Below the pieces are notes generated by a model that was not told the origin of the DNA, did no database searches, and worked only from the letters and a program-made list of their open reading frames with translations. Below, one piece after another: positions 1 through 64,000 of a stretch of 64,000 nt of DNA (positions are counted from its first letter, which is position 1; every line of letters starts with the position of its first letter). The DNA is taken from contig NZ_JAAIVF010000006.1 of the NCBI RefSeq assembly GCF_029589495.1, positions 248,001 to 312,000 of the forward strand, written 5' to 3'. The position numbers and the translations under genes are program-made. The DNA is from Speluncibacter jeojiensis (GTDB taxonomy: Bacteria; Actinomycetota; Actinomycetes; Mycobacteriales; Mycobacteriaceae).

Positions 1-747
1 TTCGTCTCGGCGCCGCCGCGACAGTTCGACCCGGCCTACGTCGAGGAGCTGGCGGCGGCGATGGCCGAGCACGGCGACGAGCTGGCCGCGGTGATCGTCG
101 AGCCGGTCGTGCAGGGTGCGGGCGGCATGCGCTTCCACCACCCGGAGTACCTGCGGGCTCTGCGTCGGCTGTGCGACGAGCACGAGGTGCTGCTGGTCTT
201 CGACGAGATCGCCACCGGCTTCGGGCGTACCGGCGAACTGTTCGCGGCCGACCACGCCGGCGTGCGGCCCGACGTGATGTGCGTGGGCAAGGCGCTGACC
301 GGCGGCTACCTGACGCTGGCGGCGACGCTGTGCACCGACCGGGTCGCGGAGGTGATCAGCGCGGGCGAGGCCGGCGGGCTGATGCACGGGCCGACGTTCA
401 TGGCCAATCCGCTGGCCTGCGCGATCGCGGTCGCCGCGGTCGAACTGCTGCTCTCGCGCGACTGGCGGGCCGAGGTCGCGGCGCTGGAGACGGGGCTGAC
501 TGCCGGACTCGCGCCGGCCGCCGAGCTGCCCGGGGTTCGGGAGGTGCGCGTGCTCGGCGGGATCGGCGTGATCGACCTGACCGAGCCGGTGGACATGGCG
601 GCTGCGACCGGGGCGGCGGTGTCTGCGGGGGTGTGGCTGCGGCCGTTCCGCAATCTGATCTACGCGATGCCGCCGTACATCTGCACCGGCGACGAGGTGG
701 ACCGGATCGCCGCCGGCATGGTCGCGGCCGCCGGGACCGCGGGGTAG
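1..747 (+). CDS. bioA: adenosylmethionine-8-amino-7-oxononanoate aminotransferase (C-terminal part)
   Basis: This is the 3' part of BioA, the PLP enzyme that converts KAPA to DAPA using S-adenosylmethionine as amino donor in biotin synthesis. The frame is open from base 1, so the N-terminus lies upstream of the window. Visible class III aminotransferase features are the PLP-contacting Asp in [13 protein letters not shown] and the Schiff-base Lys in GKALTGG (codon 289-291), followed by a [12 protein letters not shown] segment. It is followed by bioF and bioD on the same strand. The 77-base gap to bioF carries a BioQ-type palindrome, so bioF and bioD probably have their own promoter. Family identity is certain from motifs and neighbours; only the truncation limits confidence. 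Confidence 0.95.
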
Positions 748-788
748 CGGGCGCACCCAAAGCGGCGGGGCCCGAGGGCGGGGGCGAG

Positions 789-805
789 CTTGAACGGTGT
801 TCAAG
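789..805. promoter_or_regulatory. BioQ operator upstream of bioF
   Basis: CTTGAACGGTGTTCAAG is a perfect palindrome with 7-base arms and a 3-base spacer. It matches the TGAAC-N3-GTTCA motif known for the TetR-type biotin regulator BioQ in mycobacteria and corynebacteria. It lies 20 bases before the bioF GTG and just upstream of the candidate -10 TATCGT (812-817). A nearly identical 17-mer (16 of 17 bases) lies upstream of bioB at 10860-10876. Confidence 0.85.
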
Positions 806-824
806 TTCGCGTATCGTGCCTGTC

Positions 825-2003
825 GTGGGAACCGATCGTGACGCATTGCCCAGGGACGTACTCGGCTGGCTGGACGAGCGCGCCGAGCAGCGCCGTGCCG
901 CCGGACTGCGACGGGCACTGCGCCCGCGGACCCCGGTCGCCGCGGCCATCGACCTCGCATCCAACGACTATCTGGGCCTGGTGCGTCACCCCGAGGTGAT
1001 CGACGGCGCGACCGCCGCGCTGCGCCGCTGGGGGGCCGGTTCGACCGGTTCGCGACTGGTCACCGGCACCACCACCGAGCACGAACTGCTCGAGGCGGAA
1101 CTGGCCGAGTTCGTCGGCGCCGAATCCGGTCTGGTCTTCGCCAGCGGCTACGCCGCGAACCTCGGCGTGGTCACCGCGCTGTCGGACCGCGACACGCTGA
1201 TCGTCTCCGACGCCGGCTGCCACGCCTCGCTGGTCGACGCCTGCCGGTTGTCCCGGGCGCGGGTGGTCGTCACGCCACACGCCGACACCGCCGCCGTCGC
1301 CGCCGCGCTCGCCGCCCGATCCGAACGCCGGGCGCTGGTGCTGACCGACTCGGTCTTCAGTGCCGACGGCGACCTCGCTCCGCTGCATGACCTGCACCGT
1401 GTGTGCCGCGAGCACGGCGCGCTGCTGGTGGTCGACGAGGCTCACGCCATCGGTGTGCGCGGGGACGGCGGCCGCGGGTGGGTGCACGAGCAGGGGCTCG
1501 CCGGGCAGCACGACGTCGTGGTCACCGCCACGCTGTCCAAATCGCTTGCCGCGCAAGGTGGTGTGGTGCTCGCAGGTGCGCGGGTACGCGCACACCTGAT
1601 CGACGTGGCACGGACGTTCATCTTCGACACCGGATTGGCCCCCGCGGCAGTCGGCGCCGCCCGTGCCGCGCTCGGCGTGCTGCGCCGCGAGCCGCAGCGG
1701 GCGGGGGCGGTGCTTGCGCGCGCCGCCGACCTCGCGCGCATGTCCGGATTGGACGTGGTGCCCGAGTCCGCCGTCGTGTCGGTGGTCCTCGGCGACCCGC
1801 AACGTGCCTACGACGCCTCCGTCGCCTGCCTCGAGCGCGGCCTGCACGTCGGCTGCTTCCGTCCGCCGTCGGTCCCGGCGGGCACCTCGCGCCTGCGGCT
1901 GACCGCGCGGGCGAACCTCGGCGCCGACGAGATGGCCACCGTCGAGGCCGTGCTCACCGACGTGCTGTCCCAGGCCCGGGCCGCCACCGGGGTGCCCGCA
2001 TGA
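825..2003 (+). CDS. bioF: 8-amino-7-oxononanoate synthase
   Basis: BioF is the PLP enzyme that condenses pimeloyl-ACP or pimeloyl-CoA with L-alanine to KAPA, the first step of the biotin ring pathway. The product is about 392 residues, normal for the family. Visible features are SNDYLGL near the N-terminus, the cofactor Asp/His region [15 protein letters not shown] and the Schiff-base Lys in [11 protein letters not shown] (about residue 239). The start is taken as GTG 825 because TATCGT (812-817) lies 7 bases before it and no Shine-Dalgarno sequence is present, suggesting a leaderless transcript. GTG 816 is an in-frame alternative. The stop overlaps the bioD start (ATGA). Confidence 0.95.
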
Positions 2004-2701
2004 GCGCGCTGCTCGTCACCGGCACCTCCACCGACGTCGGCAAGACGATCGCCACCGCGGCGCTGGCCGCGGCGGCGCGCGCGAGCGGCGCCTCGGTGGC
2101 GGTGTGCAAGCCCGCACAGACCGGCGAGGCGCCGGGCGTCGGCGGCGACCTCGCCGTGGTGCAGCGACTGGTGGGCGTGGGCCCGTCGGGGATCGCCGCG
2201 ACCGTCGAGCTCGCCCGCTACCCGGAACCGCTCGCGCCGGACACTGCAGCGCGGCGTGCCGGGATGGCCGAGTTGACTCGCACCCAGGTGGTCGGCGCCG
2301 CCCGGCAACTGGGCCGCGACCACGACCTCGCGCTGGTCGAGGGGGCGGGCGGGCTGCTGGTCCGGCTCGGTGCCGATGGGTTCACGCTGCGCGACGTCGC
2401 CGTCGACCTCGGCGCGCCGGTGCTGCTGGTGGCCGACCCCGCGCTGGGCACGCTCAACCACTGCGCGCTCACCGTCGAGGCGCTGCGGTCGGCCGGCGTC
2501 CGATGTGCAGGCATCGTGCTGGGCTCATGGCCCGACGAGCCGGACCTGGCGATGCGGTGCAACCTCGACGACCTGCCGTCGGTGACCGGGGTCGACCTGG
2601 TCGGGCGCATCCCGGCCGGTGTCGGGTCGCTCGACCGCGCGCGGTTCACCGCGCAGGCGCCGGGCTGGTTCGACCGTGCCTGGCTCGCCTCGCTCGTCTG
2701 A
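2000..2701 (+). CDS. bioD: dethiobiotin synthetase
   Basis: BioD closes the ureido ring of DAPA with CO2 and ATP to form dethiobiotin. The P-loop variant GTSTDVGKT is at the N-terminus (about residues 7-15), followed by KPAQTG and the [11 protein letters not shown] motif typical of the family. Length is 233 residues, as expected. The start ATG overlaps the bioF stop, so translation is coupled. The last biotin gene, bioB, lies about 9 kb downstream with its own promoter. Confidence 0.95.
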
Positions 2702-2856
2702 CCTGGTCGGCGGTCCCGAGAACGCCCGCTCGATCCTTCGCCGGACGGACCCGAACTGCCGTACTGTGATATGGACCACTCCGCGAGGTCGGTCGGCAAG
2801 AGGGTATCGGCCCCGACGGTTCGTTCCGCGCAGCGCGCAGCGACTTGGAGGAATCG

Positions 2857-3138
2857 ATGACCACCACCGAGATGACGGACCTCCAGCGGACGATCGGGCA
2901 CCTGCGACAGTGCGTCGGCTCGCTCCGCACCCTTTACGGCGACGCCTCCGCAGTGCGCCGGCTGGCCAACGACGTCGAGCGGCTGGGCATCGACGCCGGC
3001 GACCTCGACCAGTCGCCGCCGCGCACCGTCTACGAGTCCGGTGAGCGCGTGAAGATCCCGGACACCCCCTACGAGCAGGCGCTCTGGCAGGGAGCCGACG
3101 ACGAAGGTGTCGGCGGGCATCCGCACGAGCACCGGTGA
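2857..3138 (+). CDS. small conserved protein preceding the Sdh1 operon
   Basis: This encodes a 93-residue acidic soluble protein of unknown function. It has no signal peptide or membrane segment. The middle contains GSLRTLYGDASAVRRLANDVERLGID and the C-terminus YESGERVKIPDTPYEQALWQ. The start ATG 2857 follows a strong GGAGGA at 2847-2852; an in-frame TTG at 2845 overlaps that site and is rejected. The stop overlaps the GTG start of the Sdh1 membrane subunit (GTGA). From memory, M. tuberculosis has a small gene (Rv0250c) in the same place, ahead of Rv0249c-Rv0247c. This suggests a conserved partner or assembly protein of the complex, which is inference. Confidence 0.8.
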   Translation: MTTTEMTDLQRTIGHLRQCVGSLRTLYGDASAVRRLANDVERLGIDAGDLDQSPPRTVYESGERVKIPDTPYEQALWQGADDEGVGGHPHEHR

Positions 3139-3983
3139 GCGCGCCGGCGGATACCGCGCCGGGCGGCCCGTCCCCGGCGGGCGCCGAGTCGGGAGTGGGG
3201 GCTCCCGGCCGCGCCGCCATCGCCGCGCGCACACTGCGCGGGGACCGCTGGTGGCTGCAGCCGGCGGCCACCTTCGTCGGGCTGATGATCTTCGTCGTCT
3301 ACGCGACGGTGCGGTCGTTCGTGCGCAGCGCCTACTGGGTGGACAGCTATCACTACCTGTCGCCGTTCTATTCGCCGTGCCTGAGTGCTTCCTGCGCGCC
3401 CGGGTCCAGCCACCTCGGGGTGCACTTCGGCACCGTCCCGATGTGGATCCCGTTGGCGTTCATGTCGTTGCCGTTCCTGCTGTGCTTCCGCCTGACCTGC
3501 TACTACTACCGGAAGGCCTACTACCGCTCGTTCTGGCTGTCCCCGCCTGCCTGCGCCGTGGCCGAGCCGCATCGCACCTACGGCGGGGAGTCGCGGCTGC
3601 CGCTGATCGTGCAGAACGCGCATCGCTACTTCTTCTACATCGCGGTGATCATCTCGGGGATCAACACCTACGACGCGGTGGTCTCGTTCCACGGTTCCAC
3701 CGGCGGATTCGGGTTCGGCCTGGGCAACATCATCATCGTCGCCAACGTGATCCTGTTGTGGCTGTACACGCTCTCGTGCCACTCGTGCCGGCACGTCACC
3801 GGCGGTCGGCTCAAGCACTTCTCGAAACATCCTGTCCGTTACCGGGTCTGGACGTGGGTCAGCGTCATCAACACCCGGCACATGATGTTCGCGTGGATCA
3901 CGCTGTACACCCTCATCCTCACCGATCTGTACATCATGCTGGTGGCGAGTGGGACCATCTCGGACCCGCGCTTCGTGAACTGA
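3135..3983 (+). CDS. sdhC: succinate dehydrogenase 1 membrane anchor subunit
   Basis: This is the integral membrane cytochrome b-type subunit of the Sdh1 succinate:quinone oxidoreductase. The 282-residue protein has about five hydrophobic helices and His residues in membrane context (QNAHRYFFYI, and CHSCRH after a helix) that could ligate heme. A single anchor subunit without a separate sdhD fits the mycobacterial Sdh1 arrangement. Start GTG 3135 overlaps the preceding stop. The gene order anchor, flavoprotein, iron-sulfur protein supports the call. Confidence 0.88.
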   Translation: MSAPADTAPGGPSPAGAESGVGAPGRAAIAARTLRGDRWWLQPAATFVGLMIFVVYATVRSFVRSAYWVDSYHYLSPFYSPCLSASCAPGSSHLGVHFGTVPMWIPLAFMSLPFLLCFRLTCYYYRKAYYRSFWLSPPACAVAEPHRTYGGESRLPLIVQNAHRYFFYIAVIISGINTYDAVVSFHGSTGGFGFGLGNIIIVANVILLWLYTLSCHSCRHVTGGRLKHFSKHPVRYRVWTWVSVINTRHMMFAWITLYTLILTDLYIMLVASGTISDPRFVN

Positions 3984-4046
3984 CGCGCGGGACAGGTACC
4001 GGTGGGCCGACCGTCGGCTCCCGGACGAGCGCGGAGGTGCGTGGCT

Positions 4047-5966
4047 TTGGTCGAGGTCGAGCGGCACACATACGACGTGGTGGTGATCGGGGCCGGCGGC
4101 GCCGGCCTGCGCGCGGTCATCGAGGCCCGGCAGCGGGGACTGTCGGTGGCGGTCGTGTGCAAGTCGCTGTTCGGCAAGGCGCACACCGTGATGGCCGAGG
4201 GGGGCTGCGCGGCGGCGATGGGCAACGTCGCGTCCAAGGACAGCTGGCAGGTGCACTTCGGCGACACCATGCGCGGCGGCAAGTTCCTCAACAACTGGCG
4301 GATGGTCGAACTGCACGCCAAGGAGGCCCCGGACCGGGTGTGGGAACTCGAGTCCTATGGCGCGCTGTTCGACCGGACCCCGGACGGCCGGATCAACCAG
4401 CGCAATTTCGGCGGCCACACCTATCCGAGGCTGGCCCACGTCGGCGACCGCACCGGCCTGGAGATCATCCGCACCATGCAGCAGAAGATCGTCTCGCTGC
4501 AACAGGAGGACCACGCGCAGACCGGTGACTACGAGTCGCGGATCAAGGTGTTCGCCGAGTGCACGATCACCGAGCTGCTCAAGGATTCGTCCGGCGCGAT
4601 CGCCGGCGCGTTCGGCTACTGGCGCGAGTCGGGCCGGTTCGTGCTGTTCGAGTCCCCCGCGGTGGTGATGGCGACCGGCGGTATCGGCAAGTCCTACAAG
4701 GTGACGTCGAACTCGTGGGAGTACACCGGCGACGGTCACGCACTCGCGTTGCGCGCCGGCGCGAACCTGATCAACATGGAGTTCATCCAGTTCCACCCGA
4801 CCGGTATGGTGTGGCCGCCGAGCGTGAAGGGCATCCTGGTCACCGAGGGCGTGCGCGGCGACGGCGGGGTGCTCAAGAACGCCGAGGGCAAGCGGTTCAT
4901 GTTCGACTACATCCCGGCGGTGTTCAAGGGTCAGTACGCCGAGACCGAGGACGAGGCCGACCAGTGGCTCGAGGACAACGACAGCGCCCGCCGCACCCCG
5001 GATCTGCTGCCCCGCGACGAGGTCGCGCGGGCGATCAATTCGGAGGTCAAGGCGGGCCGGGACTCTCCGCACGGCGGGGTGTTCCTCGACATCGCCTCCC
5101 GGATGCCGGCCGAGGAGATCCAGCGGCGGCTGCCGTCGATGCACCACCAGTTCAAGGAACTCGCCGACGTCGACATCACCAAGGAGATGATGGAGGTCGG
5201 GCCGACCTGCCACTACGTGATGGGTGGGATCGAGGTCGACCCGGACACCGGGTCCTCCTGTGTGCCGGGACTGTTCGCGGCAGGGGAGTGCAGCGGCGGT
5301 ATGCACGGGTCGAACCGGCTCGGCGGCAACTCGCTCTCGGACCTGCTGGTGTTCGGCCGGCGCGCGGGGCTGGGTGCGTCCGACTACGTGCAGTCGCTCG
5401 CGCAGCGTCCGCAGGTGTCACCCGACGACATCGCCGCGGCGGCACGGATCGCCCTGGCACCGTTCGACCCGCCGGATGATCCGGCAGCGCAGGAGAACCC
5501 GTACTCGCTGCACATGGAGTTGCAGCAGTCCATGCACGACCTGGTCGGGATCATCCGGCACGCCGACGAGATGGAGCGTGCGCTGGTGCGCCTCGACGAG
5601 ATCCGCGGCCGCATCCACCGGGTGACCGTCGAGGGGCATCGGCAGTTCAACCCGGGCTGGCACCTGGCGCTCGATCTGCGCAACATGCTGCTGGTCTGCG
5701 AGTGCGTCGCCCGGTCGGCGCTGATGCGGACCGAATCGCGCGGCGGTCACACCCGCGACGACCACCCGGACATGGTCAGCGCGTGGCGCGGCACCTTGCT
5801 GGTCTGCCACCTCGCCGGCGGCGACCCGGTCGTGCCCGACGTCACCGTCGACGCCGAACCGCAGCAGCCCATGCGTCCGGACCTGTTGGCGCTGTTCGAG
5901 ATCGAAGAGCTGCAGAAGTACTACACCGACGACGAACTCGCCGAGCACCCGGGAAGGAAGGCGTGA
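4047..5966 (+). CDS. sdhA: succinate dehydrogenase 1 flavoprotein subunit
   Basis: This is the FAD-bearing catalytic subunit that oxidises succinate to fumarate. Visible features are the dinucleotide fold VVIGAGGAGLRA near residue 10, the flavin-attachment region HTVMAEGGCAA, a substrate region EFIQFHPTGM, and the C-terminal capping motif GSNRLGGNSLSDLL. The start is set at TTG 4047, because the GGAGGT at 4033-4038 then sits 8 bases upstream. GTG 4041 is in frame but too close to that site. The 639-residue length is normal. It is 1 base away from sdhB in a single operon. Confidence 0.93.
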   Translation: MVEVERHTYDVVVIGAGGAGLRAVIEARQRGLSVAVVCKSLFGKAHTVMAEGGCAAAMGNVASKDSWQVHFGDTMRGGKFLNNWRMVELHAKEAPDRVWELESYGALFDRTPDGRINQRNFGGHTYPRLAHVGDRTGLEIIRTMQQKIVSLQQEDHAQTGDYESRIKVFAECTITELLKDSSGAIAGAFGYWRESGRFVLFESPAVVMATGGIGKSYKVTSNSWEYTGDGHALALRAGANLINMEFIQFHPTGMVWPPSVKGILVTEGVRGDGGVLKNAEGKRFMFDYIPAVFKGQYAETEDEADQWLEDNDSARRTPDLLPRDEVARAINSEVKAGRDSPHGGVFLDIASRMPAEEIQRRLPSMHHQFKELADVDITKEMMEVGPTCHYVMGGIEVDPDTGSSCVPGLFAAGECSGGMHGSNRLGGNSLSDLLVFGRRAGLGASDYVQSLAQRPQVSPDDIAAAARIALAPFDPPDDPAAQENPYSLHMELQQSMHDLVGIIRHADEMERALVRLDEIRGRIHRVTVEGHRQFNPGWHLALDLRNMLLVCECVARSALMRTESRGGHTRDDHPDMVSAWRGTLLVCHLAGGDPVVPDVTVDAEPQQPMRPDLLALFEIEELQKYYTDDELAEHPGRKA

Positions 5967-5967
5967 G

Positions 5968-6720
5968 ATGGCGTACGACGCGAAGTTCAAGGTGTGGCGC
6001 GGCGACGCCGACGGCGGGGCGCTGCAGGACTACACGGTGGAGGTCAACGAGGGCGAGGTCGTGCTCGACATCATCCACCGCATCCAGGCCACCCAGGCCT
6101 CGGACCTCGCGGTCCGGTGGAACTGCAAGGCCGGCAAGTGCGGATCCTGCTCGGCCGAGGTCAACGGCAGACCCCGGCTCATGTGCATGACCCGCATGTC
6201 GACGTTCACGGAGGACGAGACCGTCACCGTCACGCCGATGCGGACGTTCCCGGTGATCCGAGACCTGGTCACCGACGTGTCGTTCAATTACGTGAAGGCC
6301 CGCGAGATCCCGTCGTTCACGCCGCCGCCGGGGCTCGAACCCGGCGAGTACCGGATGCAGCAGGTCGACGTCGAGAGGTCCCAGGAGTTCCGCAAGTGCA
6401 TCGAGTGCTTCCTGTGTCAGAACGTCTGTCACGTGATCCGCGATCACGAGGACAACAAGCAGGCCTACGCCGGGCCGCGGTTCTTCATCCGGCTCGCCGA
6501 ACTCGAGATGCATCCGCTCGACGTCGCCGACCGGCGCGACCTGGGGCAGGACGACATGGGCCTGGGCTACTGCAACATCACCAAGTGCTGCACCGAGGTC
6601 TGCCCGGAGGGCATCCACATCACCGACAACGCGATCATCCCGATGAAGGAGCGCGTCGCCGGCCACCGCTACGACCCGCTGGTGTGGCTGGGCGACAAGC
6701 TCTTCCGACGACGGTCCTGA
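5968..6720 (+). CDS. sdhB: succinate dehydrogenase 1 iron-sulfur subunit
   Basis: This subunit passes electrons from FAD to quinone through three iron-sulfur clusters. The 250-residue protein shows the [2Fe-2S] ligand run CKAGKCGSC with a later Cys in RLMCMTR, then CIECFLCQNVC and CNITKCCTEVCPEG for the [4Fe-4S] and [3Fe-4S] clusters. It begins 2 bases after the sdhA stop codon and closes the operon. The next genes are convergent, 39 bases away. Confidence 0.95.
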   Translation: MAYDAKFKVWRGDADGGALQDYTVEVNEGEVVLDIIHRIQATQASDLAVRWNCKAGKCGSCSAEVNGRPRLMCMTRMSTFTEDETVTVTPMRTFPVIRDLVTDVSFNYVKAREIPSFTPPPGLEPGEYRMQQVDVERSQEFRKCIECFLCQNVCHVIRDHEDNKQAYAGPRFFIRLAELEMHPLDVADRRDLGQDDMGLGYCNITKCCTEVCPEGIHITDNAIIPMKERVAGHRYDPLVWLGDKLFRRRS

Positions 6721-6759
6721 GCGGCCGGCCCGGCGTCGGTCCCGGTGGCGCCGCCGGTC

Positions 6760-7221
6760 TCAGGGCAGCGCGCGGTCGTGGGCGAGCTTGCCGAGGATCG
6801 TGTTCAGTGCGGCGAGGTCGGTGCTGTCGAGCGCGGCCAGCGGCGCCGGTGCCGGGTCGTCGAGGGCGTGCAGGGTTGCGAGCAACTCCTGCCCGGACGC
6901 GGTCAGCGTGACGTTCTTGCACCGGCGGTTGGCCGGGTTCACCTCGCGCACGACGTAGCCGCGTGCCTCTAGGTCGTTGACCGCGACCGTCGCCGCCGGG
7001 GCGTCGATGGTGGCGGCGGCCGCGAGGTCCTTCATCGACAGCGGCCCCGCCTTGAGCCGGCGCAACACCCGGATCCTGCTGAACGGCAACCCGGTCCGTT
7101 CGGTCACCGTGCGCCGCCAGGTGTCGCGGTTGTCCATCACCAGTGAACTCATCAGGCGCCAGGCCTCGTCGGCCAGGTGCGGGTCGGGTGTGCGGTCATC
7201 AGGCACGTATCGATCAGGCAC
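6760..7221 (-). CDS. MarR-family transcriptional regulator
   Basis: This encodes a 153-residue winged-helix regulator. The recognition region reads GPLSMKDLAAAATIDAPAATVAVNDLEARGYVVRE, followed by NRRCKNVTLTASGQELL, the usual MarR wing. The GTG start at 7221 follows GGGAGG and overlaps the 3' end of the efflux gene by 8 bases, so the two are one transcript with the pump first. A TTGTA-N4-TACAA palindrome over the pump promoter is its likely target. The ligand is unknown. Confidence 0.85.
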   Translation of the reverse strand: MPDRYVPDDRTPDPHLADEAWRLMSSLVMDNRDTWRRTVTERTGLPFSRIRVLRRLKAGPLSMKDLAAAATIDAPAATVAVNDLEARGYVVREVNPANRRCKNVTLTASGQELLATLHALDDPAPAPLAALDSTDLAALNTILGKLAHDRALP

Positions 7222-8689
7222 GGCCGGCACCTCCCGCGGCCGCCGGGGCGAACTCGGGTTCGTCGAGCAGTTCGGCGACCGCGGCGGTGCTGCGGTGCGC
7301 CCACGCCGACCTCGACACCACGCCGAGCGCGGCGATGACCAGGCCGATGGCGACGACCATCCACCACAGCGGGTGCGTCGAGTCGGCGAAACCCGTGCCG
7401 ATGTGACCGGCCATCGCGGTGCCGACGACGCTGCCGCACAGTGCCACACCGATGCTCACCCCGACCTGGCGGCTGGTGGACGCGACCGCCGAGGCCGCGC
7501 CGGCCCGGTCGACCGGCATCCCGCTGACCGCCGCCGTCGTGATGGGCGCGTTGACCAGCCCGAACCCGATGCCGAACACGCCGGACATCACGGCCAGCAA
7601 TCCGAGCGAGGTGCCGGTGCCGAGCAAGGTCAGCAGCAGCCCGGCGACCGACATGACCAGCCCGGCCACGATCAGCGAGGGCGCGATCCCGAAGCGGCCG
7701 ACCGCGCGGCCGGACAGCGGCGAGCACACCAGTGTCGCGACGGCCAGCGGCAGGTACAGCAACCCGGTGCCGATGGCGCTCAGTCCCCGGACCTCCTGCA
7801 GGTACAGCGACATTATGAACAGGAACGCGCCGTAGCCGGCGAACGCGATGACCGCGATCACGGTGGCGGAACTGAACGGCACGCTGCGGAAGAAACGCAG
7901 GTCGATGAACGGGTCGTGGTGCCGGCCCTCGAACACGATGAACGCGACGACGGCGGCCAGCGCGACCGCGAAGATGGTCAGCGTCCGCGCCGAGCTCCAG
8001 CCCATCGACGGGCCCTCGATCAGCCCGTACACGAGCGCTGCCATGGCGACGATGCCCAGCGCCTGCCCGACCGGGTCGAGGGTGCGCACCACCGACGAGC
8101 GCGACTCGGGCACGAAGATCGCGGTCAGCGTGATCGCCGCCGCGCACACCGGCAGGTTGATCCAGAACACCGACCGCCAGCCGACGGTGTCGATCAGCAC
8201 CCCGCCGAGCATCGGGCCGAGCGCCATCGAGATGCCGACCACCGCGCCCCAGACACCGACGGCCCGGGCGCGTTCGCGCCGGCCCGGGAACACCTGGGTG
8301 ATGATCGACATGGCGACAGGGTTGAGCATCGACCCGCCGATCGCCTGGAATAACCGGGCGGCGATGAGCATCTCGACGCTGTTCGACAGGCTGCACAGCA
8401 GCGATCCGGCGGCGAAGACCGCGAGCCCGATCTGGAACGTGCGGCGGCGCCCGAACCGGTCGGCGGTGGCGCCGGAGAGCAGCAGCAGGCTGGCGAGGAC
8501 CAGCGTGTAGATGTCGATGACCCACTGCAACTGCGACACCGAGGCGTGCAGGTCGCTGCGGATCGCCGGCAGCGCCACGTTCACGATGGTCGCGTCCATC
8601 GAGACGATGAGCAGGCTCAGGCAGCAGGTCGCGAGGATGATCGTCTTGCGGCGCTCGGTCGGCGCCGCCGGCGCAATCGTTGTAGTCAC
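7214..8689 (-). CDS. MFS transporter, DHA2/EmrB-QacA family
   Basis: This is a proton-driven multidrug efflux permease of 491 residues with about 14 predicted membrane helices. Family motifs are MDATIVNVALP in helix 1, GATADRFGRRR in the first cytoplasmic loop and GISMALGPMLGG in helix 5 (antiporter motif C). The start is GTG 8689: it has no Shine-Dalgarno sequence but a TACAAT hexamer lies 6 bases upstream, so the mRNA is probably leaderless. The co-transcribed MarR gene suggests drug-inducible self-regulation. The substrate is unknown. Confidence 0.92.
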   Translation of the reverse strand: MTTTIAPAAPTERRKTIILATCCLSLLIVSMDATIVNVALPAIRSDLHASVSQLQWVIDIYTLVLASLLLLSGATADRFGRRRTFQIGLAVFAAGSLLCSLSNSVEMLIAARLFQAIGGSMLNPVAMSIITQVFPGRRERARAVGVWGAVVGISMALGPMLGGVLIDTVGWRSVFWINLPVCAAAITLTAIFVPESRSSVVRTLDPVGQALGIVAMAALVYGLIEGPSMGWSSARTLTIFAVALAAVVAFIVFEGRHHDPFIDLRFFRSVPFSSATVIAVIAFAGYGAFLFIMSLYLQEVRGLSAIGTGLLYLPLAVATLVCSPLSGRAVGRFGIAPSLIVAGLVMSVAGLLLTLLGTGTSLGLLAVMSGVFGIGFGLVNAPITTAAVSGMPVDRAGAASAVASTSRQVGVSIGVALCGSVVGTAMAGHIGTGFADSTHPLWWMVVAIGLVIAALGVVSRSAWAHRSTAAVAELLDEPEFAPAAAGGAGRA

Positions 8690-8725
8690 ACAAGAATTGT
8701 AGATTTACAACTGTCGACGGATCAA
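8687..8725 (-). promoter_or_regulatory. leaderless promoter and MarR-type operator of the MFS-marR operon
   Basis: Reading the minus strand, TTGATC (8725-8720), an 18-base spacer, TACAAT (8701-8696) and 6 bases lead directly to the GTG start at 8689. The palindrome TTGTAGATTTACAA (8697-8710 on the plus strand, arms TTGTA and TACAA) covers the -10 box, where a bound MarR repressor would block RNA polymerase. The operator assignment is inference from position and symmetry. Confidence 0.65.
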
Positions 8726-8777
8726 CGCCCTCGCGCTGTCAGTTCCCTGTCAGTCGGGGACCGGGGAAGCGGGCCTG

Positions 8778-9530
8778 TCAGTCGGGCTTGATGAACGCGC
8801 GGATCATGTCGATCGGCAGCGGGAAGATCACCGTCGAGTTGTGCTCGCCGCCCACCTCGAGCAGGGTCTGCAGGTAGCGCAACTGGAGCGTCGTCGGGTT
8901 GGCGCTGATCACGTCGGCCGCCTGGGCCAGCTTCGCCGACGCCTGGAACTCGCCCTCCGCGTTGATGATCTTCGCCCGCCGCTCCCGCTCGGCCTCGGCC
9001 TGCCGGGCGATCGCGCGCTGCATGTTCGCGGGGATCTCCACGTCCTTTACCTCGACGGTGGTCACCTTGACGCCCCACGGCTCGGTCTGCAGGTCGATGA
9101 CCTTCTGCAGGTCCTCGTTGACCCGCTCGCGTTCGGCCAGCAGCGTGTCGAGGTCGGCACGGCCGAGCACCGAACGCAGCGTCGTCTGAGCGATCTGCGC
9201 GGTGGCGTCGAGGAAGTCCTCGACCTCGACGACCGACCGGTCCGCGTCGATCACCCGGAAGTAGGCGACCGCGGTGACCTTCGCGGGCACGTTGTCGCGG
9301 GTGATGACCTCCTGGGCGGGGATGTTCAGCGTGACCGTGCGCAGGCTCACCCGCACCATCCGGTCGACGGCGGGGATGAGCAGCACCACGCCGGGCCCTT
9401 TGGAGGTGAGCAGCCGCCCCATCCGGAAGATCACGGCGCGCTCGTACTCGCGCAGGATCCGCACCGAACTCGCCGGGAGCGCCAGCGCGAGGAACGCGAC
9501 GACGACGATGACGATGACGACGGCGGTCAT
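8778..9530 (-). CDS. SPFH/Band 7 (slipin/stomatin-like) membrane protein
   Basis: This encodes a 250-residue stomatin-like protein. It has one N-terminal membrane helix ([17 protein letters not shown]), then the SPFH domain with [27 protein letters not shown] and [16 protein letters not shown] coiled-coil segment [21 protein letters not shown] and a C-terminal QTLLEVGG region follow. Such proteins scaffold membrane microdomains. It overlaps the upstream NfeD gene by 4 bases (ATGA); NfeD-SPFH pairs are a recognised partnership. Confidence 0.9.
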
Positions 9531-10000
9531 GGCTCCACCTCCCAGGGTTCGCGGCGCCGCACGCCGAGCGTGAGCCCGTGCAGCCTCTCCACCACGACGC
9601 GCTCGCCGGCCGACAGCGGGGGATCGGCGTCGTAGCCGAACTCGATTCGCGCACGCCACAATCCGCCGGCGGTCTCGATCTGACCCTCCGTGCCGCGCCA
9701 ACTGCGCACCGTGCCGGACGTGCCGATCAGCGATTGGGGGCCGGACCGGACCGGGGCGCGCCGGGCCCGCAGCACCTTCGGTCCGGCGACCGCGGCGAGG
9801 CCGCCGCCGACCACGGCGGCCCCCGCGGCCACCGGGAGCGCGACCGACGGGCCGAACCCGCCGGAGAAGAGCAACAGGGCCGCGCCCGACGCGACGGACA
9901 GCGCGCCGACGGTGCCGGCGATGCCGATCGTCGGCACGTGGGTCTCGACGATGATCAGCAGCAGTCCGACGACGAGCGCCAACACCCCGAACACTGCCAT
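9527..10000 (-). CDS. NfeD-like membrane protein
   Basis: This encodes a 157-residue short-type NfeD protein. About three N-terminal hydrophobic helices are followed by a C-terminal OB-fold domain starting near [14 protein letters not shown] and ending [21 protein letters not shown]. The Gly in the IGTSGTV turn is typical. It lacks the ClpP-like protease domain of long NfeD proteins. It is the first gene of a two-gene operon with the SPFH protein and probably stabilises that oligomer. Confidence 0.85.
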
Positions 10001-10126
10001 CTCGCGCCACCAGCCATCACCGCGAAAACCTTCACCTCAACGGTAGGCGTGTCGGGTCGGGGCTGCCACGGGTCGGTCGGGTCCGCGACCGGCCCGATAC
10101 GGCGCCGGCGGGTGTCTCGCGGGGGA

Positions 10127-10714
10127 TCAGCGGTGCTGGTGCTCGCGCAGCGTCGCGCTGACCCCGGCGATGAACAGGCCCAGGCCGAACTCGAATCGGG
10201 AGGCGGCGTCGGGGCTCTCGAACAGCGGCGACGCGTCGTCGGTCAGTGCGCCGTGCGAGTCCATCTGGATGCGGGACTGCTCGTCCATCGAGTGACCGAG
10301 GATGTAGTAGAGGATCGTGTCGGCGGCCAGGTCGGCCTCGGCGCCGGCGAGCCCGGCGTCGGTCCCCGCCCGGGCCAGGGCCTCGCGCGCTCCGCTGGTT
10401 GTCAGCCGGGATGCGTAGGCGGCGGCGACCAGTTCTGCGCCGTCGCGGTGGGAGAGCAGCGCGTCGCGCATGCGGGTGGACAGCGTCCGGAACCTGTCGG
10501 CCCAGTCGGCGGCGTCGACCGGTGCGTCCATCGGTCGCAGGATCTCGTCGGCGACCGCCCCGAGCAGCGACTGTTTGTTGGGGAAATGCCAGTACAGCGC
10601 GCCCGGTTGCACGCCCAGCGAGGTGGCCAGGCGCCGCATCGTCAGGTCGGCGAGGCCGTACTCGTCGAGGATCGCGATGGCGCCGGCCAGGACGTCTGCG
10701 CGTCGCAACTGCAC
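10127..10714 (-). CDS. bioQ: TetR-family biotin regulator BioQ
   Basis: This encodes a 195-residue TetR regulator. The HTH region is LTMRRLATSLGVQPGALYWHFPNKQSLL near residues 22-50, and the C-terminal domain is helical. It is divergent from bioB, the arrangement known for BioQ in mycobacteria, and TGAAC-N3-GTTCA palindromes lie in front of both bioB and bioF in this window. The start is GTG 10714, preceded by AAAGGAG; a longer in-frame reading back to 10837 runs only through a repeat-rich leader and is rejected. BioQ is expected to repress biotin synthesis genes. Confidence 0.88.
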   Translation of the reverse strand: MQLRRADVLAGAIAILDEYGLADLTMRRLATSLGVQPGALYWHFPNKQSLLGAVADEILRPMDAPVDAADWADRFRTLSTRMRDALLSHRDGAELVAAAYASRLTTSGAREALARAGTDAGLAGAEADLAADTILYYILGHSMDEQSRIQMDSHGALTDDASPLFESPDAASRFEFGLGLFIAGVSATLREHQHR

Positions 10715-10733
10715 GGTGGGCTCCTTTGCCGGG

Positions 10734-10784
10734 CGAAGAACATGGGTGACGAAGAACGACGAAGAACATTGTGTGACGAAGAAC
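10734..10784 (-). repeat. four direct repeats in the bioQ leader
   Basis: CGAAGAAC (GTTCTTCG on the bioQ strand) occurs at 10734-10741, 10750-10757, 10760-10767 and 10777-10784, with start spacings of 16, 10 and 17 bases. Two of the intervals share flanking bases, so the unit is about 16 bases with one shortened copy. The repeats lie between the bioQ ribosome-binding site and the BioQ boxes. Their role is unknown. Confidence 0.75.
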
Positions 10785-10845
10785 GTCGGTCCAACCAGCT
10801 TCTCAGCTCGCCGGTGTTGACAGCGAATTCGTCCCAACCCTAACC

Positions 10846-10858
10846 TGAACGCCGTTCA
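10846..10858. promoter_or_regulatory. BioQ operator 1 in the bioQ-bioB intergenic region
   Basis: TGAACGCCGTTCA is a perfect TGAAC-N3-GTTCA palindrome. Its centre (10852) lies 16 bases from that of the second box (10868), so two dimers would bind on roughly similar faces one and a half turns apart. The position between divergent genes suggests control of both bioQ and bioB. Confidence 0.82.
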
Positions 10859-10859
10859 A

Positions 10860-10876
10860 CTTGGACGGTGTTCAAG
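10860..10876. promoter_or_regulatory. BioQ operator 2 in the bioQ-bioB intergenic region
   Basis: CTTGGACGGTGTTCAAG differs at one base from the perfect 17-mer in front of bioF (789-805). The left half-site has GGAC in place of GAAC, which should make it a weaker site than operator 1. Confidence 0.78.
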
Positions 10877-10911
10877 TCGAGAGTTGTCGGCATCGACCCG
10901 GACCTCGCATG

Positions 10912-10961
10912 CCGCGCATGCACCTCGCAGCCCCCGGGTGTCGTGCGAGGTGCATGCGCGG
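10912..10961 (+). repeat. perfect 18-bp inverted repeat in the bioB leader
   Basis: CCGCGCATGCACCTCGCA (10912-10929) is exactly reverse-complementary to TGCGAGGTGCATGCGCGG (10944-10961), with a 14-base loop. ACCTCGCA occurs once more at 10902-10909. The element lies between the BioQ boxes and the bioB start, so it would be transcribed into the 5' leader. No T-tract follows, so it is not a standard terminator. Confidence 0.9.
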
Positions 10962-11043
10962 TGTGTGACGTCGGAAGATGCCGTACGGCACAGGGCGCCG
11001 CACCCGTGCCCCCCAGCCACAGTTCAGCCCCCAAGGAGCAGCA

Positions 11044-12057
11044 GTGACCCAGACCGCCGTCAGCACCGACATCCTCGCGACCGCGCGCGAACAGGTCCTC
11101 GAGCGCGGCGAGGCGCTGATCCAGGACCAGATCCTCCAGGTTCTGCAACTGCCCGACGACCGGCTCGAGGAACTGCTCGCGCTCGCGCACGACGTCCGCA
11201 TGAAGTGGTGCGGCCCCGAGGTCGAGGTCGAGGGCATCATCTCCCTCAAGACGGGCGGCTGCCCGGAGGACTGTCACTTCTGCTCGCAGTCCGGGCTGTT
11301 CGAGTCGCCGGTCCGCTCCGCCTGGCTGGACATCCCGAGCCTGGTCGAGGCTGCCAAGCAGACCGCCAAGACCGGCGCCACCGAGTTCTGCATCGTCGCC
11401 GCCGTGCGCGGACCCGACGCCCGGCTGATGGCGCAGGTCGCCGCAGGGATCGAGGCCATCCGCAACGAGGTCGACATCCAGGTCGCGTGCTCGCTGGGCA
11501 TGCTCACCCAGGAGCAGGTCGACCAGCTCGCCGCGATGGGCGTGCACCGGTACAACCACAACCTCGAGACCTCCCGCTCGCACTTCCCGAATGTGGTGAC
11601 CACCCACACCTGGGAGGAGCGCTGGGGCACGCTGAAGATGGTCCGCGAGGCGGGGATGGAGGTGTGCTGCGGCGGCATCCTCGGCATGGGCGAGACGCTC
11701 GAGCAGCGCGCCGAGTTCGCCGCGAACCTCGCCGAACTCGAGCCCGACGAGGTGCCGCTGAACTTCCTCAACCCTCGCCCGGGCACGCCGTTCGGCGACC
11801 TCGAGGTGCTGCCGGCGAGCGAGGCGCTCAAGGCGGTCGCCGCGTTCCGCCTGGCGCTGCCGCGCACGATCCTGCGCTTCGCGGGCGGCCGCGAGATCAC
11901 CCTCGGCGACCTCGGCGCCAAGCAGGGCATCCTCGGCGGCATCAACGCGGTCATCGTCGGCAACTACCTGACCACGCTCGGCCGCCCCGCCGAGACCGAC
12001 CTGGACCTGCTCGGCGAGCTCGAGATGCCGATCAAGGCCCTGAACTCCACCCTGTGA
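11044..12057 (+). CDS. bioB: biotin synthase
   Basis: BioB is a radical SAM enzyme that inserts sulfur into dethiobiotin. The radical SAM cluster ligands are in [10 protein letters not shown] (Cys 73, 77 and 80), and the sulfur-donor [2Fe-2S] region includes AACSLGML-like [17 protein letters not shown] and the Arg in ILRFAGGRE. The 337-residue length is normal. GTG 11044 follows AAGGAG at 11033-11038. The stop overlaps the start of bsaP. The BioQ boxes and an 18-bp inverted repeat precede it. Confidence 0.96.
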
Positions 12058-12335
12058 TGCGCGAGGCAGCCGTGGACCAGGCCATGGAACTGGCCGTCCG
12101 CACCGGTGGGCCGCTCTCGGAAGAGAACGTGCGGTTCAACGTGTACACGGGCATCGAGCTCGATGCCGGCGCCTCGGGCCGGTTGTCGCCGACCTCCGCG
12201 CAGCTCGGTCTCGAGCCGCCGCGCTACTGCGGACAGTGCGGGCGCCGGATGATCGTGCAGGTGGTGCCGGACGGCTGGTGGGCCAAGTGCTCCCGGCACG
12301 GTGTCGTCGACTCGGTGCTGCTCGGTCGTCGGTGA
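12057..12335 (+). CDS. bsaP: biotin synthase auxiliary protein
   Basis: This encodes a 92-residue protein immediately downstream of bioB, with overlapping TGATG. The N-terminal part contains [20 protein letters not shown], and the C-terminal part has a Cys cluster YCGQCGRRM...WWAKCSRHG able to bind metal or an iron-sulfur cluster. This matches the position and Cys pattern I recall for mycobacterial BsaP (Rv1590 type), reported as required for BioB activity. A GTG at 12072 is a shorter alternative start. The assignment rests on context and the Cys motif. Confidence 0.82.
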
Positions 12336-12444
12336 GCAGGCCGTCACTGTTCGTGTCGATCGGCCGGCGCCCCGTGGGTCGTCGTGGTGCTTCGTCTCTG
12401 TGTCGCGGATCGGCGTACCCGCGCAGGCTCTAGTGTGTATCGAC

Positions 12445-13158
12445 GTGACAGGTGAGATCGAGAAGGGGCCCCGGCGCGTGTTGCGGATCGTGCGCGCGCC
12501 CGCGCTCATCGGCATCGGATCGGCGCTGGCCGGCGCCCTGCTCGGCGTGGTGTGGGGGCTGCTCGCGCCGCCCGAGCACGTGCTGATCGGGCACGACGGC
12601 GCGATCTCGCTGATGAACGAGAGCACCCACCGGTTCGACGCGATCGGGATGTTCGCGTTCATGTCGCTCGCGCTCGGCGTGTTGTGCGGCGCGGTCGCCT
12701 GGCTGTGGCGCAGCGCGCGCGGCCCGCTCATGGTGGTCGGGCTGGTGCTCGGCTGTCTGCTCGGTGCCTGGCTGGCCGAGGAGGTGGGCGTCTCGCTCGC
12801 CACACATCGGTTCCCGGTGGGCGGCGACTTCGATCTGGGCCAGGTCGTCGCGATCCCGCCGTCGCTGCGGCTGAGCGAGATCCGCGTGGTCGGACCGGAC
12901 TGGCTGAGCCCGCTGCTGACCTGGTGCGGCGGGTGGGTCGCGCTGATCGGTCAGGCGCTGGGCGCGGGGGTGGTCGTGCTGCTCGCCGCCGTGCTCAGCC
13001 CGTGGGACGGGCTCGGCGCAGGCGATCAGGAGTACCGGGCCCCGGCAGGTCCCGACTCGGCAGGTCCCGCCTCGGGCGGCTCCGGTATCGACGGCCCCGG
13101 CCCGGACTCAGGCGGGCGGCCGCAGGGCGGCGAACTCGTCGGTCACCCGCAGCCGTGA
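12445..13158 (+). CDS. DUF2567 membrane protein
   Basis: This is a 237-residue membrane protein of unknown function with about four hydrophobic helices (ALIGIGSALAGALLGVVWGLL near the N-terminus, then three more). A periplasmic-like stretch lies between helices, and the tail is Gly/Pro/Ser-rich. It follows bioB-bsaP as in mycobacteria (Rv1591 position). GTG 12445 is preferred because TAGTGT (12431-12436) lies 8 bases upstream, indicating a leaderless start. Its last 51 bases overlap the convergent nrtR gene. Confidence 0.8.
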   Translation: MTGEIEKGPRRVLRIVRAPALIGIGSALAGALLGVVWGLLAPPEHVLIGHDGAISLMNESTHRFDAIGMFAFMSLALGVLCGAVAWLWRSARGPLMVVGLVLGCLLGAWLAEEVGVSLATHRFPVGGDFDLGQVVAIPPSLRLSEIRVVGPDWLSPLLTWCGGWVALIGQALGAGVVVLLAAVLSPWDGLGAGDQEYRAPAGPDSAGPASGGSGIDGPGPDSGGRPQGGELVGHPQP

Positions 13159-13785
13159 CTCGGTGAACCGGTAGAGCGCGGCCGGACGGCCGCCGCTGCG
13201 ACCTGACGGTGCGGTCGTGCCGGTCGGGGTGATCACCTTGCGCCGGCCCAGCACGCGCTGCAGGTTCGTCGCGTCCACGCTGTGTCCCAGTGCGGCGCAG
13301 TACAACTCGCGCAAGGTGGACATGGAGAACTCGTCCGGCGCCAGCGCGAACGCGATGTTGGTGTACGACAGCTTCGCCGCCAGCCGGGTGCGGGCGTGGG
13401 CGACCACTGTGGCGTGGTCGAAGGACATCGCCGGCAGCGCGGCGACCGGATGCCAGGCGGTGTCCGGTGGCAGGTGCGGGTCCGAGGTGCAGGGGACCAG
13501 TCCGAGGAACGTCGACGCGATGGTGCGCGGGCCGGGGATGCGGTGCGGGTCGGAGAACACCGACAGCTGCTCGAGGTGGGTGATCTCGCGGACGTCGACC
13601 TTCTCGGCGAGCTGACGGCGCGCGGAGGTGGGCAGGTCCTCCTCGTCGCCGAGTTGCCCGCCGGGCAGGGACCAGGTCCCGAGCTCGGGTTCCATCGCCC
13701 GCTGCCACAGCAGCACGCACAGCTCCCCGTCGCGAACCTGGAACACCGCGACGAGCACTTCGTGGCGGGTGTTACCATGTCTCAT
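13108..13785 (-). CDS. nrtR: Nudix-related transcriptional regulator of NAD synthesis
   Basis: This encodes a 225-residue protein with an N-terminal Nudix-like domain ([27 protein letters not shown]) and a C-terminal winged helix ([25 protein letters not shown]...[15 protein letters not shown]), the NrtR architecture. It is divergent from nadABC, its expected target; ADP-ribose is the usual effector of the family. The ATG at 13785 is preceded by TATAAT with a 7-base gap, inside the palindrome shared with nadA, so it is probably leaderless and autoregulated. The 3' end overlaps the DUF2567 gene by 51 bases. Confidence 0.92.
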
Positions 13786-13808
13786 GTTTTCGATTATAAG
13801 TCGAAAAC
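13786..13808. promoter_or_regulatory. NrtR operator and overlapping divergent promoters
   Basis: The arms GTTTTCGA (13786-13793) and TCGAAAAC (13801-13808) form a perfect inverted repeat around a 7-base AT-rich spacer. On the minus strand the spacer and left arm contain TATAAT (13798-13793), 7 bases before the nrtR ATG. On the plus strand TATAAG (13795-13800) is a plausible -10 for nadA. Repressor binding would therefore block both genes. Confidence 0.85.
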
Positions 13809-13827
13809 TCGAACGAGGAGAACTGTC

Positions 13828-14868
13828 ATGGCGAGTCCGCAGATGACGATGTCCGAGCTGCACCAGCAGATCCAGGACGGGGAGGGCGGATACTCCGGTG
13901 TCGCCGGCACTCCCGAGTGGGCCGAGGAGGTCCGTCGGCTCGCCGACGAACGCGGCGCCACGCTACTCGCGCACAACTATCAGCTGCCGGAGATCCAGGA
14001 CGTGGCCGACCACGTCGGCGACTCCCTGGCGCTCTCGCGGATCGCCGCCGAGGCCCCGGAGGACACCATCGTGTTCTGCGGCGTGCACTTCATGGCCGAG
14101 ACCGCGAAGATCCTCAGCCCGGACAAGACCGTGCTGATCCCGGATCAGCGGGCCGGGTGCTCGCTCGCCGACTCGATCACCGCGGACGACCTGCGGGCGT
14201 GGAAGGACGAGTTCCCGGACGCCGTCGTCGTGTCCTATGTGAACACCACCGCGGAGGTCAAGGGCCTCACCGACATCTGCTGCACGTCGTCGAACGCGGT
14301 CGACGTGGTCGCGTCGATCGACCCGGACCGCGAGGTGCTGTTCCTGCCCGACCAGTTCCTCGGCGCCCACGTCAAGCGGGTCACCGGCCGCGAGAACATG
14401 CACATCTGGGCCGGTGAGTGCCACGTGCACGCGGGCATCAACGGAGACGAGCTGACGGCCCGGGCCAAGGCCCACCCCGACGCGGACCTGTTCGTGCACC
14501 CCGAGTGCGGCTGCGCGACCTCGGCGCTCTACCTCGCCGGTGAGGGCTTTGTGCCCGAGGACAAGGTCAAGATCCTGTCCACCGGCGGCATGATCGAGGC
14601 GGCCAAGTCGACCGGCGCACGCCAGGTGCTCGTCGCCACCGAGGTCGGCATGCTGCACCAGCTGCGCAACGCCGCCCCGGGCATCGACTTCCAGGCGGTC
14701 AACGACCGCGCGTCCTGCCCCTACATGAAGATGATCACCCCGGCCGCGCTGCTGCGCTGCCTGATCGAGGGCAAGGACGAGGTCGATGTCGCACCCGACG
14801 TCGCCGAGCGGGCGCGCCGGTCGGTGCAGCGGATGATCGAGATCGGTAACCCGGGCGGCGGCGAGTAA
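13828..14868 (+). CDS. nadA: quinolinate synthase A
   Basis: NadA condenses iminoaspartate with dihydroxyacetone phosphate to quinolinate using a [4Fe-4S] cluster. Cluster ligand candidates are in [17 protein letters not shown] and [10 protein letters not shown], with CPYMKM near the C-terminus. The 346-residue length suits the family. Start ATG 13828 follows GAGGAG at 13815-13820. It is the first gene of nadABC, downstream of the NrtR box. Confidence 0.95.
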
Positions 14869-16466
14869 TGACGCGCGGCGCCGCGTACCGGACCGCCTCG
14901 CCGGCGGCGGTGGCGTGGGAAGCGCGGGCGGACCTGGTGGTGGTCGGCGGCGGCGTGGCCGGGCTGACCGCTGCGCGGGCGGCGTCGCTGCGCGGTCTGA
15001 GTGTGCTCACCGTCAGCAAGGGCGGCCCGACCGACACCGCCACGCAGTACGCGCAGGGCGGCATCGCCGTCGTCGGTGACCTGCAGGCGGACTCGGTCGA
15101 CTCGCACGTCGAGGACACCTGTGTGGCCGGGGCCGGGCTGTGCGACGAGACGGCGGTGCGCTCGATCGTCGCCGGCGGACGCGAGGCGGTGTCGGCGCTG
15201 GTCGACCTCGGCGCGGTGTTCGACCGTGGACGGGACGGCCGGGTCGAACGCACCCGCGAGGGCGGACACAGCACCCGCCGGATCATCCACGCCGGCGGCG
15301 ACGCGACCGGCGCCGAGGTTCAGCGCGCGCTCGGCGCGGCCGGCCTGCCGGTGCTGTTCGGTGCCGCTGCGGCCCGCATCGTCACCGACCGCAACGGTGT
15401 GTCCGGGCTGATCGTGCTGTCCGACAAGGGCTTCGGAGTCATCCACACCCCGGCCGTGCTGCTGGCGACCGGCGGGATGGGTCAGCTGTACTCGTGCAGC
15501 ACCAATCCGTCCGGGGCGACCGCCGACGGCGTCGCGCTGGCCCTCGACGCCGGGGCCGCGGTGGCCGATCTCGAGTTCGTCCAGTTCCACCCGACCGTGC
15601 TGTTCGCGCCGGGCGGGGTAGGCCGACGCCCGCTGGTCAGCGAGGCGGTCCGCGGCGAGGGTGCCCGGCTGGTCGACTCCGCGGGCCGGTCGGTCACCGA
15701 GGGTGTACACCCGCGCGGCGACCTCGCCCCGCGGGACGTGGTCTCGCGCGCCATCGCGGCGCGCATGACCGAACTCGGCACCGACCACGTCCACCTCGAT
15801 GCGCGCGGGCTGGACGGATTCGCGCGGCGGTTCCCGACCGTGACCGCCTCCTGCCTGGCCGCAGGGATCGACCCCGCGACGCAGTTGATCCCGGTGGCGC
15901 CGGCCGCGCACTACGCCTGCGGCGGCGTCGTGACCGACACCTCCGGACGCACGGGGGTGCCCGGTCTGTTCGCGGCCGGTGAGGTAGCCCGGACCGGACT
16001 GCACGGCGCAAACCGCTTGGCCTCCAACAGTTTGCTCGAAGGGCTGGTCGTCGGGGAACGCGCTGGGATCGCGGCGGCCGAGCGGGCGGACCTGCGGGTC
16101 GAGGTGACCGACGTGCGCCCGTGGCCGGTGGCCCGCGTGGACCGCGCGGCGGTGCAGCGGCTGATGGCCGCCCACGCGTCGGTCGTGCGCGACGGCGACG
16201 GTCTCGACCGGGCCGCAGCGGAACTGGCGCAGACGCTGGCGACCGGACCGCACCACATGCCGACCGACGTCGCAGGACTCGAGGACGCCGCGCTGACCGT
16301 GGCCGCGTCGGCCCTGCTGTTGGCGGCGCGGGTGCGCACCGAGAGTCGCGGCTGCCACACCCGCAGCGATCATCCCGGGTCCCGCGAGTCGTGGCGGCAC
16401 AGCATCGAGGTGCGGCGCGACGAGACCGGCGCACTGGTCCTCCCCGAACTGACAGGAGCACGTTGA
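14868..16466 (+). CDS. nadB: L-aspartate oxidase
   Basis: NadB is the FAD enzyme that oxidises aspartate to iminoaspartate for NadA. Visible features are the FAD fold VVVGGGVAGLTAARAA, the family segment SKGGPTDTATQYAQGGIAV, the active-site region FVQFHPTVL and the C-terminal Arg-rich ESRGCHTRSDHP. The 532-residue length is normal. The start ATG overlaps the nadA stop (TAATG), and the stop overlaps the nadC start. Confidence 0.95.
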   Translation: MTRGAAYRTASPAAVAWEARADLVVVGGGVAGLTAARAASLRGLSVLTVSKGGPTDTATQYAQGGIAVVGDLQADSVDSHVEDTCVAGAGLCDETAVRSIVAGGREAVSALVDLGAVFDRGRDGRVERTREGGHSTRRIIHAGGDATGAEVQRALGAAGLPVLFGAAAARIVTDRNGVSGLIVLSDKGFGVIHTPAVLLATGGMGQLYSCSTNPSGATADGVALALDAGAAVADLEFVQFHPTVLFAPGGVGRRPLVSEAVRGEGARLVDSAGRSVTEGVHPRGDLAPRDVVSRAIAARMTELGTDHVHLDARGLDGFARRFPTVTASCLAAGIDPATQLIPVAPAAHYACGGVVTDTSGRTGVPGLFAAGEVARTGLHGANRLASNSLLEGLVVGERAGIAAAERADLRVEVTDVRPWPVARVDRAAVQRLMAAHASVVRDGDGLDRAAAELAQTLATGPHHMPTDVAGLEDAALTVAASALLLAARVRTESRGCHTRSDHPGSRESWRHSIEVRRDETGALVLPELTGAR

Positions 16467-17338
16467 TGAGCAGCCAGACGAACTGGCCCGAGGCACTCGA
16501 CCGCGACGAGGTGCATGCGCTGGTGCGGCTCGCACTCGACGAGGACCTGCGGTATGGCCCGGATGTCACCTCGAACGCCACCGTGCCCGAGGGTGCGTCC
16601 GCGAAGGCCGTGATGGCCACGCGTGCACCGGGTGTCGTCGCGGGCCTCGATGTCGGTCTGCTGGTGCTCGACGAGGTGATCGGCGCCGGCGGCTACGAGG
16701 TGCTCGAGCGGGTCGCCGACGGCACGGTGCTCGCACCCGGAGACGTCGCGCTGTCGGTGCTGGCGCCGACCCGCGGGCTGCTCACCGCCGAGCGCACCAT
16801 GCTCAACCTCGTCTGCCACCTGTCCGGCATCGCGACCGCGACCCATCGGTGGGTCGCGGCCGTCGCCGGAACCGACTGCCGCATCCGCGACAGCCGCAAG
16901 ACGCTGCCCGGCATGCGCGGGCTGCAGAAGTATGCGGTCCGTGTCGGGGGCGGCGTGAACCACCGGATGGGACTCGGCGACGAGGCGCTGATCAAGGACA
17001 ACCACGTCGCCGCCGCCGGCTCGGTGGTCGCGGCGCTGCGGGCGGTCCGGGCGGTCGCGCCGCAGGTCGCCTGCGAGGTCGAGGTCGACAGCCTCGAGCA
17101 GCTCGACGAGGTGCTCGCCGAGCGCGCGGAAACCGTTCTGCTGGACAACTTCCCGGTGTGGCAGACGCAGGTCGCCGTGCAGCGCCGCAACAAGGTGTCG
17201 CCGCAGACGAAGCTGGAGTCCTCCGGTGGCCTGACGCTCGACATGGCGGCGGACTACGCCCGCACCGGCGTCGACTATCTCGCGGTCGGGGCCCTGACGC
17301 ATTCGGCCACCGTGCTGGACCTCGGCCTGGACATGTAG
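16466..17338 (+). CDS. nadC: nicotinate-nucleotide pyrophosphorylase (quinolinate phosphoribosyltransferase)
   Basis: NadC makes nicotinate mononucleotide from quinolinate and PRPP. Typical motifs are RDSRKTLPGMRGLQKYAV, GGGVNHRMGLGDEALIKDNH and EVEVDSLEQ. It has 290 residues. It starts within the nadB stop (TGATG). Its last codons and stop TAG lie inside the first copy of a 14-base tandem repeat. Confidence 0.95.
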   Translation: MSSQTNWPEALDRDEVHALVRLALDEDLRYGPDVTSNATVPEGASAKAVMATRAPGVVAGLDVGLLVLDEVIGAGGYEVLERVADGTVLAPGDVALSVLAPTRGLLTAERTMLNLVCHLSGIATATHRWVAAVAGTDCRIRDSRKTLPGMRGLQKYAVRVGGGVNHRMGLGDEALIKDNHVAAAGSVVAALRAVRAVAPQVACEVEVDSLEQLDEVLAERAETVLLDNFPVWQTQVAVQRRNKVSPQTKLESSGGLTLDMAADYARTGVDYLAVGALTHSATVLDLGLDM

Positions 17339-17370
17339 ACCCGGACATGTAGACCCGGACATGTAGACCC
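17329..17370 (+). repeat. three exact 14-bp tandem repeats over the nadC stop codon
   Basis: GGACATGTAGACCC is repeated three times without interruption (17329-17342, 17343-17356, 17357-17370). The first copy encodes the last residues of NadC and its TAG stop. Each unit contains the palindrome ACATGT and a TAG in the same phase of the unit. Three copies of 42 bases in total look like a recent slippage expansion. Confidence 0.95.
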
Positions 17371-17372
17371 GG

Positions 17373-17403
17373 GGTGGAGCCGGGGCCACGCGCCGGCTCC
17401 ACC
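17373..17403. terminator. bidirectional hairpin between nadC and the SDR gene
   Basis: GGTGGAGCCGG (17373-17383) pairs perfectly with CCGGCTCCACC (17393-17403) around a 9-base loop. It lies between two convergent genes, the usual place for a bidirectional terminator. There is no T-tract, which is common in actinobacteria. Confidence 0.7.
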
Positions 17404-17414
17404 GGAGGATCGGC

Positions 17415-18263
17415 TCAGGCGGAGGTGCGGGTCGCGGCGCCGGCGTCGACCGGGATCACGATGCCTGTGATGTGGGCGCTGGCCTCGTCGGTGAGGAACA
17501 GCACGGCACGGGTCACCTCGGCGGGGTCGAGGATCGCGACGGGCTGCGCGTGCAGCATGCCGAGGATCGGTGCGACGTCGTCCCACGTCGGGGCGTCCAG
17601 GTCCGGGCGGATCGTGCGGAACAGGTTGTCGTTGCGGACCATCGGGGTGTCGATGTTGCCGGGGGCGACGATGTTGACGGTGACGCCCGAGTGCGCCAGT
17701 TCCTGCGCGACGGACTTCGACATGCCGATCACGCCCCACTTCGACGCGGTGTAGGCGGCCTGGGTCGGGGCCGAGCTACGGCCCAGCATCGACGAGACGG
17801 TCACGATGCGCCCGTATCCGCGTTGCGCCATGCCCGGCGCGACCGCGGCGAGGGTGTTGAACACGCCGGTCAGGTTGGTGCCGACGACGTCGTCCCACAC
17901 CGCCTGCGAGTGCTCGGTGATCGGCGACATCCCGGAGACCCCCGCGTTGGCGACGGCGATGTCGACATGGCCGAACTCCTCCTCGGCGCGCGCCACCAGC
18001 TGCTCGAGGGCCGGACGGTTCTGGGTGTCGACCTTCGCCGAGATGACCTTCCGGCCGAGGCCCTCGATCAGCCGGGCGGTCTCGGCGAGCTCCTCCTGGG
18101 TGCCGAGGGCGTAGGCGACACCCGCGGTGTCGGCGCACCGATCGCAGATCACCAGGTCCGCACCGCGCTCGGCGAACGCCAGCGCATGTGAGCGCCCCTG
18201 CCCGCGCGCGGCACCCGTGACCAGTGCGACCTTGCCCTCGAATGCGGTGTTCTCGTTGCCCAT
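17415..18263 (-). CDS. mycofactocin-type SDR family oxidoreductase
   Basis: This encodes a 282-residue short-chain dehydrogenase. The cofactor motif FEGKVALVTGAARGQGRSHA and the extended segment GTQEELAETARLIEGLGRKV are the pattern I associate with mycofactocin-coupled SDRs, which hold NAD tightly. The catalytic set is SSM...YTASK. The ATG at 18263 has GGAG five bases upstream; a GTG six bases earlier overlaps that site. The substrate, probably an alcohol, is unknown. It is divergent from the flavin oxidoreductase gene. Confidence 0.85.
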   Translation of the reverse strand: MGNENTAFEGKVALVTGAARGQGRSHALAFAERGADLVICDRCADTAGVAYALGTQEELAETARLIEGLGRKVISAKVDTQNRPALEQLVARAEEEFGHVDIAVANAGVSGMSPITEHSQAVWDDVVGTNLTGVFNTLAAVAPGMAQRGYGRIVTVSSMLGRSSAPTQAAYTASKWGVIGMSKSVAQELAHSGVTVNIVAPGNIDTPMVRNDNLFRTIRPDLDAPTWDDVAPILGMLHAQPVAILDPAEVTRAVLFLTDEASAHITGIVIPVDAGAATRTSA

Positions 18264-18394
18264 TTCCACTCCTTGTAACTGTCGCCCGAGTGGGTCCAGC
18301 GCTCCCGAGGGCGACTAGACACTCTGGCGTTCAACTGTATGGTTGTGGCACAGATTACGTGCGTGACGATCAGCGTGTGTGAGAGGGGCCGACA

Positions 18395-19606
18395 GTGCCG
18401 TCAGTGACAACGCCTCCGGTGGCGAACATCTTCGATCCGGCCCGGCTGGGCCCGATCACGTTGCACAACAGGACGATCAAGGCGGCGACTTTCGAGGGTC
18501 GCACGCCCGACGCGCTGGTCACCGACGACCTGATCGAGTTCCACCGGTCCGTGGCCGCCGGCGGGGTGGGCATGACGACCGTCGCGTACTGCGCCGCCTC
18601 GCCCGAGGGGCGCACCGACCGGCACCAGATCTACATGCGCCCCGAGGCGGTCCCCGGGCTGCGGCGGCTGACCGATGCCGTGCACGCGGAGGGCGCGAAG
18701 GCGTCCGCGCAGATCGGGCACGCCGGCCCGGTCGCCAACGCAAGGTCCAACCGCAAGACCGCGCTGGCGCCGAGTCCGCAGATCAGCCCGCTGAGCATGA
18801 TGCTCACGCGCGGTGCCACCAAGTCCGACATCCGCCGGGTCACCGCCGATCACGCGCGCGCGGCGCGGTTGGCCGTCGAGTCCGGTTTCGATGCGGTCGA
18901 GATCCACTTCGGACACAACTACTTCGCGAGTTCGTTCTTGAGCCCGCGCATCAACAAGCGGTCCGACGACTACGGCGGGTCGTTGCGCAACCGTGCCCGG
19001 GTGGCGCGTGAGGTCGCGGGCGCGGTCCGCGACGAGATCGGCGACGAGATCGCGGTGCTCGCCAAACTGAACATGGACGACGGTGCCCCCGGCGGGTTCT
19101 GGCTGGACGAGTCCCTGCAGGTGGCGCAGTGGCTCGAGGGCGACGGCGTCCTCGATGCGCTCGAGCTCACCGCCGGCAGCTCGCTGAAGAACCCCATGTA
19201 CCTGTTCCGTGGGGAGGTGCCGCTGCGCGACTTCGCCGCCGCGTTCCCGCAGCCGACGCGCGCGGGACTGCGGGCGGTCGGCCGGTTCTTCCTGAAGAGC
19301 TATCCGTACGAGCCGATGTATCTGCTCGAGAGCGCGCGCCAGTTCCGCGCGGCGCTGTCGATGCCGCTGGTCCTGCTCGGCGGTGTCACCGAGAAGGAGC
19401 ACATGGACCGGGCGATGGCCGAGGGTTTCGACTTCGTCGCGATGGGCCGGGCGCTGCTGCGGGAGCCGGACCTGATCTCCCGCATCGAGGCGGACAGTCG
19501 TACCGAGTCGCTGTGTATCCACTGCAACCGCTGTATGCCCACCATCTACTCGCGCACCCGGTGTGTGCTCGTCTCCGGCGAGACCGCCGCGATCCCCGCG
19601 CAGTAG
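18395..19606 (+). CDS. NADH:flavin oxidoreductase, old yellow enzyme family
   Basis: This encodes a 403-residue FMN TIM-barrel oxidoreductase. Family features are RTIKAATFEGR near the N-terminus, AQIGHAGPVAN, the active-site region VEIHFGHNYFASSFLSP followed by NKRSDDYGGSLRNR, and FVAMGRALLREPDL. The C-terminus has CIHCNRCMPTIYSRTRC, like the iron-sulfur Cys cluster of 2,4-dienoyl-CoA reductase-type members, but the FAD/NAD domain is absent. GTG 18395 follows GAGAGGGG. The adjacent SDR, TetR and phosphotransferase suggest a catabolic locus; the substrate is unknown. Confidence 0.87.
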   Translation: MPSVTTPPVANIFDPARLGPITLHNRTIKAATFEGRTPDALVTDDLIEFHRSVAAGGVGMTTVAYCAASPEGRTDRHQIYMRPEAVPGLRRLTDAVHAEGAKASAQIGHAGPVANARSNRKTALAPSPQISPLSMMLTRGATKSDIRRVTADHARAARLAVESGFDAVEIHFGHNYFASSFLSPRINKRSDDYGGSLRNRARVAREVAGAVRDEIGDEIAVLAKLNMDDGAPGGFWLDESLQVAQWLEGDGVLDALELTAGSSLKNPMYLFRGEVPLRDFAAAFPQPTRAGLRAVGRFFLKSYPYEPMYLLESARQFRAALSMPLVLLGGVTEKEHMDRAMAEGFDFVAMGRALLREPDLISRIEADSRTESLCIHCNRCMPTIYSRTRCVLVSGETAAIPAQ

Positions 19607-19607
19607 G

Positions 19608-20219
19608 TCATTTCTCCACGGGCGCCAGTGACTCCGCCACGAACAGGCCGGCCTTGGCGAAGGTTCCGACGAAGTCGTACGCGGGATCGTGGTGCCAGTA
19701 GCGGATCGTGGACAGGTAGATCGCCGAGACCATCTGGGCGAGGAACTGCGGCGGGTGGTCCGTGCGCACCTCGCCGCGCCGGACCCCGAGATCGACGATG
19801 CGCACGATCTGCGCGGTGAACCGGTCGCCGCGCGCGGCTACCACCTGCGGTGAGGTCGAGATGCGTTCGAGTTCGAGCGTCATCGCGCGCAGATACCCGG
19901 GGAGCGCCTCCGCCTCGCGGACGAAATCGGTGAACAGTCCGACGATCCGGGCCTGCGTCGTCGTCTCCCGGGCCAGCAGGTCGTCGACGACGCGCGTCAA
20001 CGAGTCCATGTGGGTCTCGTACAACGCGGCGAGCAGGTCGTCCTTGCTGGGGAAGTAGTTGAAGAACGTGGCGCGGGAGACCTCGGCGCGCTCGGCGATC
20101 TCTTCGACCGTGCCGCCCTGGCCTTCGGCGGCGAGCACCTCCCGCGCTGCATTCAACAGGCGCTCGCGGGTCTGGCGCTTGTTCAGTTCGCGCCGGCCGA
20201 GGGTGGTGTCCTTGTTCAT
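19608..20219 (-). CDS. TetR-family transcriptional regulator
   Basis: This encodes a regulator of about 203 residues. The HTH is TVEEIAERAEVSRATFFNYFPSKDDLLAAL, and a helical ligand domain follows. It is convergent with the oxidoreductase and divergent from the phosphotransferase gene. ATG 20228 is an alternative start three codons earlier; neither has a strong ribosome-binding site. The 13-base palindrome at 20345-20357 is a candidate operator. Confidence 0.88.
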   Translation of the reverse strand: MNKDTTLGRRELNKRQTRERLLNAAREVLAAEGQGGTVEEIAERAEVSRATFFNYFPSKDDLLAALYETHMDSLTRVVDDLLARETTTQARIVGLFTDFVREAEALPGYLRAMTLELERISTSPQVVAARGDRFTAQIVRIVDLGVRRGEVRTDHPPQFLAQMVSAIYLSTIRYWHHDPAYDFVGTFAKAGLFVAESLAPVEK

Positions 20220-20344
20220 CGACCTCATCTTCCGTCGTCGGGCCCGAGTGTGTCGCGGCCCCGATTCGGTCCGTGTCACTGAACAGTCGGGGCTGTCGGT
20301 GATCACAAGTATCGGTGGATCTTCGCGAATCCGGCCCAAAATCG

Positions 20345-20357
20345 AGACTTTGAGTCT
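20345..20357. promoter_or_regulatory. candidate TetR operator before the phosphotransferase gene
   Basis: AGACTTTGAGTCT is a palindrome with arms AGACT and AGTCT and a 3-base spacer, in the 235-base gap between the TetR gene and the divergent phosphotransferase. Symmetry and location fit a TetR site. No second copy was seen, so support is limited. Confidence 0.4.
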
Positions 20358-20454
20358 AACTTTGGCCGTCAGGTCCAATCTTGTTCGTGTGCAGAGCCTG
20401 CGAGGCCGATCGCGCCGATCCGGGTCGACCACCCATCTATCGAGGAGGTGCCTC

Positions 20455-21603
20455 ATGGCCGGCGGAACCGCGATGCCCGACGGTGTGGAAGAAGTCATCC
20501 GCACAACCGACACGAGCCTGGAGGAGGTCGGTCGCAGGCTGGCGGACTGGCTGGCGACACGTCTGGAGACGAACCGGCCGCCGCGCGTGCACAATCTGGT
20601 GAGGCCCACACATTCCGGCATGTCGAGCATCTCGGTGCTCTTCGACGTCGACTGGGTCGAGCAGGACGGCACGGCGCGTACCGCGGAACTGGTGGCGCGG
20701 TTGACGCCCGAGGCCTCGGCGTTCCCGGTGTTTCCCGCCTACGACCTGAAACTGCAGTACGAGGTCATGCGGGCGGTGGGGGAGCACACGAGTGTGCCGG
20801 TTCCGCAGGTGCTGTGGGTGGAGAACTCGCCGGAACCGCTGGGCACGCCGTTCTTGGTGATGACCCGCGTCGACGGCGTTGTCGCGGTGGACAATCCGCC
20901 GTATGTGTTCGGCGGCTGGCTCTACGACATGGATGCCGCGGGGCGACGCCGTGTCCAGGACGCGGCGGTGGATGTGCTCGCCCGGGTGCACGCGGTCGAC
21001 GATCCGGCCGGCAAGGTGGCCGGCTGGTCGGGGTCCGAGCCGGGGACGAGCCTGCGCCGGCACTTCGAGAACGAGCGCGCCTACTACGAATGGACCCGCC
21101 GCGACGACGGGCTGCGGATTCCGGTGCTGGAAAAAGCCTTCGACTGGCTCGAGGCCCACTGGCCGCAGGACCCCTCGCCCGACGTGCTGTGCTGGGGCGA
21201 TGCGCGGATCGGCAACATCATGTACGACGGCGACGTGCCCGCCGCGGTGCTGGACTGGGAGTCGGCGGTGCTCTGCCCGCGGGAACTGGACCTGGGCTGG
21301 TTCCTCTTCTTCCATCGCCAGTTCCAGGACCTCGCCGAGCAGTTCTCGATGCCGGGGCTGCCCGACATGTTCACGCCGGCCGATGTGATCCGGCGGTACG
21401 AGGAGGTGGCGGGCGTCGAGGCGTGCGACCTCGATTTCTATCTGACCTATGCGGCGCTGCGCCACGGCATCGTGATGTCGCGGATCGAGCGGCGACGGAT
21501 CCGCTTCGGCGAGGTCGAGGCGCACGAGAACCCCGACGAATATGTCATGCACCACCGCATGCTGACTCAGCTGATCGACGGAACCTACCAGTGGGAGAAG
21601 TGA
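20455..21603 (+). CDS. phosphotransferase family protein (ACAD10/11-kinase-like)
   Basis: This encodes a 382-residue APH-fold kinase. The catalytic loop reads CWGDARIGNIMYD and the metal-binding motif VLDWESAV, the variant with Trp in place of His that I associate with ACAD10/ACAD11-type phosphotransferases of actinobacteria. FLVMTRVDG lies in the hinge region. ATG 20455 follows GAGGAGG. The stop overlaps the start of the next gene (TGATG), so the two are translated together. The substrate is unknown; aminoglycoside resistance is not indicated. Confidence 0.82.
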   Translation: MAGGTAMPDGVEEVIRTTDTSLEEVGRRLADWLATRLETNRPPRVHNLVRPTHSGMSSISVLFDVDWVEQDGTARTAELVARLTPEASAFPVFPAYDLKLQYEVMRAVGEHTSVPVPQVLWVENSPEPLGTPFLVMTRVDGVVAVDNPPYVFGGWLYDMDAAGRRRVQDAAVDVLARVHAVDDPAGKVAGWSGSEPGTSLRRHFENERAYYEWTRRDDGLRIPVLEKAFDWLEAHWPQDPSPDVLCWGDARIGNIMYDGDVPAAVLDWESAVLCPRELDLGWFLFFHRQFQDLAEQFSMPGLPDMFTPADVIRRYEEVAGVEACDLDFYLTYAALRHGIVMSRIERRRIRFGEVEAHENPDEYVMHHRMLTQLIDGTYQWEK

Positions 21604-22703
21604 TGAAGCCGCACAAGCTCGACGAGTACCCGATCCACCAGGCGCCGCTGTCGATGGCGCGCACCGCGACCAGCGACCGGAATTTCTACGACCGCAACTA
21701 CTTCAACGCGCACAACCGCGATGGCGGCACGTTCCTGGTCACCGGCTTCGGCGTCTACCCGAATCTCGGTGTGGTGGACGCCTTCGCGACCGCCCGCCGG
21801 GGCGACAAGCAGATCGCGGTGCGCTTCTCGGACGCCTATGACGAGCGCGACACCGAGTCGCAGGTCGGTGACTACCGGATCGAGGTGATCGAGCCGCTCG
21901 AGAAGGTGCGGGTGATCTGCGAGCACGAGCAGTTGTCGTTCGACATCACCTGGGAAGGCAGCTTCGAGGCGGTGCTCGAGGAACTACACATCAACATGGA
22001 GGGTCCCCGGCCCATCCTGGAGGCGACCCGGTTCGCGCAGGTCGGCACGTGGTCCGGGACGATGTCGGTGTTCGGCGAGGACATGGACGTCGATCCGTCG
22101 CTGTGGCTGGGCAGCCGGGACCGCTCCTGGGGCATCCGGCCCAGCGGTGACCCGGACCCGGCCGGCCGCCGCGCGGACGAGCCGCGCGAGGGGCACTGGT
22201 GGACGTATGTTCCGCTGCGTTTCGACGACTACATGCTGGTGATCATCGCGCAGGAGGATCCGGACGGGTTCCGGACGCTCAACCACGCCACCCGGGTGTT
22301 CGAGGACGGCCGGGTGGAGCAACTGGGTTGGCCGCGATTCGAGACCACGTACATCAGCGGCACGCGCACGCCGAAGGGCGCGCGGATCCACCTGACCACG
22401 CCGCGGGGCGAGCCGCTGGTGGTCGACGTCGAGCCGCAGACGTTCGTCAACCTGCACCGCGGCTGCGGCTACGGCGGCGATCCGGACTGGACCCACGGAC
22501 AGTGGAAGGGGCGTGACTGGTCGCTGGTGACGGAGACCGACCTGAACTCGCCGGACTACGTTCAGATGCTGCCGTATTCGACGCTCGATCACGTGGCGAG
22601 GGCCACCTGCAACGGGCAGGAGGGCTGGGGCCTGTACGAACACGCGGCACTCGGCCGGCATGACCCGTCGGGCTTCACGGGATGGGTTGACATGGCGCCG
22701 TAG
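21603..22703 (+). CDS. conserved protein of unknown function coupled to the phosphotransferase
   Basis: This encodes a 366-residue soluble protein without a signal peptide. It is rich in beta-type segments such as DRSWGIRPSGDPD and HWWTYVPLRFDDYMLVIIAQE, followed by LNHATRVFEDGR and TPRGEPLVVDVEPQ. The pattern resembles a two-part lipocalin-like (AttH/CrtC-type) fold, possibly the DUF7064/DUF7065 pair. That is an impression, not a proven match. Overlap with the phosphotransferase start/stop indicates a joint role. Confidence 0.7.
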   Translation: MKPHKLDEYPIHQAPLSMARTATSDRNFYDRNYFNAHNRDGGTFLVTGFGVYPNLGVVDAFATARRGDKQIAVRFSDAYDERDTESQVGDYRIEVIEPLEKVRVICEHEQLSFDITWEGSFEAVLEELHINMEGPRPILEATRFAQVGTWSGTMSVFGEDMDVDPSLWLGSRDRSWGIRPSGDPDPAGRRADEPREGHWWTYVPLRFDDYMLVIIAQEDPDGFRTLNHATRVFEDGRVEQLGWPRFETTYISGTRTPKGARIHLTTPRGEPLVVDVEPQTFVNLHRGCGYGGDPDWTHGQWKGRDWSLVTETDLNSPDYVQMLPYSTLDHVARATCNGQEGWGLYEHAALGRHDPSGFTGWVDMAP

Positions 22704-22976
22704 CGGATTCGGCGTAGCTGATTCGTCGTGGCCGCGTGGGGACGGTGGGTGTGGTCGGGGCGGTGCCGGGCGGTGCTGGACTAGGGGAGTAGCCCCATCC
22801 TGCGCGCGTTGGTTCCTCGCACGTTGGGCCTGCCGCATTGGTCCCGCGCACGCTGGCGCGCCACGTCGGTTCCCGTGCACGTCAGCCCCGCATCGCTGCT
22901 TGCGATGCGGGGTCGGCGTGTTCGGTTGTGGTGCTTGGTTTTCCGGCGCGGGTGCTTGGCCGATCCGGTTTCCCGC
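22704..22976. other. 273-base intergenic region with imperfect repeats
   Basis: No gene is seen between the convergent genes. Three imperfect copies of a segment like GGTTCCTCGCACGTTGG recur at about 22809, 22839 and 22867, roughly 28 to 30 bases apart. No clear terminator hairpin was found. Confidence 0.4.
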
Positions 22977-24299
22977 TCAGGCGGCGGTGCGGCCGTGGGC
23001 GGGGAGGGGTTTTCGGTCGGGGTCGCGGGAGCGTGGCGGCCGGAACCACGGGCAAAGGTCGGGTCCGATGAATACTTCCCACTCGCTGTGGTGGATCAGT
23101 CGGTGGTGGTAGCGGCAGAGCAGGACGGTGTTCGACAGGTCGGTCTCACCCCCGTCGGCCCAGTGGACGATGTGGTGGGCGTCTGTCCAGGCGGCGGGCC
23201 TACCGCAGCCGGGGAACACGCAACACCGGTCACGGACGATCAAGGCCCGGCGTAACGAGGCGGGAACCAACCGGTCTTTGCGGCCGAGTTTCAATGGGAC
23301 GCCGTCATCGTTGATGATGATCGGGGTGATGATGCAGTCACACGCCAACCGGCGCGTCGAGGCGCGGGAGAGCGGGCCGGTCCACATCATCTGCGGACCG
23401 AGGCCGCCGGCGGAGCCGGATCCCGACCCAGGCCCGTGGCCGCCGCGACCACACTCGCAGCCACCCTCCCCGTCGCCATCGCCGTCGTCGTCGCAGTGGT
23501 GGAGGTCGTGGATGTTCACCAGCACCGTCAGGTGTGGTTTCTCGCCGCCCTCGACCGGTCCGGCACCGCAGTCGTGGAAGCGGCGCAGCATTTCGGTGAA
23601 CGCGTCCGCCCGCCGCAATGGCGCCGGCCTCGGATCGGGTTCCCCACCCGGACCCGGCACGGGTGCCGAGAGTTTCGACAGGGCCGTCAGGAGCATCTCC
23701 CCGGTCTCCGAATCCACATCACCCCTGATGACAACCCGGCCGTTGAGGGTTTGCGAGGCGCAGAACTCGTTACGGTCGGTGTCCTCCGCCGGCGGGGTCT
23801 GCGCGAACGCGTCCCGCAGATCGGCGATCGATTTACGTAGTGTCGCGGCGTCGCCGGCTCCGTGGGACACCTCGTCGATCAACCGCTTCCGAATCTCCGG
23901 AACGATGCCCTCCGGCATGTTCTTGGGTGGGGTTTCGCAGAACGCGCCGATCAACACGGCCAGATCGGCCCGCAACCCACCAGACTCATACGCGGCGGCA
24001 AGATCGGGCTGATTCCGCAGCAGCCGCGCGAGCGACACGATGCGGGACGCTTCGGGCACCGACAGCATGCCGGTCGGGGTGTTCGCCAGCCAGTGTTTGA
24101 GCGCGGGATGCGCCGGATCCGGGACCACACGGCGGTGGTCGGTCTCCCCGACCAGGCTCACCCGCAGCGCCTGCAATCGGTGGATCTGTTCGGTGACGGC
24201 GGGGATGGCTTCGATCAGCTGAGCGTCACTGAGCTGCCACAGTTCGGTATCGAGCAGCGCGGCGGTCTGCTCGTCACCCCTGATCTCCCCGATCCCCAT
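22977..24299 (-). CDS. DUF222 and HNH endonuclease domain protein (13E12 family)
   Basis: This encodes a 440-residue protein. The N-terminal DUF222 part begins LLDTELWQLSDAQLIEAIPAV, and the C-terminal HNH nuclease reads CVFPGCGRPAAWTDAHHIVHW...DLSNTVLLCRYHHRLIH. Between them is a low-complexity insert rich in Asp, Gly, Cys and Ser (DDDGDGDGEGGCECGRGG). Such genes are multicopy in mycobacteria and gordoniae, and some are SOS-induced. ATG 24299 has no Shine-Dalgarno sequence but TAGCGT lies 6 bases upstream, with an SOS-type box beside it. The cellular role is unknown. Confidence 0.9.
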   Translation of the reverse strand: MGIGEIRGDEQTAALLDTELWQLSDAQLIEAIPAVTEQIHRLQALRVSLVGETDHRRVVPDPAHPALKHWLANTPTGMLSVPEASRIVSLARLLRNQPDLAAAYESGGLRADLAVLIGAFCETPPKNMPEGIVPEIRKRLIDEVSHGAGDAATLRKSIADLRDAFAQTPPAEDTDRNEFCASQTLNGRVVIRGDVDSETGEMLLTALSKLSAPVPGPGGEPDPRPAPLRRADAFTEMLRRFHDCGAGPVEGGEKPHLTVLVNIHDLHHCDDDGDGDGEGGCECGRGGHGPGSGSGSAGGLGPQMMWTGPLSRASTRRLACDCIITPIIINDDGVPLKLGRKDRLVPASLRRALIVRDRCCVFPGCGRPAAWTDAHHIVHWADGGETDLSNTVLLCRYHHRLIHHSEWEVFIGPDLCPWFRPPRSRDPDRKPLPAHGRTAA

Positions 24300-24305
24300 G
24301 ACCAC

Positions 24306-24328
24306 ACGCTACACGAACGCATGTTCGA
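24306..24328 (-). promoter_or_regulatory. SOS (LexA)-type box and leaderless promoter of the HNH gene
   Basis: ACGAACGCATGTTCGA (24313-24328) matches the actinobacterial LexA box TCGAAC-N4-GTTCGA at 11 of 12 positions. On the minus strand TAGCGT (24311-24306) follows directly and lies 6 bases before the ATG at 24299. The stop TAG of the upstream methyltransferase is the first half of this -10 box. Confidence 0.7.
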
Positions 24329-25154
24329 AGTCGATAGGGTGTTCGAATGTGGCGGGTCTCGCGTTCGGTCGCCGGATGTCCGCGACGACGAGTCGAGACC
24401 CGACGTCGAGGCTGTGGCGATCGAGCAGGTCCGCGTGGTGCAGTTGCCATGCGCCGGACGAGATGTCGGCACGCAAGCGTTCGAGGCCGTCCCGCAGTAA
24501 GTGGTTCGGCGTCAGGGCCAACATCGACATTCCGGTCTGAACTCGGGGTTCGAGGTAGGCCTGTGGCCGGCGCCAGTAGGCGGCGCCGAAGCCGTCGAGG
24601 CAATCGTGCGGTACGGGCACCGTCGTGACCGTGTAGCCCGCGACCGAGGCGTCGCCGAGCAGGTCGATCAGCTGGCCAAGGTCCACGGCAAGCCGGCGGT
24701 CGGTTTCTGCTGCAGCCGGCAGGTATTCGGTGAGCAGCCAGAAGTCCTTCGTCACCGCATGGTCCCAAGTCAGTATCACGAGGCGGCGACGAGCGATGCG
24801 CTTCATCTCGTCGAGCCCCCGCCGAAGCTCCCGCCAGTGATGCACCGTGAGCACGGCGAGCGCGGCGTCGACCGAGCCCGTGCGAAGGGGAAGACTTCGG
24901 GCGACGGCCCGGACCACAGAGGCCGCGCCCTGCGGTCGCGCGGCCAGCATCACCGCGCTCGGCTCGACGGCGACGACGGTCTGCGGCGGTTCGTAGGACC
25001 CCGCGCCCGCGCCGATGTTCACGACCGAATCCATCTGGGCGAGCGCCTGATCGATCACCGATGCGATGCGTGGGTCGGGACGCCTGGTCGATGTGTAGGT
25101 ACGACCGGTCCGGTCGTACATCACATCGGTGCCGCCCTGCCCTCCGCTGCTCAT
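24309..25154 (-). CDS. class I SAM-dependent methyltransferase
   Basis: This encodes a 281-residue methyltransferase. The SAM motif I is SVVNIGAGAGSYEPP, followed by an acidic VVAVEPS strand end and LPLRTGSVDAALAVLTVHHW, typical of UbiE/type 11 enzymes. The start overlaps the stop of the upstream mycothiol-dependent isomerase-like gene by 4 bases. The stop lies inside the promoter of the HNH gene. The substrate is unknown. Confidence 0.85.
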   Translation of the reverse strand: MSSGGQGGTDVMYDRTGRTYTSTRRPDPRIASVIDQALAQMDSVVNIGAGAGSYEPPQTVVAVEPSAVMLAARPQGAASVVRAVARSLPLRTGSVDAALAVLTVHHWRELRRGLDEMKRIARRRLVILTWDHAVTKDFWLLTEYLPAAAETDRRLAVDLGQLIDLLGDASVAGYTVTTVPVPHDCLDGFGAAYWRRPQAYLEPRVQTGMSMLALTPNHLLRDGLERLRADISSGAWQLHHADLLDRHSLDVGSRLVVADIRRPNARPATFEHPIDFEHAFV

Positions 25155-25765
25155 ACGACCGAGAACGAGGCGGGCAGCGGCGCCCTTCCCGTCAGTGCGT
25201 TGAGCACAGTCGCACTGTCACCGGTGACCACCGCGATCCGCGCCGCCAGGCTGCACGCGTCCGCCGCCACGTCATCGGGAAGCGTGAAGGGAACGCCTGC
25301 CGCGGTGGCGATGTCGAGACCGTGGACGGCGAGTTCGAAGGTCCGGGTCGGCAGATAGGAGTGCAGGGGTATCCCGAGGTCTCCGATCACGCGGATCAAC
25401 CGGTCCTCGGCCGACGCGAGCTTGCTCACCGTCGCCTGCACCAGATCGTCCACGGCGGCCGCAGGATCGGGTCCGAGTTCGATGCCGGCCCGCCGACCGC
25501 GCTCGACGATGTCGGCGCTGCCCATCGTCGCCGCGACATCACGGACGCGGGCGTAGTACTGCTCCGGGGTGTCGATGTCTGCGGCGTCGGCGGTGGTGTC
25601 CAGATAGGTCAGGACTGTCGTCAGCGACCGCGAGGCGTGACCGATGAGCGAGCGCAGGTCCCATTCGCCCAGCCCCGGACCGTCCAGGAGGCTCTCGGGC
25701 ACGGTGTCCACCAGCGCGGCGAACGCGTGCGCAGCGGACACGTAGGTGTTCGTCGGTGACGCCAC
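25151..25765 (-). CDS. mycothiol-dependent maleylpyruvate isomerase-like protein (DinB-like fold)
   Basis: This encodes a 204-residue helical protein. GLGEWDLRSLIGHASRSLTTV carries the metal-binding His region of mycothiol-dependent DinB-fold enzymes, and TFELAVHGLDIATA provides the second conserved His/Asp region. GTG 25765 follows AGGAGG. It sits between an SRPBCC gene and a methyltransferase in one operon. The activity is unknown; the family includes thiol-dependent isomerases and transferases. Confidence 0.78.
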   Translation of the reverse strand: MASPTNTYVSAAHAFAALVDTVPESLLDGPGLGEWDLRSLIGHASRSLTTVLTYLDTTADAADIDTPEQYYARVRDVAATMGSADIVERGRRAGIELGPDPAAAVDDLVQATVSKLASAEDRLIRVIGDLGIPLHSYLPTRTFELAVHGLDIATAAGVPFTLPDDVAADACSLAARIAVVTGDSATVLNALTGRAPLPASFSVV

Positions 25766-25789
25766 GGAGCCTCCTTCCGCCGGCGGCAG

Positions 25790-26239
25790 TCAGCCGTCGG
25801 CGCTGTCGAGGACCTCACTCAGGCGACCGAGGCTGGTCTTCCAGCCGCGCTCGAGCGCGTTGCGCGCCATCCTCTGGCGACGATCGTCGATGTCGAAGCC
25901 GGTTTGTGTCAACAGGAACCGGGTTCCGCGACCCTGCGCGCCGAGCGTCCAGTCGAGGACCCACGGGTCCGGCTGGTCGGCGCGGGAATCGACCCAGCTG
26001 ACCAGCAGCCGTTCGCCGGGGCGAACCGCCAGCACCTCGCAGGCGATCTCGCCCGGCGACGGCGACGGCACCGCGAACACGAAGTGCGTCCCCACGGCGA
26101 CCACGAACCCGGTGGGTCGCATCAGCCACTGCTCGAGCAGGTCGGGTTCGGTCAGCGCCCGCCACACATCGTCGCGCGGCCACGGGAGGAAACGGCCGAG
26201 TTCGACCGCGGACGGGTTCAGTTCCGGATCTGCCAGCAT
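25790..26239 (-). CDS. SRPBCC/AHSA1-type protein
   Basis: This encodes a 149-residue START-like fold protein. Features are FLPWPRDDVWRALTEPDLLEQWL near the N-terminus and LLVSWVDSR...LTQTGFD later, typical of AHSA1/START family members that bind hydrophobic ligands. It is first in an operon of SRPBCC, isomerase-like and methyltransferase genes (24-base gap to the second). GAGG precedes the ATG. Function is unknown. Confidence 0.82.
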   Translation of the reverse strand: MLADPELNPSAVELGRFLPWPRDDVWRALTEPDLLEQWLMRPTGFVVAVGTHFVFAVPSPSPGEIACEVLAVRPGERLLVSWVDSRADQPDPWVLDWTLGAQGRGTRFLLTQTGFDIDDRRQRMARNALERGWKTSLGRLSEVLDSADG

Positions 26240-26400
26240 CGGTGCACCGCCTCGACGAGCACTACCATTCCGTCAGCATGGCACGGCGGATCGCGCTGTG
26301 TCGGCGGCTCGTTCGAACCCGCCGGATTTCCCTGCTACGGCCCGATCCGACAGGGACAGCGCAGCAGGGAACGAGCAGACGGTAGGGCCGAGGAGGGGAC

Positions 26401-27144
26401 ATGACGCGACGAATCGTGGTCAGCGGCGGCGGCAGCGGGATCGGCCGGGCGGTGGCGCGACGGCTTGCCGTCGACGGCGACCGGGTGGTCATCGTCGGCC
26501 GGCGCACGCCGGTGCTCGAGGCGACCGCGGCGGAGATCAACGACGCCGTCGGCGACGAACTGGTGACCACCGCGACCGCGGACCTCACCGAACCCGCACA
26601 GGTGCACAGGCTCGCGGGCGAACTCGCCGCCGACGGTGCGGTCGACGTGCTGGTCAACAACGCCGGTGGCAGCCCGAACCGCTCGGCGCACGGCCTGGCC
26701 GAGGTGGCGGACGCCTACCAGGAGGCGTTCCGCGTCAACGTGCTCACCGCCGTGCTGCTCACCGAGGCGCTGGTGCCGCACCTGACGCCGCGCGCCGGAC
26801 GGATCGTCGCGGTCAGCTCGATCGCCGGACTGCGCGGCGCGGGACCGTACGGCGCGGCCAAGGCGGCGCTGCACGGCTGGGCGATGGGCCTGGCCCAGCA
26901 GCTTGCGCCGCAGCAGATCACCGTGAACGTGGTCGCGCCCGGCTTCGTCCCCGACACCGGGTTCTGGGCGGGCCGGCTCACCGACGAGGTCGAGTCGGCG
27001 CGTGTCGCGCAGATCCCGCTCGGCCGGGCCGGCACCCCGGACGAGGTCGCCGCGGGCATCGCCTATCTGGTCTCGCCGGAGGCGGGGTGGACGACCGGGC
27101 AGATCCTGCAGATCAACGGGGGCAGCGTGCTCGGGCGCGGCTGA
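26401..27144 (+). CDS. SDR family oxidoreductase
   Basis: This encodes a 247-residue classical short-chain dehydrogenase. The cofactor motif is VSGGGSGIGRAVA, NNAG follows in VLVNNAGGSPN, and the catalytic residues are in VSSIAG and YGAAKAAL. ATG 26401 follows a GAGGAGGGG site. A strong hairpin follows its stop. The substrate is unknown. Confidence 0.88.
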   Translation: MTRRIVVSGGGSGIGRAVARRLAVDGDRVVIVGRRTPVLEATAAEINDAVGDELVTTATADLTEPAQVHRLAGELAADGAVDVLVNNAGGSPNRSAHGLAEVADAYQEAFRVNVLTAVLLTEALVPHLTPRAGRIVAVSSIAGLRGAGPYGAAKAALHGWAMGLAQQLAPQQITVNVVAPGFVPDTGFWAGRLTDEVESARVAQIPLGRAGTPDEVAAGIAYLVSPEAGWTTGQILQINGGSVLGRG

Positions 27145-27150
27145 CCCACA

Positions 27151-27180
27151 CCCTGGGGGTGGTCGCGTCCACCCCCGGGG
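27151..27180 (+). terminator. hairpin terminator after the SDR gene
   Basis: GGGGGTGG (27155-27162) pairs with CCACCCCC (27169-27176) around a 6-base loop, and the stem extends by CCCT/GGGG to 12 pairs including one G-T. It begins 6 bases after the SDR stop codon. There is no T-tract. Confidence 0.65.
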
Positions 27181-27275
27181 CGGTGCGCCCACCGCTGGGG
27201 TCGCTGGTCGGGCGGTTGCGTTCTCGGCAGATTGGTCGATGTACGCAATGAGGTCCGCACCCGCAGGAGGCCGAG

Positions 27276-28268
27276 ATGACGAGCAACCGTTGCACCCTCG
27301 ACCCTGTCCCGCGGCGCAGCACGGTGCCGGCCGACGACGGTGTCCCGCTGGCCGTGCAGGAGTTCGGCGACAGAGGCGCCCCGGTGGTCGCCGTGTTCGT
27401 GCACGGGCACTGCCTGCGGGCCGAGTCGTGGGCGTTCCTGCGTGCCCACCTCGCCGGGTTGTGGGGCGACGGGGTTCGCATGGTGTTCTACGACCAGCGC
27501 GGTCACGGCGAATCGGGTGCGGCGCCGACCGCGACCTACACCATCGACCAGCTGGGACGCGACCTCGGTGCAGTGGTCCGCACGATCTCGGGCGACCGGC
27601 AGGTCGTGCTCGTCGGGCATTCGATGGGCGGCATGGCCGTGCTGTCGTACGTGCACCAGCATCCGGAGGTCGTCGGCGACCGGGTGGTCGGGATCGGGAT
27701 GATCGCCAGCGCGGCGGACGGGGTCGCCGATCGTGGACTGGGCCGGCTGCTGCTGAGCCCGGCGGTCACCGCGTTCCGTGCCGCGGTGCAGCGGGCCCCG
27801 CGCACGATGGAGCGTTCGAAGCGGGCCACCCGCAGGCTCGGCACGTCCCTGGTCCGGGTGGCGGCCTTCGGCAACCAGCGGGTCGCGGGCCGGGTGGCCA
27901 CATTGGCCGCGGCCATGGTCAACGAGACCTCGGTGGTGACGATGTCCGGGTTCATCGGCTCGCTGATCGGTTTCGACGAGCGCCACGCGCTCACGCTCGT
28001 CGCGGGAATCCCGGCGCTGGTGCTGTGCGGATCGGCCGACCTGATGACGCCGTTCGAGCATTCCGCGTCGATGGCGGCCGCGCTGCCCGGCGCCGAGCTC
28101 GTCCGGATCAGCGGCGCGGGTCATTCGGTGATCCTGGAACGCGCAGAAGAAGTCGCCTGGGCCGTGGCAGGACTGGTCGCCCGCGTCGGTGCCGGCGTGG
28201 GTGGTGCTGCCAACGGCCCGGCGCCGGGGTGCGCCGGCATCCGGCCCGCCGATCTGGCCGCGGTATAG
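27276..28268 (+). CDS. alpha/beta hydrolase
   Basis: This encodes a 330-residue alpha/beta hydrolase. The nucleophile elbow is VGHSMGGMA, the oxyanion motif FVHGHCLRAESW, the acid is probably in LCGSADLMTP, and the His is in GAGHSVI. A helical cap of about 90 residues lies between core parts. ATG 27276 follows AGGAGG. There is no signal peptide. It is convergent with the FHA regulator. The substrate is unknown. Confidence 0.87.
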   Translation: MTSNRCTLDPVPRRSTVPADDGVPLAVQEFGDRGAPVVAVFVHGHCLRAESWAFLRAHLAGLWGDGVRMVFYDQRGHGESGAAPTATYTIDQLGRDLGAVVRTISGDRQVVLVGHSMGGMAVLSYVHQHPEVVGDRVVGIGMIASAADGVADRGLGRLLLSPAVTAFRAAVQRAPRTMERSKRATRRLGTSLVRVAAFGNQRVAGRVATLAAAMVNETSVVTMSGFIGSLIGFDERHALTLVAGIPALVLCGSADLMTPFEHSASMAAALPGAELVRISGAGHSVILERAEEVAWAVAGLVARVGAGVGGAANGPAPGCAGIRPADLAAV

Positions 28269-28286
28269 CCCGCACCCGCTGTCGCC

Positions 28287-28907
28287 TCACAGGTCGCGGT
28301 CGGTGATGATCCCGCTGTGCATCGCGCGTTCGGCCAGCCGCACCCGCTTCTGGTTCTGCGGCAGGTCCTCGACCCCGAACTTCGCGAACAGTGTCCGCAT
28401 GTGCGTCTTGATCGCATCCACGCTGAGGAACATCTCGTCGGCGATGTGCTGATTCGACGCGGGGTTCGCGAACGTCGCCCCGTGCTTGTACGGACGGCAC
28501 AGCGCGACGAGCACCGCCCGCTGGGTGTCGGTGAGCGAGCGGACCGTCGGCATCTCCGCCGCGATGCGCGTCGCCTCGTCGGGGGTACCGCCGAAGGCCT
28601 GGTAGGTCAGCAACGTTGTGCCGATCCGGATCGCGTCACCGTGGTGCAGCCGACGCCGGCCGCCGATGCGCTCACCGTTGACGTAGGTGCCGTTGCGGGA
28701 GAGCCCGTCGTCGACGACCGTCCAGTGGGTGTTCATCCATTCGATCACCGCGTGCAGCCGGGAGACCTCCTCGTCCCAGGTGAGCGCGACATCGGAGCGG
28801 TCCGAGCGTCCGACGGTCAGCCGCGGGTGATCGGTCGACAGGTCCAGGCGCTGCTGATGGCCCGCGCCGTCGGCGAAACACAGTCGAGACTCGCTGCCGC
28901 CGTCCAC
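28287..28907 (-). CDS. FHA-domain protein with C-terminal LuxR-like helix-turn-helix
   Basis: This encodes a protein of about 206 residues. The N-terminal FHA fold shows LTVGRSDRSDVAL, SRLHAVIEW and GLSRNGTYVNGERI, the phosphothreonine-binding signature. The C-terminal part ASNQHIADEMFLSVDAIKTHMRTLFAKFG is a LuxR-like DNA-binding helix set. The pairing suggests a transcription factor controlled by a Ser/Thr kinase. GTG 28907 is the chosen start; a TTG at 28943 would add 12 residues. No kinase lies in the window. Confidence 0.78.
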   Translation of the reverse strand: MDGGSESRLCFADGAGHQQRLDLSTDHPRLTVGRSDRSDVALTWDEEVSRLHAVIEWMNTHWTVVDDGLSRNGTYVNGERIGGRRRLHHGDAIRIGTTLLTYQAFGGTPDEATRIAAEMPTVRSLTDTQRAVLVALCRPYKHGATFANPASNQHIADEMFLSVDAIKTHMRTLFAKFGVEDLPQNQKRVRLAERAMHSGIITDRDL

Positions 28908-29106
28908 CGTTCCATCGTGCGCCGAGCGTGCCGCCGGGGGCAATGCCCGCCCCGGTCCGCCGCAGTCGCACCCGAGCCGGTCGCCACCGGCCCCAGGGTG
29001 GGGACGGGACCACCCGGGAGGTGCGGATCGACCCCCTCGTGCCCCTTATCGAGATCGCGGAAAAGGACGAAACTGGAGGGTGCGAGCGAGACCACGAGGA
29101 GGAATC

Positions 29107-29235
29107 ATGCTGGGACTGTTGTTGGGACTGGGCGGAGGCGCCATCGGCATCGGATTGGGCGCCGCCGGGCTCGGGCTGGGCTTGCTGCTCAGTGATGTGC
29201 GGATCAAGCGCGATGTCCGTCGACTCACGAACTGA
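29107..29235 (+). CDS. small Gly-rich hydrophobic protein with S74-like SDxRxK motif
   Basis: This encodes a 42-residue peptide. Residues 1-28 are a Gly/Leu-rich membrane-like segment, and the end reads LSDVRIKRDVRRLTN. SDVRIKRDV matches the Ser-Asp-x-x-x-Lys start of the peptidase S74 (intramolecular chaperone) domain. The rest of such a domain appears in the next frame, in the following gene, which overlaps it by 23 bases. ATG 29107 follows GAGGAGGAA, so translation is likely. It may be the N-terminal half of a frameshifted gene or a real coupled peptide. Confidence 0.65.
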   Translation: MLGLLLGLGGGAIGIGLGAAGLGLGLLLSDVRIKRDVRRLTN

Positions 29236-29617
29236 GCCCGCGCATCCGGGGATCGCCGCGTGCACGCGTCATCCGCTGGCCTGGGTGCGGTCGGCGGTCG
29301 GCCATCGACGTGGTGTCCGCGGCGCCGCGTCGGTGCCGACCGGCGCCGATGAGGTGCTCCAGCGGCTGACCGAACTGCCGATCAGCGTCTGGTCGTACGG
29401 GTTCGATCATCCGTCGGTGCGGCACCTGGGCCCGATGGCACAGGACTTCGCCGCCACCTTCGGGCTGGGATCGTCGGACCGCACGATGTCCACGGTCGAC
29501 GTCAACGGCGTGTGCATGGCCAGCATCCAGGCGCTGCACCGTCGGGTGACCGCACTGGAGACGGAACTGGCCGAGTACCGCCGCGCGGCGCCGACCGGAC
29601 GTAGCGTCGACCCATGA
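29213..29617 (+). CDS. S74-like (intramolecular chaperone) domain protein, lacking its N-terminal dyad
   Basis: This frame can start at ATG 29213 (134 residues) and overlaps the preceding 42-residue gene by 23 bases. The part from VLQRLTELPISVWSYGF through VRHLGPMAQDFAATFGLG and VDVNGVCMASIQALHRRVTALETEL is typical of the core and C-terminal coiled coil of S74 domains. The SDxRxK start of the domain is in the other frame. The intervening 40 residues look unconserved. The stop overlaps the SRPBCC start (ATGA). It may be a frameshifted pseudogene, a programmed frameshift or a coupled gene. Confidence 0.6.
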   Translation: MSVDSRTEPAHPGIAACTRHPLAWVRSAVGHRRGVRGAASVPTGADEVLQRLTELPISVWSYGFDHPSVRHLGPMAQDFAATFGLGSSDRTMSTVDVNGVCMASIQALHRRVTALETELAEYRRAAPTGRSVDP

Positions 29618-30081
29618 CCGATACGAAGGTGACCGCCGTCGACCTGGGTCCACGCCGGGTCGCCCGCCGGGTGGTCGTGGACGCTCCGGCCGCCGAGCTG
29701 TTCGCTCTCGTGGCGGACCCGCGGCGGCACGGCGAACTGGACGGGTCCGGGACCGTGAAGTCGACGGTGTCCGGTCCCGACCGGCTCGGCCCCGGCGACA
29801 GGTTCACGGTGGCGATGCGCATGTACGGCGCGCCCTACCGGATCACCAGCACGGTCACCGAGTTCACCGAGGGCCGGGTGATCGAATGGCGCCACCCGTT
29901 CGGGCACCGCTGGCGGTGGGAGTTCGACGAGCAGTCCCCGGGCCGCACCCAGGTCACCGAGGTCTGGGACTACACGACAGCGAAGGTGCCGAAGGTCTTC
30001 GAACTGGCGGGGTTCCCGAAGAAGAATGCGCACGGCATCACCGACACCCTGCTCGGGCTCGCCCGACGGTACGGCGGCTGA
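29614..30081 (+). CDS. SRPBCC family protein
   Basis: This encodes a 155-residue polyketide-cyclase/dehydrase-type START fold protein. RVVVDAPAAELFALVADPRRHGELDGS is the standard N-terminal strand-helix unit, with VIEWRHPFGHRWRWEFDE in the sheet and a long C-terminal helix. ATG 29614 overlaps the preceding stop. The ligand is unknown. Confidence 0.85.
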   Translation: MTDTKVTAVDLGPRRVARRVVVDAPAAELFALVADPRRHGELDGSGTVKSTVSGPDRLGPGDRFTVAMRMYGAPYRITSTVTEFTEGRVIEWRHPFGHRWRWEFDEQSPGRTQVTEVWDYTTAKVPKVFELAGFPKKNAHGITDTLLGLARRYGG

Positions 30082-30150
30082 AGGCGGCGGTGGCGGGGGT
30101 GTGACGCGGGCCGCGGCGGGCCGACGGCCGCCCGGGGTGCAACTATCCTG

Positions 30151-30177
30151 GATAATCGATCCCGAATGATCGATCCC
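30151..30177 (+). promoter_or_regulatory. candidate his operon promoter with direct repeat
   Basis: GATAAT (30151-30156) is a good -10 hexamer 64 bases before hisD. ATCGATCCC occurs twice, at 30155-30163 and 30169-30177, a 14-base period just downstream of and partly overlapping it. The role of the repeat is unknown. Confidence 0.45.
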
Positions 30178-30219
30178 ACTGTTGTGCGATCCCCGAGTCG
30201 GCTCTTCGAGAGGACCTTC

Positions 30220-33426
<3,207 letters not shown>

Positions 33427-33430
<4 letters not shown>

Positions 33431-33579
33431 GCGACTTCCTCGTCTACGGGCTGTTCATCCTGGCGGGCTTCTTCATCGGCGGTGCCTATTCGATGTGGAA
33501 GAACAACAGGTTCGTTTCGGGTGTGTTGCTCGCGCTGGCGGTGCTCGCCGCCGCGGGCGGAATCTTGAGGGTGATCTAG
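33427..33579 (+). CDS. 50-residue two-helix membrane protein in the his operon
   Basis: This gene encodes 50 residues with two hydrophobic segments, [15 protein letters not shown] and [17 protein letters not shown], linked by a basic SMWKNNRF turn, so a hairpin membrane protein is likely. The GTG at 33427 overlaps the hisB stop (GTGA), which argues for real translation. The coding frame fills most of the hisB-hisH gap. No function is known. Confidence 0.75.
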
Positions 33580-33628
33580 TGCGCGGGAGGTGTCCGGTGG
33601 GCATGCGTGCAGAGGGGATGTACAGCCG

Positions 33629-34264
33629 ATGAGCGGCAAGACCGTCGCGATCCTCGACTACGGTTCGGGGAACCTGCACTCGGCGGAACGGGCGCTGGTC
33701 CGCGCCGGCGCGGAGGTGCAGGTCACCTCCGAGGCGCGGGTCGCGTTGGCCACCGACGGGCTGGTTGTGCCCGGGGTCGGCGCGTTCGCCGCCTGCATGG
33801 AGGGCCTGCGGGCGGTGCGCGGCGAACGGATCATCGGCGAGCGCCTCGCGGGCGGGCGGCCGGTGCTGGGCATCTGCGTGGGCATGCAGATCCTGTTCGA
33901 TCGCGGCGTCGAGCACGGCATCGAGGCCGAGGGCTGCGGCGAGTGGCCCGGGACCGTCGAGCAGCTCAGCGCGCCGGTGCTGCCACACATGGGCTGGAAC
34001 ACCGTGCAGCCGCCGGCGGACAGTGTGCTGTTCGCCGGCATGGATGCGGACACCCGGTTCTACTTCGTGCACTCCTACGGGGTGCAGCGCTGGGAGATGG
34101 AGCCGTCCGAGCTGCTGACCCCGCCGAAGCTGACTTGGTCGGAGCACGGCGGCCCGTTCCTGGCGGCGGTGGAGAACGGTCCGCTCTCGGCCACCCAGTT
34201 CCACCCGGAGAAGTCCGGCGACGCCGGGGCCGCACTGCTGCGCAACTGGGTGCAGAGCCTGTGA
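33629..34264 (+). CDS. hisH: imidazole glycerol phosphate synthase, glutamine amidotransferase subunit
   Basis: HisH releases ammonia from glutamine for HisF. The class I triad is visible: Cys83 in GICVGMQ, and the His and Glu of [17 protein letters not shown] is at the N-terminus. ATG 33629 follows AGAGGGGA. It has 211 residues. Its partner HisF is encoded 1.7 kb downstream, with priA and imp between. Confidence 0.95.
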
Positions 34265-34343
34265 CGGGATCGGCGGCACACCCGGTGAACCGTGCCGCAC
34301 CCGCGGCGCGTCCTCGCCGCGGCGACCATTAGGGTTGGTGCAC

Positions 34344-35078
34344 GTGAGCCTGGTTTTGTTGCCTGCAGTCGATGTCGCCGACGGACAAGCGGTCCGTCTC
34401 GTCCAAGGAGAGGCGGGGAGCGAGACCGGTTACGGTTCGCCCCGTGAGGCCGCGCTGCAGTGGCAGCACGACGGCGCCGAGTGGGTGCACCTGGTCGACC
34501 TGGATGCGGCGTTCGGCCGCGGGTCCAACCGCGACCTGCTCGCCGAGGTCGTCGGCGAACTGGACGTGAAGGTGGAATTGTCCGGCGGCATCCGCGACGA
34601 CGACTCGCTCGAGGCGGCGCTGGCGACCGGCTGCGCGCGCGTCAACCTCGGCACCGCGGCGATCGAGGACCCCGAGTGGTGCGCGCGGGCCATCGCCCGG
34701 CACGGCGAGCGGATCGCGGTCGGCCTGGACGTGAAGAACATCGACGGGCAGTGGCGGCTGCGTGGCCGCGGCTGGGTCAGCGACGGCGGCGACCTGTGGG
34801 AGGTGCTCGCGCGCCTCGACCGCGACGGCTGCGCCCGCTACGTGGTCACCGACGTCTCCAAGGACGGCACGCTGACCGGACCGAACGTCGACCTGCTCGC
34901 GCAGGTGTGCGCGGCGACCGACGCACCGGTGATCGCCTCCGGTGGCGTGTCCACGATCGACGATCTGCGCGCGATCGCCAGGCTGACCGGTCAGGGCGTG
35001 GAGGGTTCGATCGTCGGCAAGGCCCTGTACGCGGGACGGTTCACCCTGCCCGAGGCGCTGGCCGCGGTCTCCGCCTGA
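34344..35078 (+). CDS. priA: bifunctional phosphoribosyl isomerase A (HisA/TrpF)
   Basis: PriA isomerises ProFAR in histidine synthesis and, in actinobacteria, phosphoribosylanthranilate in tryptophan synthesis. Catalytic Asp candidates are in [13 protein letters not shown] and [15 protein letters not shown], and ELSGGIRDD is typical. No trpF lies in the trp cluster here, which fits the double role. GTG 34344 has no ribosome-binding site, but TAGGGT (34330-34335) lies 8 bases upstream. The 79-base gap after hisH therefore probably holds an internal leaderless promoter. Confidence 0.93.
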
Positions 35079-35092
35079 GCAATGGCAGCCAC

Positions 35093-35986
35093 GTGAGCCC
35101 GGCCATCGACCCCCCGGAGATCTCCGGGCAGATCCCCACGGATCTGCCGGCGGATCCGGGTGAGTTGCTGGCCGTGGCCACGGGCCTGCTCGACGCCGCG
35201 GCCGGACGCTTCCGGAGTGGGCTCGGCGCCCCGAGCGCGGTGCCCAAGGGGCCGAACGACTTCGCCACCGAGGTCGACATCGAACTCGAACGCCGGCTCG
35301 GCGGCGAACTGCTCGAGCGCACAGGGATCGCGGTGCACGGCGAGGAGTTCGGCGGTCCCGACGTCGGCACCGGCACGGTGTGGCTGCTCGACCCGGTCGA
35401 CGGCACCGTCAACTACTCGGCCGGGCTGCCGCTGGCCGGGATGCTGTTGGCCTTGGTGCACAACGGGATTCCGGTGCTCGGGCTGACCTGGCTGCCGCTG
35501 GTGGGCCGGACATACGCCGCCGTGCTCGGCGGCCCGGTGCTCGGCAACGGCGAGCCCCTGCCCCGATTGGACGACGGCCGGTTGCGGGAGTCGATCATCG
35601 CGATGGGCACCTTCAACATCGACGGCCGCGGCCGCTATCCCGGCCGGTACCGCCTCGCCGCGCTGACCGAGCTGAGCCGGTCGGTGCGGCGGCTGCGGAT
35701 GCACGGCAGCATCGGGGCCGACCTCGCGTTCACCGCCGGCGGTGCGCTGGGCGGCGCCATCGCCTTCGGTCAGAACCCGTGGGACAGCGCGGCCGGGGTC
35801 GCGCTGGTGCGGGCCGCCGGGGGAGTGGCCACCGATCTGGCCGGCCGGCCGTGGCGGGCCGGATCGCCGTCGGTGCTCGCCGCGGCGCCCGGGGTGCACG
35901 CCGAACTGCTGAAGATCTTCACCGAACTCGGGGAGCCCGCCTCGTACTCGCCCGACCGGACCGAAACGGATGGATCGCTGACATGA
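35093..35986 (+). CDS. impA: inositol monophosphatase family protein
   Basis: This is a 297-residue Mg-dependent phosphatase. The metal-binding motifs are [19 protein letters not shown] and [17 protein letters not shown]. The position between priA and hisF matches impA of mycobacteria. It could act as inositol-phosphate phosphatase or supply histidinol-phosphate phosphatase activity, since hisB here lacks that domain. The sequence alone does not decide. GTG 35093 is 14 bases after priA, and the stop overlaps hisF (ATGA). Confidence 0.88.
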
Positions 35987-36756
35987 CACTTGCGGTACGG
36001 GTCATCCCCTGCCTGGACGTCGACCAGGGCCGGGTGGTCAAGGGGGTGAAGTTCGCGAACCTGCGCGACGCCGGCGACCCGGTCGAACTGGCCGCCGCAT
36101 ACGACGCGCAGGGCGCCGACGAGCTCACGTTCCTCGACGTGACCGCGTCGAGCGCGGAGCGGTCGACGATGCTCGACGTCGTCCGCCGCACCGCCGAGCA
36201 GGTGTTCATCCCGCTCACCGTCGGCGGCGGTGTGCGCACCGTGGAGGACGTGGACCGGCTGCTGCGCGCCGGCGCGGACAAGGTCAGCGTCAACACCGCC
36301 GCGATCGCGCGGCCGGAGGTGCTGCGCGAGATGTCGCAGCGCTTCGGCTCGCAGTGCATCGTGCTGTCGGTGGATGCGCGCACGGTCCCGGAGGGCGAGC
36401 CGGCGACGTCGTCGGGCTGGGAGGTCACCACGCACGGCGGCAAGCGCGGCACCGGCATCGACGCGGTCGAGTGGGCGGTGCGCGGCGCAGAGCTCGGCGT
36501 CGGCGAGATCCTGCTGAACTCGATGGACGCGGACGGCACCAAGGAGGGCTTTGACATCCGGATGATCACCGCCGTGCGGGCGGCCGTGACCGTGCCGGTC
36601 ATCGCGAGCGGCGGCGCCGGCAAGGTCGCGGACTTTGCGCCGGCGGTGGCGGCCGGGGCGGACGCGGTGCTCGCGGCCAGCGTCTTCCACTTCGGCGACC
36701 TGACCATCGGCCAGGTCAAGGATGCGATGCGCGCAGAAGGGATCACGGTGCGATGA
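35983..36756 (+). CDS. hisF: imidazole glycerol phosphate synthase, cyclase subunit
   Basis: HisF uses ammonia from HisH to form imidazole glycerol phosphate and AICAR from PRFAR. The general acid/base Asp residues lie in [14 protein letters not shown] and [15 protein letters not shown], on a TIM barrel of 257 residues. ATGA overlaps join it to imp upstream and hisI downstream. Confidence 0.95.
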
Positions 36757-37121
36757 CCGAGAACATCGATGGCACGGAGCTGGATCCGGCGATCGCCGCC
36801 CGGCTCAAGCGCACCGCCGACGGGCTGGTCCCGGCGATCGCGCAGCAGCGCGGCACCGGCGAGGTGCTGATGATGGCGTGGATGGACGACCGGGCCCTCG
36901 CGCTCACCCTCGCCACCCGCAAGGGCACCTACTATTCGCGGTCGCGGCAGCAGTACTGGGTCAAGGGCGAGACGTCCGGGCACACCCAGTACGTGCACGA
37001 GGTGCGACTCGACTGCGACGGCGACACCGTGCTGCTGATCGTCGACCAGACCGGCCCGGCCTGCCACACCGGTACCCGCACCTGCTTCGACGCCGACATC
37101 CTGCTGCCGCCCACGGAGTAG
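36753..37121 (+). CDS. hisI: phosphoribosyl-AMP cyclohydrolase
   Basis: HisI opens the purine ring of phosphoribosyl-AMP. It is the monofunctional 122-residue form without HisE. Zinc-binding Cys residues are in [10 protein letters not shown] and [10 protein letters not shown], and Mg-binding is through the same Asp region. It is the last gene of the operon; hisG and hisE are not in the window. Confidence 0.95.
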
Positions 37122-37143
37122 ACCACGCCCGGAGAGTCGCGGG

Positions 37144-37863
37144 TCAGCCGGCCGAGATGACCCCGTCGACGGGGATCCGCCCGCCGACCGCGTTGCGGAA
37201 GTCGATCAGCGCGCGGCGCAGGTGGTCGGGGCTGGTGACCACGACGGCGCCGGTGGCGCCCCGGTCGGCGAGGATGCGGTTGGTGTTGGCGGCGTTCTCG
37301 ACGGTCGAGCGGGACGTGCCCTCTCGGATGATCCGCTGCGCGGGGATCCCGCTCGCGGTGAGCCAGTCGAACATCGCCTGCGCCTCGGTGCGGCCCGACT
37401 GCGGGACACCGCCGCTGACGATGATCGGTGCGGTCGGGAACATGACCGCCAACGCCCGCGCCGCCTGCAGCCGCGAGTCGAGCACCGGCCGGATCGTCCC
37501 GTTGGGGAACAGTCCGGCGCCGAGCACCACGATGTGCGTGCCGAACGGATTGAGCTTGAGCATCAGCGGCGGCTCGGAGATCAGCGTCTGCGTCTCGGAG
37601 CACAGCCGGATCAGCTCGGGGACCGGGGTCTGACAGCCGCCGACGGTGGACAGCACCGCATTGGTGATCGCGGTCGTGCTGGGCAGGGCCGCAGACCCGC
37701 TGGACGGCAGCATCCCGGCGGACCCCGAGGGCAGCAGGTCGACGGATCCCGACGACCCGGCGGACCCCAGCGACCCCTCGGCTTGGGCGACACCGGTCCC
37801 CGCCCCGGCGAGGGCGACGACCGCGGCAGTGCAGGCGATGGCACGACGAAAAGTGGTGGACAC
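37144..37863 (-). CDS. exported YdcF/DUF218 family protein
   Basis: This encodes a 239-residue protein. It has a Sec-type signal peptide (TTFRRAIACTAAVVALAGAG, cleavage near AQA-EG), then a Ser/Gly-rich linker. The DUF218 domain shows HIVVLGAGLFPNG, RLQAARALAVMFP, PIIVSGG and EGTSRSTVENAANT. The family includes SanA/YdcF proteins linked to envelope functions. GTG 37863 follows AAAGG. It is convergent with hisI. The role is unknown. Confidence 0.83.
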   Translation of the reverse strand: MSTTFRRAIACTAAVVALAGAGTGVAQAEGSLGSAGSSGSVDLLPSGSAGMLPSSGSAALPSTTAITNAVLSTVGGCQTPVPELIRLCSETQTLISEPPLMLKLNPFGTHIVVLGAGLFPNGTIRPVLDSRLQAARALAVMFPTAPIIVSGGVPQSGRTEAQAMFDWLTASGIPAQRIIREGTSRSTVENAANTNRILADRGATGAVVVTSPDHLRRALIDFRNAVGGRIPVDGVISAG

Positions 37864-37991
37864 GAGGGCCTTTCGGTCGCAGGGGCGAAGGCGCACGAAC
37901 TGCCGCGACGTTAGCAGCGGACCGCATATCTGTCAGCTGTTCGGCGGAAGTGGTGCCCGCGCGTGATCTTCCGACAAGGCAGAATGAGCGA

Positions 37992-38171
37992 ATGCCTCTC
38001 ATCCAGATCAGCCAGACGCCGGGCCTGACCGTCGAACAGCGCCGGGCGGTCATCGCCTCGGTCACCAAGGCCTATGCGGACGCGAGCGGGAAGCCGGAGA
38101 GTTCCATCTGGGTCACGCTCACCGACGTGCCACGGGAGAACTGGGGCGTGGGCGGAACGCCGCTCGGCTGA
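37992..38171 (+). CDS. 4-oxalocrotonate tautomerase-like protein
   Basis: This encodes a 59-residue tautomerase-fold protein. Pro directly follows Met (MPLIQISQTPGLTVEQRRAVI), so an N-terminal catalytic Pro is expected after Met removal. The ending WVTLTDVPRENWGVGG is typical. It stands alone next to a second, longer tautomerase on the opposite strand. The substrate is unknown. Confidence 0.85.
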   Translation: MPLIQISQTPGLTVEQRRAVIASVTKAYADASGKPESSIWVTLTDVPRENWGVGGTPLG

Positions 38172-38322
38172 GTCGGGACGGATCAGCCGACGAGTCCGCC
38201 GGTGATCGCGACGTCGTGCACGAGGAGGTTCTCCTGCCGGGTCGGTGAGTTCGGGCGCGCCCGAAGGCGGCACCGCACAGCTTCCTCGAAGGCGAGCGGG
38301 CCGCGAAGGGCACGCGACTCGT
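38172..38322 (-). other. 151-base gap with a possible gene remnant
   Basis: No complete gene is visible. On the minus strand, bases 38183 to about 38300 read NSPTRQENLLVHDVAITGGL before a stop, which looks like the C-terminal end of a protein but has no start of its own. The parent family is not recognised. Confidence 0.3.
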
Positions 38323-38739
38323 CTACGGGACTGCGGGCGTCATCCGCTCGTCGTAGCCCGTCTGCGGGTTCACGACGCGACCGTCGCCCCACCAGTTCTC
38401 CCGGGCAGTCTCGACGACACGCAGCGGCAGCTCGTCGCGGCGGACGCCCGCGTGCTCCTCGAGCCGGCGGACCACCGCGGCGAACAGTGCATTCTTCTGC
38501 TCGGGGCTGCGTTCGTTGAACGAGAGGGTGATCAGGAGCATCCGGCTGGTGGTGCGGGGAATCCCGAACACGACGGGCTCGTGGACGAGGTCGCCTTCCG
38601 ACAGTTCATGGAAGACGTGGAACCGGTCGTCGTCGGGGATGTCGAGGATCTCCTGCATCGCTTCGTGGAGGCCGTCCGAGATCGCCTTGCGGTGCTCGAC
38701 GGTCGTCCCGGTCATGAGCTCGATCGTGATGAGTGGCAT
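38323..38739 (-). CDS. tautomerase family protein
   Basis: This encodes a 138-residue tautomerase-superfamily protein. It starts MPLITIELMTGTTVEHRKAISDG, giving the catalytic Pro, and has a later repeat-like part ending in VETARENWWGDGRVV. Its length is double that of 4-oxalocrotonate tautomerase, as in malonate-semialdehyde decarboxylase-like members. Its start lies 28 bases inside the upstream carboxymuconolactone decarboxylase-like gene, so the two are translated together. Confidence 0.85.
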   Translation of the reverse strand: MPLITIELMTGTTVEHRKAISDGLHEAMQEILDIPDDDRFHVFHELSEGDLVHEPVVFGIPRTTSRMLLITLSFNERSPEQKNALFAAVVRRLEEHAGVRRDELPLRVVETARENWWGDGRVVNPQTGYDERMTPAVP

Positions 38740-39371
38740 GGGTATTCCTTCTGCGTGGTCGGGTCGGATTCGGGAGGCGTCGGCACCCGGAAGCAGGTCA
38801 GCAGCGCCGAGGTCGTCAGGTACTGGCCGATGAGCGCGATGAGCGTCACCGTCGCGGATTCGCCGAATGCGGCGATCGACGCGGTGTAGAGATCGTCCGG
38901 TACGTCGTGGTCGCGTACGAGCGCGACGGTGAGCCGATGGGCGAGGTCGGCCTCCGGGCTCAGTCCGGCCGGCTGCTGACGGACCCGGAGCGCCGCTATG
39001 TCCGGGTCGCTGATGCCCGCCTTCCGGGCGGCGCGCGAGTGTGCGTACAACACGTACGCAGTCGCCCATTCGGCGCCGACGGTGAGGATTGCGACCTCAC
39101 GGACGTCATCCGGAAGCCCGCCGGCCGAGATCGCCTGCGCCCAGTCGAGTTGGGCCGCGCTGATCACGGGAGCACGGATGAACCCGTTGAACGGTCCGAT
39201 GAGCCGTCCGTCGCGAAGGACGGCGCGGTAGCCCGCATCATCGGCCCGGGCGCCGCGGGTTGCGAGGAGCCGGCCGTGCAGCGCGGACTGGGCGGCGTCG
39301 AACTCGTCGACGGGGAGGAGGCGCAGACGGCCGCCGAGGTCGTCCGCACCGGCTCTCGGGGAAGTGCTCAT
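38712..39371 (-). CDS. carboxymuconolactone decarboxylase-like protein
   Basis: This encodes a 219-residue AhpD/CMD-like helical protein. The core reads RAPVISAAQLDWAQAISAGGLPDDVREVAILTVGAEWATAYVLYAHSRAARKAG. It has no CxxC redox pair, so peroxidase-type activity is unlikely. ATG 39371 has TAGCGT 7 bases upstream and no ribosome-binding site (leaderless candidate). It is followed by a tautomerase gene with 28 bases of overlap and is divergent from a decayed LysR gene. The substrate is unknown. Confidence 0.82.
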   Translation of the reverse strand: MSTSPRAGADDLGGRLRLLPVDEFDAAQSALHGRLLATRGARADDAGYRAVLRDGRLIGPFNGFIRAPVISAAQLDWAQAISAGGLPDDVREVAILTVGAEWATAYVLYAHSRAARKAGISDPDIAALRVRQQPAGLSPEADLAHRLTVALVRDHDVPDDLYTASIAAFGESATVTLIALIGQYLTTSALLTCFRVPTPPESDPTTQKEYPCHSSRSSS

Positions 39372-39443
39372 GACCGTCACGCTAGGCAGGAGCCGTGCCA
39401 TGTCACCAGCGAATGTTTCGCATACCTCCTGTGCTTGCGCCGC

Positions 39444-39640
39444 ATGAGCCATGTCCCCACGACGCTGCGGGTGATCCGTTGAAGTCGCCGAGGGCGGCAG
39501 CCCCACCGCCGCTGCAGTGGACCTGGGCTCCACGCAGTCGGCCGTCTCCCGTCAGGTTGCCGCGGCCGAACACGAGTTGGGTGCCGCGTTGTTCGACCGT
39601 GTCACCGGCGGGCCAGACCGGCGCCTGTCGCACGGGTGCA
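39444..39640 (+). pseudogene. LysR-type regulator remnant (N-terminal HTH only, frameshifted)
   Basis: From ATG 39444 the frame reads MSHVPTTLRVIR and then stops. The neighbouring frame continues VEVAEGGSPTAAAVDLG and STQSAVSRQVAAAEHELGA, then ALFDRVTGG, a clear LysR helix-turn-helix. A frame change near 39476 and loss of everything after about residue 60 show a decayed gene. It is divergent from the CMD and tautomerase genes, the usual LysR layout. The 343-base gap around it holds no other gene. Confidence 0.72.
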
Positions 39641-39714
39641 CGCTGTCTCGGCAGTTCTCCGCAGCGTCGCCGACTCTGGCGCCGGGCCCTGTCGCGCACC
39701 TAGATTGGGTGGCG

Positions 39715-40575
39715 ATGAGCGAAACCTTGGACCAGTGGTGGGCCGCCGGGACGCGGCTCGAGGTGACCGGTCGTGAGCTGTTCGTGCGGCAGGCCGGCCC
39801 GGAGGGCGGCACCCCGGTGACGCTGCTGCACGGCTTCCCGACGTCCTCGCACGACTGGGCACCGGTGCTCGGGTATCTCGTCGACGCGGGCTGCCGGGTG
39901 ACCGCTCCCGACTTCCTCGGTTTCGGCAACAGCGACAAGCCGCGGGCGCACCGCTACACGCTGACCGAGCAGGCGGATCTGCTCGAGGCCGTCTGGTCGG
40001 CGCTGGGGATCGGTGACACCGCGCTGGTCGCCCACGACTACGGCGTCAGCGTCGCGCAGGAGATCCTCGCCCGCGTGCCCGGCCGGGTGATCCGCGCGGC
40101 CTGGCTCAACGGAGGCCTGTATCCCGACCTGCACCGGCCCACCCGCGGCCAGCGGCTGTTGCGCAGCCGGATCGGCCCGGTCGCGGGGCACTTCGCGTTC
40201 GAACCCGCCTACGCGGCCGGCCTGCGCGAGGTGCTGGGCCGGCCGCTGCCGCCGAATACGCTGCACGAGATGTGGCTGGCCACCCAACGTCGGCAGGGCG
40301 CCAGCCTGATGCCGAAGCTGCTGGCGTACATCGACGACCGCGTCGAGCACGCGGACCGGTGGCGCACCGCGTTTGAGGGATTCCTCGGGCCGATGCTGTT
40401 CGTATGGGGGCCGGCCGACCCGGTCAGCGGCGCGCACGTGCTCGCCCGCGTCCGCGAGCGGTTGCCGCAGGCGGAGATCGTCGAACTCGACGACGACCCG
40501 GCCACCGGGCACTACCCGCAGGTGGAAAACCCGTCGGCGGTCGGTCCCGCGCTCGCCGGGTTTCTCGCGCGCTGA
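39715..40575 (+). CDS. alpha/beta hydrolase, haloalkane dehalogenase/epoxide hydrolase type
   Basis: This encodes a 286-residue hydrolase. The nucleophile elbow is VAHDYGVSV with Asp instead of Ser, and the oxyanion motif is [12 protein letters not shown], followed by [22 protein letters not shown] and GHYPQVENP supply acid and His candidates. An Asp nucleophile fits haloalkane dehalogenases or epoxide hydrolases. ATG 39715 has TAGATT 8 bases upstream. The frame runs open into the LysR remnant, so an earlier start (39517) is rejected. Confidence 0.86.
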
Positions 40576-40627
40576 CGCCCACCGGGCGGCTCGCACCCTC
40601 GTCGCCGGGCCTGGGAGGATGGACGGC

Positions 40628-42202
40628 ATGCACGGCGACACCATCGCGGACTCGACCACCACCCGACAGCAGTTCCACGCGCTGGCCCAGGAACACCGCG
40701 TGGTCCCGGTGACCCGAAAGGTGCTGGCGGACTCGGAGACTCCGCTCTCGGCGTACCGCAAGCTCGCCGCGGACCGGCCCGGCACCTTCCTGCTGGAGTC
40801 CGCGGAGAACGGGCGGTCGTGGTCACGGTGGTCGTTCATCGGCGCCGGCAGCGCCGCGGCGCTGACCGTGGTCGACGGACAGGCCAGCTGGCAGGGCAAC
40901 GTGCCGTCGGGGGTGCCGTCGGGAGGCGATCCGATCGCCGCGCTGCGCGCCACCCTGCAGTTGCTGCAGACCGAGCACATCTACGGCATGCCGCCGCTGA
41001 CCGGCGGCATGGTCGGTTACCTCGGCTACGACATCGTGCGTCGCCTCGAGCGGCTGCCGAACCTGACCGAGGACGACCTGGGCCTGCCCGAGATGGTGAT
41101 GCTGCTCGCCACCGACCTGGCCGCGGTCGACCACCACGAGGGCGCCATCACGCTGATCGCCAACGCCGTCAACTGGGACGGCACCGATGAGCGGGTCGAC
41201 GAGGCCTACGACGACGCCGTCGCGCGGCTCGACCGGATGACCGCCGCCCTCGGTGCGCCGGCCGAGTCTACGGTGGCGTCGTTCAGCCGCCCCGAGCCGG
41301 ACTACCGGCGTCAGCGCACGGCCGAGGAGTACCACGCCGGCGTCGCGCGGGTGGTGCGTGAGATCGAGGCCGGAGAGGCGTTCCAGGTCGTGTTCTCTCA
41401 GCGGTTCGAGATGGAGACCGACGCGGACCCGCTCGACATCTACCGGGTGCTGCGCGCGTCGAACCCGAGCCCGTACATGTATCTGATGCGGGTGCCCGAC
41501 GGGTCCGGCGGCACCGCGTTCTCGATCGTCGGCTCCAGCCCGGAGGCGCTGGTGACCGTCACCGACGGGGTCGCGACCACTCATCCGATCGCCGGCACCC
41601 GCTGGCGCGGCGCCACCGAGGAGGAGGACATCCTGCTCGGCAAGGACCTGCTGCACGACGAGAAGGAGAACTCCGAGCACCTGATGCTCGTGGACCTGGG
41701 CCGCAACGATCTCGGCCGGGTGTGCGAGCCGGGCACCGTCAAGGTCACCGATTATCGCCACCTCGAGCGGTACAGCCACGTCATGCACCTGGTCTCGACC
41801 GTCTCGGGCCGGCTGCGCGCCGACAAGCACGCACTCGACGCGGTGACCGCCTGCTTCCCGGCCGGCACCCTCTCCGGGGCACCGAAGGTGCGGGCCATGG
41901 AACTGATCGAGGAACTCGAGACCACGCGCCGCGGACTCTACGGCGGCATCGTCGGATACCTCGACTTCGCGGGCGACGCCGACACGGCCATCGCGATCCG
42001 CACCGCGCTGATCAAGGACGGCACCGCGTACGTGCAGGCCGGCGGCGGCATCGTCGCCGACTCGCAGGCGGAGTACGAGGACAACGAGTCGCGCAACAAG
42101 GCCATGGCGGTGCTCAAGGCGATCGCGGCGGCCGGGACCATGCGGCCGCTCTCGGTCACCGACCCCGCCGGTGCCGACGGGAACGAGGTGGCGACCCGAT
42201 GA
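40628..42202 (+). CDS. trpE: anthranilate synthase component I
   Basis: TrpE converts chorismate to anthranilate with ammonia from TrpG. The Trp feedback motif is LLESAENG near residue 55. The chorismate-binding C-terminal part includes [28 protein letters not shown] and [20 protein letters not shown] 40628 is chosen since GGGAGG lies about 10 bases upstream; an ATG at 40619 abuts that site. It has 524 residues. It heads the trp cluster; trpG and trpD are elsewhere. Confidence 0.95.
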
Positions 42203-42969
42203 CCGAGCAGTCGCAGAGCCCCGCCTCCGAGCCGGCGGAGCCCACAGCCACCGACGCCGCCACGGCCGCGGCCAAGGCGCAGCGCCGCCGCAAGGGCCTG
42301 GTCGCGGTGGCGCTGGTGGCGGCCGCGCTGTGCCTGTGGATCGCCTCGCGCGCCACCTGGGTGCGGTACACCTCGTTCGACCAACTGCAGCCGCCCAAGG
42401 ACGGGACCATCTCGGGTGCGAGCTGGGCCGGTGAACTGACGCCGCTGGCGCTGGTGCTGCTCGCCGCGATCGCCGCATCGTTCGCGGTCCGCGGCTGGGC
42501 GCTGCGGGTGGTGGGGGTGATCGTCGCCCTGGTCGCCGTCGTCGCCGGGGTCCGGGCGGTGCGGACGCTGACGGAGTCCGGCGCGGTCTCCGCCGACCGG
42601 ATTTCGCAGATCGCCGAGCTACCCGCGCGGGCCGCGGTCACCCACTCGGACGTGGTGGCGTGGCCGCCGGTGGTGGCCCTGGTCGGTGCGGTGCTCGCGC
42701 TGATCGCCGCGGTCGGGCTGGTTCGCAAGCCGCGGTCCGTCGGCGCTGCCGGGTTGTCGTCGAAGTACCAGACCCCGGCGGCGCGCCGGGCGGAGGCCAC
42801 CCGCCGTGCCGACAAGGCCCGCTCCGACAAGGCCCGCGGTGGCGAGCAGGTGGACGAGGACCTGACCGAACGTATGCTCTGGGACGCGCTGGACGCCGGT
42901 GAGGACCCGACCGTGGATCAGGGCGACGACGGGAGCGGCGGTACGGGACGCGACTCGGATACCCGCTGA
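42199..42969 (+). CDS. trp-region conserved membrane protein (TIGR02234 family)
   Basis: This encodes a 256-residue membrane protein located between trpE and trpC, as in mycobacteria (Rv1610 position). It has four hydrophobic helices (first [21 protein letters not shown]), a loop [23 protein letters not shown], and a charged, Lys/Arg/Asp-rich C-terminal tail of about 60 residues. ATGA overlap links it to trpE. Its function is unknown, but its place in the trp operon is conserved. Confidence 0.87.
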
Positions 42970-43009
42970 GAGGCTGCTGTGGCCGGGCCGTTACTGTGAA
43001 CAACACCAT

Positions 43010-43102
43010 ATGGACGGGACGAGTCCGTGTGTGCGGGGGTGCTCCCCTTGGGGGTGAGCCCACCGTTGGTGGGAACCATCCGGCGACGGGAAGTCGCCGG
43101 AT
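43010..43102 (+). promoter_or_regulatory. candidate leader peptide and hairpins before trpC
   Basis: ATG 43010 opens a 15-residue frame, MDGTSPCVRGCSPWG, ending at TGA 43055-43057 with one Trp codon two codons before the stop. The Trp codon lies in a predicted stem (43041-43059). Two further hairpins follow: CCCACC/GGTGGG (43059-43073) and a perfect 10-bp stem ATCCGGCGAC/GTCGCCGGAT (43078-43102). TACTGT at 42992-42997 may be the -10. The layout resembles attenuation control, but a single Trp codon is weak support. Confidence 0.45.
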
Positions 43103-43129
43103 GACGGTGAGGAAGGACTGCGGGCCACG

Positions 43130-43939
43130 ATGACTGTGCTCGACTCGATTCTCGACGGTGTCCGCGCCGACGTGGCGTCACGCGAGGCCGTGCTCGATCT
43201 CGAGTCGGTCAAGGCGGCCGCGGCCGCCGTGCCGCCGGCATTGGACGCCGCCGCGCTGCTGCGTGCGGACGGCATCGCCGTGATCGCGGAGGTCAAGCGG
43301 GCCAGCCCGTCGCGCGGTCCGCTCGCGGACATCGCCGACCCGGCCGACCTGGCCGCCGCCTACGAGGCCGGCGGAGCCCGGGCGATCAGCGTGCTCACCG
43401 AGGAGCGGCGCTTCCACGGGTCGCTGGCCGACCTCGACGCGGTCCGTCGGCGCGTCAAGATCCCGGTGCTGCGCAAGGACTTCATCGTGGGGCCGTATCA
43501 GATCCACGAGGCCCGCGCCCACGGCGCCGACATCATCCTGCTCATCGTCGCGGCACTCGAGCAGCACGCGCTGTCCTCGCTGCTCGACCGCACCGAGTCG
43601 CTCGGCATGACCGCGCTCGTCGAGGTGCACACAGAGGAGGAGGCCGACCGCGCGCTGCAGGCCGGCGCCAGCGTCATCGGTGTCAACGCGCGCGACCTCA
43701 AGACTCTCGAGGTGGACCGCGGCAACTTCGCGCGGATCGCCCCCGGATTGCCCAAGGACGTCATCAAGATCGCCGAGTCCGGTGTGCGCGGTCCCGCGGA
43801 CCTGCTCGCGTACGCGGGCGCCGGCGCGGATGCGGTCCTCGTCGGTGAGGGGCTGGTCACCAGCGGCGATCCGCGCAGCTCGGTGTCCGATCTGGTCGCG
43901 GCCGGGGAGCACCCGTCCTGCCCCAAGCCGTCCCGCTGA
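43130..43939 (+). CDS. trpC: indole-3-glycerol phosphate synthase
   Basis: TrpC closes the indole ring from CdRP. The TIM barrel shows [49 protein letters not shown] and IAESGVR. It has 269 residues, without a fused TrpF domain. A 160-base structured leader precedes it. Confidence 0.95.
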
Positions 43940-43973
43940 CCCGGCGGCCCGGCGTTAGGGCAGACTTGAGGGC

Positions 43974-45359
43974 GTGACTTCTCCCGAGCCAGAGCTCCCC
44001 AGTGGCGGATCCGACAGTGACGGAATCGACAGCGGCACCTTCGATAACGGCGATTTCAAGAACGCCGATGCGGCGGGAATGCCGTTGCCGAAGATGAGTG
44101 CGGCGGTCGGCCACCGTACCGGCAACGAGCCGAACGAGTTGGGCCACTGGGGGCTGTTCGGCGGCCGTTATGTCGCGGAAGCACTGATGGCCAACATCGA
44201 GGACGTCTCCACCGCGTACGACAAGGCCCGCGCGGACGACTCGTTCCTGCACGAACTCGACCGTCTGCAGCGCGACTACACCGGCCGGCCGTCACCGCTG
44301 TACGAGGCCGAGCGACTCGGCGAGCACGTCGGCGCACGGGTGTTCCTCAAGCGTGAGGACCTCAACCACACCGGCAGCCACAAGATCAACAACGTGCTCG
44401 GTCAGGCGCTGCTCGCCAAGCGGATGGGCAAGACCCGCGTCATCGCCGAGACCGGCGCCGGACAGCACGGCGTCGCCACCGCGACCGCCTGTGCGCTGCT
44501 CGGGCTCGAGTGCAAGATCTACATGGGCGCGGTCGACGTGCGCCGCCAGGCGCTCAATGTCGCCCGCATGCGGTTGCTGGGCGCCGAGGTCGAGTCGGTC
44601 GAGACCGCGTCGGCGACCCTCAAAGATGCGATCAACGAGGCCTTCCGCGACTGGGTCACCAACGCCGCGAGCACCTACTACGCCTTCGGCACCGCCGCCG
44701 GGCCGCACCCGTTCCCGTCGATGGTCCGTGACTTCCAGCGGGTCATCGGCATGGAGGCGCGCCAGCAGATCCTGGCGGCGACCGGTCGGCTGCCCGACGC
44801 CGTCGCGGCCTGCGTCGGCGGCGGCTCGAACGCCATCGGCATCTTCCACCCGTTCCTCGCCGACACCGGCGTGCGACTGGTCGGCTTCGAGGCCGCCGGC
44901 GACGGCGTGTCGACCGGGCGGCACGCCGCGACGATCACCGCGGGCCGCGCCGGCGTCTTCCAGGGGTCCTACGCGCACCTGCTGCAGGACGAGGACGGCC
45001 AGACCATCGAGTCGCACTCGATCTCGGCGGGTCTGGACTACCCGGGTGTCGGCCCGGAACATTCCTACCTCAAGGACATCGGCCGCACCGAGTACCTGCC
45101 GGTCACCGATGCCGAGGCGATGGACGCCTTCTCGCTGCTGTGCCGGACCGAGGGCATCATCCCGGCCATCGAGTCCGCGCACGCGGTCGCCGGTGCGGTC
45201 AAGCTGGCCCCGCAGGTGGGCCCCGACGGGATCATCCTGGTGAACCTGTCCGGCCGCGGAGACAAGGACGTCGACACCGCGGGACGGTGGTTCGGGCTGC
45301 TCGGCGACGACACCGCGGCCGAGGCCGGCACGCGCGAGAACGGGGAGAACAACCGATGA
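43974..45359 (+). CDS. trpB: tryptophan synthase beta chain
   Basis: TrpB joins indole and serine using PLP. The Schiff-base Lys is in [14 protein letters not shown], the phosphate loop is [10 protein letters not shown], and [12 protein letters not shown] is typical. It has 461 residues, including an N-terminal low-complexity extension of about 45 residues rich in Gly, Asp and Ser before [17 protein letters not shown] 43974 has CAGACT 7 bases upstream. The stop overlaps trpA (ATGA). Confidence 0.95.
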
Positions 45360-46150
45360 CGGATTCGACCGCAGAGATCTTCGCGGCCTGCCGGGCCGAG
45401 TCCCGCGCCGCGTTGATCGGCTACCTGCCGTGCGGCTACCCGACGGTGACGAAATCGCGAGACTCCTTGCGCGCCATCGTCGACGGCGGATGCGACCTGG
45501 TCGAGGTCGGCATCGCCTACTCCGATCCGATGATGGACGGGCCGACCATCCAGGAGGCCACCGCCGAGGCGCTGGCCAACGGCGTGCGGGTGCGCGACGT
45601 GTTCGACGCGGTGCAGACCGTCTCCGACGCGGGCGGCAAGGCCGTCGTGATGACCTACTGGAACCCGGTGCTGCAGTACGGGGTCGAGGCGTTCGCGCGC
45701 GATCTCGCCGCGGCCGGCGGTCTCGGGCTGATCACCCCCGACCTGATCCCCGAGGAGGCGGAGGACTGGATCGCAGCCTCCGACGCGCACGGGCTGGACC
45801 GGACCTTCCTGGTGGCGCCGTCGTCGACCGAGGAGCGGCTGGCCCGCACCGTCGACGCCTGCCGTGGGTTCGTCTACGCCGCGTCGACGATGGGGGTGAC
45901 CGGTGCGCGCCAGGCGGTCTCGTCGGCGGCGCCGGAACTGGTGACGCGGGTCAAGGCGCACTCGGACATCGCGGTCGGGGTCGGGCTCGGCGTGCGCTCG
46001 GGGGCGCAGGCCGCGGAGATCGCCGCCTTCGCGGACGGGGTGATCGTCGGGTCGGCGCTGGTGTCGGCGGCCGGCGAAGGAGTCGACGCGCTCGGCGCGC
46101 TCACGCGTGAACTCGCCGACGGCGTCCGGTCGGTCGGCGTCGCCTCGTGA
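45356..46150 (+). CDS. trpA: tryptophan synthase alpha chain
   Basis: TrpA cleaves indole-3-glycerol phosphate and channels indole to TrpB. Catalytic Glu and Asp candidates are in [17 protein letters not shown], with YLPCGYP before it and [10 protein letters not shown] later. It has 264 residues. Overlaps join it to trpB upstream and lgt downstream. Confidence 0.95.
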
Positions 46151-47226
46151 CGGACACGGGAGCGGTGCTGGCGCTGATCCCCAGCCCGCCGCAAGGGGTT
46201 TGGTATGTCGGTCCGGTGGCGATCCGCGCCTACGCGATCTGCATCATCATCGGCATCATCATCGCGATCGTCTGGGGCGACCGCCGGTGGGTTGCGCGTG
46301 GTGGAGAGAAGGGCACCGTCCTCGACATCGCGATCTGGGCGGTGCCGTTCGGCCTGATCGGCGGTCGGCTGTACCACCTGGCGACGGACTGGAGCACCTA
46401 CTTCGGTGCGCACGCCACCGCGACGCCGATCGATGCACTCAAGATCTGGGACGGCGGTCTCGGCATCTGGGGCGCGGTGCTGCTCGGCGGCGTCGGCGCG
46501 TGGATCGGCTGTCGGGTGCGGGGTCTCCCGCTGCCCGCGTTCGGTGACGCGATCGCGCCCTGCATCGTGCTGGCGCAGGCCATCGGCCGGATCGGCAACT
46601 ACTTCAACCAGGAACTCTACGGCCGGCCCACCACCATGCCGTGGGGACTGGAGATCTACGAACGCATCCGCGACGGCCACCTGGACATGCTGGGCGGCGT
46701 GTCCGACGGGATGCCGTACTCGGGCGCGCCGACGCCGGTGCACCCGACGTTCCTCTACGAACTGCTCTGGGACGTCGGCGTCGCGATCGTGGTCGTGTGG
46801 GCCGACCGTCGCTTCCGGATGGGCCACGGCCGCACCTTCGCGCTGTACGTCGCGGGCTACTGCCTGGGCCGGTTCTGGGTGGAGCTGATGCGCAGCGACC
46901 ACGCCACCCACGTGTTCGGGCTGCGGATCAACACGATCACCTCGACGGTGGTGTTCCTGCTCGCGGTCGTATACCTGGTGTTCGCCCGGAAGGGGCGCGA
47001 AGACCCGGACACGCTCAAGTCCAAGCAGACGCGGGCGCTCGAGGCGGAGGCGGCGCAAGCGGAGACCGCGCAGGCGCAGGCCTCCGGCACCGACACCCCC
47101 GACGAGAAGACCGGGAAGCCGAAGGGCGGGAAGCCGGAGAAACCCGAGGACGGGAAGTCCGACGGAACTGCCGAGAAGGATGCCGACGCGGTGTCCGCCG
47201 ACAAGGGGACGAGCCCACCCCGGTGA
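46147..47226 (+). CDS. lgt: prolipoprotein diacylglyceryl transferase
   Basis: Lgt transfers diacylglycerol from phosphatidylglycerol to the lipobox Cys of lipoprotein precursors at the membrane. The family signature is GRIGNYFNQELYGRPT, with about seven membrane helices. HPTFLYE follows. Residues after about 285 form a hydrophilic tail rich in Ala, Glu, Lys and Gly (about 75 residues), a common actinobacterial extension. GTG 46147 overlaps the trpA stop, an order shared with mycobacteria. Confidence 0.94.
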   Translation: MTDTGAVLALIPSPPQGVWYVGPVAIRAYAICIIIGIIIAIVWGDRRWVARGGEKGTVLDIAIWAVPFGLIGGRLYHLATDWSTYFGAHATATPIDALKIWDGGLGIWGAVLLGGVGAWIGCRVRGLPLPAFGDAIAPCIVLAQAIGRIGNYFNQELYGRPTTMPWGLEIYERIRDGHLDMLGGVSDGMPYSGAPTPVHPTFLYELLWDVGVAIVVVWADRRFRMGHGRTFALYVAGYCLGRFWVELMRSDHATHVFGLRINTITSTVVFLLAVVYLVFARKGREDPDTLKSKQTRALEAEAAQAETAQAQASGTDTPDEKTGKPKGGKPEKPEDGKSDGTAEKDADAVSADKGTSPPR

Positions 47227-47597
47227 TCGCCGCGCGGGTCAGGGTCGCGCCGGCCGCCGCACTGGTGGCCGGCGCGGCGGCCCTCGGCTACCTCGCGGTG
47301 GTCAACCCGCACGACCCGTCCGCGGCGATGCCGCACTGCCCGACCAAGCTGATCACCGGGCTGGACTGCCCGCTGTGCGGCGGGCTGCGGATGACCCATG
47401 ACCTGCTCCGCGGCGACCTCGGTGCCGCCGCGCACGACAACCTCTTCCTGCTGGTGCTGTTGCCTGTGCTCGCCTGGTGGCTGCTGCGCACCCGCGGCCA
47501 CCGGGCGCCGCCGCGAGCCGCGCTCTGGACGCTCGTGGTGCTCGCGGCGGTGTGGACCGTCGTGCGCAACCTGCCGATCTGGCCGCTGCACCCCTGA
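47223..47597 (+). CDS. DUF2752 membrane protein
   Basis: This encodes a 124-residue protein with about three helices. The DUF2752 hallmark is CPTKLITGLDCPLCGGLRMTHDLLRGD with a Cys pair near the second helix. GTG 47223 overlaps the lgt stop. Position after lgt matches mycobacteria. Function is unknown. Confidence 0.85.
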   Translation: MIAARVRVAPAAALVAGAAALGYLAVVNPHDPSAAMPHCPTKLITGLDCPLCGGLRMTHDLLRGDLGAAAHDNLFLLVLLPVLAWWLLRTRGHRAPPRAALWTLVVLAAVWTVVRNLPIWPLHP

Positions 47598-47757
47598 CGG
47601 CCGGCCGAGGCCTTCTGACGGGGCCCGCACGCTGATAAAATCACCGTGACCGGCATCCGGCCCCAACGGGTGCCGACTCCGGGCCAACGTCGTCCCGACG
47701 GATCTACAAGTGCACACCTCGATCGACCGGTGTGTGCCGTCGCGTGGAGGTGTTGCC

Positions 47758-50700
47758 GTGCCGGATTCCCATTCGCCGCTCTACTCCGGGTTCCCCCGAG
47801 CCGGCGGCCTCTACGATCCCGAACGCGAATCCGACGCCTGCGGGGTGGCGGTCGTCGTGGATGTCGCGGGCTGCGCATCCCACCGGATCGTCGCCGACGC
47901 ACTGTCCGCGCTGGAGAACCTGCGCCACCGCGGCGCGGCCGGCGCGGAGGCCACCAGCGGCGACGGCGCCGGCATCCTGATCCAGCTGCCCGACCCACTG
48001 CTGCGGGCGGTCACCGAGTTCACGCTGCCGGAGCCGAACGCCGCCGGCGAACACACCTACGCCACCGGCATCTGCTTCCTGCCCGCCGATACGGCCGCCC
48101 GGTCGGCGGCCGTCGCGCGGGTCGGGTCGATCGCCGCGCAGGAGGGGCTCGCGGTCCTCGGTTGGAGGGATGTGCCCGTCGACCCGGACGGCGCCCGGCT
48201 GGGGCGGTCGGCGCGGGCCTGTCGCCCGCACATGGCCCAACTGTTCGTCGCCGACGCACACGACCGCACGGTCGGGGGCATCGCCCTGGACCGGCGGGTG
48301 TATCCGCTGCGCAAACGCGCGGAGCGGTTGGGGCCGGAAGTGGCGGCGGCGGGCACCGGCGTGTACTTCCCGTCGCTGTCGGCGCGCACGCTGGTCTACA
48401 AGGGGATGCTCACCGCCGCGCAGCTGCCGGCGTTCTTCCCCGACCTGACCGACCGGCGCTGCCGCAGCGCGATCGCGTTGGTGCACAGCAGGTTCTCGAC
48501 CAACACGTTCCCGTCGTGGCCGCTGGCGCACCCGTACCGGTACATCGCGCACAACGGGGAGATCAACACGCTGCGCGGCAACCGCAACCGGATGCGCGCA
48601 CGGGAGACCCTCCTCGCGACCGACCTGATCCCCGGTGACCTGCGCCGGTGCTTCCCGATCTGCACACCCGAGGCATCCGATTCGGCCTCGTTCGACGAGA
48701 CGCTGGAGCTGCTGCACCTGGCCGGCCGCTCGCTGCCGCACGCCGTGCTGATGATGATCCCGGAGGCGTGGGAGAACGACGACGCGATGGACCCGCGGCG
48801 GCGCGCCTTCTACCAGTTCCACGGCTCGCTGATGGAAGCGTGGGACGGGCCGGCCTGCGTCACCTTCACCGACGGGCGCGTCGTCGGCGCGGTGCTGGAC
48901 CGCAACGGGCTGCGGCCGGGGCGATGGTGGCGCACCGCCGACGGGCGGGTGATCCTCGCCAGCGAGACCGGGGTGCTGCCGGTGCCCGAGGACCAGGTGC
49001 TGGAGAAGGGGCGACTGGATCCGGGCCGGATCTTCCTGGTGGACACCGTGGCCGGGCGGGTCCTGGGCGACGACGAGGTCAAGGGTGCGCTGGCGGCCGC
49101 GCACCCGTACGCGGACTGGGTGCATGCGGGACTGCTCGACCTGGACCGGCTGCCGCGGCGGACCAGGCCCGAGCACGGCCACGAGTCGGTCGTGCGCAAG
49201 CAGGTGAGCTTCGGTTACACGGAGGAAGAGCTGCGCATGCTGCTCATCCCGATGGCCCGCTCGGGCGCCGAGCCGCTGGGCTCGATGGGGACCGACACCC
49301 CGGTCGCCGCGCTCTCGCGGCGCTCCCGGATGCTCTACGACTACTTCGCGCAGTTGTTCGCCCAGGTCACCAACCCGCCGCTGGACGCGATCCGCGAGCA
49401 GGTCGTCACCTCGATGGCGCGGGTGATGGGTCCCGAGCAGAACCTGTTGGCGCCCGGCCCGGCCTCCTGCCGGCTGATCCGGCTGCCGCGGCCGGTGCTG
49501 GACAACGACGAGCTGGCCAGGCTCGTGCACATCAACGCCGACGGCGACCACCCGGGATTCGCGGCGCGGGTGCTGCTGGGCCTGTTCGAGGTCGACCGCG
49601 GCGGCGAGGGCCTGGCCGACGCGCTGGAGAACCTGCGCGCCGCCGCCGGCGCCGCGGTCGCCGCCGGCGCGCGCATCCTGGTGATCTCGGACCGCGACGT
49701 CGACCACGTGCGCGCACCGATCCCGTCGCTGCTCGCGGTGTCCGCCGTGCACACCCACCTGGTGCGCACCAAGGAACGCACCAAGGTCGCGCTGGTCGTC
49801 GAGAGCGGCGACGCCCGCGAGGTGCACCACGTGGCGGCACTGCTGGGATACGGCGCCGCCGCGGTCAACCCGTACCTGGGTATCGAGTCGGTCGAGGACC
49901 TGATCCGTGAGCGGGAGCTGACCGGGATCGACCCGGATGCGGCTGTGCAACGCTACCTGGGCGCGCTGACCAAGGGCGTGCTCAAGGTGATGAGCAAGAT
50001 GGGCATCTCCACGGTCGGCGCCTACACCGCGGCGCAGGTCTTCGAGGCGGTCGGTCTGGGGCGGGGCGTCGTCGACGAGTACTTCCCGGGAACCACAAGC
50101 CGTCTCGGCGGGGTGGGGTTGGACGTGCTGGCCGAGGAGGTCGCGGTGCGGCATCGCCGGGCCTTCCTGGACAACCCGGCGGACCTGGCCTACCGGCGGC
50201 TCGAGGACGGCGGCGAGTACCTGTACCGGCGCGAGGGGGAGCTGCACCTGTTCACCCCCGAGACGGTCTTCCTGCTGCAACACGCCACCCGGAGCGGGCG
50301 CTACGAGGTGTTCGAGCGCTACTGCCGCGAGGTCGACCGGCTCTCCGCGGCGGGCGGCGCGCTGCGTGGGCTGTTCGGGTTCCGCCGCGGCCTGCGCCCG
50401 CCGGTCCCCATCGGCGAGGTCGAACCGGTCGAGACCATCGTGACCCGATTCAACACCGGGGCGATGAGCTACGGGTCGATCTCTCAGGAGGCGCACGAGA
50501 CCCTCGCGATCGCGATGAACAATCTCGGCGGCCGTTCGAACACCGGTGAGGGCGGCGAGGATCGGCGCAGGCTCGGCGACCCGCGCCGCAACAGCGCCAT
50601 CAAGCAGGTGGCCAGCGGCCGTTTCGGCGTCACCAGCGAATACCTGATCAGCGCGAGCGACATCCAGATCAAGATGGCGCAGGGCGCGAAGCCCGGTGAG

Positions 50701-52365
50701 GGAGGGCAGCTTCCCGGCAACAAGGTGTATCCCTGGATAGCGCAGACGCGGCTGTCCACCGCCGGGGTCGGGCTGATCTCGCCGCCGCCGCACCACGACA
50801 TCTACTCGATCGAGGACCTCGCCCAGCTGATCTACGATCTGAAGAACGCCAACGAACGGGCCCGGATCCACGTCAAGCTGGTCAGCTCGCTCGGTGTCGG
50901 CACCGTCGCAGCCGGGGTGGCCAAGGCGCACGCCGACGTGGTGCTGATCTCCGGGCACGACGGCGGGACCGGCGCCGCGGTGCTCACCTCGATCAAGCAC
51001 GCCGGGCTGCCCTGGGAGATCGGGCTGGCCGACACCCAGCAGACGTTGCTGCTCAACGGGTTACGAGACCGGATCACGGTGCAGTGCGACGGCGGACTGC
51101 GCACCCCCCGCGACGTGCTGGTGGCGATGCTGCTCGGGGCCGAGGAGTTCGGCTTCTCCACCGCGCCGCTGATCGTCTCCGGTTGCATCATGATGCGGGT
51201 CTGCCATCTCGACACCTGCCCGGTCGGCGTCGCCACCCAGAACCCGGAGTTGCGCAAGCGGTTCACCGGCCGCCCCGAGTTCGTCGAGGACTTCTTCCGG
51301 TTCCTCGCGCAGGGGGTGCGCGAGGAACTCGGGGCGCTGGGCTTCCGCAGCGTCGACGAGGCGGTCGGGCAGGTCGAGATGCTCGAGACGGCACCGGGAA
51401 TCGCGCATTGGAAGAGCCGCGGGCTGGACCTGTCGCCACTGTTCGCAGTGTCGGGATGTGCTGCCGGTCCCCAGGATTCCGGTGCCGCGCCGGCCCGCCG
51501 GCAGACCCGCGCCCAGCAGCACGGGCTCGACCGGGTGCTGGACCGCACGCTGATCGCGCTGGCCGAGGGTGCGCTCAGCGACGGTCGCCCGGCCCTGCTG
51601 CGACTGCCGGTGCGCAACGTCGACCGCACGGTCGGCACGCTGCTCGGCGCCGAGGTGACCCGGCGATACGGCGCCGACGGGCTGCCGGACGAGACGATCC
51701 GCGTCGAGCTCACCGGCTCGGCGGGGCAGTCGCTCGGCGCGTTCCTCCCGCCCGGGATCACCCTCGACCTGATCGGCGATGCGAACGACTATGTGGGCAA
51801 GGGGCTCTCGGGCGGGCGGCTGGTGCTGCGGCCCGGCCCGGCCGCGCCGTTCCGCGCGCAGGACCAGGTGATCGCGGGCAACACCGTGCTGTACGGGGCG
51901 ACGTCGGGGGAGGCGTTCCTGCGCGGGCGGGCGGGGGAGCGGTTCGCGGTGCGCAACTCGGGGGCGGTCGCGGTCGTCGAGGGCACCGGTGATCACGCCT
52001 GCGAATACATGACCGGCGGGCGGATCGTCATCCTCGGCCCGGTCGGCCGCAACCTGGCGGCGGGGATGTCCGGCGGGGTCGCGTACGTGCTGGATCTCGA
52101 TGCCACACAGGTCAACACGGAACTGGTGAGGCTGCGCGAGCCCGACGACGAGGACTCCCGGTGGCTGCACGACCGGCTCTCCCGGCACCGCGAGCGGACA
52201 GGTTCGACCGTGGCCGAAGCATTGCTGACGGATTGGCCCGCGGCCGTGCGGCGCTTCACGACGATCATGCCGGTGGACTACGAGCGGGTCCTGCTCGCGG
52301 TCGACGACGCCCGCACCGACGGGCGCGATGTGCAGAGCGTGGTCGTGGGGTCGGCCCATGGCTGA
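47758..52365 (+). CDS. gltB: glutamate synthase large subunit
   Basis: GltB makes two glutamates from glutamine and 2-oxoglutarate. The N-terminal class II amidotransferase starts at Cys28 ([10 protein letters not shown]) after a 27-residue propeptide. The FMN/2-oxoglutarate barrel follows ([29 protein letters not shown]), then the [3Fe-4S] Cys run [19 protein letters not shown] and the C-terminal beta-helix domain ([21 protein letters not shown]). GTG 47758 lies 6 bases after GGAGGT; GTG 47710 would add 16 residues and is less likely. It has 1535 residues. TAAAAT near 47635 may be the -10. Confidence 0.95.
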
Positions 52366-53863
52366 CCCGAAGGGCTTTTTGACCACCCCGAAGCGTGAGG
52401 CGCAACGCCGCCCGGTCGACGAGCGGATCACCGACTGGCGCGAGGTGTACGTGCGCGAGCACCCGCGCCGTTCCGCCGAGGAGGTCTCCGAGCAGGCAGG
52501 TCGGTGCATGGACTGCGGAATCCCGTTCTGCCACTCCGGGGCCGTGGGCTGTCCACTGGGCAACCTGATCCCCGAGTGGAACGACCTGGCCCGGCGCGGC
52601 CGCTGGCCGGCCGCCGCGGACCGGTTGCACGCGACCAACAACTTCCCCGAGGTGACCGGACGGATCTGCCCGGCGCCGTGCGAGGCGGCGTGCGTGCTGT
52701 CGATCGCCGAGGACGCCACGGGCGGATCGGTGACGATCAAGCGGATCGAGCGGACCATCGCCGACCTGGCCATCGTGGCCGGCATCGAACCGCAGTTCCC
52801 GGAGATCTCCACCGGCCGCCGGGTGGCGGTCGTCGGATCCGGCCCGGCGGGACTGGCTGCGGCGCAACAGCTCACCCGCGCCGGGCACGACGTGACCGTG
52901 TACGAGCGTGACGACCGGCTCGGGGGTCTGCTGCGGTACGGCATCCCCGAGTACAAACTCGAAAAGGCGGTCGTCGACCAACGGCTGGCACAGATGCGTG
53001 CGGAGGGCACCCATTTCCGGACCGAATGCGAGGTCGGCGTCGACCTGACGGTCGAGCAGCTGCGCGCCCAGTTCGACGCGGTGGTGCTCGCGGTCGGTGC
53101 GCTGCGGGCCCGCGACGACCGCGACCTGCCCGGCCGCGACCTCGACGGGATCCACCTGGCGATGACCTACCTGGTCGCGTCGAACCACGAGTGCGAGGGC
53201 GACGGTCCGACCCCGATCAGCGCACGCGGCCGGCACGTGGTGATCATCGGGGGCGGTGACACGGCGGCGGACTGCCTGGGCACCGCGCATCGCCAGGGCG
53301 CGGCGTCGGTGACCCAACTGGACCTCTACCCGAGGCCGCCGGTACGCCGCGACGAACAGCTCACGCCGTGGCCGACCTGGCCGCTGATCCTGCGGGTCAC
53401 CCCGGCGCACGCGGAGGGCGGGGTGCGACGCCACGCGGTCGCGGTGCGCCGCTTCCTCGCCGAGCCCCGCCGAGGCCATCTCCGGGCGATCGAACTGGTC
53501 CCGGTGTCGGTGCGCAAGGACGACGACGGCGCCCGAGAGGTCACCGAGACCGGTGAGCCCTGGCAGCTCGACTGCGACCTGGCGCTGCTGGCCATCGGTT
53601 TCGCCGGCGTCGAGCACATGCCGCTGCTGGGCGGAATCGGCGTGGCACTGAACCGAGATGGCGTGCTGGACTGCGATCCGCGTTGGGGCGCAGGGGCACC
53701 CGGGGTGTTCGCCTGCGGCGACGCGCACCGCGGTGCCTCGCTGGTGGTCTGGGCGATCGCGGAGGGGCGCGCCGCCGCCCGCGCGGTTGACGAGTACCTC
53801 GCGGGCGACTCCGATCTGCCCGCCCCCGTCACCCCGGATTGCCTTCCGCTGACGGCGCGATGA
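52358..53863 (+). CDS. gltD: glutamate synthase small subunit
   Basis: GltD feeds NADPH electrons to GltB through FAD and iron-sulfur clusters. Cys-rich N-terminal motifs are [19 protein letters not shown] and [11 protein letters not shown]. The FAD fold is [15 protein letters not shown] and the NADPH fold [13 protein letters not shown]. It has 501 residues. ATG 52358 lies 8 bases inside the 3' end of gltB. Confidence 0.95.
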
Positions 53864-53935
53864 ACGGTCGGTATACCCCGCGGCGAACCGGGTCGGGGCC
53901 TCTGGATCGAGTGAGAAGTTCCCGACGGGTGCGAC

Positions 53936-53951
53936 TAGGCTCGCTGAGGTG
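53936..53951 (+). promoter_or_regulatory. leaderless promoter of pyk
   Basis: TAGGCT (53936-53941) lies 7 bases before the pyk GTG at 53949. No Shine-Dalgarno sequence is present between them, so transcription probably starts at or next to the initiation codon. Confidence 0.6.
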
Positions 53952-55367
53952 ACCCGACGCGCGAAGATTGTCTGCACTCTTGGCCCTGCGACGGCGAGCG
54001 ATGCGCGCGTGCGCGAGCTCGTCGAATCCGGAATGGACGTGGCGCGGCTGAACTTCAGCCACGGCGACCACTCGGACCACGAGGAGAACTACCGGCGGGT
54101 GCGGGCGGCCGCCGAGGCGACAGGCAAGTCCGTCGGCATCCTTGCCGACCTGCAGGGACCGAAGATCCGGCTGGGACGCTTCGCCGAGGGCTCCACGGTG
54201 TGGGCGACCGGCGACCAGGTCACCATCACCGTCGACGACTGCGCGGGCACCCACGACCGCGTCTCGACCACGTACAAGCAGCTCGCCGAGGACGCGCGCC
54301 CCGGTGACCGCCTGCTGGTGGACGACGGCAAGGTCGGGCTGGTCGTGGCGGAGGTCGACGGGCCCGACGTGATCTGCAACGTCGTCGAGGGCGGGCCGGT
54401 CTCCAACAACAAGGGCGTCTCGCTGCCGGGCATGAACGTGTCGGTGCCGGCGCTGTCGGACAAGGACATCGCCGACCTGGAGTTCGCGCTGCGCCTCGGC
54501 GTCGACTTCATCGCGCTGTCCTTCGTCCGCTCCCCGTCGGATGTCGAGTTGGTGCACGACGTGATGGACCGCGTCGAGCGGCGGGTCCCGGTGATCGCCA
54601 AGCTGGAGAAGCCGGAGGCCATCGAGAACCTCGAGGCCATCGTGCTGGCCTTCGACGCGGTCATGGTGGCCCGCGGCGATCTCGGTGTCGAGTTGCCGCT
54701 CGAGGAGGTGCCGCTGGTGCAGAAGCGGGCCATCCAGATCGCCCGCGAGAACGCCAAGCCGGTCATCGTCGCCACCCAGATGCTCGACTCGATGATCGAG
54801 AACGCGCGCCCGACCCGCGCGGAGGCGTCCGACGTGGCCAACGCGGTGCTCGACGGCGCCGACGCGGTGATGCTGTCCGGTGAGACGTCGGTCGGCAAGT
54901 ACGTGATGGAGACGGTCCAGACGATGAGCCGGATCGTCACCGCTGTCGAACGCGAGTCGGTGCACGTGCCGCCCCTGACGCACGTGCCCCGCACCAAGCG
55001 CGGTGTGATCTCCTACGCCGCCCGCGACATCGGCGAGCGGCTCGGCGCGAAGGCTCTGGTGGCGTTCACCCAGTCCGGCGACACGGTCCGCCGGCTGGCC
55101 CGCCTGCACACCCCGCTGCCGCTGCTCGCGTTCACCCCGCTGCCGGAGGTCCGCAACCAGCTGACGTTGACCTGGGGCACCGAGACCTTCCTGGTGGACC
55201 GGGTCCGGTCCACCGACGAGATGGTCCACCAGGTGGACCACGCGTTGCTCGAGCTGGGGCGCTACAAGCGCGGCGACCTGGTCGTCATCGTGGCCGGCTC
55301 CCCGCCGCACACCGTAGGATCCACCAATCTCGTGCACGTGCACCGGATCGGCGAAGAGGACCACTAG
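53949..55367 (+). CDS. pyk: pyruvate kinase
   Basis: Pyk makes pyruvate and ATP from phosphoenolpyruvate. Features are TRRAKIVCTLGPAT at the start, MNFSHGDH-like ARLNFSHGDH, the catalytic Lys region IAKLEKPEAIENL, ARGDLGVELPLE, and the signature SDVANAVLDGADAVMLSGET. It has 472 residues. tesB begins in the base directly after the stop codon, so the two genes form an operon, as in mycobacteria. Confidence 0.95.
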   Translation: MTRRAKIVCTLGPATASDARVRELVESGMDVARLNFSHGDHSDHEENYRRVRAAAEATGKSVGILADLQGPKIRLGRFAEGSTVWATGDQVTITVDDCAGTHDRVSTTYKQLAEDARPGDRLLVDDGKVGLVVAEVDGPDVICNVVEGGPVSNNKGVSLPGMNVSVPALSDKDIADLEFALRLGVDFIALSFVRSPSDVELVHDVMDRVERRVPVIAKLEKPEAIENLEAIVLAFDAVMVARGDLGVELPLEEVPLVQKRAIQIARENAKPVIVATQMLDSMIENARPTRAEASDVANAVLDGADAVMLSGETSVGKYVMETVQTMSRIVTAVERESVHVPPLTHVPRTKRGVISYAARDIGERLGAKALVAFTQSGDTVRRLARLHTPLPLLAFTPLPEVRNQLTLTWGTETFLVDRVRSTDEMVHQVDHALLELGRYKRGDLVVIVAGSPPHTVGSTNLVHVHRIGEEDH

Positions 55368-56288
55368 GTGACTGCCGGTATGGAGAGCGACCAGGCGCTG
55401 GTGGGCGGCGGGGCGACCGACGGCCCGACCGACCTGGAGCAGTTGCTCGGGCTGCTCGACCTCGAACAGATCGGGGACGACACGTTCCGCGGCATGCACC
55501 CCGAGCAGAACGGCAGCCGCACGTACGGCGGGCAACTGGTAGCGCAGGCGATCGTCGCGGCGGGGCGCACCGTGCCCGGGGAGCGGCCGATCCATGCGCT
55601 GAACGCGCACTTCATCCGCGGAGGCGACACCAAGGCGCCGCTGGACTACCACGTGCAGCGCCACCGCGACGGCCGCGCGTTCGCGAACCGGCAGGTCACC
55701 GCCATGCAGGACGGCGCGGTGATCTTCTCGATGCTGATCGCGTTCCAGGACTATGCGGCCGGTCTCGAGCACAGCGTGGAGGTGCCCGAGACGCCGTACC
55801 CGGAGGAGCTGCCGTCGCTGGGCGAGCGGCTGCACGGGTTCGAGGACCCGCTCCACTGGTTCGTCGACGCGCTGCATCCGATCGACATCCGGTACGCGAA
55901 CGATCCGGCCTGGATCATGAAGGGCACCGGGGAGCGGCTCAATCACAACCGGGTGTGGATGCGCGCCGACGGGGTATTGCCCGACGAACCGCTGCTGCAC
56001 GTGGCGGCGATGGGGTACGCGTCGGATTCGACCGTGCTGGACTCGATCCTGACCACCCACGGACTGTCCTGGGGCCTGGACCGGATCGTCGCGGCCACCG
56101 TCAACCACTCGATGTGGTTCCACCGCCCGTTCCGGTTCGACGACTGGGTGCTGTACGCGACCGAGTCGCCGGTGGCGGCGGGCTCGCGCGGGCTGGCGAC
56201 CGGCCGCTTCTTCTCCCGCGACGGCGAGCTGCTGGCGACGGTGGTCCAGGAGGGACTGGTCCGGCACTTCCCCCCGCGCAAGAAGTAG
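55368..56288 (+). CDS. tesB: acyl-CoA thioesterase II
   Basis: TesB hydrolyses acyl-CoA to free acid and CoA. The double hot-dog protein has 306 residues with RTYGGQLVAQAIVAAGRTV, HALNAHFIRGGD and the C-terminal catalytic segment AAMGYASDSTVLDS...HSMWFHRPFRFDDWVLY. GTG 55368 directly abuts the pyk stop; ATG 55380 is an alternative. Its 3' end is 1 base from the convergent permease gene. Confidence 0.93.
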   Translation: MTAGMESDQALVGGGATDGPTDLEQLLGLLDLEQIGDDTFRGMHPEQNGSRTYGGQLVAQAIVAAGRTVPGERPIHALNAHFIRGGDTKAPLDYHVQRHRDGRAFANRQVTAMQDGAVIFSMLIAFQDYAAGLEHSVEVPETPYPEELPSLGERLHGFEDPLHWFVDALHPIDIRYANDPAWIMKGTGERLNHNRVWMRADGVLPDEPLLHVAAMGYASDSTVLDSILTTHGLSWGLDRIVAATVNHSMWFHRPFRFDDWVLYATESPVAAGSRGLATGRFFSRDGELLATVVQEGLVRHFPPRKK

Positions 56289-56289
56289 G

Positions 56290-57543
56290 TCAGATCTGCA
56301 GCGCCAGCCACAGCGCGGCGGTCGCCGCGAGGAGCGCCGCCGGGGTGGTGAGCAGTCCGAGGCGGGTGAACGTCGACAAGCGGGCGGGTTCGCCGCGGGC
56401 CGCGACGACGCGGCGCCACAGCATGGTCGCGAGCGAGCCGACGTAGGTCAGATTCGGGCCGATGTTGACGCCGATCAGCGCGGCCAGCACCAGCCCCGTG
56501 GTGGCCGCACCCGACGGCGCGGCGGCGCCCAGCGCAGCGGTGAGCATCATGATCGCGGGCAGGTTGTTGACGACGTTGGCCAGCACCGCGGCGCCGACGG
56601 CGACGATCAACAGGTCGACGAACCCGGTCCCGGACGGCAGGTGGTCGGCGAGCAGCCGGCCCAGCGGTCCGTGGCTGATGCCGGCAACGACCACCCCGAG
56701 CGCGAGCACGAACAGCAGGAACTCCGGCGTCGTCTCCCGCACGATCCGCCGGACCCGGGTGCGCCGCCGCGCGAGCGCCGGCACCGCGAGCGCGACCGCT
56801 CCGGCCCCGGCGACCCACACCGGCTCGATCCCCGCGAACCCCGACACCGCGAAGCCCGCCAACGTCAGGCCGAGGATCGTCAGCGCCACCCGCGGGGCGG
56901 GGACGGGCGCGACCGTGTCGTCGTGGCCGGGCCGGTCCAGGTCGCGAGCGAAGAACCACCGGAACACCAGCAGTTCCACCACGACCGCGACCAGCCACGG
57001 CAGCGCCATCAGCGCGGTGAAGTGCAGGAAGCTCACCCCGACCGCAGAGAACGCGAGCAGGTTGGTCAGGTTCGACACCGGCATCAGCAGTGAGGCACTG
57101 TTCGACAGGTGCACCGAGGCGTAGCTGTACGGCCGGGCGACCAGGCCCTCCTGGCGGGCGGTCGCCAGCAGGGCCGGCGTCAACAGCACCACCGTGGCGT
57201 CGAGGCTCAGCGCCGCGGTGGTCACCGCCCCGGCGACGAAGACGAACGTGAGCAGCCGGTGGCCGTCCCGTCGCGAGGAGCGGCCCAGCACGCTCGCCAG
57301 CCAGCGGAACACGCCGAGGGCGTCCGCGAGGTGCGCCAGCGCCAGCACCGCCGCGAGGAACCCGACGGTCGGCAGCATGTCGGCGACCGCCAGTCGCGCC
57401 TGCACGGGCGTCACCAGACCGGCGTAGATCGCGAGCACCGCCGCCGGCAGCGCGGCGACACACTCGGGAAGTCCCCGGGGCCGGATGATGGCGAACGCCA
57501 GCACGCCGAGCACGAGGAGTACTGCCAGCGCGGTCACCGACAC
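56290..57543 (-). CDS. SLC13/ArsB-type anion permease
   Basis: This is a 417-residue membrane transporter with about 11 helices, of the ArsB/NhaD/SLC13 (ion transporter) superfamily. Paired intramembrane motifs are SNSASLLMPVSNLTNLL and VVNNLPAIMML...GVNIGPNLTYVGSLAT, the Ser/Asn hairpins of this fold. ArsB-type arsenite export is possible, but no arsR or arsC is nearby. GTG 57543 is preceded by GGGA. The substrate is unresolved. Confidence 0.83.
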   Translation of the reverse strand: MSVTALAVLLVLGVLAFAIIRPRGLPECVAALPAAVLAIYAGLVTPVQARLAVADMLPTVGFLAAVLALAHLADALGVFRWLASVLGRSSRRDGHRLLTFVFVAGAVTTAALSLDATVVLLTPALLATARQEGLVARPYSYASVHLSNSASLLMPVSNLTNLLAFSAVGVSFLHFTALMALPWLVAVVVELLVFRWFFARDLDRPGHDDTVAPVPAPRVALTILGLTLAGFAVSGFAGIEPVWVAGAGAVALAVPALARRRTRVRRIVRETTPEFLLFVLALGVVVAGISHGPLGRLLADHLPSGTGFVDLLIVAVGAAVLANVVNNLPAIMMLTAALGAAAPSGAATTGLVLAALIGVNIGPNLTYVGSLATMLWRRVVAARGEPARLSTFTRLGLLTTPAALLAATAALWLALQI

Positions 57544-57693
57544 ATGATCCCAGTGCGGTCGGTGGGGCACGGCGTTCCGGGGCCGTTGCCGTACCGGTGA
57601 TATGCGGCACATACCGCAGACGGATCGGGTTCCGGCAGGGTCGCCGCGGCGCCGGACCGATAACCTGGGATGCGATCCTGCGAGAGGTCCGCG

Positions 57694-58653
57694 ATGACGA
57701 CACCCTTTGAGTTCCTGGCCGCACGCTTCACCGTCGGAAGGCGGGGCCTGCGGTGGGCCACTTCCGCCGCGCTGCTGATGAGCGTGGTGCTCGTGATCAC
57801 CGGCGGCATCGTCCGGGTCACCGGCTCCGGCCTGGGCTGCCCTACGTGGCCCGCCTGTACCGGTGACTCCGTCGTCGCCACCGAGGCGATGGGCATCCAC
57901 GGCGCGATCGAGTTCACCAACCGCATGCTCACCTGGGTGCTGTGCGCCGCGGTCGGCGCGGTGATCATCGCCGCCCGCCTGCAGAAGCCGTGGAACCGTG
58001 CGGTCACCCGGCTCGGCTGGCTGCAGTTCTGGATGGTCGTGCTCAACGCCGTCGTCGGCGGCATCACCGTGCTCACCGGGCTGAACCCGTACATCGTCGC
58101 CGCGCACTTCGTCGCCGCCACGCTGCTGATCACCGCTGCCACCTGGACCTGGCACCGGGTGCGGGTCGAGCAGGACGGTCCGCCGCCGGTCGTCTCGGCC
58201 CGCTCGCACCAGCTGGCCCGCTGGTTGGTCGGCGTGACCGCGCTGCTGGTGGTGGTCGGGACCGTGGTCTCCGGCGCCGGACCGCACGCCGGCGACAGCC
58301 GCGACGTGTACCGGATCCCGATCAGCTGGACCGCGGTGACCTGGGTGCACGGTGTGCTCGCGGTCGCCGTGTTCGCCCTCGCGGTGGCGTTGCTGCGCTC
58401 ACTGTCCCCGGCCGACCGCACCGCCCGTTTCCGCACGGTGATCTTCCTGGTGGTCTTCTTCGCCCAGGGGCTGATCGGCCTGGTGCAGAGCCTGACCGGC
58501 CTGCCCGAGCTGGTGGTCGCGCTGCACCTGCTGGGTGCCGCGCTGGTCTGGGTCGGTGCGCTGCGGGTGCTGCTCGACGCGCCGGACAAGGTGCGCACGT
58601 TCGAAGCGCCCGCCGCGGTCGCCGGCTCGGCCACCCCGGCCGTCGCGAAGTAG
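57694..58653 (+). CDS. ctaA: heme A synthase (COX15/CtaA)
   Basis: CtaA oxidises the C8 methyl of heme O to make heme A for cytochrome aa3. The 319-residue protein has eight helices. Heme-binding His residues are in IHGAIEFTNR, AHFVAA, WVHGVLA and LHLLGAAL, and a Cys pair lies in GLGCPTWPACTGD. ATG 57694 follows GAGAGG; an in-frame ATG at 57670 is less likely. It is divergent from the permease. Confidence 0.92.
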   Translation: MTTPFEFLAARFTVGRRGLRWATSAALLMSVVLVITGGIVRVTGSGLGCPTWPACTGDSVVATEAMGIHGAIEFTNRMLTWVLCAAVGAVIIAARLQKPWNRAVTRLGWLQFWMVVLNAVVGGITVLTGLNPYIVAAHFVAATLLITAATWTWHRVRVEQDGPPPVVSARSHQLARWLVGVTALLVVVGTVVSGAGPHAGDSRDVYRIPISWTAVTWVHGVLAVAVFALAVALLRSLSPADRTARFRTVIFLVVFFAQGLIGLVQSLTGLPELVVALHLLGAALVWVGALRVLLDAPDKVRTFEAPAAVAGSATPAVAK

Positions 58654-58674
58654 CGTCGTCCGGGGTCAGCCGGC

Positions 58675-59154
58675 TCAGTTGCCGCTGTGCAGCCGCCGGT
58701 GCAGTTCACGGATCTCGTCGACGAGTTCCGGCACCGGGCCGTCCACCGTGATCCCGGGCGCGACCTGCTCGATGGGGAGCACCGCGACCGGCGCCGGGGG
58801 GACGCCCCAGTCTCGTAGCCACTGCGCGTGCTGCTCGGCCGACGCCACATAGACGATGCGACCCAGTCCCACCCAGGCATGCGCGGCCGAGCACATGGGG
58901 CAGTGCTCGCCCGAGGTGTAGACGGTGCAGCCGGCGCGCAGGTCGGGTTCGACATTCGCGGCGGCCCAACGCGCCAGGGTGAACTCCGGATGGCGGGTGT
59001 GGTCGCCACCGCCGACGCGGTTGCGGTCTTCGGCCAGCACTGCGCCGTCGGCCGACACCAGCACCGATCCGAACGGCTGGTCGCCGGTTTCGAGGGACTC
59101 GCGGGCGAGCTCGATGCAGCGCCGCAGGTACGCCATCTCGGATGCGTCGACCAT
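58675..59154 (-). CDS. nucleoside deaminase (CMP/dCMP deaminase fold)
   Basis: This encodes a 159-residue zinc deaminase. The zinc motifs are HPEFTLARWAAANV (His and catalytic Glu, with Pro at the usual Ala position) and SGEHCPMCSAAHAWVG. LAEDRNRVGGGDHT precedes them. It resembles guanine deaminase/tRNA-specific deaminase relatives, but the substrate is not determined. ATG 59154 follows GGGAGG. It is convergent with ctaA. Confidence 0.85.
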   Translation of the reverse strand: MVDASEMAYLRRCIELARESLETGDQPFGSVLVSADGAVLAEDRNRVGGGDHTRHPEFTLARWAAANVEPDLRAGCTVYTSGEHCPMCSAAHAWVGLGRIVYVASAEQHAQWLRDWGVPPAPVAVLPIEQVAPGITVDGPVPELVDEIRELHRRLHSGN

Positions 59155-59263
59155 GCGGGCCTCCCATTGTTTCCGGATGCTCGAAAGACTATCGAAATCT
59201 GATGGTTTACCGAGGCGCCGGAACGAAGGCCTGGGACAGTTCCGGCCACGCGTGGAAGGTCCG

Positions 59264-61039
59264 TCAACGCGTGGCCGGGGAGTCCTCTACGGGGTCGGTG
59301 GCCAGGCTCCGGGCGTAGACGACGCCGAGGCCGAGCAGGATCAGCCCGGTCACCAGGAACGCGGTCACCCGGAGCGCGCCGCCGAGGGCGGCCAGGTCGA
59401 ACAGGAAGAGCTTGGCGACCGCGCCGGCCACCACCGCCAGGCCGACCAGCAGGAGCGCGCCGCGGTCGGCTGCGGGCAGCCGCCGAGCCCACAGCAGACC
59501 CGCGCCGCCCGCGACCGCGTACACGAGGGTGGCGGTCAGGTGACCGCCGCGGAAGCCGCCGTCGCCCCCGCCCGTCACGAGCACTCCCGCTGTCACACAC
59601 AGCACGGTGAGCAGCCCGAGGCCGGTGAGCCCGGCGATGATCAGCACCGGCAGCGACTCGGCCACCCCGCGAACGCGCACCCAACCCCAGGCGAGCGCGG
59701 CGATCGCGACGACGGCCAGTGCGGTGGCGATCAGCAGCGACCCTCTTCCCTGCCCGCGCAGGGCGTCGGCGTCCAGCAGTTGACCGAGCGGATTCAGGCT
59801 GAGCAGCGCCGCCACGCTCAAAGCCGTCCAGCCGGTGGCGATGGCACGTACCGTCGCGTCGAGCTCGCCGGCCCGCCCCATGACGAGCGAGAGCGCCACG
59901 GCCACGGCCAGATACGCCAGGATTCGGCCGTCGCCGTCGATGATGCCCGCGATCACCCCCAGCAGACCGATCGCTCCGGCCGCCAGCCATGTCGATCGCA
60001 CCGCGAGGGTGACGCCCGCCAGCCGTGCGCCCGTCGTCAGGGCGAAGAACAGTGCGGTGACTGCGCCGAGCAGGACGACTGCGAGCCAGTCGCCCGTCAG
60101 GTCCGAATGCGCCAGCGGGAGTGCCGCCAGCGAGGAGACGAGTGCGAGTAGGACCGGTCGGGTACTGGTGCGCAGCAGCAACAGCGCCGAACCCAGCGCG
60201 ATGGCCACGTTGACGGCGAGCAGTGCCGTCAGAACCGCGGACGTGGCGCCGTCGTCGTCGACGGCGTACAGCAGCGGCAGCGTGGCCGCCGCGGTGTTGA
60301 CCGCGTACAGCGCGGTCCAGTCGCGACCCAGTTGGAGGGGGACGGTCGCCGCCGCGTACACGAGGACGAACCCGACGAGCAACGCGTCGACACCGCCGTT
60401 GACGAAGGGCGCGAGGACGAGCAGCCCGGCGCCCACCGTCACCGCGAGCGGCTGACTGTCCCAGCGGGCGGCGACGAGCAGACCGACGGCGGCGACGGCC
60501 GCGGCGAGGATCAGACCGACCACGGCGGGCAGCCAGTCGTAGACGGCGGTGGCCGCGAGCACGCCCAACAGTGCGGCCGCGACGCCGGTGGCGACCAGTG
60601 CTCGCGCCCCGGCCCGCCTGCCCGGGTCGCGGCCGAGGCGGACGCCCAGGGCATACAGCGCGGCGGCGAGGAGCGCGCCGCCGGCCACGCGCAGTTGCGG
60701 GCCCAGCAGGCCCGCCTCGGCGGCGAGGACCAGCAGCAGCACGATCCCGATGAGCGTGATCGCCACACCGGCTGCGGCGAGCGCCCGGCCGACCAGCCCG
60801 CGCTCGGATGCCGCCGCGATCCGCTCGCCGAGTGTCGGGCGCGGCGACGCCGGGGGAGCGGGGAACTGTTGCAGCACTGTCGGATACCCCGGTGCGGCTG
60901 CGTACCCGTAGGGCGCCGGTGGAAGCGCCCCGCGCAGCGCCGCCACCTGCTCGGTCATCGCCGCCAGCCGTGCCGCGATGACGTCGAGCTCGGCGGTGAC
61001 GTCCGCGACCGTCGGTTCCGGGCCCTGCGGCGTTGTCAT
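59264..61039 (-). CDS. DUF2339 multi-helix membrane protein
   Basis: This encodes a 591-residue protein with a short coiled-coil-like N-terminus (VTAELDVIAARLAAMTEQVAAL), a Pro/Ala-rich linker, SERGLVGRALAAAGVAITLIGIVLLL and about 18 hydrophobic segments. This is typical of DUF2339 membrane proteins of unknown function. ATG 61039 has CAGACT 7 bases upstream and no ribosome-binding site. Confidence 0.82.
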   Translation of the reverse strand: MTTPQGPEPTVADVTAELDVIAARLAAMTEQVAALRGALPPAPYGYAAAPGYPTVLQQFPAPPASPRPTLGERIAAASERGLVGRALAAAGVAITLIGIVLLLVLAAEAGLLGPQLRVAGGALLAAALYALGVRLGRDPGRRAGARALVATGVAAALLGVLAATAVYDWLPAVVGLILAAAVAAVGLLVAARWDSQPLAVTVGAGLLVLAPFVNGGVDALLVGFVLVYAAATVPLQLGRDWTALYAVNTAAATLPLLYAVDDDGATSAVLTALLAVNVAIALGSALLLLRTSTRPVLLALVSSLAALPLAHSDLTGDWLAVVLLGAVTALFFALTTGARLAGVTLAVRSTWLAAGAIGLLGVIAGIIDGDGRILAYLAVAVALSLVMGRAGELDATVRAIATGWTALSVAALLSLNPLGQLLDADALRGQGRGSLLIATALAVVAIAALAWGWVRVRGVAESLPVLIIAGLTGLGLLTVLCVTAGVLVTGGGDGGFRGGHLTATLVYAVAGGAGLLWARRLPAADRGALLLVGLAVVAGAVAKLFLFDLAALGGALRVTAFLVTGLILLGLGVVYARSLATDPVEDSPATR

Positions 61040-61119
61040 GCCGGACAGTCTGGCCTATCTGTCGTTCGAGCGCGGGCCGGCGGGCGCCGATCGCGAAATC
61101 CGCTGCACCGGTGCGCGAC

Positions 61120-61551
61120 CTACGGCCGGTACGACGTCAGCCCGTCGATTGTCGCGACGACCGAGTGGGAGAAGCGCGCGTCCGGCGTGTTCGGGACGGG
61201 CGCGGGCCGGTCGAGGTAGATCAGGGCCGGCCGGCTCGCCCACGTCCCGGCGGCGCAGTTGGGTTCGCACTGGTTGTAGTGCTCGGTGCCGAGCCCGACC
61301 GCGCGGTCGGCGCTCCACAGCCCCCAGACGATGCCGTCGACGTAGTCGTTGGCGTCGGCACAGGTCAACATCACCTCGGCGGGCTCGGTCGCGAGTGGCC
61401 CCATGCCGCACTCGTTCATCAACGCAGGCGCGCGGCCGGGGGTGTCGGACAGCGCGGTCGCCGCCGCCGGGGCGGCGCAGACCGCAGTTGCGGCTGCGAC
61501 GGTCAGCAGCGCCGACGCCGCGCGGACGGTGACAGAAGTGGTTCGTCGCAT
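61120..61551 (-). CDS. secreted protein of unknown function
   Basis: This encodes a 143-residue protein with a Sec signal peptide (RAASALLTVAAATAVCAAPA, cleavage near AAA-TA). The mature part has four Cys (NECGMG, LTCADAND, QCEPNC) that could form two disulfides. WGLWSADRAVGLGTEHYNQ and ASRPALIYLDRP are its clearest segments. No family was recognised. Confidence 0.72.
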   Translation of the reverse strand: MRRTTSVTVRAASALLTVAAATAVCAAPAAATALSDTPGRAPALMNECGMGPLATEPAEVMLTCADANDYVDGIVWGLWSADRAVGLGTEHYNQCEPNCAAGTWASRPALIYLDRPAPVPNTPDARFSHSVVATIDGLTSYRP

Positions 61552-61602
61552 GAATCGATCATCGCGCCCGACGACGGAGCCGGCGGGCTCATCGCGTGAA
61601 TC

Positions 61603-61679
61603 TGGTGCCCTCGGTGAGACTCGAACTCACACTGGACGGGTTTTGAATCCGTTGCCTCTGCCAATTGGGCTACGAGGGC
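61603..61679 (-). tRNA. tRNA-Leu (anticodon CAA)
   Basis: The 77-base cloverleaf on the minus strand has acceptor arms GCCCTCG and CGAGGGC, T-arm GTGAG-TTCGAGT-CTCAC and an encoded ACCA end. The anticodon loop TTCAAAA gives anticodon CAA, which reads UUG. The variable region is only 5 bases (CCAGT) instead of the long arm usual in leucine tRNAs, and the closing pair 31-39 is A-C. Identity from the anticodon is firm; charging identity is inferred. Confidence 0.85.
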
Positions 61680-61800
61680 GAGTTTGCAGTTGTCAGTGCA
61701 GGTGTCCACTGTAGAAGATCACGACGGCGGGTGTCGCACCGGATACCCTTTAGGTGGCCGACCGGTCATCTTCGGAGCTGATTATAGGAGAATGTCGACC

Positions 61801-62409
61801 ATGGACCCGTCCTCCGCACGCCCGCCCAAGCGGGTGCTCGTCGCCGAGGACGAGGCGTTGATCCGGCTGGATCTGGTCGAGATGCTCCGCGAAGAGGGCT
61901 ATGACGTCGTCGGCGAGGCCGCCGACGGCCAGGAAGCCGTCGAGCTCGCCGAGAAGCTGCGGCCCGAGTTGGTGATCATGGACGTGAAGATGCCGCGCCG
62001 CGACGGCATCGACGCGGCCTCGGAGATCGCCTCGCGCCGGATCGCGCCGGTGGTCATCCTGACCGCCTTCAGTCAACGCGAACTCGTCGAACGTGCCCGC
62101 GACGCCGGGGCGATGGCCTACCTGGTCAAGCCGTTCACGAAGTCGGACCTGGTGCCGGCGGTGGAGTTGGCCACCAGCCGCTTCTCGGAACTGTCCGCGC
62201 TCGAGCGTGAGGTCGAGACGCTCTCGGACCGCCTGGACACCCGCAAGCTCATCGACCGGGCCAAGAGCGTGCTGATGGCGGCCGACGGCATGACCGAGCC
62301 GGAGGCGTTCGGTTCGATCCAGCGCCTGGCGATGGATCGGCGCACCACGATGAAGGCCATCGCGCAGACGATCCTCGACTCGCTCGCGAAGACCGACGAG
62401 CCCGGCTGA
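61801..62409 (+). CDS. pdtaR: ANTAR-domain response regulator PdtaR
   Basis: This encodes a 202-residue two-component response regulator that acts on RNA. The receiver domain has RVLVAEDEALIRLD, the phosphoacceptor Asp61 in VIMDVKMPRRDG, and YLVKPF. The C-terminal ANTAR domain reads LIDRAKSVLMAADGMTEPEAFGSIQRLAMDRRTTMKAIAQTIL. ANTAR proteins bind two-stem-loop RNA and prevent termination. ATG 61801 lies 10 bases after GGAG; ATG 61792 is an alternative one base from that site. The cognate kinase PdtaS is not in the window. polA follows, as in mycobacteria. Confidence 0.93.
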   Translation: MDPSSARPPKRVLVAEDEALIRLDLVEMLREEGYDVVGEAADGQEAVELAEKLRPELVIMDVKMPRRDGIDAASEIASRRIAPVVILTAFSQRELVERARDAGAMAYLVKPFTKSDLVPAVELATSRFSELSALEREVETLSDRLDTRKLIDRAKSVLMAADGMTEPEAFGSIQRLAMDRRTTMKAIAQTILDSLAKTDEPG

Positions 62410-62465
62410 ACTGCGCCCGGCGCGCCTCGGCGCACCGTTCGGGTCGACCTGTCGGGGGCGCTCCC

Positions 62466-62481
62466 TAGACTCGGTCGGGTG
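62466..62481 (+). promoter_or_regulatory. leaderless promoter of polA
   Basis: TAGACT (62466-62471) lies 7 bases before the polA GTG at 62479, with no Shine-Dalgarno sequence between. The geometry equals that of pyk, nrtR, bioF and the CMD-like gene in this window. Confidence 0.6.
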
Positions 62482-64000
62482 AGCCCTCAGAAGACCCGAC
62501 CCGGCCCGTCCGCCACCACCGCACCCGCGGGCGGCGAGGAGCGCCCGCTGCTGTTGCTGCTCGACGGCCACTCGCTGGCCTACCGCGCGTTCTTCGCGAT
62601 CCCCGCGGACAACTTCAAGACCACCTCCGGCCAGTCCACCAACGCGGTCTTCGGGTTTACCTCGATGCTCATCAACCTGCTGCGCGACGAGCAGCCCACT
62701 CACCTCGCGGCTGCGTTCGATGTGTCCCGCCAGACCTTCCGGGCCGAGGCCTTCCCGGATTACAAGGCGAACCGCGCCAAGACCCCGGACGAGTTCAAGG
62801 GGCAGGTCGACATCACCAAGGATGTCCTGGCGGCCATGGGGATCCCGGTGATGGCCGAGGAGGGCTTCGAGGCCGACGACATCATCGCCACGCTCACCAC
62901 GCAGGCGGTCGCGCTGGGCTACCGGGTGCTGGTCTGCACCGGCGACCGCGACTCGCTGCAACTGGTCTCCGACGACGTCACCGTGCTCTACCCCCGCAAG
63001 GGCGTGTCGGACCTGACCCGGTTCACCCCGGTCGCGGTCGAGGAGAAGTACGGTCTGACGCCCACCCAGTACCCCGACTACGCGGCCCTGCGCGGCGACC
63101 CGTCCGACAACCTGCCCGGCATCCCCGGTGTGGGGGAGAAGACCGCCGCCAAGTGGATTCGCGAGTACGGCAACCTCGACGGGCTGGTCGAGAACGTCGA
63201 CAAGGTGCGCGGCAAGGTCGGCGACAACCTGCGTGCCCACCTGTCGGGTGTGCTGCTCAATCGGCAGCTGACCGAGATGGTCAAGGACGTCCCGCTGCCC
63301 TACACGCCCGACCAGCTCGAGCTGGCGCCGTGGGACCGCGAGAAGATCCACGCGCTGTTCGACGAACTCGAGTTCAAGGTGTTGCGCGACAGGCTCTTCG
63401 CGACCCTCCAATCCGCCGAGCCGGAGGCCGAGCAGGGCTTCGACGTGCGTGGCGGCGCGCTCGCTCCGGGCACGGTCGCGGACTGGCTGTCCGAGCACGC
63501 CCGCACCGGCGCACGGCACGGGCTGTCGGTGGTCGGTCCGCGCGCGGTGTACGGCAGCGACGCCACCGCGATCGCCATCGCCGCGTCCGACGGCGAGGGC
63601 GGCTACCTGGACACCGCCGCGATGACCTCGGAAGACGAAGCGGCACTTGCGCAGTGGCTCGCCGACCCGGCGCAGCCGAAGGCATTGCACGACAGCAAGT
63701 GGGCGATCCACGCGTTGCGCGGCCGCGGCATGACCCTGGCCGGCGTCACCAGCGACACCGCGCTCGCCGCCTACCTGGTCCGGCCGGGCCAGCGCACCTT
63801 CAACCTGGACGACCTGTCGCTGCGCTACCTGCACCGGGAGCTGCGGGCGGAGGAGTCGGGCGACGGTCAGCTCTCGCTGCTCGACGCGGACGACGGCGAG
63901 GAGAAGCAGGCCGAGGCGGAGATCGTCCGCGCCCAGGCGGTGCTGGACCTGGCCACCGCGCTTGACGACGAACTGGCTGCGATCGAGGAGTCGACGCTGC
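62479..64000 (+). CDS. polA: DNA polymerase I (N-terminal part)
   Basis: This is the 5' part of PolA, which fills gaps and removes primers; the frame is open to the window end (about 507 residues seen). The 5'-3' exonuclease domain is complete: LLLLDGHSLAYRAFF, AEAFPDYKANRAKTPDEF, EEGFEADDIIATL, CTGDRDSLQLV and GDPSDNLPGIPGVGEKTA. The following region (from about residue 315) corresponds to the vestigial 3'-5' exonuclease domain. The polymerase domain lies outside. GTG 62479 is chosen from its leaderless-type promoter. Confidence 0.95.
   Translation, partial: MSPQKTRPGPSATTAPAGGEERPLLLLLDGHSLAYRAFFAIPADNFKTTSGQSTNAVFGFTSMLINLLRDEQPTHLAAAFDVSRQTFRAEAFPDYKANRAKTPDEFKGQVDITKDVLAAMGIPVMAEEGFEADDIIATLTTQAVALGYRVLVCTGDRDSLQLVSDDVTVLYPRKGVSDLTRFTPVAVEEKYGLTPTQYPDYAALRGDPSDNLPGIPGVGEKTAAKWIREYGNLDGLVENVDKVRGKVGDNLRAHLSGVLLNRQLTEMVKDVPLPYTPDQLELAPWDREKIHALFDELEFKVLRDRLFATLQSAEPEAEQGFDVRGGALAPGTVADWLSEHARTGARHGLSVVGPRAVYGSDATAIAIAASDGEGGYLDTAAMTSEDEAALAQWLADPAQPKALHDSKWAIHALRGRGMTLAGVTSDTALAAYLVRPGQRTFNLDDLSLRYLHRELRAEESGDGQLSLLDADDGEEKQAEAEIVRAQAVLDLATALDDELAAIEESTL

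Follow-up and report, generated by a model that had tools for sequence, protein, structure and literature searches.

A peptidase S74/ICA domain divided between two neighbouring genes in actinobacteria, with probable assembly in trans

The region described here lies within a 64,000-nucleotide stretch of the Speluncibacter jeojiensis genome, hereafter called the window, and includes two overlapping open reading frames, ORF1 and ORF2 (Table 1). ORF1 encodes a short peptide with the translation MLGLLLGLGGGAIGIGLGAAGLGLGLLLSDVRIKRDVRRLTN, which is followed by the stop codon. ORF2 consists, in order, of a basic N-terminal extension, the remainder of an S74 domain (helix 1, WxY, VRHLGPMAQDF, and FGLG), and a C-terminal helix predicted to form a coiled coil; its sequence contains ISVWSYGF and RHLGPMAQDFAATFGLG, after which the C-terminal helix follows.

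Table 1. Features of the ORF1–ORF2 locus (positions are those of the window).
Feature	Position	Strand	Description
FHA–LuxR gene	28287–28943	−	Fusion of an FHA domain and a LuxR-type helix-turn-helix; transcription runs away from the ORF1–ORF2 pair
ORF1	29107–29235	+	42-aa Gly-rich hydrophobic peptide, ATG start; C-terminal tail SDVRIKRDVRRLTN with the S74 Ser-Lys dyad
Dyad-bearing tail SDVRIKRDVRRLTN	29191–29232	+	Predicted catalytic Ser is ORF1 residue 29, Lys is residue 34
ORF2	29213–29617	+	134 aa; ATG at 29213, TGA ending at 29617
ORF1/ORF2 overlap	29213–29235	+	23 bases; ORF2 ATG inside the R-D-V codons of the tail; ORF2 in the +1 frame
SRPBCC (Polyketide_cyc2) gene	29614–30081	+	Downstream; ATGA overlap with ORF2

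Since ORF1 is preceded by a strong AGGAGG and a clear ribosome site is absent ahead of the ATG of ORF2, the arrangement suggests that ORF2 is translationally coupled to ORF1. The same position of the ORF2 start codon (−23 ATG) is also found in the R. opacus group and in Prescottella. An operon with the SRPBCC gene had been proposed from the sequence; the overlap of this gene with ORF2 makes their co-transcription probable, but the SRPBCC gene is not a conserved partner. Across the loci only the ORF1–ORF2 pair is kept and the wider gene neighbourhood varies; with the pair alone conserved among relatives, a conserved operon with an SRPBCC or alpha/beta hydrolase gene is ruled out. In its own frame ORF1 has a pN/pS of 0.49, compared with 0.98 and 1.89 for the alternative frames, and purifying selection acts on ORF1 in that frame.

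The S74/ICA domain is self-cutting and three-part-assembling, and it occurs in phage spikes and in the human myelin regulator MYRF. ORF1 of the window alone has no match to the corresponding Pfam profile (PF13884), and ORF2 alone scores 18 bits (18–19 bits without the tail), below the gathering score of 22 bits, so that neither of them exceeds this cut-off as a single polypeptide. The first profile position covered by the ORF2 match is 14; therefore, the N-terminal piece of the S74 domain is missing from ORF2. The SDxxxK motif, with the S+5=K spacing, is found in the ORF1 tail, on a separate chain from the rest of the domain. When the tail and ORF2 of the window are joined in silico, the match extends over profile positions 1–52 with 33.9 bits. 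Four other pairs joined in the same way score 34.0, 39.4, 47.4, and 36.1 bits from position 1, compared with 20.9, 25.2, 29.1, and 26.1 bits for ORF2 alone. Shuffled tails give 20.4 and 20.5 bits for the window and 29.2 and 29.8 bits for the pair L108, that is, a gain of at most about 2.5 bits versus 10–18 bits for real tails. By profile, the ORF1 tail and ORF2 together are one complete S74 domain. The sequence-only reading, which had described an S74 domain split over two overlapping frames, with the dyad in the first and the remainder and C-terminal helix in the second, is borne out in all of these respects. The MYRF-specific ICA profile (PF13887) gave a chance-level match only, in one homologue (E 0.084), and a sequence search of the PDB returned only a match to a hook protein, which we rejected as spurious.

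Relatives were found with a profile built from the four closest ORF2s, and each locus was examined for the dyad segment S[DN]xxxK, either ahead of the domain and in its reading frame or at the end of a distinct ORF lying upstream. The profile search detected ORF2 relatives in 35 of 401 family genomes, and 80 loci were kept in the GTDB genome collection. Relatives occur sporadically, in about 9% of family genomes and 1.5% of the class and phylum samples, and some copies are plasmid-borne. The two-gene layout is kept in about 50 non-redundant actinobacterial loci, from Rhodococcus, Prescottella, Antrihabitans, Mycolicibacterium, Nocardia, Streptomyces, Geodermatophilus, Thermomonospora, Microtetraspora, Nocardiopsis, Pseudonocardiales, and one Euzebyaceae MAG. 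Among the kept actinobacterial ORF2 relatives with an intact upstream region, all but L086 have their own upstream ORF ending in S[DN]xxxK; L059, cut by a contig end, is the other exception among the kept relatives. The non-actinobacterial relatives, from Myxococcota, Planctomycetota, Bacteroidota, Chloroflexota, Pseudomonadota, Acidobacteriota, and others, carry the dyad segment in the same frame, all except the unclear case L090. The deeper actinobacterial relatives L146 and L147 are ordinary fused proteins. No split pairs were found in viral contigs (IMG/VR) or INPHARED phages, and the IMG/VR relatives are fused virion proteins; on these grounds a phage origin of the pair was rejected.

The tails have the form S[D/N]xxxK and a length of 13–16 residues from Ser to the end of ORF1, and nearly every intact split locus fits this pattern. 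Ser and Lys are present in 46 of 46 distinct tails, the search pattern itself having required both, and Asp in 45 of 46. Position +8 is mostly V or I, and position +11 is hydrophobic, with V, L, or I in all 46. Among the 11,422 ORFs of at least 30 aa in the loci, 55 end in such a tail, and nearly all of these are ORF1s. The sole split locus in which the tail apparently lacks Ser is L086 (Streptomyces sp. Ru73), where CRPAMKTDVVAVEW lies upstream of an ORF2-type gene; the upstream frames look broken there, and a sequencing error, decay, or a Cys variant are the options.

In a tree built on 85 columns, 45 split rows and 25 fused rows fall on opposite sides of one branch (support 95/87, present in 94% of bootstraps). 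One split event is consistent with this topology as its simplest reading, the root of the tree not being fixed. An ORF2-like gene without ORF1 (L144) groups with the fused forms and was left out of the split count. Within the split clade, a single actinobacterial fusion was seen, a TPR protein of a Streptomyces anulatus plasmid (L140:2267-4399, NZ_CP109519.1), in which TPR, SDRAVKCDVDPVVW, a linker, and an ORF2-type part follow one another in one chain. Its position in the tree makes this protein a natural re-fusion. It resembles the TPR family of the FxSxx-COOH system.

ORF1s are diverse and are not always paired. The ORF1 profile has a match in the window's own genome at E 2.4e-17. A second ORF1 of that genome (C1:1176840, MLGLVLGLGSSVIGIGLGLGSSALGLGLGLLLSDATIKRDVRRLGD) has a strong ribosome site and an intact tail, SDATIKRDVRRLGD, and no adjoining ORF2, and the sole ORF2 of the genome is the one in the window. 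R. maanshanensis, where orphans with an intact tail are likewise found, has two ORF1–ORF2 pairs and two further lone ORF1s, one of which is followed by a trace of ORF2. A trace of the ORF2 N-terminus comes after the orphan ORF1 of L165, a locus that may represent the decay of a former pair. Every one of the 18 family genomes in which ORF1 matched strongly (18/18) also contains ORF2. Two tandem ORF1 paralogues precede one ORF2 in L056, and in Mycolicibacterium xanthum (L054:4628-4825) one cationic ORF1 precursor carries three tandem SDxAIKHDV tails, spaced by cationic RRLSRRLAYR units; if cut before each Ser, this precursor would yield repeated cationic peptides. The orphan ORF1s and these tandem tails fit an action in trans. 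The bodies of ORF1 differ by lineage, being hydrophobic and Gly-zipper-like in Rhodococcus and cationic in L054 and L056, while the ORF1s of L088, L103, and L108 have apparent Sec signal peptides that leave 16–19 residues ahead of Ser, as judged by eye. No fibre or spike precedes the S74 segment in the same chain; the bodies are short hydrophobic, cationic, or signal-peptide-bearing. A second type of ORF1, with a carboxypeptidase-regulatory-like or Ig-like body and the ending CSDRxLKxDVVPVDWSR, is seen in Streptomyces (L098, L106, L187, L189, and L191), in some genomes alongside a chaplin-like pair. The identification of ORF1 as a chaplin was rejected, the ChpA-C similarity being weak, sub-threshold, and limited to some Streptomyces ORF1s. 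The tail search in Streptomyces gave extra pairs and no convincing orphans.

The fused relative L085 was modelled with a pLDDT of 91.7. The best match of the model is the crystal structure of the MyRF ICA domain (7dc3, probability 1.00), followed by the phage chaperones 3gud and 3gw6. The tail segment of the model comprises residues 13–24, helix 1 starts at residue 26, and the C-terminal helix comprises residues 75–112; therefore, the site of the natural split corresponds to the loop that leads into helix 1. The AlphaFold model of a tethered ORF1–ORF2 chain, computed as a monomer, was poor (pTM 0.37), with the donut strands unformed, and was set aside. In MYRF, the "cable" with the cleavage site runs from one subunit through the "donut" of the adjacent one, Ser587 and Lys592 are both needed for cleavage, and the trimer is also required; the S+5=K spacing is common to MYRF (S587/K592) and endoNF (S911/K916) (PMC8326128). 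A split between the cable and helix 1 is structurally plausible because the MyRF active site is already assembled between chains.

On this basis, we interpret the locus as a two-component peptidase S74/ICA domain assembled in trans, to which we assign a probability of about 0.75. ORF1 would be a small membrane-inserted peptide, secreted in other lineages, whose last 13–16 residues form the SDxxxK segment of the S74 fold, and ORF2 would supply helix 1, the beta "donut", and the trimerising coiled coil. The ORF2 trimer would bind the tails of ORF1 chains and rebuild the active site in trans, so that the S74 domain apparently forms only when ORF1 and ORF2 meet. That the two proteins associate is likely. 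The next step, in which assembly would lead to cleavage just before Ser29 of ORF1 and free its body from the tail, is less certain; such autocleavage in trans is plausible and is predicted, with somewhat better than even odds, from the conservation of the dyad. The tail would then be a tag for processing and trimerisation, with several ORF1 peptides possibly sharing one ORF2. Tentatively, and with rather less confidence, the tag may be transferable, and the ORF2 trimer may be a maturation factor acting in trans on several small peptides of each cell, membrane-active or secreted; its clients would be the orphan tagged peptides, the tandem-tag precursors, and the precursors with 16–19 residues between the signal-peptide site and the S74 site. 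Our best guess for the cellular role is the maturation or release of such small peptides. It should be noted that the apparent Sec signal peptide of ORF1 in the Streptomyces-type pairs is without a counterpart in ORF2, which counts against the model as regards the compartment in which the two would meet.

Three options had been offered for the pair from its sequence: programmed frameshifting, a recently broken gene, and a coupled two-protein autoprocessing system, of which the evidence favours the last, with complementation and cleavage in trans being what we infer. A programmed +1 frameshift of the ribosome within 29213–29235, giving one fused protein, would agree with the 23-base overlap and +1 frame of the window. 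A conserved frame relation, expected of such a mechanism, was not found: ORF2 is in frame 0 with an intervening stop in, for example, L018–L020, L025, L026, and L103, in frame +1 in the window and the R. opacus group, and in frame +2 in R. oryzae, Antrihabitans, and Streptomyces (ATGA, GTGA, or TTGA overlaps), with overlaps and gaps of varied length. Frameshifting therefore cannot be the conserved mechanism, and, as orphan ORF1s exist and ORF2 has its own start codon, we consider it highly improbable in the window as well. A recent indel or an assembly error could also leave two overlapping frames of one domain in a single genome. The homologue comparison suggested by the sequence-only reading, in which unbroken frames in close relatives would have pointed to such an accident, gave the opposite picture: actinobacterial relatives keep the two-gene layout with a varying frame relation in dozens of species of several orders, and the only unbroken frame in the split lineage is that of the TPR protein inside the split clade. 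Together with the single origin on the tree and the purifying selection on ORF1, this leaves a broken gene with a negligible probability. That the split is real and conserved is close to certain; it is old, and neither gene breakage nor programmed frameshifting accounts for it.

A chance likeness of the tail between unrelated neighbours would be conceivable for a segment of only 14 residues, but the near-restriction of such endings to ORF1s and the small gain from shuffled tails make it very improbable. A split domain without catalysis deserves more weight: ORF2 would be a trimeric chaperone or holdase that binds the ORF1 tail and maintains the solubility, oligomeric state, or location of a peptide that is hydrophobic or destined for export. 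The hydrophobic or exported nature of the ORF1s is in line with this, as is the existence of separate-gene chaperones, similar to the S74 intramolecular chaperone, for Alteromonas phage fibres (PMC10579305). Binding alone, however, should allow replacement of Ser by Ala or Thr and of Lys by Arg, and both residues are invariant in the 46 distinct tails, which were retrieved with a pattern that required them, while their neighbours vary freely. We therefore regard binding without cleavage as unlikely and prefer the catalytic two-component domain.

S74/ICA domains are textbook intramolecular devices. Split inteins and SpyTag/SpyCatcher depend on a short tag peptide that makes up the missing part of a domain provided in trans; the ORF1–ORF2 pair has no sequence relation to them, and S74 chemistry would cleave rather than splice or ligate. 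With the S74 chaperone of endosialidase (PF13884; endoNF S911-K916, PDB 3GW6 and 3GUD) the pair shares the SDxxxK dyad, the GxxAQD core, the C-terminal coiled-coil helix, and, once the tail and ORF2 are joined, a profile match from position 1. Unlike the endosialidase chaperone, it consists of two proteins, is not intramolecular, has no upstream beta-helical spike or fibre, and bears the dyad on a 42-aa hydrophobic peptide. The ICA domain of MYRF (PDB 7DC3) is the best fold match of the fused relative, belongs to a membrane-linked protein, has the same dyad spacing (S587-K592), and shares its active site between subunits, which we count as a likeness to the split pair. MYRF differs from the pair in being a single chain that liberates a transcription factor and whose transmembrane segment follows the ICA domain; in the pair, Ser comes after the hydrophobic segment, and a different gene product bears the dyad. 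The nearest precedent is the separate-gene phage fibre chaperones that resemble S74 domains: gp9 of Alteromonas phage A5 and gp27 of V22 are trimers of this kind that act on another protein (PMC10579305). There, the whole chaperone is separate and a client dyad is not described, whereas here the division runs through the domain itself, leaving the dyad with the client. Within the open-licence papers searched, no description of a split S74 domain was found.

That an S74 domain cut inside the segment of its active site has been retained in many actinobacterial orders shows that such a domain can function, or can at least survive, in the form of two proteins. With a tag of 14 residues and a partner of 134, S74 cleavage in trans between subunits can be put to a direct test; the pair could also yield a conditional self-cleaving tag for biotechnology. 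If the tag reading is true, the pair would be a natural tag/catcher maturation system with autoproteolysis only on assembly. Unannotated or "hypothetical" micro-ORFs adjoining genes for "tail fiber domain-containing protein" thereby gain a likely function. As regards the nucleophile, two S74-type domains of IMG/VR viral contigs (L121 and L127) have Cys replacing the catalytic Ser (MCDRAIKRDF and MCDKNVKRDF), a possible nucleophile swap.
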